A stretch of 34,567 nt of DNA, taken from NCBI GenBank assembly GCA_947465495.1, contig CANIAS010000025.1, forward strand, positions 1 through 34,567, given 5' to 3'. Every line of letters starts with the position of its first letter. Within the stretch, counting starts at the first letter, position 1. A program made the translations under genes and the position numbers. Positions 1-34,567 of the stretch are shown one piece after another. The DNA is from Candidatus Pollutiaquabacter sp. (lineage in GTDB: Bacteria > Bacteroidota > Bacteroidia > AKYH767-A > 2013-40CM-41-45). The notes below the pieces were generated by a model. The model saw only the letters and a program-made list of their open reading frames with translations, was not told where the DNA came from and did not search any database.

Positions 1-32
1 GAGGATTACTTTCTATACCCGAAACCTCCGAC

Positions 33-40
33 TATCTTCG
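33..40 (+). promoter_or_regulatory. -7 promoter element of anmK
   Basis: TATCTTCG matches the TAnnTTCG form of the Bacteroidota -7 box. It ends 4 nt before the anmK ATG, so the transcript probably begins at or next to the start codon. A weak TTTC lies 19 nt upstream at 10-13. This is inferred from pattern only. Confidence 0.5.
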
Positions 41-44
41 TACC

Positions 45-1097
45 ATGTCCTGCTACCACGTCATAGGAATCATGTCTGGCACCTCCCTCGATGGATTAGA
101 CCTGGCCTATTGCCGGTTTGATTACCAGGAAAAATGGACGTACCAAATCCTGGTGGCTGAAACTATCACCTATCCTGCTGAATGGGATCTGAAACTACGA
201 TCCTTACACCTACTTTCTGGCGAAGAACTTTTAAAGGAGCACGAATCATACGGAACTTATATTGGACAGTCGGTTGCGCACTTTATGCAACGCCATCATG
301 TCTCCGCTGATTTTATTGCCTCGCACGGGCATACGGTTTTCCATCAACCGCAGAACGGTTTCACCTTTCAGGCAGGCGACGGAGCCGCCATTGCGGCCGC
401 TTGTGGTTTGCCCGTTGTTTCTGATTTCCGATCAGCCGATGTCGCTCTTGGCGGACAAGGAGCTCCGTTAGTTCCGATTGGCGACCGACTCCTCTTCAGC
501 GACTTTGGCTTCTGTCTAAACCTTGGAGGCATCGCCAATATTTCCTTTGAGAAACAAGGCCAACGGGTTGCCTATGATGTATGCCCCTGTAACTTACTTT
601 TAAATTATCTCGCACAAAGGCTTGGAAAATCATACGATCGAGACGGAGACATCGCCGCCACTGGAAAAATAAATCCTCGTTTATTACAACAGCTTGACGA
701 CCGTGATTTCTATTCTAAGCCGTTTCCAAAATCATTGGGCAGAGAGGATATTGAGCAGGACTTTTTACCCTTGTTGGATGCGGAGACCACCGTTCCGGAC
801 CTGTTAGCTACCGTTTGTGCACACATTGCCAAGCAAGTAGCACGTTCGATACCTGCCGTTGCCACCGGACGAATTTTAGTAACCGGAGGCGGTGCATTCA
901 ACACTTATCTGCTAGCATGCATCCGCGGTGCATGTGCTGTTGAAATTGTGTCAGGAAGTCCGGACAAGATCAATTTTAAGGAAGCTCTTATTTTTGCTTT
1001 TCTGGGCGTACTACGGTGGCGAAACGAAAACAATGTACTGTCGAGCGTAACCGGTGCTACCAGAGACCATTGTTCCGGTTCGATCGACCTTCCCTGA
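45..1097 (+). CDS. anmK: Anhydro-N-acetylmuramic acid kinase
   Basis: This 350-residue cytoplasmic sugar kinase of the ASKHA fold phosphorylates and opens 1,6-anhydro-MurNAc released in peptidoglycan turnover, giving MurNAc-6-phosphate. The N-terminal nucleotide-binding motif GIMSGTSLDGLD (about residues 8-19) is diagnostic, as are the sugar-binding DGDIAATGKIN stretch, the FPKSLGRE motif and the C-terminal VTGGGAFN loop. The length is slightly below the usual 360-390 but no motif is missing. The ATG at 45 is chosen because a -7 box ends 4 nt upstream. The gene appears monocistronic: a promoter for the next gene lies in the 199 nt that follow. The product is recognisable with high confidence; no murQ or other recycling gene is in the window. 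Confidence 0.95.
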   Translation: MSCYHVIGIMSGTSLDGLDLAYCRFDYQEKWTYQILVAETITYPAEWDLKLRSLHLLSGEELLKEHESYGTYIGQSVAHFMQRHHVSADFIASHGHTVFHQPQNGFTFQAGDGAAIAAACGLPVVSDFRSADVALGGQGAPLVPIGDRLLFSDFGFCLNLGGIANISFEKQGQRVAYDVCPCNLLLNYLAQRLGKSYDRDGDIAATGKINPRLLQQLDDRDFYSKPFPKSLGREDIEQDFLPLLDAETTVPDLLATVCAHIAKQVARSIPAVATGRILVTGGGAFNTYLLACIRGACAVEIVSGSPDKINFKEALIFAFLGVLRWRNENNVLSSVTGATRDHCSGSIDLP

Positions 1098-1191
1098 TTG
1101 GATCTTCTTCCCGCAATTTTACCGCTTTTCAGGCTCGTAAAACATACCTTCACGTTAGGTGTTATAGATGGTCTACTACCAGGTTTTAGAA

Positions 1192-1223
1192 TTTGCCTAT
1201 TACCATCGCATGTAGTAGCTTCG
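1192..1223 (+). promoter_or_regulatory. Promoter of the acyl-CoA dehydrogenase/EPS unit
   Basis: TTTG (1192-1195), 20 nt, TAGCTTCG (1216-1223) fits the Bacteroidota -33/-7 arrangement. The leader would be about 70 nt and would begin with the hairpin at 1228-1244. Nothing else was seen in the 199-nt gap after anmK. Confidence 0.5.
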
Positions 1224-1227
1224 CTTC

Positions 1228-1244
1228 CCGTCAACCATTGACGG
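1228..1244 (+). other. Stem-loop at predicted transcript 5' end
   Basis: CCGTCAA / CCA / TTGACGG is a perfect 7-bp stem with a 3-nt loop. It starts about 4 nt after the -7 box, so it should lie at the extreme 5' end of the mRNA. It could stabilise the mRNA or be a small operator; no function is known. Confidence 0.4.
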
Positions 1245-1296
1245 AATTTCTCAAATACAATTAATAATCAGTCAATTACCTTAAGAATAGACCACT

Positions 1297-2439
1297 ATGC
1301 ATTTCGAACTTTCCGAAGAACACCTGATGATCCGTCAAGCAGCCCGTGATTTCGCGCAAAACGAACTCAAACCGGGCGTCATTGAGCGCGATGAACACCA
1401 GAAATTTCCTGCCGAGCAAATCCGCAAAATGGGAGAGTTAGGATTCATGGGAATGATGGTCAGTCCGGAATATGGCGGAGGTGGTATGGATACGGTTTCC
1501 TACGTATTAGCCATGGAAGAAATCTCAAAAGTCGATGCTTCCTGCTCAGTGGCGATGTCGGTGAATAATTCATTGGTGTGCTGGGGATTGGAAACTTTCG
1601 GCACAGAAGATCAGAAACGCAAATATTTGGTGCCGCTCGCTAAAGGTGAAATCATTGGTGCCTTTTGTCTTTCCGAACCGGAAGCTGGGTCTGATGCAAC
1701 ATCACAGCATACAACGGCCATTGATGCCGGCGACCATTATGTATTAAACGGAACTAAAAATTGGATCACGAACGGATCCTCTGCATCGGTATACCTGGTC
1801 ATTGCCCAAACGGACGTAGCGAAGGGCCACAAAGGCATCAACGCATTCATCGTTGAAAAAGGCTGGGAAGGATTCACCATTGGACCTAAAGAAAATAAGA
1901 TGGGAATCCGCGGTAGCGACACACACTCGCTGATGTTCGCCGACGTAAAAGTACCGAAAGCGAATCGCATTGGCGAAGACGGTTTCGGATTCAAGTTTGC
2001 GATGAAGACGCTTACGGGCGGTCGCATTGGTATAGCTGCTCAAGCCCTTGGCATAGCGTCGGGAGCGTATGAACTGGCCTTACAATACTCCAAGGAGCGC
2101 AAAGCCTTTGGCAAGACCATTTCCGAACATCAAGCCATCCAATTCAAATTAGCTGACATGGCTACTTCGATTGAAGCAGCCCGCTTACTGACGTTGAAGG
2201 CTGCCTGGATGAAAGATCACCACCTGGATTACGGACTTACTTCTTCTATGGCAAAATTATTCGCTTCACAAGCGGCAATGGATATCACGACCGAAGCCGT
2301 TCAGGTGCACGGAGGATATGGTTATGTCAAGGAATTCCACGTCGAGCGCTTGATGCGTGATGCTAAGATCACACAGATCTACGAGGGCACGTCCGAAGTA
2401 CAGAAAATCGTCATCTCCCGTTCTATCTTGGGTAAATAA
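1297..2439 (+). CDS. Acyl-CoA dehydrogenase (short/medium-chain type)
   Basis: This 380-residue FAD enzyme introduces the trans-2,3 double bond into acyl-CoA and passes electrons to ETF, as in fatty-acid or branched-chain amino-acid oxidation. The three-domain order is intact: N-terminal helical domain, central beta domain with the flavin-contacting CLSEPEAGSDA and WITNGS motifs (about residues 127-157), and C-terminal helical domain. The catalytic Glu is in YEGTSEV (about residue 363), the position used by butyryl-CoA/short-chain dehydrogenases. Substrate chain length cannot be read from sequence. A Wza-like gene starts 8 nt downstream, so the two are probably cotranscribed although functionally unrelated. 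No ETF or thiolase gene is in the window. Confidence 0.93.
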   Translation: MHFELSEEHLMIRQAARDFAQNELKPGVIERDEHQKFPAEQIRKMGELGFMGMMVSPEYGGGGMDTVSYVLAMEEISKVDASCSVAMSVNNSLVCWGLETFGTEDQKRKYLVPLAKGEIIGAFCLSEPEAGSDATSQHTTAIDAGDHYVLNGTKNWITNGSSASVYLVIAQTDVAKGHKGINAFIVEKGWEGFTIGPKENKMGIRGSDTHSLMFADVKVPKANRIGEDGFGFKFAMKTLTGGRIGIAAQALGIASGAYELALQYSKERKAFGKTISEHQAIQFKLADMATSIEAARLLTLKAAWMKDHHLDYGLTSSMAKLFASQAAMDITTEAVQVHGGYGYVKEFHVERLMRDAKITQIYEGTSEVQKIVISRSILGK

Positions 2440-2447
2440 ACGCTTCG

Positions 2448-3212
2448 ATGAACATTGCCCGGAACAAACTTCTATTCTTCCTGCTGGCAGCCACCATTAC
2501 CATCGGCTGTATTCCGCAGAAAGAAGTGGTTTATTTTCAGGGGCTGATTCCGGCGTTATCACAAGCAGATTCGTTTCAGCTGCGGGTTTATCCTGGCGAC
2601 ATTCTCGCCATCAATATTTTCACCACACATACTGAGGCATATCCGTACCTGGCTGTTCAGGCCGATCGTCCGAGCAGTGATACCCGATCTGTGTATGAGA
2701 AAGGATATATCGTTCGCGACAGCGGTATCGTTACACTCCCGCTCGTAGGCACTGTTACGCTGAACGGATTGACACTCAAGGAGGCCTCAACCGTCATTGA
2801 ACAACGCTTTCGCACTTACTTTGACGATCCGATTGTGACGGTGAAAAAACTAAACTTCAAAATCACCGTCTTGGGAGAAGTGAATAAGCCGGGGCTTTAC
2901 ACCATGATGAATGAGCGAACCACCTTGCCGGAGGCTTTAGGTATGGCAGGAGATTTATCGCAATTTGCTGACCGTACGAACCTTCGCATCATTCGCTCGG
3001 AGAACAATACTTCCCGGGATTACACCGTCGACATCACCCATGCATGTTCGCTCACATCCGATGTTTATTACCTGCACCCTGACGACGTCATCTACGTTTC
3101 TCCAAATCGCAAACGCGCCTTTCAAAACGTCAGTCCGACCGTTCTCGTCTTCACGTCCATCATCACTACCGCTGCCGTACTGATTACTGCCATGGTAGCC
3201 GTATCCAGGTAA
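2448..3212 (+). CDS. Wza-like polysaccharide export lipoprotein
   Basis: This 254-residue protein of the polysaccharide biosynthesis/export family is predicted to form the outer-membrane or periplasmic channel part of a Wzx/Wzy-type exopolysaccharide exporter. A lipoprotein signal peptide ends in TIGC (Cys21). It is followed by the poly_export domain (YPGDILAINIF through TLPLVGTVTLNGLTLKEA) and an SLBB domain (ITVLGEVNKPGLYTM, about residues 140-190). A hydrophobic C-terminal segment (about 228-250) is typical of Bacteroidota members, which are shorter than E. coli Wza (about 380 residues). It lies 2 nt upstream of the Wzc-like kinase, so translation is likely coupled. No sigma-A promoter was seen directly upstream. 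Confidence 0.88.
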   Translation: MNIARNKLLFFLLAATITIGCIPQKEVVYFQGLIPALSQADSFQLRVYPGDILAINIFTTHTEAYPYLAVQADRPSSDTRSVYEKGYIVRDSGIVTLPLVGTVTLNGLTLKEASTVIEQRFRTYFDDPIVTVKKLNFKITVLGEVNKPGLYTMMNERTTLPEALGMAGDLSQFADRTNLRIIRSENNTSRDYTVDITHACSLTSDVYYLHPDDVIYVSPNRKRAFQNVSPTVLVFTSIITTAAVLITAMVAVSR

Positions 3213-3214
3213 TC

Positions 3215-5599
3215 ATGCGACAGCACACCGACCCCAAAACGAGGAACGATGACGAAATCGATTTGAGGCTGCTTTTCCAGAGTATCCGCAGCAAATGGCA
3301 TTACTTTTTAATCTCCTTTTTAGTATTCGGATCGTGCGCCTTCCTATACGTGAAATTCACGCATCCGGTATACGAGGCCAGCAGTACCGTTTTGATCAAG
3401 GATACCAAAAACGGGAGTAAGAACATTGAAGACATTCTTTCGGGCGATTTATTCGGCAATTCAAAAAACGTTGCCACCGAAATCGGCATCCTTCGTTCCC
3501 GTTCTGTCTTGAAAGAAGCCTGCGACGAACTGAATTTAAGTGTCAGTTATTTTGAAGGTGGGTCATTTTTTAAACAACCCATTTACAAATCCGCACCATT
3601 TCGTGTAAACGCTCTTCAAATCACCGACGGCATTTACGATGAACATTTCCGACTCTCATTAATTGATAGCGTATCCTTTAAGCTGGAATTTGACGCTGAC
3701 AATGCTACGTTAGGCGCATACGCCTATTCGGCAACGCATCGGTTTGGGCAAACCATTCTCACGCCAAAATTCAGCCTTGTTATCGATCGTGTGGACTCCA
3801 CGATTGCGAACCCGCACGCCGATCAATACACCTTCCAACTCAACTCCTACAACACCCTCTTTACCTACTACTCGGAAAAAATGAGAGCCGAGCCGATGAA
3901 TAAGGATGCTACCATCGTCGAAATATCGGTTCAAGATCAGGTGAAAGAACGTGCCGTTGATTTTCTGAATGCGCTGGGACGAGCTTATATTAATCAGGAC
4001 GTGAAAGACAAATCGTCGGTTGCCGGACTCACGCTGAAGTTTGTTGACCAACAGCTCGAAGAGATCAGTAAAACATTAAACGCCACCGAGCAGGAATTGC
4101 AACGATTCAAAGAGGAAAAAGGAACGGTTAACCTGAGCGAAGAATCAAAAGCATACATAGAACGAGTTACCACCATTGATGCTGATCGGGCAAAGGCAGA
4201 GATTGAATTGAAGTCGTTGGACAACCTTTATGCCTATGTCATTAGCAATCGCAACCTGGAGCAACTCGCACCGTCCAGTCTAGGCTCACCGGACCCATTG
4301 CTGGTCGAGCTCATCACCCAACTGAAGCAGTTGCAATCGAAACGCAGAACGTTAAAAATCGGAAGCAGCGACAACTCTCCAGCCTTACGTGCCATTGATG
4401 AACAAATTGACGAAACGAAAAATTCGCTCGTCGAAAACATCCAATCGCTTCGAAACCAAACACGCGTTAGCCTAACCACCATTCAAGGTCAACTGGCCGG
4501 TTACGAAGGCAGCATCCGCAAGATACCAAACATCGAACGCGAACTTCTGGGTATTCAACGTAATTTCAGTGTCAACGAGAATATCTATCTCTACCTCTTG
4601 CAGAAAAAAGCGGAGACTGGCATTGCCAAAGCAACCGCAGTTTCTGACAATAAAGTGCTGGACGATGCGATAGCCAACGACATCCCCGTCATTCCTAACA
4701 AGAAAGCCGTTGCCATTATCACGTTGATGATGGCCTTCATCCTACCTTTGGTATTGGTCACGCTGCAAGCGTATGTTAAAAACACCATCAGCAATCGAGA
4801 GGATGTCGAAAAACTAACCAAAGTTCCGATCATCGGAGTAGTAGGTCATCACATTAGCAACGAGCGATTGGTGGTTGCAGGGAAACCAAAGTCGGCAATT
4901 GCTGAAGCCTTCCGATCCATTCGTGCCAACTTAATGTTTCTTGGGCTTGCTGACCAACACAAGATTGTACTGGTCACTTCGTCAGTAGGCGGCGAAGGAA
5001 AATCTTTCACAACACTGAATCTTGCAGCTGTGCTAGCCTTACAACACTACAAGGTGATTATTGTCGGCATGGATTTACGCAAGCCGCAGTTATTCCAGGA
5101 CTTCGCCATCAACAACGACCAAGGCGTCAGCAATTTTCTGATCGGGCAACTGACGTTGAACGAGGTAATCCGTAAAACGAATGTAGATGGATTGGACATC
5201 ATCCCAGCCGGGCCGGTTCCTCCAAATCCTGCAGAGCTGTTGGCCAAAAAGCAAGTTCAGGATCTACTCTCCGAACTCCGAACACGGTACGATTACATCA
5301 TCATCGACACACCGCCGGTTGGCATAGTGAGTGATGCCATGGTATTGATGGGACAAGCAGACATCAACTTGTTCGTGGTGCGGGAGAATTATTCCAAGAA
5401 GGATTATTTAAAAACCATAAACGATCTTCATACAGCCGGAAAGGCTAAAAACCTTTGCATTCTGCTAAACGATGCTGGTGCCAACCTGAGGTACGGATAT
5501 GGGTATGGATACGGGTACGGATACCACGGTTACGGGTATTATGACGAAGACCAACGACGTCGGAAAAAAGTATTTCCTAAGATCTTTTCTAAAAATTGA
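3215..5599 (+). CDS. Wzc-like polysaccharide co-polymerase / BY-kinase
   Basis: This 794-residue inner-membrane protein controls exopolysaccharide chain length and autophosphorylates on a C-terminal tyrosine cluster. It has a Wzz domain with TM1 at about 28-50, a long periplasmic coiled-coil region (about 250-450), TM2 at about 497-520, and a cytoplasmic BY-kinase domain. Walker A is SVGGEGKS (about 590-597). Walker A' reads VGMDLRKP, with Gly where the usual DxDxR begins with Asp. Walker B is IIIDTPPVG (about 694-702). The tail (760-776) holds nine Tyr in a YG-repeat, followed by a basic RRRKK stretch. It pairs with the Wza-like gene 2 nt upstream. No glycosyltransferase, flippase or polymerase is nearby, so the polysaccharide is unknown. 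Confidence 0.93.
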   Translation: MRQHTDPKTRNDDEIDLRLLFQSIRSKWHYFLISFLVFGSCAFLYVKFTHPVYEASSTVLIKDTKNGSKNIEDILSGDLFGNSKNVATEIGILRSRSVLKEACDELNLSVSYFEGGSFFKQPIYKSAPFRVNALQITDGIYDEHFRLSLIDSVSFKLEFDADNATLGAYAYSATHRFGQTILTPKFSLVIDRVDSTIANPHADQYTFQLNSYNTLFTYYSEKMRAEPMNKDATIVEISVQDQVKERAVDFLNALGRAYINQDVKDKSSVAGLTLKFVDQQLEEISKTLNATEQELQRFKEEKGTVNLSEESKAYIERVTTIDADRAKAEIELKSLDNLYAYVISNRNLEQLAPSSLGSPDPLLVELITQLKQLQSKRRTLKIGSSDNSPALRAIDEQIDETKNSLVENIQSLRNQTRVSLTTIQGQLAGYEGSIRKIPNIERELLGIQRNFSVNENIYLYLLQKKAETGIAKATAVSDNKVLDDAIANDIPVIPNKKAVAIITLMMAFILPLVLVTLQAYVKNTISNREDVEKLTKVPIIGVVGHHISNERLVVAGKPKSAIAEAFRSIRANLMFLGLADQHKIVLVTSSVGGEGKSFTTLNLAAVLALQHYKVIIVGMDLRKPQLFQDFAINNDQGVSNFLIGQLTLNEVIRKTNVDGLDIIPAGPVPPNPAELLAKKQVQDLLSELRTRYDYIIIDTPPVGIVSDAMVLMGQADINLFVVRENYSKKDYLKTINDLHTAGKAKNLCILLNDAGANLRYGYGYGYGYGYHGYGYYDEDQRRRKKVFPKIFSKN
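5492..5542 (+). repeat. Tyr-Gly coding hexanucleotide repeat
   Basis: Six-base units of the form TAYGGR (five full YG units, then a degenerate tail) encode the Tyr-rich tail of the BY-kinase, giving nine Tyr in 17 residues. Length changes by one unit stay in frame. Synonymous variation between units (TAC/TAT, GGA/GGG) suggests selection on the protein rather than very recent slippage. Confidence 0.8.
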
Positions 5600-5635
5600 C
5601 TGGGCGTTCATCCGTGGCACGCGGACGTACAAAAT

Positions 5636-6937
5636 TTACAGCGCCTCTAGAATACGCTCCATTTTCGTACTGCGTGAACCTTTGATCAATACGGTAGCAT
5701 CGGTCCATGGATGAACTTTTACCCACTCCGCTGCTTTAACCGAATCTTCAAAATGAACCGCATTTAACAGCGATAGGTATTTGCCAAAATTCTTACCAAC
5801 CAGTACCACTGAATGATACGATCCACGTGCGATTAATCGCACGATGCGTTCGTGTTCAGCATCGCTTTCGTCGCCAAGTTCTGCCATATCACCCATACAA
5901 ATCACTTTTCGATTTCCAGTTGTAGCATTGAAATTGTTTAACGCCGCTTCCATGCTGGTAGGGTTTGCGTTGTAAGCATCCAAGATAATGGTATTCGTGC
6001 CACGTTGAACAAGCTGAGAACGACTATTGTCTGGAACATAGGCAGCAATAGCCGAATCGATATCGGCCGCCGCAACGCCGAACCGATTACCAATGGCGAT
6101 GGCTGAAAGAATATTTTCAAAATTATACACCCCCACTAACTGTGTACGAATCTCGCCACTGTTAGATCCACATCGCCATTCGACATGCAGGAATGGATGT
6201 TCGTTGACCAGGCGACCGCTGCATTCAAATCCATCATCGGTTCCATACCGGAACACATTCGTCAACTTCCGTTGTGCCACCATCGATGTAAGGTGCAGAT
6301 TATCGCCGTTGAGAAAGACCAATCCGTTGTGCGAGAGGAGATGATCGTACAACTCTCCTTTGCCTCGTTTAACACCTTCAAATCCTCCAAATCCTTCCAA
6401 GTGTGCTTTGCCGACATTGGTGATTAGTCCGTAATTCGGTTCTGCATAAGTGCAATAGGATGAAATTTCCTGTTGATGATTCGCCCCCATTTCCACAACT
6501 GAAAATTCAACATCGTCGGTAATGGAAAGCAAAGTCAGTGGTACACCGATGTGATTATTAAGATTCCCTCGTGTAGCTAATGTGACAAATTTTTTGGCTA
6601 GCACAGCGCGCACCAATTCCTTCGTAGTCGTTTTCCCGTTGGAACCGGTGATGCCGAGGACCGGAATCGTTAAACGCTTGCGGTGATGATGTGCGAGTGA
6701 TTGCAAAGCGGTAAGTACATCCGGGACAAGCAAGCATCGATCGCTGAAAACAGCATCGGACTCATCGACAATTGCATAAGCCGCACCCGCTTCAAGGGCC
6801 TGTTTGGCGAATTGATTGCCATTGAAAGTGGGGCCTTTGAGCGCAAAAAACAGGCAGTCACTTTTCAGGGAACGGGTATCGGTACAGATCGTCCGGTGCC
6901 TAAGAAAGATGTCGTATAACGCAGGAATGGAAATCAT
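5636..6937 (-). CDS. murF: UDP-MurNAc-tripeptide--D-Ala-D-Ala ligase
   Basis: This 433-residue cytoplasmic Mur ligase adds D-Ala-D-Ala to UDP-MurNAc-tripeptide in the last soluble step of peptidoglycan precursor synthesis. The N-terminal substrate domain carries TDTRSL and FFALKG. The central ATPase domain has the P-loop GITGSNGKTTTKE (95-107) and NVGKAHLEGFG. The C-terminal domain has the MurF-specific DAYNANPTSM motif. Length is normal. The ATG is fixed by a perfect -7 box ending 4 nt upstream. It stands alone, convergent with the Wzc-like gene (36 nt apart) and divergent from atpD, rather than in a dcw cluster. Some Bacteroidota also carry MurF fused to alanine racemase; this one is unfused. 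Confidence 0.95.
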   Translation of the reverse strand: MISIPALYDIFLRHRTICTDTRSLKSDCLFFALKGPTFNGNQFAKQALEAGAAYAIVDESDAVFSDRCLLVPDVLTALQSLAHHHRKRLTIPVLGITGSNGKTTTKELVRAVLAKKFVTLATRGNLNNHIGVPLTLLSITDDVEFSVVEMGANHQQEISSYCTYAEPNYGLITNVGKAHLEGFGGFEGVKRGKGELYDHLLSHNGLVFLNGDNLHLTSMVAQRKLTNVFRYGTDDGFECSGRLVNEHPFLHVEWRCGSNSGEIRTQLVGVYNFENILSAIAIGNRFGVAAADIDSAIAAYVPDNSRSQLVQRGTNTIILDAYNANPTSMEAALNNFNATTGNRKVICMGDMAELGDESDAEHERIVRLIARGSYHSVVLVGKNFGKYLSLLNAVHFEDSVKAAEWVKVHPWTDATVLIKGSRSTKMERILEAL

Positions 6938-6941
6938 GGTG

Positions 6942-6949
6942 CAAAAATA
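6942..6949 (-). promoter_or_regulatory. -7 promoter element of murF
   Basis: On the minus strand TATTTTTG is an exact TAnnTTTG match ending 4 nt before the murF ATG, so the mRNA is predicted leaderless. No clear -33 TTG is visible. Confidence 0.5.
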
Positions 6950-7124
6950 AGGGTCGGCAGCTTGTCAGTCTATTGTAACTAAAAAGGTTATCCACGCAGG
7001 GATGCGCAACAAGGGAAGTAAGGTGGGCAAACTAAAGAATTAGGCTCCGGCAATAAGAGTATTACATCCTGTTTTTCAGCTACTTAAAACCCAGCGGAAG
7101 TCTTTTCAACAATCCACCGTGCTG

Positions 7125-7156
7125 TTGTAAAATGAGCCATAGAAATACTACCTTTG
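7125..7156 (+). promoter_or_regulatory. Promoter of atpD-atpC
   Basis: TTGT (7125-7128), 20 nt, TACCTTTG (7149-7156) is a good Bacteroidota sigma-A promoter with a leader of about 36 nt. The -7 box runs into a perfect inverted repeat, TTTGCGTCCGCAAA (7153-7166), spanning the likely transcription start. The rest of the murF-atpD gap (6950-7124) shows nothing recognisable. Confidence 0.6.
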
Positions 7157-7190
7157 CGTCCGCAAAACTGAAACCTTATAACTGCTATAA

Positions 7191-8696
<1,506 letters not shown>

Positions 8697-8701
8697 AAAC
8701 C

Positions 8702-8764
8702 GTTCAATCTTTAATGTTCAAAGTTCAATAATTCCAAGGTGAACTTTAACATTAAACATTGAGC
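8702..8764 (+). repeat. Large inverted repeat between atpD and atpC
   Basis: The left arm (8702-8727) and right arm (8740-8764) are complementary over about 25 bases with two mismatches and one bulged base, around a 12-nt loop. It fills the 85-nt gap between atpD and atpC. It has no T-tract, so it is probably an RNA processing, stability or attenuation structure rather than a full terminator. The TTCAAAGTTCA-type core may also be a dispersed intergenic repeat. Confidence 0.75.
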
Positions 8765-8781
8765 TTTTAACGAACAAAACA

Positions 8782-9021
8782 ATGCTCCTCGAAATTATCA
8801 CTCCCGATAAGAAAATCTATGCTGGCGACGCCATTTCTGTTTCAGTTCCTGGAACCGATGGCCGCTTCCAACTACTGAACAGCCATGCCCCAATCATCTC
8901 CACCTTGCTGAATGGCCAGGTAAAAGTGAAAGACAAGGAAGGCGAAAAGATTTTCGACGTGAAAGGCGGAGTAATTGAGAACCTTGAAAACAAGGTAATC
9001 ATCCTCGCCGAGGCAGTTTAA
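8782..9021 (+). CDS. atpC: F1Fo ATP synthase subunit epsilon (short form)
   Basis: This 79-residue central-stalk subunit links the gamma subunit to the c-ring. Only the N-terminal beta-sandwich domain is present (LEIITPDKKIYAGDAISVSVPGTDGRFQLL, split across residues 3-32, then NSHAPIISTL). The C-terminal two-helix domain, which can inhibit ATP hydrolysis in E. coli and Bacillus (about 135 residues in total), is absent. The reading frame closes cleanly and is followed by a strong terminator, so this is the native length and not a truncation; short epsilon subunits are common in Bacteroidota. It follows atpD after an 85-nt gap holding a large hairpin. Confidence 0.93.
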   Translation: MLLEIITPDKKIYAGDAISVSVPGTDGRFQLLNSHAPIISTLLNGQVKVKDKEGEKIFDVKGGVIENLENKVIILAEAV

Positions 9022-9041
9022 TCTTGACCATTTATCATCGG

Positions 9042-9073
9042 AACGCCGCTTCGAAAGGAGCGGCGTTTTTTTT
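9042..9073 (+). terminator. Rho-independent terminator after atpC
   Basis: A perfect 9-bp GC-rich stem, AACGCCGCT / AGCGGCGTT (9042-9050 with 9059-9067), is closed by an 8-nt loop. It runs into eight T. It ends the atpD-atpC transcript. Confidence 0.92.
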
Positions 9074-9089
9074 ATGCATTACTGTGCAT

Positions 9090-9121
9090 GCTGTAGCCGT
9101 TGAACTTCTACTTTTTATTTG
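9090..9121 (+). promoter_or_regulatory. Possible promoter of the TM2/DUF2752 pair
   Basis: TTGA (9090-9093), 20 nt, TTTATTTG (9114-9121) resembles the -33/-7 pattern with one mismatch in the -7 box. The leader would be about 60 nt. Confidence 0.3.
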
Positions 9122-9182
9122 TACCATTAACTGTTGAATCACGGAAGCATTCACAGGATATCCCTTCAAGCAAAATCTCAAC

Positions 9183-9518
9183 ATGGAAAAATCTAAAATC
9201 GACCTTTTTCTCCTCATGAACGCGGACAATTTTCACCCGCAAGACCTGCTATCCATAAAGGATCGATTAGAAAGCATTCCTGATGATAAAGCATTCATCG
9301 TACAAACCATATCCTTACAGAAACCCGATTTCATTCTAATCATCGCCATCGTGTTGGGTTGGGAACGGTTCTGGCTGAACGATGTCGTACTTGGCGTCAT
9401 CAAAGTTATAACCTGTTATGGCTGCGGATTGTGGTGGTTGATTGATATTTTCACGGCAAAATCTAGAGCCAGGACCTACAACTTCAAAAAATTCATTCAG
9501 GTCACTTCGTTCATCTGA
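9183..9518 (+). CDS. TM2-domain membrane protein
   Basis: This 111-residue protein has a soluble N-terminal part (about 1-48) followed by a TM2 domain, a pair of short membrane helices joined by a tight turn. The hallmark stretch runs from LGWERFWLND to WWLIDIF (about 58-90), with a CYGCGL turn between the helices. TM2 proteins are widespread but of unknown biochemical role. It lies 2 nt before a DUF2752 gene, a pairing I recall from other Bacteroidota genomes, so the two are probably cotranscribed and may form a membrane complex. The ATG at 9183 is the only convincing start. The family call is firm; the function is unknown. Confidence 0.8.
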   Translation: MEKSKIDLFLLMNADNFHPQDLLSIKDRLESIPDDKAFIVQTISLQKPDFILIIAIVLGWERFWLNDVVLGVIKVITCYGCGLWWLIDIFTAKSRARTYNFKKFIQVTSFI

Positions 9519-9520
9519 CA

Positions 9521-9838
9521 ATGTTCATCCGCGGGGAAATTCCTGTATGGAAGCACATGGGCCGTGCAGTTTTATTCGTTGCGCCACTGTTCCTTTTCCT
9601 GTTGCCAAACGAACTGATGCGCGAAGAGAACAGCATCTGCCTATTTAGGAATCTGACTGGTAATACTTGCTACGGTTGTGGGTTGACTCATGCGTTGGCC
9701 GCATTGCTGCACCTCAAATTACAGGAGGCTTGGGAATACAATCACCTGGTGATGGTAGTGGCCCCCGGACTAGCTTACATTTGGATGAGGAATATGCATC
9801 AACTTACCAACTCCTGGTTTCGTAAATCAAGCGACTGA
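9521..9838 (+). CDS. DUF2752 membrane protein
   Basis: This 105-residue protein matches the DUF2752 family. It has an N-terminal membrane helix (about residues 9-26), then the family motif CYGCGLTHALAALLHL (usually CPGCGLTRA), and a second helix (about 80-95). The two Cys and the CxGCGhT core suggest metal binding or a disulfide, but no activity is established. It starts 2 nt after the TM2-domain gene, and both proteins share a TCYGCGL heptapeptide. No terminator is visible in the 113 nt before the protease gene, which has its own -7 box. Confidence 0.8.
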   Translation: MFIRGEIPVWKHMGRAVLFVAPLFLFLLPNELMREENSICLFRNLTGNTCYGCGLTHALAALLHLKLQEAWEYNHLVMVVAPGLAYIWMRNMHQLTNSWFRKSSD

Positions 9839-9921
9839 TTGCTTGGGTAGCTTTCGGAGTTAATTTATCCGAAACAGTGAATTACCGCTTATAGTGAATC
9901 TCGATCCTTCATCATTCGAAT

Positions 9922-9929
9922 TATATTTG
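9922..9929 (+). promoter_or_regulatory. -7 promoter element of the S8 protease gene
   Basis: TATATTTG is an exact TAnnTTTG match 22 nt before the ATG. No clear -33 element was found. Confidence 0.45.
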
Positions 9930-9951
9930 CCCCTAACTAATTTCAATCGCC

Positions 9952-11484
9952 ATGCAAAAATACTACTTGCTGATCTTTTTTTCTTTAGCCTTCTTTTCCT
10001 GCAACCGTTTGGACGATACTTCAGTCACCCCGCCCGATGGCGAAGTGCTGCAATCCAAATCTACTATCGTTACTGCCCCAGACCAACCGCTCCTGTCGCG
10101 TAATGATTTGGACCAACTTATTACTGACCATATAACGCAACAGGGAAATCTGAATTGGAAAGATGTTGACCTTCGGGTAATCTGGAGCGCAGCATCAACC
10201 AACCATCAAATCGTAGTAGGCTATCAACCGGCCGATGTAACTGATGCAGATAAAATCTTGCACCAAATCGACGTCAAAACCTTAAAATGGAAAGCTGTGC
10301 ATGATGCCCTATTGAAACGGATTGTGAACTTATTGCAATCCAAAGGAAAAAGCGTTACACAGCTAGAAATCGTGGTGGAAGATGATCCGGTGCTACCCGT
10401 ACTGGTGTTGAGTGTGGATGATAAGGATGTGATTACCGATCTCTTCAACCTGAAAAATGTCCGTTACGTAGAGCCCTATGGCTACTGGCCCAACAACTGG
10501 GTCGCTCGCTCTTCTTCGGGATGCAACAGCTCGACCGAACCATTGAATGCCGCTGACTTGACCACCATCACACCAGGCTGCCAACTACCTTGGAACTATA
10601 ACAGCTTGAATATTCCAACTGCCTGGAACACCACACAAGGAGAAGGGATTCGTATTGGCGTCATCGATGCGGGAATTAGTATTTCTCAACCACTTCTTGG
10701 CGCGCAATTCAACGACGGCATGAGTAATGTTTCTAGGACTATAACCGCCGACTATACCTTGGGAAATTCGGCCTACACCACCTGCACGCACGGCACTTCC
10801 ATGTGCGGAGCTGCAGCAGGCCCGCGGAATACCCAGAATGCGACTACAGGTGTGGCCTATAAATCAGGACTGCATTTTATACGCGCATGCAACGATGTCG
10901 TGCTGGACGCGTCATCGGAATTAACAGGCACGAAAAACGCCTTGATCCGCATGGGCGACCTTTCAACAATTCGTGTCATCAGCATGTCGATCGGTACGCC
11001 TTTCGCCAGTGGGGCACTCAAAGATGGTGTTATCTACGCCTACAATAAAGGGAAACTAATCATGGCTGCGGCCGGCACCTCTTTCTCGTTGACAAGCTGG
11101 TGGGGCGTTATTTATCCAGCGGCATATTCGCAGTGTGTCGCCGTTACAGGCGTGAAGGAAAGCGGAACCACTTGCGCTACGTGTCACGATGGTAGCCAAG
11201 TAATGTTTACCGTACCCATGGAACGAACTACTAATTCCAACAGGAATTCGTTGTCACTTAATCCGTCAGGGTACAACGCGTCCTACATTGGAGGAAGTTC
11301 CATCGCCACGTCCACAGCGGCCGGTATCGCGGCATTGACCTGGTCGGTGAAGCCCACATTAACCAGTACGCAAGTCATAGACATCATGACCAGAACTTCT
11401 CAATTTTATCCTTCTCGTAATTCCACCAAAGGATACGGAAATTTAAATGCAGCTGCTGCTGTAACACTTGCTACGACGTATTGA
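9952..11484 (+). CDS. Secreted S8 (subtilisin-like) serine protease
   Basis: This 510-residue exported protease begins with a signal peptide ending FFSC (Cys17), probably a lipoprotein signal. A region of about 190 residues that looks like a propeptide follows. The peptidase domain then carries the catalytic triad: Asp239 in GVIDAGI, His280 in CTHGTSMCG, and Ser450 in GGSSIAT. The oxyanion-hole Asn of the usual AAGN motif is replaced by Thr376 (AAAGTSF), and the Pro after GTSMAT is Ser. Several Cys pairs (277/285, 408/411) suggest disulfides. No C-terminal sorting domain is present. The substrate is unknown. Adenine deaminase follows after 64 nt, with no functional link evident. Confidence 0.88.
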   Translation: MQKYYLLIFFSLAFFSCNRLDDTSVTPPDGEVLQSKSTIVTAPDQPLLSRNDLDQLITDHITQQGNLNWKDVDLRVIWSAASTNHQIVVGYQPADVTDADKILHQIDVKTLKWKAVHDALLKRIVNLLQSKGKSVTQLEIVVEDDPVLPVLVLSVDDKDVITDLFNLKNVRYVEPYGYWPNNWVARSSSGCNSSTEPLNAADLTTITPGCQLPWNYNSLNIPTAWNTTQGEGIRIGVIDAGISISQPLLGAQFNDGMSNVSRTITADYTLGNSAYTTCTHGTSMCGAAAGPRNTQNATTGVAYKSGLHFIRACNDVVLDASSELTGTKNALIRMGDLSTIRVISMSIGTPFASGALKDGVIYAYNKGKLIMAAAGTSFSLTSWWGVIYPAAYSQCVAVTGVKESGTTCATCHDGSQVMFTVPMERTTNSNRNSLSLNPSGYNASYIGGSSIATSTAAGIAALTWSVKPTLTSTQVIDIMTRTSQFYPSRNSTKGYGNLNAAAAVTLATTY

Positions 11485-11548
11485 TTCCAACTTAAATGAA
11501 TCAGGAATAAACCTTCATTAAGGATTTACACAACGATTAAAAACAATT

Positions 11549-13174
11549 ATGAAAATAACAGGCCATATCATCGACCCGCTTCACCGTCGCCGTTTTTCAG
11601 GAACGGTAGAATTCCAGGATGGCATAATTACCGCCATCCACGAACACGAAGTCACGGAAGTGCAATACATTCTTCCAGGTTTCATTGATGCACACATTCA
11701 CATCGAAAGTTCGATGCTGACACCGTATGAATTTTCCAGAATGGCACTACCGCACGGCACAGTAGCAACCGTCAGTGATCCGCACGAGATCGCCAACGTA
11801 TTGGGCATGGAAGGCATTCGCTACATGACGGATAATGCAAAACGTTCGCCGTTGAAATTTTACTTTGGTGCCCCATCATGCGTACCGGCCACCACCTTTG
11901 AAACATCAGGAGCTACCATCACTGTCAATGACATAGACGAGCTTTTCAGGTTGGATGGTTTGATTTATCTGGCCGAAATGATGAACTACCCAGGCGTTTT
12001 ACACCGCGATCCGTTAGTAATGGACAAAATCGCAGTGGCACAGAAATATGGACGAAAAATAGACGGCCATGCTCCCGGTCTCCGCGAGGACGATGCCGCT
12101 CATTACATTGACGCTGGTATCAGCACCGATCACGAATGCTTCACCCTACAAGAAGCCATTGACAAGTTGAAGCACGGCATGAAAGTAATTATACGCGAAG
12201 GATCCGCTGCGAGGAATTACGAAGCACTCATACCGTTGATGGACGAACATGCTGCGAATTTGATGTTTTGTAGTGACGATAAGCATCCGGACGATCTTGA
12301 ACTTGGTCATATTAACCGACTTGTCAGTCGTGCCGTCAAAGACGGATACCAACTAATTGATGTACTCAGAGCCGCTACCGTAAATCCTGTAAAGCATTAT
12401 GGACTTGACGTTGGGCTTTTGCAAGTGGGTGATTCAGCCGATTTCATCGTTGTTAGCGACCTTACTGAATTCAACGTTTTGAAGACCTTCATCAACGGAA
12501 ACTGTGTTGCTGAACATGGAAGCTCCATGTTGCCAAAAGGCAAGCACCCGATCATCAATCATTTCAATTGCTCGCGCAAGCAGCCCGTCGATTTCAAAAT
12601 CCCAGCGCATGGCAATATGATCCACCTCATTGAGGCTTTAGATGGACAATTGATCACCCTCAAGGTTACTGAGAAAGGGATGATTAAAAACGGCTTTATC
12701 GAATCAGACCCTTCAAGAGACCAATTAAAAATCACCGTGGTGAACCGTTATAGCGACACTACGCCAGCCATGGGGATGATCAAAAATATAGGACTAAAAC
12801 GCGGCGCAATTGCATCTACTGTTGCTCACGATTCGCACAACATCATTGCAGTAGGATGTTCTGACGAAGACATCTGTCGCGCGGTAAACTTATTGATTCA
12901 ACACCAAGGAGGACTGTGTGCCATCGATGGAAAGGAAGAAGTGGTATTACCATTACCCATTGCGGGATTAATTTCCGACGAAGACGGAATTAGCGTTTCA
13001 CACGCGTATTCCACACTGGACCGGAAGGCGAAAGAAATGGGTACCACACTTCGTGCCCCCTACATGACGCTTTCGTTTATGGCATTGTTGGTCATACCTG
13101 AATTCAAAATGAGTGATCTTGGATTATTTGATGCCGTCCATTTTCGTTTCGCCAAACTTTCCGAAGCCGAATAG
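11549..13174 (+). CDS. ade: Adenine deaminase
   Basis: This 541-residue amidohydrolase-superfamily enzyme converts adenine to hypoxanthine and ammonia for purine salvage. The metal-binding DAHIHIESSMLTP motif (about 47-59) follows a short N-terminal beta domain. Other family landmarks are GTVATVSDPHEIANV, DGHAPGL, the STDHE His, and CSDDKHPDDL (about 240-249). The C-terminal ade-specific domain includes VAHDSHNIIAVG and PLPIAGLISD. All metal ligands expected for the family are visible and the length is normal. No promoter matching the consensus is evident in the 64 nt upstream; readthrough from the protease gene is possible. A hairpin that can terminate both strands follows. Confidence 0.95.
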   Translation: MKITGHIIDPLHRRRFSGTVEFQDGIITAIHEHEVTEVQYILPGFIDAHIHIESSMLTPYEFSRMALPHGTVATVSDPHEIANVLGMEGIRYMTDNAKRSPLKFYFGAPSCVPATTFETSGATITVNDIDELFRLDGLIYLAEMMNYPGVLHRDPLVMDKIAVAQKYGRKIDGHAPGLREDDAAHYIDAGISTDHECFTLQEAIDKLKHGMKVIIREGSAARNYEALIPLMDEHAANLMFCSDDKHPDDLELGHINRLVSRAVKDGYQLIDVLRAATVNPVKHYGLDVGLLQVGDSADFIVVSDLTEFNVLKTFINGNCVAEHGSSMLPKGKHPIINHFNCSRKQPVDFKIPAHGNMIHLIEALDGQLITLKVTEKGMIKNGFIESDPSRDQLKITVVNRYSDTTPAMGMIKNIGLKRGAIASTVAHDSHNIIAVGCSDEDICRAVNLLIQHQGGLCAIDGKEEVVLPLPIAGLISDEDGISVSHAYSTLDRKAKEMGTTLRAPYMTLSFMALLVIPEFKMSDLGLFDAVHFRFAKLSEAE

Positions 13175-13215
13175 TTACCGAACAGTATTCACCATCGTTA
13201 CATACGTTAAAAAAC

Positions 13216-13247
13216 AAAGAGGGCCAGGAAATTTCCTGACCCCCTTT
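13216..13247. terminator. Bidirectional terminator between ade and ahcY
   Basis: The arms AAAGAGGGCCAGGAAA and TTTCCTGACCCCCTTT pair at 14 of 16 positions. A-rich and T-rich flanks let it serve either strand of these convergent genes. Confidence 0.75.
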
Positions 13248-13282
13248 ATAGTTACACAAAGACGAAAATCGCCCGTTACATC

Positions 13283-14602
13283 TTAGTAACGATAAGCGTC
13301 GTTCTTGTAAGGACCTTGTTGTTGTACGCCAATATATTCTGCTTGCTCGTTAGAGAGCACATCAATCTCGACACCGATTTTCTTCAAGTGCAGACGAGCA
13401 ACTTTTTCATCCAGCTGTTTTGGCAAGGTGTAGACTTTATTCTCATACTTGCTAGCGTTCATCCAAAGCTCCAACTGCGCCAATGTTTGATTGGTGAAGG
13501 AATTGGACATAACGAAGGAAGGGTGACCCATGGCACAACCAAGGTTAACCAATCGACCTTCAGCAAGTACAATAATGTCTTTTCCGTCTACGGTATATTT
13601 GTCGACTTGAGGCTTGATAGTATCCTTGCTATTGCCGTAATGGTTGTTTAACCAGGCCATATCGATTTCGTTGTCGAAGTGTCCTATGTTACATACCACC
13701 GCATTGTGCTTCATCGCTTTGAAGTGACGATCGGTCACGATGTTTACGTTTCCGGTAGCGGTGACAATGATATCCGCTTCTTTCACCGCATCGTCCATTT
13801 TCTTCACTTCGTATCCTTCCATGGCAGCTTGCAATGCACAAATTGGATCAATTTCAGTTACGATGACACGTACTTTAGAGTCACGCAGAGAATCGGCAGA
13901 ACCTTTACCGACATCTCCAAAACCAGCAACAACAGCCACTTTACCGGCCATCATTAAGTCAGTAGCACGACGGATTGCATCTACGAGCGACTCGCGGCAA
14001 CCGTATTTATTATCGAATTTAGATTTGGTAACGGAGTCATTCACGTTGATGGCAGGCAATGGTAAAGTGCCATTCTTCATACGCTCATACAAGCGATGCA
14101 CACCCGTAGTCGTTTCTTCAGAAAGACCTTTGATACCGGAAACTAATTCAGGGAATTTATCCAACACCATATTGGTTAAGTCACCACCATCATCAAGAAT
14201 CATGTTCAAAGGCTTGCGATCTTCACCAAAGAAAAGCGTCTGCTCAATGCACCAGTCGAAAGACTCCGCATCCATTCCTTTCCAGGCATAGACAGAAATA
14301 CCAGCCGCAGCAATAGCCGCAGCAGCATGATCTTGTGTGGAGAAAATGTTACAAGAAGACCAAGTGACTTCAGCTCCCAATGCAACGAGCGTTTCAATCA
14401 GAACAGCCGTCTGGATGGTCATGTGCAAGCAGCCTGCGATACGAGCACCTTGGAGCGGCTTCTTAGCACCATACTCTTCACGGAGAGCCATCAATCCAGG
14501 CATCTCATCTTCTGCCAATTTGATCTCTTTGCGACCCCATTCGGCCAAGGAGATGTCTTTAACTTTGTATTTTACGAAATTGTCTACGGCTGTTTGTGCC
14601 AT
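13283..14602 (-). CDS. ahcY: S-adenosyl-L-homocysteine hydrolase
   Basis: This 439-residue NAD-dependent enzyme splits S-adenosylhomocysteine into adenosine and homocysteine, relieving inhibition of methyltransferases. The N-terminal half holds [17 protein letters not shown] and the catalytic [18 protein letters not shown]. The Rossmann domain has [15 protein letters not shown] (about 224-238) and the [12 protein letters not shown] loop. The C-terminus ends in KNDAYRY, the tail that reaches the neighbouring subunit's NAD site. Length is typical. It has its own promoter with a leader of about 40 nt; I see no SAH or SAM riboswitch in it. It is convergent with ade, and both act on adenine-related metabolites, but they do not share an operon. 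Confidence 0.97.
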
Positions 14603-14645
14603 TGGTATTGGGTTTAAGTGGTTGATTATCTAGGTTTTCGATCTG

Positions 14646-14676
14646 CGAAGATACAATATCCAATCAAAAATTCAAA
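14646..14676 (-). promoter_or_regulatory. Promoter of ahcY
   Basis: Read on the minus strand, TTTG (14673-14676), 19 nt, TATCTTCG (14646-14653) fits the -33/-7 pattern closely. The leader is about 40 nt and shows no riboswitch. Confidence 0.6.
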
Positions 14677-14745
14677 AAAACACCGAAAGGTTGTTTTTCA
14701 TCGTGCACCACGTACATCGTATCTTGCCATCTATAACAACGCTAC

Positions 14746-15378
14746 ATGCCAATTGTTTTCCAAACGTCCGCACCCGACATTGACTGTTCACTAGCCGTTT
14801 GGGATTCCACCGAATCGCTTGAGCAGCTTATGGAGTTGGTTCACCTTACGGAACAGGAACGACTTCAATGGAATTCAATTACTAGCATTACCCGTCAGCG
14901 AGAATTCCTAACAGTGCGCGTCCTCTTGAAGATGTTGTCAGGTACCTATCGAACCATACTTTACGACGCCAACGGAAAACCCTCGCTCGACAATGGACAC
15001 TTTATTTCCATTAGTCATTCTAAAAGTCATGTCGCCATCATCATTTCATCCACCCGGCAAGTAGGAATTGACCTGGAAGCGGCACGTCAAAACATCGGAG
15101 CCATAGCCCCGAAGTTCGTCAGCGAGGAAGAAAAAAAATCATTTGGCACTTGGCTATCTGATGAGGCATTGCACGTTATCTGGGGAGCCAAGGAAGTAGC
15201 ATACAAGCTGTATGGCAAAGGTTCAGTTGACTTTAAAAAAGATCTTTTTGTGGAAGGCGCTAAAATCATTAGCGATGGCCGCATTTACGTAACCATCCAA
15301 AAAACAGACCTGAAAGCACGAATATCGGCTATGTACCGTCAACTAAACGGCTATATGCTCGTATGGGCTGAATGGTAA
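14746..15378 (+). CDS. 4'-phosphopantetheinyl transferase, Sfp-like
   Basis: This 210-residue enzyme transfers the phosphopantetheine arm of CoA to a serine of acyl or peptidyl carrier proteins. The magnesium-binding motif is VGIDLEAA (about 105-112). The second signature is WGAKEVAYKLYGKG (about 146-159), with the expected W-KE-K pattern. An SHS motif (about 89-91) is also present. Length matches two-lobed Sfp-type members rather than the short AcpS. Its carrier protein is not in the window. A weak TATCTTGC lies 19 nt upstream of the ATG. The prenylglyceryl phosphate synthase downstream has its own promoter, so the two need not be cotranscribed. Confidence 0.88.
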   Translation: MPIVFQTSAPDIDCSLAVWDSTESLEQLMELVHLTEQERLQWNSITSITRQREFLTVRVLLKMLSGTYRTILYDANGKPSLDNGHFISISHSKSHVAIIISSTRQVGIDLEAARQNIGAIAPKFVSEEEKKSFGTWLSDEALHVIWGAKEVAYKLYGKGSVDFKKDLFVEGAKIISDGRIYVTIQKTDLKARISAMYRQLNGYMLVWAEW

Positions 15379-15400
15379 GACACGTTCGTCCTAATTTCGT

Positions 15401-15408
15401 TATCTTTG
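15401..15408 (+). promoter_or_regulatory. -7 promoter element of the GGGP synthase gene
   Basis: TATCTTTG is an exact consensus match ending 5 nt before ATG 15414. It lies downstream of another in-frame ATG (15372), which argues that 15414 is the true start and that the mRNA is leaderless. Confidence 0.55.
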
Positions 15409-15413
15409 AAACG

Positions 15414-16142
15414 ATGCTACGCCAGTTACAAGCTGCCAGATCAGAGGGGAGAAAATTATTCGCTCTACTGATTGACCCGGACAAGAACAACGAATCCTCT
15501 TTGAAGCATTCGGCACAATTGGCCGAGCAATCAGGCGTTAATTTTTTATTGGTTGGTAGCAGTCTTCTCATCGAGAAGGGCATCGAGCGTTGTCTAGACC
15601 ACCTCCGCTCCCATTGCAAGCTACCTATCATTCTTTTTCCAGGAAACACACTGCAAGTGACCTCCAATGCGGATGCCATCCTTTTTCTATCCCTTATTAG
15701 CGGACGAAATCCGGAATTATTGATTGGACAGCATGTGATTGCAGCGCCCTTTATTCGCAAAAGCGGTATCGAAGCTATACCTACTGGATACCTGTTGATT
15801 GATAGCGGGGCACCTACCTCTGCTTCATACATGAGTCAAACATTGCCGATTCCGCATGACAAGGATGATATCGCTGCTGCCACATCAATGGCCGGTGAAT
15901 TATTAGGCATGAAATTAATTTATCTGGATGCAGGTAGTGGCGCACGCATTCCCGTGCGCAGTAGCATGATTCAGAAAGTACGAAGCGCTATCGACTTGCC
16001 CATTATCGTTGGAGGAGGCATCCGAACACCCGAAAAAGTAACTGAATTGTTTCACGCCGGTGCGGACATGGTCGTAGTGGGAAATTCCATTGAACAATCA
16101 CCTGAATTACTATTGGACCTGGCCGGAGCTGCCCGAAACTAG
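15414..16142 (+). CDS. Geranylgeranylglyceryl phosphate synthase family
   Basis: This protein of about 242 residues is a TIM-barrel prenyltransferase that joins sn-glycerol-1-phosphate to a polyprenyl diphosphate, the first committed step of archaeal-type ether lipids. Motifs are FALLIDPDKN near the N-terminus, YLDAGSGAR in the middle, and the phosphate-binding VGGGIRTPEKV plus VVVGNSIE near the C-terminus. Group II homologues occur in Bacteroidota, but their lipid product is not well understood; chain length cannot be read here. An upstream in-frame ATG at 15372 would overlap the PPTase gene by 7 nt. I prefer 15414 because the -7 box lies between the two and because the family starts near the LLIDPDK strand. 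Confidence 0.88.
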   Translation: MLRQLQAARSEGRKLFALLIDPDKNNESSLKHSAQLAEQSGVNFLLVGSSLLIEKGIERCLDHLRSHCKLPIILFPGNTLQVTSNADAILFLSLISGRNPELLIGQHVIAAPFIRKSGIEAIPTGYLLIDSGAPTSASYMSQTLPIPHDKDDIAAATSMAGELLGMKLIYLDAGSGARIPVRSSMIQKVRSAIDLPIIVGGGIRTPEKVTELFHAGADMVVVGNSIEQSPELLLDLAGAARN

Positions 16143-16178
16143 TACTCCTGAACTGCGGCCACAAATGAATTGTCTCCA

Positions 16179-17099
16179 TTAAAAAGAAGGGCGATTGCTT
16201 CGAAAGGCATTGGCATTCTGTCCATAACGCAATTTAAAACGCCGGCTAAAATACGCCGGGTCTTTGAATCCAACCTTTCTGGAAATTTCTTGAATACTGT
16301 CAGGCTGAGTGCGGAGTAAAAAGAGCGCTTGCTGTAATCGCTGTTCTTCAATATAGTCTTGAAGATTTTTACCAGTGAGAGACTTGAAAAATTGTCCGAC
16401 ATAATCTTCGGAGACGTACGCTACACTAGCCAGCACTTTATTAGAAAGATCTAGTGAAAGGTGTTCCTGAACATATTTAACGATATCAGCCAACCGACGA
16501 TCGGACAAGTATTCGAGGCGCTGTACAAATCCATCGTATTTCGGCTGACTGGCGATATAACGACACATGTGAATAATGATCTCTTCCATGTAATTCCGGA
16601 TGATCTTGTCGCGCCCGAGCTTATCCTGTTCATTTTCCAACGCAATATATCGGATGAGATGCCCAAACTCAGTATCTGAAGTTAGTGGAAATGGAGGCAT
16701 ACCCAATACTTCAAAAAAGGGAATCGCATCGTAAATAAGCACATCAAAAGAAACCGATACGATAACTTCCTTTTTTCTGGAAAGATCAGAAAGTCCGCTG
16801 ACCGGTCGGAAAATTTCCTGCAACGAATCCTTGTCTGAAAAACCAGCGGATGATACCGGCAGAAAAGTCCCTACTCCATGCCGAACGTGAATTGGATTTC
16901 CGGCAGGAAAAAAATAGAAACTATCAGGCTTTACGTCATACTCCTCTTTACCGGCAACCAAATGCCCACGATCGAGCAGTATGATGTGATTGTGCCTGTC
17001 AGAAGAGCCACGAACTTCCAATGGCTGAGATACTTCCCAATACGAAGCCGAATGGAAGTAAATGTGGAGGGAATCGATGAACTTGTTGAGTAGTGACAC
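16179..17099 (-). CDS. AraC-family transcriptional regulator
   Basis: This protein of about 306 residues has an N-terminal cupin-like sensor region (NHIILLDRGHLVAGKEEYDVKPDSFYFFPAG, split at about 30-60) and a C-terminal double helix-turn-helix of the AraC/XylS type. The latter includes LQDYIEEQRLQQALFLL and the signature IQEISRKVGFKDPAYFSRRFK near the end. It is expected to bind DNA as a regulator; its ligand and targets are unknown. The frame extends to a TTG at 17126, but that codon lies inside a perfect -7 box (17124-17131), so the GTG at 17099 is the better start, with a leader of about 25 nt. It is divergent from the transporter-kinase gene, which it might control. Confidence 0.83.
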   Translation of the reverse strand: MSLLNKFIDSLHIYFHSASYWEVSQPLEVRGSSDRHNHIILLDRGHLVAGKEEYDVKPDSFYFFPAGNPIHVRHGVGTFLPVSSAGFSDKDSLQEIFRPVSGLSDLSRKKEVIVSVSFDVLIYDAIPFFEVLGMPPFPLTSDTEFGHLIRYIALENEQDKLGRDKIIRNYMEEIIIHMCRYIASQPKYDGFVQRLEYLSDRRLADIVKYVQEHLSLDLSNKVLASVAYVSEDYVGQFFKSLTGKNLQDYIEEQRLQQALFLLRTQPDSIQEISRKVGFKDPAYFSRRFKLRYGQNANAFRSNRPSF

Positions 17100-17123
17100 A
17101 GCGTGGTAATTGTCGCGTATTCT

Positions 17124-17131
17124 CAAAGCTA
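17124..17131 (-). promoter_or_regulatory. -7 promoter element of the AraC-family gene
   Basis: On the minus strand TAGCTTTG matches TAnnTTTG exactly. It overlaps the furthest-upstream TTG of the reading frame, ruling that codon out as the start. Confidence 0.5.
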
Positions 17132-17214
17132 ATCAACCGAACGCGTAAATACAATCTCTTCCTGAGATGGGTTTAAAATTAGTTGGTCGACGATTCCAAT
17201 ACGTCGATTTTGGT

Positions 17215-17222
17215 CATCTTTG
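17215..17222 (+). promoter_or_regulatory. Probable -7 element of the pnuC-kinase gene
   Basis: CATCTTTG has one mismatch to TAnnTTTG and ends 5 nt before the ATG at 17228, so the mRNA may be leaderless. No riboswitch is visible upstream of this gene. Confidence 0.35.
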
Positions 17223-17227
17223 CAGCT

Positions 17228-18361
17228 ATGATATCAGCATGGATCATTCTTGGCCAGCCGCTCTCCCCACTGGAAATGTTGGGTGCATCTACTGGCATGG
17301 CTGGTGTTTGGCTGACGGTTCGCCGGTCGAAGTGGTGTTTTCCGATTGGCCTAATTAGCGTTGTGAGCTATGCCTGCGTATTTATTCAAGACGACATACG
17401 TTTATACGCCGATGCTTTACTGCAACTGATATTTGGCGCACTACTTATCAATGGCTGGCGCAGTTGGAGTAAAAAAAACAGCGCTGACAAAATATCACCA
17501 ACGACCATGAACTACCTTGAATGGCGCTGGTTGTTTTTGGCGATTGTATTATCGACGTTTCTACTCGGCTACTTCTTCAGTAACTATACTGCAGCCGCTG
17601 TTCCTTGGCTCGACGCCACGTTGGCGGCTATTTCATTAGCTGCCCAATGGATGATCTCGTACCGAAAAAAGGAAAACTGGTGGCTTTGGATTTTTGTCAA
17701 TGTCATTTACATTCCACTATACTACTTTAAAGATCTACCGCTCACCGCACTGCTCTACGGCGTTTTCCTGATTATGGCCATTCGTGGATGGTACGCATGG
17801 AATCGTGTAGAAATACCAGTAGTTAGTTCAAGGAATAAAAAAAACTGCATCCGAATTGCCATACTGGGACCTGAATCGACTGGCAAGTCTATATTGGCCG
17901 AGTCTTTGGCCAAACATTTCCAAACATCGTGGGCTCCGGAATACGCTCGTAACTATTTGCAACAAAAAGTTGGCAAGTATTCGATAGACGACGTACTTCA
18001 CTGCGCAAGGAATCAACAATGGAGCGAATCCGAAGCTATTGGCATAGCAAACGCTGTCGTTTTTTTCGATACCGAAATGATCAATTTCAAAGTGTGGCTG
18101 GAAGACCGATTTCAGCACTGCCCTGGCTGGATCTCTAAAAATTTGAATGAACGGTATGATTGCTATTTATTGACCGTACCGGACTTGCCCTTCGAAGAAG
18201 ATCCGTTACGCGAAAACCCTCACCGTCGGGATCACTTATTTGCCTGGTATAAACACGAAGTGGAAAATGCTGGGATTCCTTATGCTCTAGTTTCGGGCGA
18301 GGGAAATATCCGTTTTGAAAATGCTTGTGACGCCGTCAACAAGTTTTTGGCAAATCATTAA
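17228..18361 (+). CDS. PnuC transporter fused to NadR-like kinase
   Basis: This protein of about 377 residues is a fusion. Residues 1-200 form a PnuC-family inner-membrane facilitator with about seven helices, including the family's NWWLWIFVNVIYIPLYYF substrate-site helix and LTALLYGVFLIMAIRGWYAW. From about residue 208 a soluble P-loop kinase resembling the ribosylnicotinamide-kinase domain of NadR follows (GPESTGKS at 214-221, then WAPEYARNYLQQ). The design suggests uptake with immediate phosphorylation to trap the vitamin. The substrate could be nicotinamide riboside or, given the TPP-riboswitch receptor 0.8 kb downstream and known PnuT genes of Bacteroidota, thiamine. The ATG at 17228 is preferred over an in-frame TTG at 17183. 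It converges on the next gene, 6 nt away. Confidence 0.85.
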   Translation: MISAWIILGQPLSPLEMLGASTGMAGVWLTVRRSKWCFPIGLISVVSYACVFIQDDIRLYADALLQLIFGALLINGWRSWSKKNSADKISPTTMNYLEWRWLFLAIVLSTFLLGYFFSNYTAAAVPWLDATLAAISLAAQWMISYRKKENWWLWIFVNVIYIPLYYFKDLPLTALLYGVFLIMAIRGWYAWNRVEIPVVSSRNKKNCIRIAILGPESTGKSILAESLAKHFQTSWAPEYARNYLQQKVGKYSIDDVLHCARNQQWSESEAIGIANAVVFFDTEMINFKVWLEDRFQHCPGWISKNLNERYDCYLLTVPDLPFEEDPLRENPHRRDHLFAWYKHEVENAGIPYALVSGEGNIRFENACDAVNKFLANH

Positions 18362-18367
18362 AACGCT

Positions 18368-18898
18368 TTAGTACCGGAATAAATACCGCATTGAAAAACC
18401 AAAGTCAATGTACTCAGGTCCACGATTGATAAATTCATAATAAGGACACACATCGATGGCAAAGGAAAGTGGGATAGATTTCTTGATTTGATATTCCAGC
18501 TCAATGGTCGCATCCACGCCGGCAGAAATGACATCAGTAGTATAGTATTCTGGCTCTTTCCCGTTCTTCACCCGCTTGTAATAACCTCGTTCAGCCAAAG
18601 GAAAGAAACCTGCATGAGTTCCTGCGCCGACAATCAAGTCCAATGGTAATTGGATAATGGGTACTTTAAAAGGCACTTGCTTGATGGCGAAACCTTTGAT
18701 GGTATAACCACCAGAAGCAATGTTGGTATAGTACCCATCAAGTTTTAATCCAGTCGAATTATCCGTATTCCAAAAATACTTAAAGGTGACTCCCGTGTTG
18801 AATTTACCCGCACGCCCACCGAATGCTGCGTAGTAGCGCTGAGCATTGCCGGTTTGAATCATTAAAACGAAGAGTACTAACAACCAACTCTTTTTCAT
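18368..18898 (-). CDS. Small outer-membrane beta-barrel-like protein
   Basis: This 176-residue protein has a clear Sec signal peptide (MKKSWLLVLFVLMIQTGNAQ, cleavage after about residue 19). Alternating aromatic/hydrophobic strands separated by Gly-rich turns follow (GVTFKYFWN, GLKLDGYYTN, LIVGAGTHAGFFP, IDFGFSMRYLFRY). It ends in an aromatic residue, as outer-membrane barrels do. The size fits an 8-stranded barrel. I do not recognise a specific family. It lies between the PnuC-kinase fusion and the TPP-controlled receptor but on the opposite strand, sharing the 264-nt upstream region with the riboswitch. Only a weak -7 (TACCTTGA) is visible upstream. A link to vitamin uptake is conjecture. 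Confidence 0.7.
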   Translation of the reverse strand: MKKSWLLVLFVLMIQTGNAQRYYAAFGGRAGKFNTGVTFKYFWNTDNSTGLKLDGYYTNIASGGYTIKGFAIKQVPFKVPIIQLPLDLIVGAGTHAGFFPLAERGYYKRVKNGKEPEYYTTDVISAGVDATIELEYQIKKSIPLSFAIDVCPYYEFINRGPEYIDFGFSMRYLFRY

Positions 18899-19005
18899 AG
18901 ACTCAAGGTACTAATTTTGACCAGTTCGAAAAACTGAACGACTAAACGATTCGCGAACAAATCCACCATGCAATTGTTTTAAAGTCCAATTGGTGAGGAT
19001 TTGTA

Positions 19006-19013
19006 TATCTTTG
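19006..19013 (+). promoter_or_regulatory. -7 promoter element of the TPP-riboswitch transcript
   Basis: TATCTTTG is an exact match and ends 7 nt before the first conserved base of the TPP aptamer, so the transcript starts just ahead of the riboswitch. Confidence 0.6.
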
Positions 19014-19018
19014 CCTTT

Positions 19019-19098
19019 CACTGGGGTGCCCGCCAAGCGCGGGCTGAGATCACACCCATCGAACCTGAACAGGGTAATGCCTGCGAAGGGAGGTTGGT
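19019..19098 (+). ncRNA. TPP riboswitch (THI element)
   Basis: The conserved aptamer parts appear in order: CTGGGGTGCCC, GGGCTGAGAT, CACACCC, GAACCTGA, AGGGTAATGCCTGCGAAGGGA. The pyrimidine-sensor CTGAGA and the pyrophosphate-sensor region both match the family core. It binds thiamine pyrophosphate and should repress the downstream receptor gene when TPP is plentiful. The 64 nt to the ATG contain ATTGCG (19104-19109) pairing with CGCAAT (19133-19138), a candidate expression-platform hairpin without a T-tract. That suggests control of translation, or of an alternative fold, rather than intrinsic termination. Confidence 0.95.
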
Positions 19099-19162
19099 TC
19101 AACATTGCGGCGCTTAGTGGCCCCGTGCTTTGCGCAATTGTATAACCTGTTATCATCCAACG

Positions 19163-21553
19163 ATGAATTTTATTGCACGTACCTGTACACTGGCTGCTAT
19201 TTGCCTGATTGCATCCTGCTATAACCTACTAGCACAAAACACCATTGACGGCCAAATTACGGATCGCAGCGACCGATCACCTATACCAGGAGTAGTAGTT
19301 AAAATTGCCAATTCCTTCGCTGCCACAATTACCGGACCGACTGGGCAATTTCATATGGACAAACTACAAGGCGACTCCGTCACCCTTGAGTTCTCTCACA
19401 TTGCTTACCAAGACACATCAGTGAGAGTGTCGTTGAGCGCTGGTAATACATCCTTGCAATGGTCCATGTCTCCAGGAATCTATTTATCCAAAGAAGTAAA
19501 CGTCATTGCCACACGTGCCAATGACCAATCCGCTATCGCCTACACGTCTATCAGCAAAGATGAATTAGACGTTGTCAATCTTGGCCAAGACCTTCCCATT
19601 CTATTACAACTCCAGCCTTCGGTCACAACAACCTCCGATGCGGGCAACGGTGTTGGGTACACGGGTCTGCGCATCCGCGGCAGTGATGCTACACGGGTGA
19701 ATGTGACCATCAACGGAATTCCTGTCAACGACGCCGAATCACACCAAGTGTATTGGGTGGATCTACCGGATATTGCCGCATCGGTCGATAACATTCAATT
19801 GCAGCGCGGTGTTGGTAGTTCCACCAACGGACCAGGCTCTTTCGGCGGAAGCCTCAACATGCAAACAACCACCCTGCAACAGGAAGCTTTTACCGAATTA
19901 AATTCCTTCTACGGATCATTTAACACCCATCGTAATGCACTCAAATTTGGCACTGGACTACTGCATGAACGCTTCGCATTGGATGGACGGTTGTCCATCG
20001 TCCATTCAGACGGCTATATGGATCGAGCAACCTCCAATCTGCAGTCACTTTATTTATCAGGCGGCTATTATGGCGCCAAACAATCACTCCGTGCTGTGGT
20101 GATGATTGGTAAAGAAAAAACTTATCAATCGTGGTACGGCGTTCCGGAAGACTCATTGGCAACGAATCGCACGTTCAACATGGCTGGACTATATTACGAC
20201 CGCAGTGGGCAGGTTCAGTATTACGACAACCAAACTGATAATTACAAACAAGACTATTATCAATTCTTGTATGCGCGTGAACTCGGGCACGACTGGTTGT
20301 TCAATGCCGCACTTTTTTACACGAAAGGAAAGGGGTACTACGAAGAATATGTGCAGGAACCCATGATCGATGGCGGCGGACTTGACCCCGACTCCATGAC
20401 AGACAGTATTTATATTCAACCCGCACATATTCAGCAAAGGTGGCTAGACAACGATTACCGAGGCTTGGTTTGGTCGCTGCAACGCCAATTTGCGCAGGTA
20501 GATTTCACGGCAGGAGGAACTTTTTCCGCCTATAACGGATTGCATTTTGGTGAAATTATCTGGCAGAACTATACTATTATTCCGGAAGAACCCTATCGTT
20601 ACTACCAGGACACCGCCAGCAAAAAAGACAATAGCGTATTTTTCAAAGCAACCTGGAATTTCCGCGAAGGATGGTTCTTGATGAGCGACGCGCAACTACG
20701 ACACGTCAATTATACCTTTACGGGAAAGGATACGAATGGAAATCCACTGCCAGCGGAAGCACCGCTGACCTTCTTCAATCCGAAAGTCGGCCTCACCTAC
20801 TCCCCCGACTCCAGAAATCGATGGTATGCATCTGCAAGTGTCGGCCAAAAAGAACCCACGCGAGAGGACTACCTCGCGTCGACTCCTAAATCACGGCCGC
20901 TGCCAGAACGGATGATTGATTACGAGTGCGGATATCGTTTTACTGGAAATCACATAAGCACAGGACTAAATCTTTACTGCATGGACTATGTCAGCCAATT
21001 AGTCCTGAACGGCAGCATCAACGACGTCGGCGAATACGTAAGAGAAAGTATTGGCGACAGCTACCGGACCGGCGTGGAGCTCGATGCCACGTGGGCACCG
21101 TCCAACCATTGGCAGGTGCAAGGCAATGTGACCATCTCACGTAATCGCATCAAAAATTACAACGACTACGTCTATGACGGTGCGTCCGGAAGTACAATCA
21201 TGATAACATATGCAAACACCTCCATCTCGTTCTCACCGGAAATCATCAGCGGTGCAGTACTAACGTGGAAACCGGTGAAAGGCTTATCGTTTAGCCTGGC
21301 GAACAAATACGTCGGGCAGCAATTCCTGGACAACACGCAAAGCGACGATCGTGCCTTGCCAGCCTACTGTTTTCAGGACGTGCGGGTGGAATGGAGTCCG
21401 GTAGTGAAAAAAATAAAATCGTTTTCATTGCGCGGCGCCGTCTACAACGTGACTGACCGAAAGTACAGCACAAACGGATACACCTACGGCGGTAATTATT
21501 ACTACCCACAAGCTGGCATCAACTTCATGGGCGGAGTGACGGTAGGGTTTTAA
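19163..21553 (+). CDS. TonB-dependent receptor, probable thiamine uptake
   Basis: This outer-membrane receptor of about 796 residues has a signal peptide ending LLAQ (about 24). A carboxypeptidase-regulatory-like domain follows (GQITDRSDRSPIPGVVVKI to about 110), then a plug domain (about 125-240, including YTGLRIRGSDATRVNVTINGIP, split, and FGGSLNMQT). A 22-strand barrel ends in the sorting-type INFMGGVTVGF with terminal Phe. The TPP riboswitch directly upstream makes thiamine or a precursor or analogue the likely substrate, as for the Omr1 receptors of Bacteroidota. The frame opens at a TTG within the leader, but the ATG at 19163 precedes the signal peptide. It appears monocistronic; the next gene is on the other strand. 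Confidence 0.9.
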   Translation: MNFIARTCTLAAICLIASCYNLLAQNTIDGQITDRSDRSPIPGVVVKIANSFAATITGPTGQFHMDKLQGDSVTLEFSHIAYQDTSVRVSLSAGNTSLQWSMSPGIYLSKEVNVIATRANDQSAIAYTSISKDELDVVNLGQDLPILLQLQPSVTTTSDAGNGVGYTGLRIRGSDATRVNVTINGIPVNDAESHQVYWVDLPDIAASVDNIQLQRGVGSSTNGPGSFGGSLNMQTTTLQQEAFTELNSFYGSFNTHRNALKFGTGLLHERFALDGRLSIVHSDGYMDRATSNLQSLYLSGGYYGAKQSLRAVVMIGKEKTYQSWYGVPEDSLATNRTFNMAGLYYDRSGQVQYYDNQTDNYKQDYYQFLYARELGHDWLFNAALFYTKGKGYYEEYVQEPMIDGGGLDPDSMTDSIYIQPAHIQQRWLDNDYRGLVWSLQRQFAQVDFTAGGTFSAYNGLHFGEIIWQNYTIIPEEPYRYYQDTASKKDNSVFFKATWNFREGWFLMSDAQLRHVNYTFTGKDTNGNPLPAEAPLTFFNPKVGLTYSPDSRNRWYASASVGQKEPTREDYLASTPKSRPLPERMIDYECGYRFTGNHISTGLNLYCMDYVSQLVLNGSINDVGEYVRESIGDSYRTGVELDATWAPSNHWQVQGNVTISRNRIKNYNDYVYDGASGSTIMITYANTSISFSPEIISGAVLTWKPVKGLSFSLANKYVGQQFLDNTQSDDRALPAYCFQDVRVEWSPVVKKIKSFSLRGAVYNVTDRKYSTNGYTYGGNYYYPQAGINFMGGVTVGF

Positions 21554-21664
21554 TAAAAAGAAACGAAATCGCCGGAATCAGCCTGTTTGATGGCTTTATC
21601 GAAAGAGAATTTTGTCTATACTTATTCTGAAAACACTAATCCACTGACAGGTGAAATCCTCCAC

Positions 21665-22261
21665 TCAATTCTTGCAATTGCAACTCGGCGACATATTCAC
21701 TTTCGCCGACTTTACCACAATAGCATCAATATGAGCCTGCTGTTCATCTGAAAAAAGGATGCCACGTAATTCTAGTACTTTTAATTCTTGCAATCGACCA
21801 ATATCATCCGGCACCTCTTCCAACTCGTTATCCCATAGCTCGAGGACTTCGAGCGAAGCTAGGTTCCCGATGGCGTTGGGTAGTTGACGTAGCAGATTGC
21901 GATTTAGTCCAAGGTATTTCAACTGAGTCAGTTCACCTATTGAATCCGGAAGATACGACAACCTGTTGTTTGATAAATTGAGATACGTCAATGAGGTCAA
22001 GGCTCCGATTCCTGGTGGCAACGTGTCGATATGAGTACGACTCAAATCAAGGTAGCGAAGGTTGGTCATTTGAAAAACAACAGCAGGAATCGAATCCAAC
22101 CGCACGTTTTTCAAACTCAGTTTAAATACTTTCTCTGGAGCAATACTGGCTTCGGAGATGCTTCGATAAACGTGCGCTGTGTCAATGGACTCTTGTGCGG
22201 TTGCACGAAAAGCCAGAAGTAGCAAAAAACTATAAAGGGTAATTTGAAAAAGCGGCTTCAT
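21665..22261 (-). CDS. Exported leucine-rich-repeat protein
   Basis: This 198-residue protein has a signal peptide (cleavage after FRATAQ, about residue 23). Five to six LRRs of exactly 23 residues follow, of the pattern LxxLxLxxNxLxxLPxxIGxLxx (for example LTYLNLSNNRLSYLP and LKYLGLNRNLLRQLP). This is the bacterial/plant-Ras-like LRR class, probably a protein-binding surface in the periplasm or outside the cell. The C-terminus ends in CNCKN. There is no membrane anchor or sorting domain. It starts 18 nt after ribF on the same strand with an AGAGGA ribosome-binding-like sequence, so it is probably the second gene of a ribF transcript. The binding partner is unknown. Confidence 0.85.
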   Translation of the reverse strand: MKPLFQITLYSFLLLLAFRATAQESIDTAHVYRSISEASIAPEKVFKLSLKNVRLDSIPAVVFQMTNLRYLDLSRTHIDTLPPGIGALTSLTYLNLSNNRLSYLPDSIGELTQLKYLGLNRNLLRQLPNAIGNLASLEVLELWDNELEEVPDDIGRLQELKVLELRGILFSDEQQAHIDAIVVKSAKVNMSPSCNCKN

Positions 22262-22279
22262 TCCTCTGTTAGAGAAACG

Positions 22280-23206
22280 TCAGGACAAGATTTTTGTTGC
22301 ATTTACCCGGTCTTCTTCGAGTAGGATTTTCAACGACTCCAACGAATCTACCGAACGATCATCCCGGATACGCTCTTTTATACGCATGCAGACTTGTTTT
22401 CCATAGATTTCCTGGTCGAAATCAAAGATATTCACCTCAATAACACGACTGTTTCCATGGACAACGGGGCGCATTCCAATATATAACATTCCCTTGTACC
22501 AAAGTCCCTCGACCTCGAACATGACCGCGTAAATGCCATCTTTGGGCAACTGCTTGTAGTTCTCAGCCAATTGAATATTGGCTGTAGGAAAACCAATTGT
22601 GCGTCCAATACGATCGCCTTGAACGACGGTGCCATGAATGGTGAAGTCATGCCCCAGCAACCGATTGGCAACAACCATGTTTCCTTGTTGCAGCGCATGA
22701 CGGATTTTAGTGCTACTGACCGCTACCTCATTGACATCCTGTTCGGGAATTTCTTCTAGTTGGAAACCATAGACCGATGCCATTTCTTCCAGATCCCTAT
22801 AAGAGCCCTCCCGATTGCGCCCGAAATGGTGGTCGTAACCAATGACCAGTGTATGTAATCCAATGTTATTAACGAGCACGTCGCGCACAAATTCAGTAGC
22901 AGATAATCTGGAAAAATCCTTGTCGAATGGCTGAATGATCAGATGATCAATGCCAAATTCATTCAACAACTGCTTTCGCTCTTCCATGGTGGTAATTAAC
23001 TGCAGTGAATTATCATCCGGCTGAAGCACCATGCGCGGATGCGGAAAAAACGTAAGAACAACTGTCTGCCCTCCTTCACGAACTGCTATTTCCCGCAAGC
23101 GTCGAATGATTTGCTGATGACCAACGTGAACACCATCGAACGTACCGATGGTAACAATGGCCTTAGATTGCCGTGGAAATGATTGGAGGGATGAATATAC
23201 GTTCAC
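22280..23206 (-). CDS. ribF: Bifunctional riboflavin kinase / FAD synthetase
   Basis: This protein of about 308 residues makes FMN and then FAD. The N-terminal nucleotidyltransferase domain has TIGTFDGVHVGHQQII (an HxGH-type motif) and the VSSTKIRHAL (ISSTxIR-like) motif. The C-terminal riboflavin-kinase domain has GRTIGFPTANIQL and KDGIYAV. Length is typical. The frame extends to a TTG at 23227, but that codon is inside a perfect -7 box (23225-23232). A downstream TTG (23221) or GTG (23206) must therefore be used. I chose GTG 23206 because family members begin close to this NVYSSLQSF segment. It is followed by an LRR gene and is divergent from icd. Confidence 0.93.
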   Translation of the reverse strand: MNVYSSLQSFPRQSKAIVTIGTFDGVHVGHQQIIRRLREIAVREGGQTVVLTFFPHPRMVLQPDDNSLQLITTMEERKQLLNEFGIDHLIIQPFDKDFSRLSATEFVRDVLVNNIGLHTLVIGYDHHFGRNREGSYRDLEEMASVYGFQLEEIPEQDVNEVAVSSTKIRHALQQGNMVVANRLLGHDFTIHGTVVQGDRIGRTIGFPTANIQLAENYKQLPKDGIYAVMFEVEGLWYKGMLYIGMRPVVHGNSRVIEVNIFDFDQEIYGKQVCMRIKERIRDDRSVDSLESLKILLEEDRVNATKILS

Positions 23207-23224
23207 AAAAGGCGAATTCAATGG

Positions 23225-23232
23225 CAAAAATA
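23225..23232 (-). promoter_or_regulatory. -7 promoter element of ribF
   Basis: On the minus strand TATTTTTG matches TAnnTTTG exactly and overlaps the first in-frame TTG of ribF, so translation must begin further downstream. Confidence 0.5.
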
Positions 23233-23280
23233 CAATCTTCAGCTGACACCTGAGAATTTGAAGTATATACCAATTGATAA

Positions 23281-23311
23281 TTGTGAAAACACCCGATTGT
23301 CAGTACTTTTG
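23281..23311 (+). promoter_or_regulatory. Promoter of icd
   Basis: TTGTG (23281-23285), 18 nt, TACTTTTG (23304-23311) is a good -33/-7 pair, giving a leader of about 22 nt. Confidence 0.6.
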
Positions 23312-23336
23312 CGCCTCATATTAAATAACAATAACC

Positions 23337-24665
23337 ATGTCAGGAAGTAAAATTACCATGTCGGGAGGTAAACTGGTTGTTCCCAGTGACCCCATTATTC
23401 CATTCATAGAAGGCGACGGAACAGGTCGTGATATCTGGAAAGCGTCAGTACGTGTTCTGGATGCCAGTGTGGCCAAGGCCTATGGCGGCAGCAAGCAAAT
23501 TGTTTGGAAAGAAGTACTGGCAGGTGAGAAAGCCTTTAATCAAACGGGGAGCTGGTTGCCGGATGAAACACTGGCAGCTTTCAACGAATACATCGTCGGT
23601 ATCAAAGGTCCGCTGACAACCCCAGTAGGCGGAGGAATTCGTTCGCTGAACGTAGCATTGCGTCAGATCCTGGACCTGTATGTTTGTCTTCGACCTGTAC
23701 GTTGGTTTGAAGGTGTTCCATCACCAGTAAAGAATCCTGGAGCTGTTGATATGGTTATTTTCCGCGAGAATACGGAAGATATCTATGCCGGTATCGAATT
23801 TACCGCAGGATCCCCGGAAGCCAAAAAGGTGCTAGATTTTTTGGAAAAAGAATTTCCAAAAGAGTTCAACAAAATCCGTTTCGGCACTGAGACTAAAACC
23901 AACGACTTCCAAAAACTTTCCGGCTCCGATGAAGCAGGTCAATTGATGGTAGGACTGGGCTTAAAGCCTGTTTCAAAACTTGGCTCAGAGCGACTCATCC
24001 GTTCCGCGATTGAATACGCCATACGTCATCAACGAAAATCAGTAACGCTGGTGCACAAAGGCAACATCATGAAGTTCACCGAAGGTGCCTTCCGCGACTG
24101 GGGCTATGCCTTGGCCGAAAATATGTTCGGCGACAAAGTCTACACGTGGTCACAGTGGGAACGCACGAAAAAAGAGAAGGGTGAACCTGCCGCCAACGAA
24201 GAACAAAAAGCTGCCCTGGCTGCTGGTCGCATCCTGGTGAAAGACGCTATTGCTGACATCACCCTGCAGCAAATCCTTACCCGTCCGGAAGATTTTGATG
24301 TCATCGCCACACTAAATCTGAACGGCGACTACCTGAGTGATGCGCTTGCCGCACAAGTAGGAGGCATCGGTATCGCACCGGGTGCTAACATCAACTACGT
24401 GACCGGACATGCCATATTCGAAGCCACCCATGGTACTGCTCCGAAGTATGCCGATCAGGATAAAGTGAATCCGGGATCTGTCATCCTTTCCGGTGCGATG
24501 ATGTTGGAACACCTCGGCTGGATCGAAGCTGCAAACCTTATTTATAGCGGTATGGAAAAAAGCATTGGCGCCAAACGTGTCACCTACGATTTCGAACGCC
24601 TGATGCAGGGAGCCACGCTGTTGAAATGCTCCGAGTTCGGCGATGAAATTATCAAGAACATGTGA
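23337..24665 (+). CDS. icd: NADP-dependent isocitrate dehydrogenase
   Basis: This 442-residue TCA-cycle enzyme converts isocitrate to 2-oxoglutarate and CO2. It is of the E. coli homodimeric type: [12 protein letters not shown] near the N-terminus, the substrate-site [11 protein letters not shown] (the Ser corresponds to the phosphorylatable Ser113 of E. coli), [33 protein letters not shown], and the cofactor region [19 protein letters not shown]. It is slightly longer than the E. coli enzyme (416), with an insertion around [17 protein letters not shown] second in-frame ATG at 23358 is possible, but 23337 fits the promoter spacing. No AceK kinase is in the window. A strong hairpin follows. 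Confidence 0.96.
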
Positions 24666-24700
24666 TGTTAATCACAATAATTTAAGTGTCATTCCAATAC

Positions 24701-24733
24701 ACAAGAGCCGGTTGCTTTGCAGCCGGCTCTTGT
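24701..24733 (+). terminator. Hairpin terminator after icd
   Basis: The perfect 11-bp stem ACAAGAGCCGG / CCGGCTCTTGT (24701-24711 with 24723-24733) has an 11-nt loop. There is no proper T-tract, so termination may be partial. Its 3' arm ends in the TTGT that could be the -33 of the GH3 promoter. Confidence 0.6.
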
Positions 24734-24759
24734 AGCTTTCACCTCAATCGTTACCTTTG
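24730..24759 (+). promoter_or_regulatory. Promoter of the GH3-family gene
   Basis: TTGT (24730-24733), 18 nt, TACCTTTG (24752-24759). The -7 box ends 4 nt before ATG 24764, predicting a leaderless mRNA and favouring this start over an upstream in-frame codon. Confidence 0.55.
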
Positions 24760-24763
24760 GAGC

Positions 24764-26293
24764 ATGCCAGTCATCGGTGCTTTAATCAAACAAGGACTTA
24801 AGCTCGGATCGCGTGTCCGACTGCGAGCTACTTCCCCCGAACTTCAGCAGCAAAAGGAGTTAAAAAAACTCTTAATGAAAGCGAAGGATACCGCATTCGG
24901 TAAGCACTATGGATTTTCTGAGATTCTGTCATCGGGAAGTCACGTAGAAAATTTCCAACAACGCATCCCTTTTCACAATTACAATTCGATCCATGATCAA
25001 TGGTGGCACCGCTGTCTCAAGGAAGAAGAGAACGTCTGCTGGCCGGGTTATGTAAAATACTTCGCGCTTTCCTCGGGCACATCCGAGGCTGCAAGCAAGC
25101 ATATTCCTGTAACGCGCGACATGATGAAATCGCTCAAGAAAGCGAGCATACGTCAAATACTAACATTGGGCAAATACGACCTGCCCGCTGAGTTTTTTGA
25201 AAAAGGAATTTTGTGGCTGGGCGGAAGCACCGACTTGAAAAAACACGGCGGCTATTACGAAGGCGACGTGAGCGGCATTTCCGCACGGCGAGTTCCCATT
25301 TGGTTTCAACGCTATTACAAACCCGGGAAGAATCTCCGCCTGGAAAAAGATTGGAACCAAAAGTTGGAAGAAATTACGCGGCAAGCAAAAGACTGGGACA
25401 TAGGCATCATTACCGGCGTGCCATCTTGGGTGCAATTACTCTTCGAAAAAATCATGGACCGTTATCAGGTTCAATCCATCCACGAAATCTGGCCAAACCT
25501 TCAGGTCTATGTGCATGGCGGTGTTTCGTTTGAGCCTTACCGAAAAACCTTCAGCCGATTCTTTTCCAAGAAGGTGCATTTCATTGAAGTCTATCCCGCC
25601 TCCGAAGGTTTCATCGCTTTCCAAACCGAACCGGACGTTCAGCACATGAAGCTGGTGCTTAACAACGGCATCTTCTACGAATTCGTTCCATTTAATGAAC
25701 GTAATTTCAACAATAGCGGTGAACTACTACCAAATGCGGAATCACTGACTGTTTCTCAGGTGATAGCAGGTGTAGATTACGCCATCCTGTTGAGCACCTG
25801 TGCCGGCGCCTGGCGATATCTGATTGGCGACACCGTGCGTTTCACCCATGTTGAAAAAGCCGAACTACAAATCACTGGAAGAACCAAGCACTTTTTGAGT
25901 TTGGTCGGCGAGCATTTATCGGTCGATAACATGAACCGCGCGGTAGACCGTTTGTCAGGAGAGTTCAACGTCGATTTTTCTGAATTTTGTGTAGCAGGAA
26001 TTCCCGCCGAAGGCTCATTCGCTCATCATTGGTATTTAGGCATCAACGGTGATGCACGACCCGACACCCAAGCACTGGCCAAACGCTTGGACGACTTGTT
26101 AAAGGAATTAAACGATGACTACGCCGTAGAAAGGGCATCTGCGCTGAAAGACTTACGCCTTGAACTGATTCCGGTAAATCATTTCTATGAGTTCATGACA
26201 AGTAACGGCCGATTAGGAGGACAGAATAAATTCCCGCGTGTCTTGAAATCAACACAACTGGAAGACTGGAAGTCGTTTTTAATAGGGAAGTAA
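24764..26293 (+). CDS. GH3-family acyl-adenylating enzyme
   Basis: This protein of about 509 residues belongs to the GH3 family, first known from plant acyl-acid amido synthetases that conjugate hormones to amino acids via acyl-adenylates. Landmarks are the ATP-loop-like FALSSGTSEAASKHIPV (about 93-109), VHGGVSFEPY, the EVYPASEGFIAFQ motif (about 275-287), and WRYLIGDTVRFT before the C-terminal lid. Bacteroidota carry homologues whose substrate is, as far as I know, undetermined. The upstream frame extension to 24686 crosses the icd hairpin and the -7 box, so the ATG at 24764 is preferred. It is a single-gene unit ending at the shared terminator before tRNA-Val. Confidence 0.85.
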   Translation: MPVIGALIKQGLKLGSRVRLRATSPELQQQKELKKLLMKAKDTAFGKHYGFSEILSSGSHVENFQQRIPFHNYNSIHDQWWHRCLKEEENVCWPGYVKYFALSSGTSEAASKHIPVTRDMMKSLKKASIRQILTLGKYDLPAEFFEKGILWLGGSTDLKKHGGYYEGDVSGISARRVPIWFQRYYKPGKNLRLEKDWNQKLEEITRQAKDWDIGIITGVPSWVQLLFEKIMDRYQVQSIHEIWPNLQVYVHGGVSFEPYRKTFSRFFSKKVHFIEVYPASEGFIAFQTEPDVQHMKLVLNNGIFYEFVPFNERNFNNSGELLPNAESLTVSQVIAGVDYAILLSTCAGAWRYLIGDTVRFTHVEKAELQITGRTKHFLSLVGEHLSVDNMNRAVDRLSGEFNVDFSEFCVAGIPAEGSFAHHWYLGINGDARPDTQALAKRLDDLLKELNDDYAVERASALKDLRLELIPVNHFYEFMTSNGRLGGQNKFPRVLKSTQLEDWKSFLIGK

Positions 26294-26347
26294 TTGCAAA
26301 AACCTGCACGGAGTTTTATAAAAATAACACGGGCAACTTTTGCCCAG

Positions 26348-26377
26348 AAAAAAAGCCCTTGAGATTCAAGGGCTTTT
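26348..26377 (-). terminator. Terminator of tRNA-Val (also serves the GH3 gene)
   Basis: A 12-bp perfect stem AAAAGCCCTTGA / TCAAGGGCTTTT (26351-26362 with 26366-26377) has a 3-nt loop. On the minus strand it runs into seven T, giving a strong terminator for the tRNA. On the plus strand it ends in TTTT and may also stop the GH3 transcript. Confidence 0.88.
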
Positions 26378-26384
26378 GCATTTG

Positions 26385-26459
26385 TGGACGCTACAGGATT
26401 CGAACCTGTGACCCCTACCCTGTCAAGGTAATGCTCTAAACCAACTGAGCTAAGCGTCC
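26385..26459 (-). tRNA. tRNA-Val (anticodon GAC)
   Basis: Read on the minus strand, the acceptor stem GGACGCT pairs with AGCGTCC. The D-stem is GCTC/GAGC, the anticodon stem TTACC/GGTAG encloses loop TTGACAG, and the T-arm is ACAGG-TTCGAAT-CCTGT. The anticodon at 34-36 is GAC, reading Val codons GUC and GUU. The discriminator is A and no CCA is encoded. The total is 75 nt. It has its own promoter and terminator. Confidence 0.96.
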
Positions 26460-26470
26460 AAACGGGAGGC

Positions 26471-26502
26471 CGAAGGTAGAAAAAAAAGGAATTGAAGACA
26501 AA
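26471..26502 (-). promoter_or_regulatory. Promoter of tRNA-Val
   Basis: On the minus strand TTTG (26499-26502), 20 nt, TACCTTCG (26471-26478) precedes the tRNA 5' end by 11 nt. The -7 box is of the TAnnTTCG form. The rest of the gap up to the LysE gene shows nothing else. Confidence 0.65.
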
Positions 26503-26601
26503 CGCAGAGCTTCCAATTGCCATCTACATACACCGGTTCCACGCTGACAACAATATATGCCAGCCCGTAATCATCACACAGATTTTCAAAAAATACTCCA
26601 A

Positions 26602-27222
26602 CTAATTTAACTTGATCAACACCCTCAGCAACATCTCTAAACCAAAACCAATGAGAATGATACCGGTGACGAGGTTCATGCGATGTATAACTTTATCATT
26701 CAAGACTCGCTTCAGGCGATTGGCACCAAGACATTTTAAAAAATCTGTACAAAACACGGTCAGTACTACACTCAGAAAAAACGCCAACTCGTCGATGCGG
26801 GTGTATTGTTCCCGCACTGAAACAATACCGACTACACTCAGCCAGAAAATCAAAACCATTGGATTGAGCGTGTTTAACATGAACCCTTTAAGTAAATACT
26901 GTGCGTGCACAGCTTTCTTCTGATCCTGAACATCTTTCACCTTGGTCTTTTTAAATGCCTGAAAAAGTCCAAAGATGCAGAGGACTGAGCCACCAACCAG
27001 CCCCATCGTCTCCTTGTGTTCATTCATCAGTTGCAGTTGCGAAGCGAAAACAAAACAAAAGACAATCAGAATAGAATCACTCAGAAAAACTCCGGCCGCT
27101 ACGTGGATGCCAGCCTTCAAACCCTCCTGCAGACTCGTCTGCAGCAACGTAAAGAACACCGGCCCAAGCATAAAGGCCAACGCTAACCCGAAGGTCATCC
27201 CGCTAAGTATGGCTTCAATCAT
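26602..27222 (-). CDS. LysE-family amino-acid exporter
   Basis: This inner-membrane protein of about 206 residues has six predicted helices and belongs to the LysE/RhtB superfamily. The family's N-terminal GMTFGLALAFMLGPVFFTLL and GLKAGIHVAAGVFLSDSILI are present (about 7-55). The central LLKGFMLNTLNPMVLIFWL matches the conserved Asn-Pro helix start. Export of an amino acid or similar metabolite is the family role; the substrate is not determinable. The frame opens at TTG 27231, but ATG 27222 is preferred because a near-consensus -7 (GATATTTG) overlaps the TTG region. It is monocistronic and divergent from the DUF3822 gene. Confidence 0.87.
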   Translation of the reverse strand: MIEAILSGMTFGLALAFMLGPVFFTLLQTSLQEGLKAGIHVAAGVFLSDSILIVFCFVFASQLQLMNEHKETMGLVGGSVLCIFGLFQAFKKTKVKDVQDQKKAVHAQYLLKGFMLNTLNPMVLIFWLSVVGIVSVREQYTRIDELAFFLSVVLTVFCTDFLKCLGANRLKRVLNDKVIHRMNLVTGIILIGFGLEMLLRVLIKLN

Positions 27223-27228
27223 TGGAAT

Positions 27229-27236
27229 CAAATATC
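27229..27236 (-). promoter_or_regulatory. Probable -7 element of the LysE-family gene
   Basis: On the minus strand GATATTTG has one mismatch to TAnnTTTG and ends 6 nt before ATG 27222. Confidence 0.35.
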
Positions 27237-27302
27237 TGTCTTTTTAACCGATTTCAAACCAATAACGGTCAACATAGACTACCAGTCAACCTCTTTTTTG
27301 TG

Positions 27303-27310
27303 TAAATTTG
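27303..27310 (+). promoter_or_regulatory. -7 promoter element of DUF3822-rsmD
   Basis: TAAATTTG is an exact match 21 nt before the ATG. No clear -33 element is visible at the right distance. Confidence 0.45.
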
Positions 27311-27331
27311 AAACTCGATTGAGCCAAAAAC

Positions 27332-28216
27332 ATGAAGAAAGTCAGTCCATTGTTGCAACTGGAAAATCCGAAAGGGTTTGCTACGCTGGATGAGAAGCTG
27401 CATACGGGACAAGCAGGCACTTGCGACCTTTTTATCCATGCTTGCGAAGGATCAATGACATTCTCCTTACTAGAACGGTCTTCTGGTAAATTTTTAGCGG
27501 CAGAGAACATACTGGAAGCACCTGAATCAAAATCAACATTCGCCGCCTTCTTGCGTCAATCCATCCAAGATAGCCAACTCTTTTCGCTCAAATACCACCA
27601 GCATTGCACCATCGCTGTTTCAAATTCATTTGCCACGTTGGTTCCTTCAGGTCTCTTGAAACAAGGCGATGAATACCGCTTCCTTCAGCTTTCAGTCAGC
27701 CGAGATGACCTGACTGCCGGTAGCTCTAAAGTAAATGGATTCGACCTGCAAGTCGCTTTTGGCATACAGCCAGAGATTCGATCACTGTTGCAGCAACTAT
27801 TACCGAACGCCAAAATTTTACACGGACTACCTTCTCAGCTGGATTACCACTGGATGAATGCGGCCTCCACCAAGGGTCACTTCGCAACCGTTTGCGCTTA
27901 TCCTGGACTCTTAACGGTCATTGTTTCAGAAGGAAAGAAACTGATTTTCGCCAACTCATTTCTACCACGCGATACTGACGAGGCTGTTTATTATTTATTA
28001 AATGTCTGCGAACAACTGGAGCTAGACCGTTCCATCATACCGATGGAACTCTACGGAACCACGTATACGTGCGAAGCACTGCAAGCAAGACTGCAACAGT
28101 ACGTATCAAATTTGCATGCTACCAAAAGCATCGGTTTTGCAGAAATCAGTTATAAGTTGAAAGAACTTCCGGCAGCAGCATTGTTGCCGGCATTAGTCAT
28201 TAGCTTGTGCGAATAA
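27332..28216 (+). CDS. DUF3822 family protein
   Basis: This 294-residue protein fits the Bacteroidota-specific DUF3822 family by its sequence and by its position directly upstream of rsmD. I recall that a solved member has an actin-like ATPase fold, but no activity is established. No signal peptide or membrane segment is present, so it is cytoplasmic. The two halves (about 10-130 and 140-290) look like a tandem of similar domains, with NGFDLQVAFGIQPEIRSLLQQ opening the second. The last 10 nt overlap the rsmD start, implying translational coupling and perhaps a role tied to rRNA modification or ribosome assembly. Confidence 0.8.
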   Translation: MKKVSPLLQLENPKGFATLDEKLHTGQAGTCDLFIHACEGSMTFSLLERSSGKFLAAENILEAPESKSTFAAFLRQSIQDSQLFSLKYHQHCTIAVSNSFATLVPSGLLKQGDEYRFLQLSVSRDDLTAGSSKVNGFDLQVAFGIQPEIRSLLQQLLPNAKILHGLPSQLDYHWMNAASTKGHFATVCAYPGLLTVIVSEGKKLIFANSFLPRDTDEAVYYLLNVCEQLELDRSIIPMELYGTTYTCEALQARLQQYVSNLHATKSIGFAEISYKLKELPAAALLPALVISLCE

Positions 28217-28761
28217 TAGCAGGTTCACTTGGCGGCAGAATGCTTCACGCACCAGCTTCATTGCCGGTACGACCGACAACTGATTACGCTAAATCAGGAT
28301 TATTCAACATCCTGGCAAATAGAATAGATTTTGACGGACTATCGGTCCTTGACCTCTTTTGCGGAGCCGGAGGAATCACTTTTGAATTCGCATCACGAGG
28401 AGCGAATGAAGTAGTCGCTGTTGACCGGTACCCGGGTTGCGTAAAGTTCATTCAGGAGTCAGCACGCAATTTCGAACTGAAGACTGTCCGAACCGTCAAA
28501 TCCGACGTTTTTAAATATCTCAAAAACACGTCTAAACCATTCGACATTGTTTTCGCTGATCCTCCTTTCGACATGGAAGAACGTCTTAAACTGCCTGATC
28601 TTGTACTAAAAAACGGCTGGTTAAAACCTGGCGGATATTTTATCCTTGAGCACCCGTCCAAGGAGGACGACATGTATCAGGGTCCGGGCGTCGAAAACCG
28701 ACGTTACGGAAATTGCTCGTTCGCTTTTTTTCAACACGAAGACGCAACAAGCGAACTATAA
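28207..28761 (+). CDS. rsmD: 16S rRNA (guanine966-N2)-methyltransferase
   Basis: This 184-residue SAM-dependent methyltransferase modifies G966 of 16S rRNA in the assembled 30S subunit. It opens with the family's MRIIAGSLGGRML and RPTTDYAKSGLFNIL. It then has the SAM motif VLDLFCGAGGITFEFASRGA (about 46-65) and the catalytic FADPPFDM (about 117-124, the NPPY-like motif). Length is typical. It starts with GTG inside the end of the DUF3822 gene (10-nt overlap), so expression depends on that transcript. coaD follows 36 nt later, preceded by a possible -7 box. Confidence 0.93.
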   Translation: MRIIAGSLGGRMLHAPASLPVRPTTDYAKSGLFNILANRIDFDGLSVLDLFCGAGGITFEFASRGANEVVAVDRYPGCVKFIQESARNFELKTVRTVKSDVFKYLKNTSKPFDIVFADPPFDMEERLKLPDLVLKNGWLKPGGYFILEHPSKEDDMYQGPGVENRRYGNCSFAFFQHEDATSEL

Positions 28762-28767
28762 CACGAC

Positions 28768-28775
28768 TATCTTCG
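28768..28775 (+). promoter_or_regulatory. Possible -7 element of coaD
   Basis: TATCTTCG lies 22 nt before the coaD ATG, in the short gap after rsmD. It is of the TAnnTTCG form and lacks a clear -33, so it may only supplement readthrough from DUF3822-rsmD. Confidence 0.35.
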
Positions 28776-28797
28776 CACCTGCATTTTATGATACGCT

Positions 28798-29259
28798 ATG
28801 AGTAAGAAAATCGCTGTATTCCCGGGCTCTTTCGACCCAATCACCAAAGGTCACGAAAGCATCGTTCACCGATGCCTTCCATTGTTTGACGAAATCGTAA
28901 TTGGCATCGGATACAATTCGAATAAACACTACTTTTTTTCTCAGGACCGTAGGGAACATTTTATCAGCAAGACCTTTGAAGGAGACCCCCGGATCAAAGT
29001 GATGCATTATACCGGCTTAACCGTGAACTTTTGCAAGGAAATCGGCGCTAATTTCATCATCCGCGGCCTCCGCACATCTGCCGACTACGAATTTGAACGA
29101 GCGATTGCACAGATGAATCGCGCTCTGTTCGCTGATGTCGATACCATTTTTGTAGTTGCCGATCCTGCCTTGTCACACATCTCTTCTACCATTGTACGTG
29201 ACATCCTTTTGTACCAAGGGGACGTTTCGCAATTTGTTCCAGCGGCAGTACACGTATAA
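28798..29259 (+). CDS. coaD: Phosphopantetheine adenylyltransferase
   Basis: This 153-residue nucleotidyltransferase makes dephospho-CoA from 4'-phosphopantetheine and ATP, the fourth step of CoA synthesis. The N-terminal GSFDPITKGHESIVHR holds the T/HxGH active-site motif (TKGH, about 15-18). Residues of FIIRGLRTSADYEFE and ISSTIVRD complete the phosphopantetheine and ATP sites. Length is close to the usual 155-165. It follows rsmD after 36 nt, a pairing conserved in many bacteria. It is convergent with the NUDIX gene; no strong terminator is visible between them. Confidence 0.96.
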   Translation: MSKKIAVFPGSFDPITKGHESIVHRCLPLFDEIVIGIGYNSNKHYFFSQDRREHFISKTFEGDPRIKVMHYTGLTVNFCKEIGANFIIRGLRTSADYEFERAIAQMNRALFADVDTIFVVADPALSHISSTIVRDILLYQGDVSQFVPAAVHV

Positions 29260-29289
29260 CCTACTAGCACTAACAAAAAACAATACTCT

Positions 29290-29916
29290 TTAGTGAGTTA
29301 GGGCCATCTCCAATACACTTCGAACTGATCGATAGGTATTTGCAAACACCGTATTGAGCACTTGTTGGGTAGTCATCCAGACTGCTTGTTCAATATCTTC
29401 TTCCAACTGCGGAACCAACGGTCGATCATCACTGCTTTGCATATAATACCAGTGAGTCTTTTTAAGGAAACGTTTTTTCTTTTCAACATACGTATGATAC
29501 GTGACTGCAATGGGTGCACCCAACTGAAGTTGATTTATTCCGCACTCTTCTGTCACTTCGCGCAAAGCAGCATGCTCTGGAGTTTCGTCATAGTCCAGTT
29601 TACCTTTTGGAAGATCCCACTTACCGCGCCGAAAAATAACGAGTACTTCGCCCGCTTCATTGCGAACCACTCCGCCAGCAGCTATCGATAACGTGTAGAG
29701 GTATACAAAACGTTTCCAGGTAGCATCCGGATTTTCACACAAATACACCAACTCCATACTGATAGGAAGGTCATGCAGTCCGTCCAGCACTTCTTCTATC
29801 GAAAAGTCTGATTCACTGACCACGCGACAATTATCCAACATACTGATTTCCTCAGATGCTGAAATTGGAGCGAATCGCACGGGACGATCATCTATGTAAA
29901 CTACGTGTTGCGCCAT
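29290..29916 (-). CDS. NUDIX hydrolase
   Basis: This 208-residue protein carries a perfect Nudix box, GKLDYDETPEHAALREVTEECG (split, about 124-146), fitting GX5EX7REUXEEXGU, so it should hydrolyse a nucleoside diphosphate linked to another group. An N-terminal region of about 90 residues without a recognised domain precedes it. This two-part layout recurs in Bacteroidota next to pyrE. The substrate is unknown; house-cleaning of modified nucleotides is plausible. The ATG at 29916 is supported by a perfect -7 box ending 5 nt upstream. It is divergent from pyrE, whose own promoter is only about 50 nt away. Confidence 0.88.
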   Translation of the reverse strand: MAQHVVYIDDRPVRFAPISASEEISMLDNCRVVSESDFSIEEVLDGLHDLPISMELVYLCENPDATWKRFVYLYTLSIAAGGVVRNEAGEVLVIFRRGKWDLPKGKLDYDETPEHAALREVTEECGINQLQLGAPIAVTYHTYVEKKKRFLKKTHWYYMQSSDDRPLVPQLEEDIEQAVWMTTQQVLNTVFANTYRSVRSVLEMALTH

Positions 29917-29921
29917 ACTGT

Positions 29922-29929
29922 CAAAAGTA
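29922..29929 (-). promoter_or_regulatory. -7 promoter element of the NUDIX gene
   Basis: On the minus strand TACTTTTG matches TAnnTTTG exactly and ends 5 nt before the ATG, predicting a leaderless mRNA. Confidence 0.5.
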
Positions 29930-29981
29930 CATAATCAGAAATTGTCATTAACTACTACAATCATTCTTTAGCCTAAAATCG

Positions 29982-29989
29982 TATCTTTG
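29982..29989 (+). promoter_or_regulatory. -7 promoter element of pyrE
   Basis: TATCTTTG matches exactly and ends 4 nt before ATG 29994. There is no room for a ribosome-binding site in the transcript unless the second ATG (30000) is used. Confidence 0.55.
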
Positions 29990-29993
29990 CAAT

Positions 29994-30665
29994 ATGTTGA
30001 TGAAAGATGATACTGCACACACCATTGCTGATTACTTATTACAAGTAAAAGCAGTACGACTCCAACCGGAACAACCATTTACGTGGGCTTCAGGATGGAA
30101 ATCTCCAATTTACTGTGATAACCGAGTAACGCTTTCTTATCCAAAGATTCGCACCTTCATCCGCCAGACATTGGTCAAGGCCATTGAAGAGAAATACGGG
30201 AAACCAGATGTGATTGCCGGAGTGGCGACAGCCGCCATCGCCCAAGGCGCGTTGGTTGCAGAAGCCATGGGGCTTCCCTTTGTGTATGTTCGCTCCTCGG
30301 CGAAAGACCATGGTCGTCAGAATCTGATTGAAGGTGAACTGAAAGCAGGACAATCTGTGGTTGTTATTGAAGATCTGGTCAGCACCGGCCAAAGCTCATT
30401 AAAGGCTGTTCAGGCACTTCGGGATGCAGGTTGCACGGTAAAAGGCATGATAGCCATCTTTACCTATGGCTTCTCCGTAGCGGAAGAGAACTTTAAAAAA
30501 GATCAATGTCCGTTAATCACCCTTTGCGACTATCCCGTGCTATTAGAAAAAGCACTGGAGACCAAATCCATTGAGGACCGTCATCTAGATACGCTTAAGC
30601 AATGGAGGCAGTCGCCTGAAACATGGGGACAGCTAACTTCACAGTTTGATCAGACCACTTCATGA
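29994..30665 (+). CDS. pyrE: Orotate phosphoribosyltransferase
   Basis: This 223-residue enzyme joins orotate and PRPP to form orotidine 5'-phosphate in pyrimidine synthesis. The diagnostic PRPP loop is VVIEDLVSTGQSS (about 122-134). Upstream are FTWASGWKSPIYCDNR (orotate and PRPP site), GVATAAIAQGALVAEAMGLPFVYVR, and the flexible-loop KDHGRQNLIEG. Length is typical of the bacterial enzyme. Two in-frame ATGs (29994, 30000) are possible; a leaderless transcript would use the first. It overlaps the SRPBCC gene by 4 nt (ATGA), so the two are translationally coupled. No pyrF is in the window. Confidence 0.96.
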   Translation: MLMKDDTAHTIADYLLQVKAVRLQPEQPFTWASGWKSPIYCDNRVTLSYPKIRTFIRQTLVKAIEEKYGKPDVIAGVATAAIAQGALVAEAMGLPFVYVRSSAKDHGRQNLIEGELKAGQSVVVIEDLVSTGQSSLKAVQALRDAGCTVKGMIAIFTYGFSVAEENFKKDQCPLITLCDYPVLLEKALETKSIEDRHLDTLKQWRQSPETWGQLTSQFDQTTS

Positions 30666-31057
30666 CAAGAATGTTATCTGACAAAGCAACGGTACAACAA
30701 AGTGCCGAATATGTTTTTAATTTCCTGTCGGACTTTAACAACTTTCAACGCCTGATGCCGGAACAGGTGACCAATTGGGAATCAACGACAACCGAATGTT
30801 CCTTTACCATCGCCGGCATGGCAACGTTGGGCATGAAGCTGACGGAGAAAACACCGAACTCAATCGTACGAGCTGTGCGAAATGGCAACGCTCCTTTTGA
30901 TTTCACATTAACCTGCCAAATTGAAGCGCGAGGAAACGGGGCAGACGTGCAACTCATTTTTGATGCGGACTTAAATCCCATGTTGAAGATGATGGCAGAG
31001 CGTCCGCTCACTAATTTCCTGAACATGCTTGTCAATAAGCTCAAGGAATTGCAATAA
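30662..31057 (+). CDS. SRPBCC (START-like) domain protein
   Basis: This 131-residue single-domain protein of the SRPBCC/Bet v1-like superfamily binds hydrophobic ligands in a helix-grip cavity. The N-terminal SDKATVQQSAEYVFNFLSDFNNFQRLMPEQV is the usual opening (split at about 5-35), and the C-terminal long helix is PLTNFLNMLVNKLKEL. No catalytic motif is visible and the ligand is unknown. It overlaps pyrE by 4 nt and sits in an order (pyrE, SRPBCC, birA) that recurs in Bacteroidota. Any link to pyrimidine synthesis is unproven. It is convergent with birA, 10 nt away. Confidence 0.82.
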   Translation: MTRMLSDKATVQQSAEYVFNFLSDFNNFQRLMPEQVTNWESTTTECSFTIAGMATLGMKLTEKTPNSIVRAVRNGNAPFDFTLTCQIEARGNGADVQLIFDADLNPMLKMMAERPLTNFLNMLVNKLKELQ

Positions 31058-31067
31058 CACTTGGGCA

Positions 31068-31835
31068 TTACCCAAAGATGTATTTAATTGCTTTCATGTC
31101 GAAGTGCTCGGTATGACCCTCTTCGTTTTGCACCATGAGCCGTCCTTGTGCATTTACTCCCATCACCATGCCTTTGAACTTGCGTGAGTCCGTTTCAAAC
31201 CATTCCCATTTTCCATGACGAAGCAAGTGTTTATGATAGTCTTCTCGAAGTTGCTGAAACTCGCCTCGCCGCAATTGAAGATAGCGATGCTCCAGCGCAT
31301 TGCAAAGTCTGTTAAAAACATCCATCAGGTCGTAGTTGATGGATGTGATATTTTTGAAAGACGCTGGATTCAAAAGTTCATTGGAAAATATTTCCTGATT
31401 GACATTGACACCAATGCCGATGATGGCTTGACGAATCTGATAATCGTAAATTGAATTCTCTATCAACACCCCGCCCAGTTTACGATTTTCATAATAGAGA
31501 TCGTTGGGCCACTTCAATTTGACACCTTCGCCAAGGTATTCCGTAGCAAAATCCGCTAAGGCGACGGCTACGCCCATGTTTAGCAGAAAAACATTTTGAA
31601 TGTTTAAGAACGTCGGATAAAAGACAAAGGTGACCAACAGGTTTTGTCCCCTGTCACTTTGCCATTGATTCCCTGCCTGGCCACGTCCATGAGTCTGAAA
31701 CTCCGCAACGACAGCTGCCCCTTCAGTAAGCCGCTCACTCCGTTGCATTTCAGAAAGGTAGGAATTGGTGGACGGGACCTCCCGAAGATGGATCTTCTGC
31801 CTTCCTGTAAATAAAGTGGTTAGCTGATTTGCCAT
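31068..31835 (-). CDS. birA: Biotin--[acetyl-CoA-carboxylase] ligase
   Basis: This 255-residue enzyme activates biotin as biotinyl-AMP and attaches it to the biotin carboxyl carrier protein. The catalytic domain begins with REVPSTNSYL. It has the biotin/AMP loop HGRGQAGNQW (the GRGRxGRxW site) at about 49-58 and KLKWPNDLYYENRKLGGVLIE (split, about 103-123). A short C-terminal SH3-like domain follows. There is no N-terminal helix-turn-helix, so unlike E. coli BirA it should not act as a repressor. Length is typical for this class. The upstream region is shared with rsfS and contains two perfect palindromes. Confidence 0.93.
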   Translation of the reverse strand: MANQLTTLFTGRQKIHLREVPSTNSYLSEMQRSERLTEGAAVVAEFQTHGRGQAGNQWQSDRGQNLLVTFVFYPTFLNIQNVFLLNMGVAVALADFATEYLGEGVKLKWPNDLYYENRKLGGVLIENSIYDYQIRQAIIGIGVNVNQEIFSNELLNPASFKNITSINYDLMDVFNRLCNALEHRYLQLRRGEFQQLREDYHKHLLRHGKWEWFETDSRKFKGMVMGVNAQGRLMVQNEEGHTEHFDMKAIKYIFG

Positions 31836-31875
31836 AGAATCCGGAAGAGGTTTTTTTTACCCATTAATTTCATGG

Positions 31876-31887
31876 CGGAAATTTCCG
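31876..31887. repeat. Palindrome CGGAAATTTCCG
   Basis: This perfect 12-bp palindrome lies in the birA-rsfS intergenic region and abuts the candidate rsfS -7 box (TATATTCG, 31888-31895). It is a possible operator for a dimeric regulator; no regulator is identified. Confidence 0.5.
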
Positions 31888-31895
31888 TATATTCG
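31888..31895 (+). promoter_or_regulatory. Possible -7 element of rsfS
   Basis: TATATTCG fits the TAnnTTCG form 45 nt before the rsfS ATG. The -33 position holds only TTAA. Confidence 0.35.
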
Positions 31896-31914
31896 TTTGA
31901 ACTAACAATCCAAA

Positions 31915-31928
31915 ACAGCAATTGCTGT
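31915..31928. repeat. Palindrome ACAGCAATTGCTGT
   Basis: This perfect 14-bp palindrome ends 12 nt before the rsfS start codon. In RNA it could form a small hairpin over the ribosome-binding region; as DNA it could be an operator. Confidence 0.5.
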
Positions 31929-31940
31929 ATTTTATTCTGA

Positions 31941-32357
31941 ATGACGCCTAAAACCAAGGTTACAAAACCAAAAGCCCCCAAGAAAGCGGTAAAAAAAGTC
32001 GACCTGTCTGCCCAATTAAAAGATTCCATTGTGGATGGGATGCAGGAGAAAAAAGCCAAAGACATCGTGACCATTGACCTACGGACAGTCAAGAATTCCG
32101 TAGCCGACTTCTTTGTCATCTGCCATGCCGACTCAAGCACACAAATCGATGCCATTGCCCGTTCCATCGAAGAGATCGTCTACAAACAACAAAAAGAAGA
32201 TCCGCTACACGTCGAAGGCCGCTCCAACGCCGAATGGATCCTTGTGGACTACAGTTCTGTCGTAGCCCACATCTTTCTCCATGAAAAACGCGACTTCTAC
32301 GGCCTGGAAAGGCTATGGGCCGACGCTGAAATAGAGCGTATCGCCAGTAACTATTAA
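31941..32357 (+). CDS. rsfS: Ribosomal silencing factor RsfS
   Basis: This 138-residue protein binds ribosomal protein uL14 and blocks subunit joining when nutrients are scarce. A basic, Lys-rich N-terminal extension (about 1-18, PKTKVTKPKAPKKAVKK) precedes the family domain. That domain carries KAKDIVTIDLRTVKNSVADFF, the conserved FVICHADSSTQIDAIA, and the C-terminal WILVDYSSVVAHIFLHEKRDFYGLERLW signature (split across about 100-128). Length is slightly above the usual 105-120 because of the basic tail, which may aid rRNA contact. ftsH follows after 91 nt with its own -7 box. Confidence 0.95.
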   Translation: MTPKTKVTKPKAPKKAVKKVDLSAQLKDSIVDGMQEKKAKDIVTIDLRTVKNSVADFFVICHADSSTQIDAIARSIEEIVYKQQKEDPLHVEGRSNAEWILVDYSSVVAHIFLHEKRDFYGLERLWADAEIERIASNY

Positions 32358-32361
32358 TACC

Positions 32362-32369
32362 TAACTTTG
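32362..32369 (+). promoter_or_regulatory. -7 promoter element of ftsH
   Basis: TAACTTTG matches TAnnTTTG exactly. It gives a leader of about 75 nt containing AAGGA 8 nt before the ATG, one of the few Shine-Dalgarno-like sequences in the window. No clear -33 is visible. Confidence 0.45.
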
Positions 32370-32448
32370 TTTATCAGACGACTTGTCAGTGTGCGCCCTA
32401 CTGGCACCATAATTGACATTTTTTCAAAGAAATCTAAGGAACTTATCC

Positions 32449-34515
32449 ATGAGTGAGGAGACTAAAAAAGATCCACGCAACGAGTCGCCGAAAGGCTCCG
32501 GAAGGAAGAATTTTCCCAACGCACCTCGTTTTAAATTCAATTTTTACTGGCTATATGGTATTTTAATTGTCGTACTGCTTATCACCCAGTTCTTCTCCTG
32601 GGGCGGTGGCGAACGAAAAACGACCATCGACAACTTCGAAAAGAACATGTTGATGACGCACGATGTAGACAAAATAGTTGTCACCAACGATGTGGCACAC
32701 ATTTACATCAAACGCGATAAGCTTAAGGAAGAAAAGTACAAAGATATTCGCTTAAAAACCTGGGGCGATGTCGAAAACCCTGGACCTCACTATTACTTGA
32801 ATACTGGTCCCTCAGAAATTTTTTCTAAGAAAGTAGAAGAAGCTCAGAAAGATTTCTTGCCGGAAGAAAAAATATCCATCGACTACGAAGCCGACAACAG
32901 TTCCTTTTGGGACATATTTCTTTCATACCTATTACCCATTGGCTTCTTCGCACTGATATGGATTTTCATGATGCGGCGCATGGGCGGCGGTGGCGGCGGT
33001 AGCCAGGTCTTCAACATTGGAAAATCCAAAGCGCAATTATTCGACAAGGAGCTTCAGGTGAAGATTACATTTAATGATGTGGCAGGACTTGAAGAAGCGA
33101 AAGTCGAAGTAATGGAAATTGTAGACTTTCTGAAGAATCCCAAGAAATACACCTCGTTGGGCGGAAAAATCCCGCGTGGCGCATTGTTAGTCGGTCCTCC
33201 AGGTACTGGAAAAACCTTGTTGGCAAAGGCCATGGCTGGTGAAGCGCAGGTTCCTTTCTTCTCTCTCTCCGGATCTGACTTCGTAGAAATGTTCGTAGGT
33301 GTTGGCGCATCACGTGTTCGCGACCTTTTCCGTCAAGCCAAAGAGAAAGCACCTTGCATCATCTTCATTGATGAAGTTGATGCTATCGGCCGTGCACGAG
33401 GCAAATCGCCTTCTTTCAGCTCGAACGATGAGCGTGAAAGCACACTCAATCAACTCCTCACGGAGATGGACGGATTCGGCAGTAACTCTGGCGTTATCGT
33501 CATTGCAGCTACAAATCGCGCCGATATCCTGGACCGCGCTTTGTTGCGTCCAGGACGATTTGACCGTCAAATTTATGTAGAGTTACCGGATTTGAACGGG
33601 CGTAAATCCATTTTCAATGTACACTTGAAGCCACTTAAAATCAACGATACACTCGACATTGATTTCTTGGCTCGTCAGACACCCGGTTTCTCCGGAGCCG
33701 ATATTGCCAACGTTTGTAACGAGGCCGCCTTGATTGCAGCGCGGAAGAATAAACTACTAATTGAAAAGCAAGATTTCCTGGACGCTATTGACCGAATCAT
33801 TGGCGGATTAGAAAAGAAAAACAAAATCATTACGCCGCAGGAGAAAGAAGTAATTGCTTTTCATGAAGCAGGACACGCCGCTGTTAGTTGGTTATTAGAA
33901 CATGCTCATCCGTTGGTGAAAGTTACCATCGTACCTCGTGGAAATTCCTTAGGAGCCGCCTGGTATTTACCGGATGAACGTCAGATCACCACGCGAGACC
34001 AATTGCTGGACGAAATCTGTGCAGCCTTGGGAGGCCGCGCTGCTGAATTCGTTGTCTTTGGAAAAATCTCTACCGGCGCCTTAAGCGACCTTGAAAAAAT
34101 CACCAAGCAGGCGTATGCGATGGTTTCCATTTACGGATTGAACGATAAGATTGGCAACATTTCTTTCTACGACTCTTCCGGTCAGCAGGAATACACCTTT
34201 GGGAAGCCATACAGTGAACAAACGGCTCAAATCATCGATCAGGAAGTCAAAAAGCTGATTGACGAATCATATGTTCGTACCACGGAACTACTTCGAAACA
34301 ATAAGGAGCGATTAACACGCCTTGCCAATCGCTTACTGGAGAAAGAAGTCATCTTCAAAGAAGACCTTGAGCAAATTTTCGGCAAACGCCAGTGGGCGGA
34401 TCGCGAATTCCCTCCGCTACCTCCAGTACAGGCATTACCTGCCGCCAATGAAAATGGCGCCATCGTCGAAACTACTACGGAGCCGACACCAGATACTACT
34501 CCATCCAACAACTAA
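32449..34515 (+). CDS. ftsH: ATP-dependent zinc metalloprotease FtsH
   Basis: This hexameric inner-membrane AAA protease of about 688 residues degrades misfolded membrane proteins and regulatory targets. It has TM1 ([16 protein letters not shown], about 32-47), a periplasmic domain, and TM2 ([15 protein letters not shown], about 161-175) followed by a Gly-rich linker. The AAA domain has Walker A GPPGTGKT (249-256), Walker [10 protein letters not shown], and the second region of homology [20 protein letters not shown]. The zinc protease motif is HEAGH (472-476). The C-terminal tail is Pro/Thr-rich. A TTG at 32413 extends the frame by 12 residues, but ATG 32449 has the better ribosome-binding site. 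It follows rsfS and ends at a strong terminator. Confidence 0.97.
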
Positions 34516-34518
34516 TTC

Positions 34519-34545
34519 AAAGGGCCGGGCAACCGGCCCTTTTTC
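34519..34545 (+). terminator. Rho-independent terminator after ftsH
   Basis: The perfect 10-bp stem AAAGGGCCGG / CCGGCCCTTT is closed by a GCAA tetraloop and followed by TTC. It is a strong intrinsic terminator immediately after the ftsH stop codon. Confidence 0.92.
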
Positions 34546-34567
34546 ATGTTTAACTGCCATCAAATAA

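Follow-up and report, generated by a model that had tools for sequence, protein, structure and literature searches.

The window is a stretch of 34,567 nucleotides from a Candidatus Pollutiaquabacter genome (assembly GCA_947465495.1, contig CANIAS010000025.1), whose assembly amounts to 2.72 Mb in 117 contigs and is 97.8% complete. One reading frame in this window joins a PnuC-type transporter to a NadR-like kinase; downstream of it come a small gene in the reverse orientation, a TPP riboswitch, and a gene for a TonB-dependent receptor (see the table). The ATG at position 17228 was taken as the start of the fusion gene because the PnuC alignment begins there.

Features of the fusion locus, with positions counted from the first letter of the window
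Feature	Positions	Strand	Size or detail
AraC-family regulator, divergent from the fusion gene	16179-17126	-	candidate regulator
pnuC-nadR-like kinase fusion gene (predicted PnuT plus thiamine kinase)	17228-18361	+	377 aa
PnuC (NMN_transporter) domain	17264-17806	+	7-helix SWEET-type fold; W151xxW154xxxN158 motif kept
Linker, in place of the stop and start codons of relatives	17807-17851	+	~15 aa; A8 run at 17837-17844
Ribosylnicotinamide-kinase-type domain (AAA_28)	17852-18358	+	NadR fold
P-loop GPESTGKS	17867-17890	+	aa 214-221
Lid segment DPLREN	18200-18217	+	aa 325-330; DGxR at the same place in NadRs
Protein with signal-like N-terminus and without known family	18368-18898	-	176 aa; position conserved in the family
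TPP riboswitch in the leader of the receptor gene	19012-19109	+	
TonB-dependent receptor, predicted thiamine receptor (OMthi-like)	19163-21553	+	

A Pfam scan of the fusion protein found only PF04973 (E value of 3.6e-49; 167.5 bits against a cut-off of 27.3, covering profile positions 1 to 175 of 175) and PF13521, or AAA_28 (E value of 2.3e-28), both within the single open frame. The scan found no NMN adenylyltransferase domain, no TPK_catalytic domain (PF04263; ThiN/Tnr3), and no match to the Pfam families of ThiK and ThiM (phosphotransferase APH and HK). The NadR model TIGR01526 scored 82.6 bits on this protein, which is below its cut-off of 341.15. The initial annotation had described a PnuC domain and a P-loop kinase in one frame, 0.8 kb from a TonB receptor preceded by a TPP riboswitch, and all of this was borne out. 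The frame indeed carries both domains, 801 bp separate its stop codon from the receptor start, and the riboswitch matches RF00059 with 64.2 bits against a gathering score of 54.3. Riboswitches were detected with a covariance model, which replaced a regular expression that had missed known riboswitches.

Relatives from the same family encode the two halves as two adjacent genes that usually overlap or abut. When the A run at the junction was set to 6, 7, 9, or 10 residues, the kinase frame was left without any ATG, GTG, or TTG codon, and thus the kinase is expressible only through the fused reading. These alternative run lengths rule out a simple homopolymer frameshift artefact at the A8 run. 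No further fusion was present in 80 named Bacteroidota loci, which include Hymenobacter, Pontibacter, Imperialibacter, Paludibacter, and many MAGs, and none appeared among the matches listed for 295 sampled Bacteroidia. Three candidates for further fusions (G010, G238, and G265) each have a stop codon between the halves, which in G010 abut in frame as TAA-ATG. We regard the fusion as genuine though rare, with two genes being the normal form of the module. The fused module first described from this DNA therefore stands, but as a rare variant of an arrangement that its relatives distribute over two proteins.

The usual gene order in the same family is a divergent AraC gene, pnuC, the kinase gene, the small opposite-strand gene, the TPP riboswitch, and the receptor gene. 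The riboswitch and receptor are located 0.65 to 0.8 kb downstream of the fusion gene, and this linkage is conserved in nine of ten same-family relatives. More broadly, 21 of 51 relatives with the kinase have a TPP riboswitch no more than about 6 kb away from its gene, where fewer than one of 51 would be expected by chance given one or two riboswitches per genome. Among the 80 named loci, PnuC is present at the locus in 68 and a TPP motif lies near the kinase in 24. According to the covariance model, no riboswitch precedes the fusion gene itself. All riboswitches of kinase-carrying genomes that could be read precede receptors, also when they are located elsewhere; in most genomes with thiC, the TPP riboswitch precedes an open reading frame other than a receptor, which is the front of thiC where positions are comparable. 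Judged by these positions, the gene predicted to be under TPP control is that of the receptor (with plug, barrel, and CarbopepD_reg_2 domains) and not that of the transporter and kinase. In most same-family relatives and several of the same order, the AraC-family gene is transcribed divergently from pnuC-kinase; it is a candidate dedicated regulator of the transporter-kinase gene. The 176-aa protein has no Pfam match, and its gene sits on the opposite strand between the kinase and the riboswitch in nearly all same-family genomes. A scan for the Bacteroidota promoter motif gave results that were not above chance.

Both PnuC and the TPP riboswitch are single-copy in the source genome, at the fusion locus. 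A separate TPP-regulated pnuT elsewhere, which the initial annotation had named as a finding that would speak against thiamine, was not encountered, as the genome holds no second PnuC and no second TPP riboswitch. Structure prediction had been proposed there as a check, and the AlphaFold models likewise agree with the domain assignments. The PnuC half is modeled with seven helices (pLDDT 93.3) and matches PnuC 4qtn with Z 20.1 at 3.0 A over 191 residues, compared to Z 8.1 for the next match. The model of the kinase half (pLDDT 94.9) matches NadR 8x7f at Z 22.3, far above the next unrelated fold. With the ribosylnicotinamide kinase domain of NadR (PDB 8x7f, 6gyf, and 1lw7), the kinase half shares the fold, the P-loop, the Walker B aspartate in a DT motif, E238/R241, and the lid arginine R328. 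It differs in being standalone or fused to a transporter, in having only 21 to 25% identity, and in the replacement of the lid glycine.

All six NadRs that were compared carry DGxR at the lid position, whereas the fusion kinase has DPLR. Standalone kinases have DPxR in 83% of cases and otherwise mainly D or E at this position, and glycine is absent from the residues listed at the lid column for 66 of them. We regard this lid difference as a correlate of a changed substrate, not as proof of one. In the kinase tree, the four NadRs from outside the group fall on one side (SH-aLRT 97), and two Bacteroidota NadRs (L109 and L240) attach close to the base of the standalone kinases, which suggests that the standalone family arose from the NadR kinase domain. 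The collection scan was run with a closer subset of kinases, because an alignment of 42 proved too diverse for it. Other fusions of the same kinase were also seen. In family f58, it is fused to DUF4301 (PF14134; 669.6 bits in L234) at three loci (L234:4769-6889, L235, and L233), and these genes adjoin PnuC and a TPP-controlled receptor; DUF4301 may thus take part in thiamine metabolism. Two further genomes have the kinase joined to other domains, namely a GNAT acetyltransferase (L239:4221-5207) and an aldose 1-epimerase domain (L237:4163-5608).

Characterized relatives that are specific for nicotinamide riboside exist for both halves, and the fusion might accordingly be read as an importer and kinase of that compound, with the TPP-controlled receptor nearby by accident or for another vitamin. 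Consistent with this reading, nadA and NAPRTase were not found in the source genome, and a PnuC tree that joins the group of the fusion with the nicotinamide riboside transporters of Escherichia coli and Neisseria was not rejected (p = 0.61, in a tree that is without a characterized PnuT). However, the source genome does carry 3-HAO and for this reason probably makes NAD from tryptophan by the kynurenine route. The fusion also lacks the NMN adenylyltransferase domain and has a lid unlike that of the six NadRs compared. Furthermore, true pairs of PnuC with a NadR that includes an adenylyltransferase domain exist separately in two sampled Bacteroidota genomes (L109 in G055 and L240 in G139), have no TPP riboswitch nearby, and in G055 coexist with a separate standalone kinase (L108).

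The PnuC sequences themselves point in neither direction, as residues compared for a signature of thiamine or nicotinamide riboside gave none that was clear. A topology placing the PnuCs of genomes with thiamine pyrophosphokinase (TPK) in one clade was rejected (AU p = 1e-5); they are scattered among kinase-linked PnuCs, as if kinase and TPK were exchanged beside one kind of transporter. The substrate assignment for PnuC is based on context and distribution and not on sequence phylogeny.

To follow this distribution, the same 80 genomes were scored for the kinase, thiC, TPK (PF04263), thiL, nadA, NAPRTase, and 3-HAO, and one genome, in which the locus coincides with a contig end, was left out of the counts that compare the kinase with thiC or TPK. 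Either thiC or TPK is present in none of the 52 kinase-positive genomes, compared to 22 of the 27 kinase-negative genomes. With one good genome per family, the corresponding counts are 0 of 19 with the kinase and 19 of 20 without it (Fisher 3e-10, an approximation that treats families as independent). The kinase shows no association with nadA (p = 1; one genome per family, p = 0.52), and nadA or 3-HAO is present in all 69 genomes that are at least 90% complete. The kinase thus follows the loss of thiC and TPK strictly and does not follow NAD genes, and we consider it quite improbable that the fusion serves nicotinamide riboside.

The source genome fits the pattern, with neither thiC nor a TPK found. 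Genomes with thiC that are without TPK never carry PnuC, and PnuC is present in six of seven TPK genomes. One of the genomes (G072) has riboswitch, receptor, PnuC, and TPK side by side in an uninterrupted run, which resembles the Bacteroides arrangement (PMC5613172). Kinase and TPK exclude each other while PnuC accompanies either of them, and we therefore see the two enzymes as interchangeable companions of one type of transporter. Most genomes with one of these enzymes are ones in which the thiamine pyrimidine is no longer made. Five genomes have neither the kinase nor thiC nor TPK. In G033, G036, and G074, which lack all three, thiamine may be phosphorylated by yet a different route; of these, G033 and G074 possess a TPP-controlled receptor.

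ThiL is present in nearly all genomes, including every kinase genome except the source genome, and because it is also universal where the kinase is missing, it is not diagnostic. Since nearly all kinase genomes have ThiL despite lacking thiC, the module could act on a thiamine precursor (HMP or hydroxyethylthiazole), importing and phosphorylating it in the manner of ThiD or ThiM, with ThiE and ThiL completing TPP. This possibility is unlikely in our view, since the kinase is exclusive with TPK, an enzyme that acts on thiamine itself, and both accompany PnuC; PnuT is likewise known as a thiamine carrier from work cited in PMC5613172.

The replacement of TPK by the kinase in genome distribution might instead mean that the kinase half is a pyrophosphokinase that makes TPP directly and dispenses with ThiL, and thiL was indeed not found in the assembly of the source genome. 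NadR-fold kinases, however, transfer a single phosphate, as established for NadR, and all other kinase genomes have thiL. In relatives, thiL lies just upstream of iscA-sufB; at this spot in the source genome, a 4.2-kb contig breaks off within a repeat. This assembly break at the syntenic place weakens the case for a real loss of thiL, and direct synthesis of TPP by the kinase half seems extremely improbable. The contig end in question (L225:1-290, contig C108) carries tandem-like repeats with GCGCCCGTTGGTATTATGGCGACGGAT just upstream of iscA.

We think it quite probable that the locus is a thiamine capture system, in which the PnuC half would import the vitamin and the kinase half would phosphorylate it, probably to thiamine monophosphate. 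It is also probable that a family of NadR-derived kinases, widespread in Bacteroidota, phosphorylates thiamine and replaces TPK beside PnuT, with the present gene being a version that imports and traps within a single polypeptide. The coupling of thiamine import to phosphorylation proposed in the initial annotation is favored by the mutual exclusion of the kinase with thiC and TPK, the linkage to a TPP riboswitch and receptor, and the independence from NAD synthesis. We infer from these patterns thiamine as the substrate of both halves, thiamine monophosphate as the product, and a tighter coupling through fusion.

In the mechanism we propose, the TonB receptor would take up thiamine across the outer membrane and would be repressed by TPP through its riboswitch. 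Thiamine would then cross the inner membrane by facilitated diffusion through the PnuC half (a putative PnuT) and be phosphorylated by the tethered kinase half at the inner face, most likely yielding thiamine monophosphate. This product could not leave the cell, and an inward gradient of thiamine would be kept while ThiL converts the monophosphate to TPP. The fusion would fix the ratio and proximity of import and phosphorylation and might thus couple them more tightly, although it is not required for function because the other loci examined use two proteins.

Several parts of this system are already known, namely the pairing of a transporter with a trapping kinase, PnuT, and TPP-controlled receptors. 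Bacteroides thetaiotaomicron has an operon of PnuT and Tnr3 (a thiamine pyrophosphokinase) with OMthi, in which PnuT-tnr3 is under TPP control (PMC5613172). The fusion locus shares with it a TPP riboswitch, a TonB receptor, a Pnu-type transporter, and, as predicted here, a thiamine-phosphorylating partner. It differs in that this partner is a NadR-type kinase rather than a TPK, in the fusion, and in a riboswitch that controls the receptor only. With PnuC-NadR gene pairs, which serve nicotinamide riboside (PMC7221760), it has in common a Pnu-type transporter beside a substrate-trapping enzyme of ribosylnicotinamide kinase fold. Unlike those pairs, it has no NMN adenylyltransferase and carries a DPxR lid and a TPP link, and its distribution follows thiamine genes rather than NAD genes. 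Annotation of thiamine salvage usually relies on ThiK, ThiM, and ThiN (PMC6593275); ThiK and ThiN/Tnr3 have the same salvage role that is predicted for the kinase but belong to other protein families. No NadR-like thiamine kinase, and no fusion of one to PnuT, was found in the open-access literature searched, and a thiamine kinase of NadR descent thus appears to be an undescribed family. This kinase family is the main interest of our analysis, and the rare fusion is a curiosity. The fusion nevertheless offers a simple construct with which to test phosphorylation trapping as the driver of a facilitated-diffusion vitamin transporter.

Current family models name the kinase an AAA or NadR-type protein and the transporter a nicotinamide riboside transporter. 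If the kinase does act on thiamine, many Bacteroidota that seemingly lack a thiamine-phosphorylating enzyme would have a complete salvage route, and predictions of auxotrophy and cross-feeding for these organisms would change.
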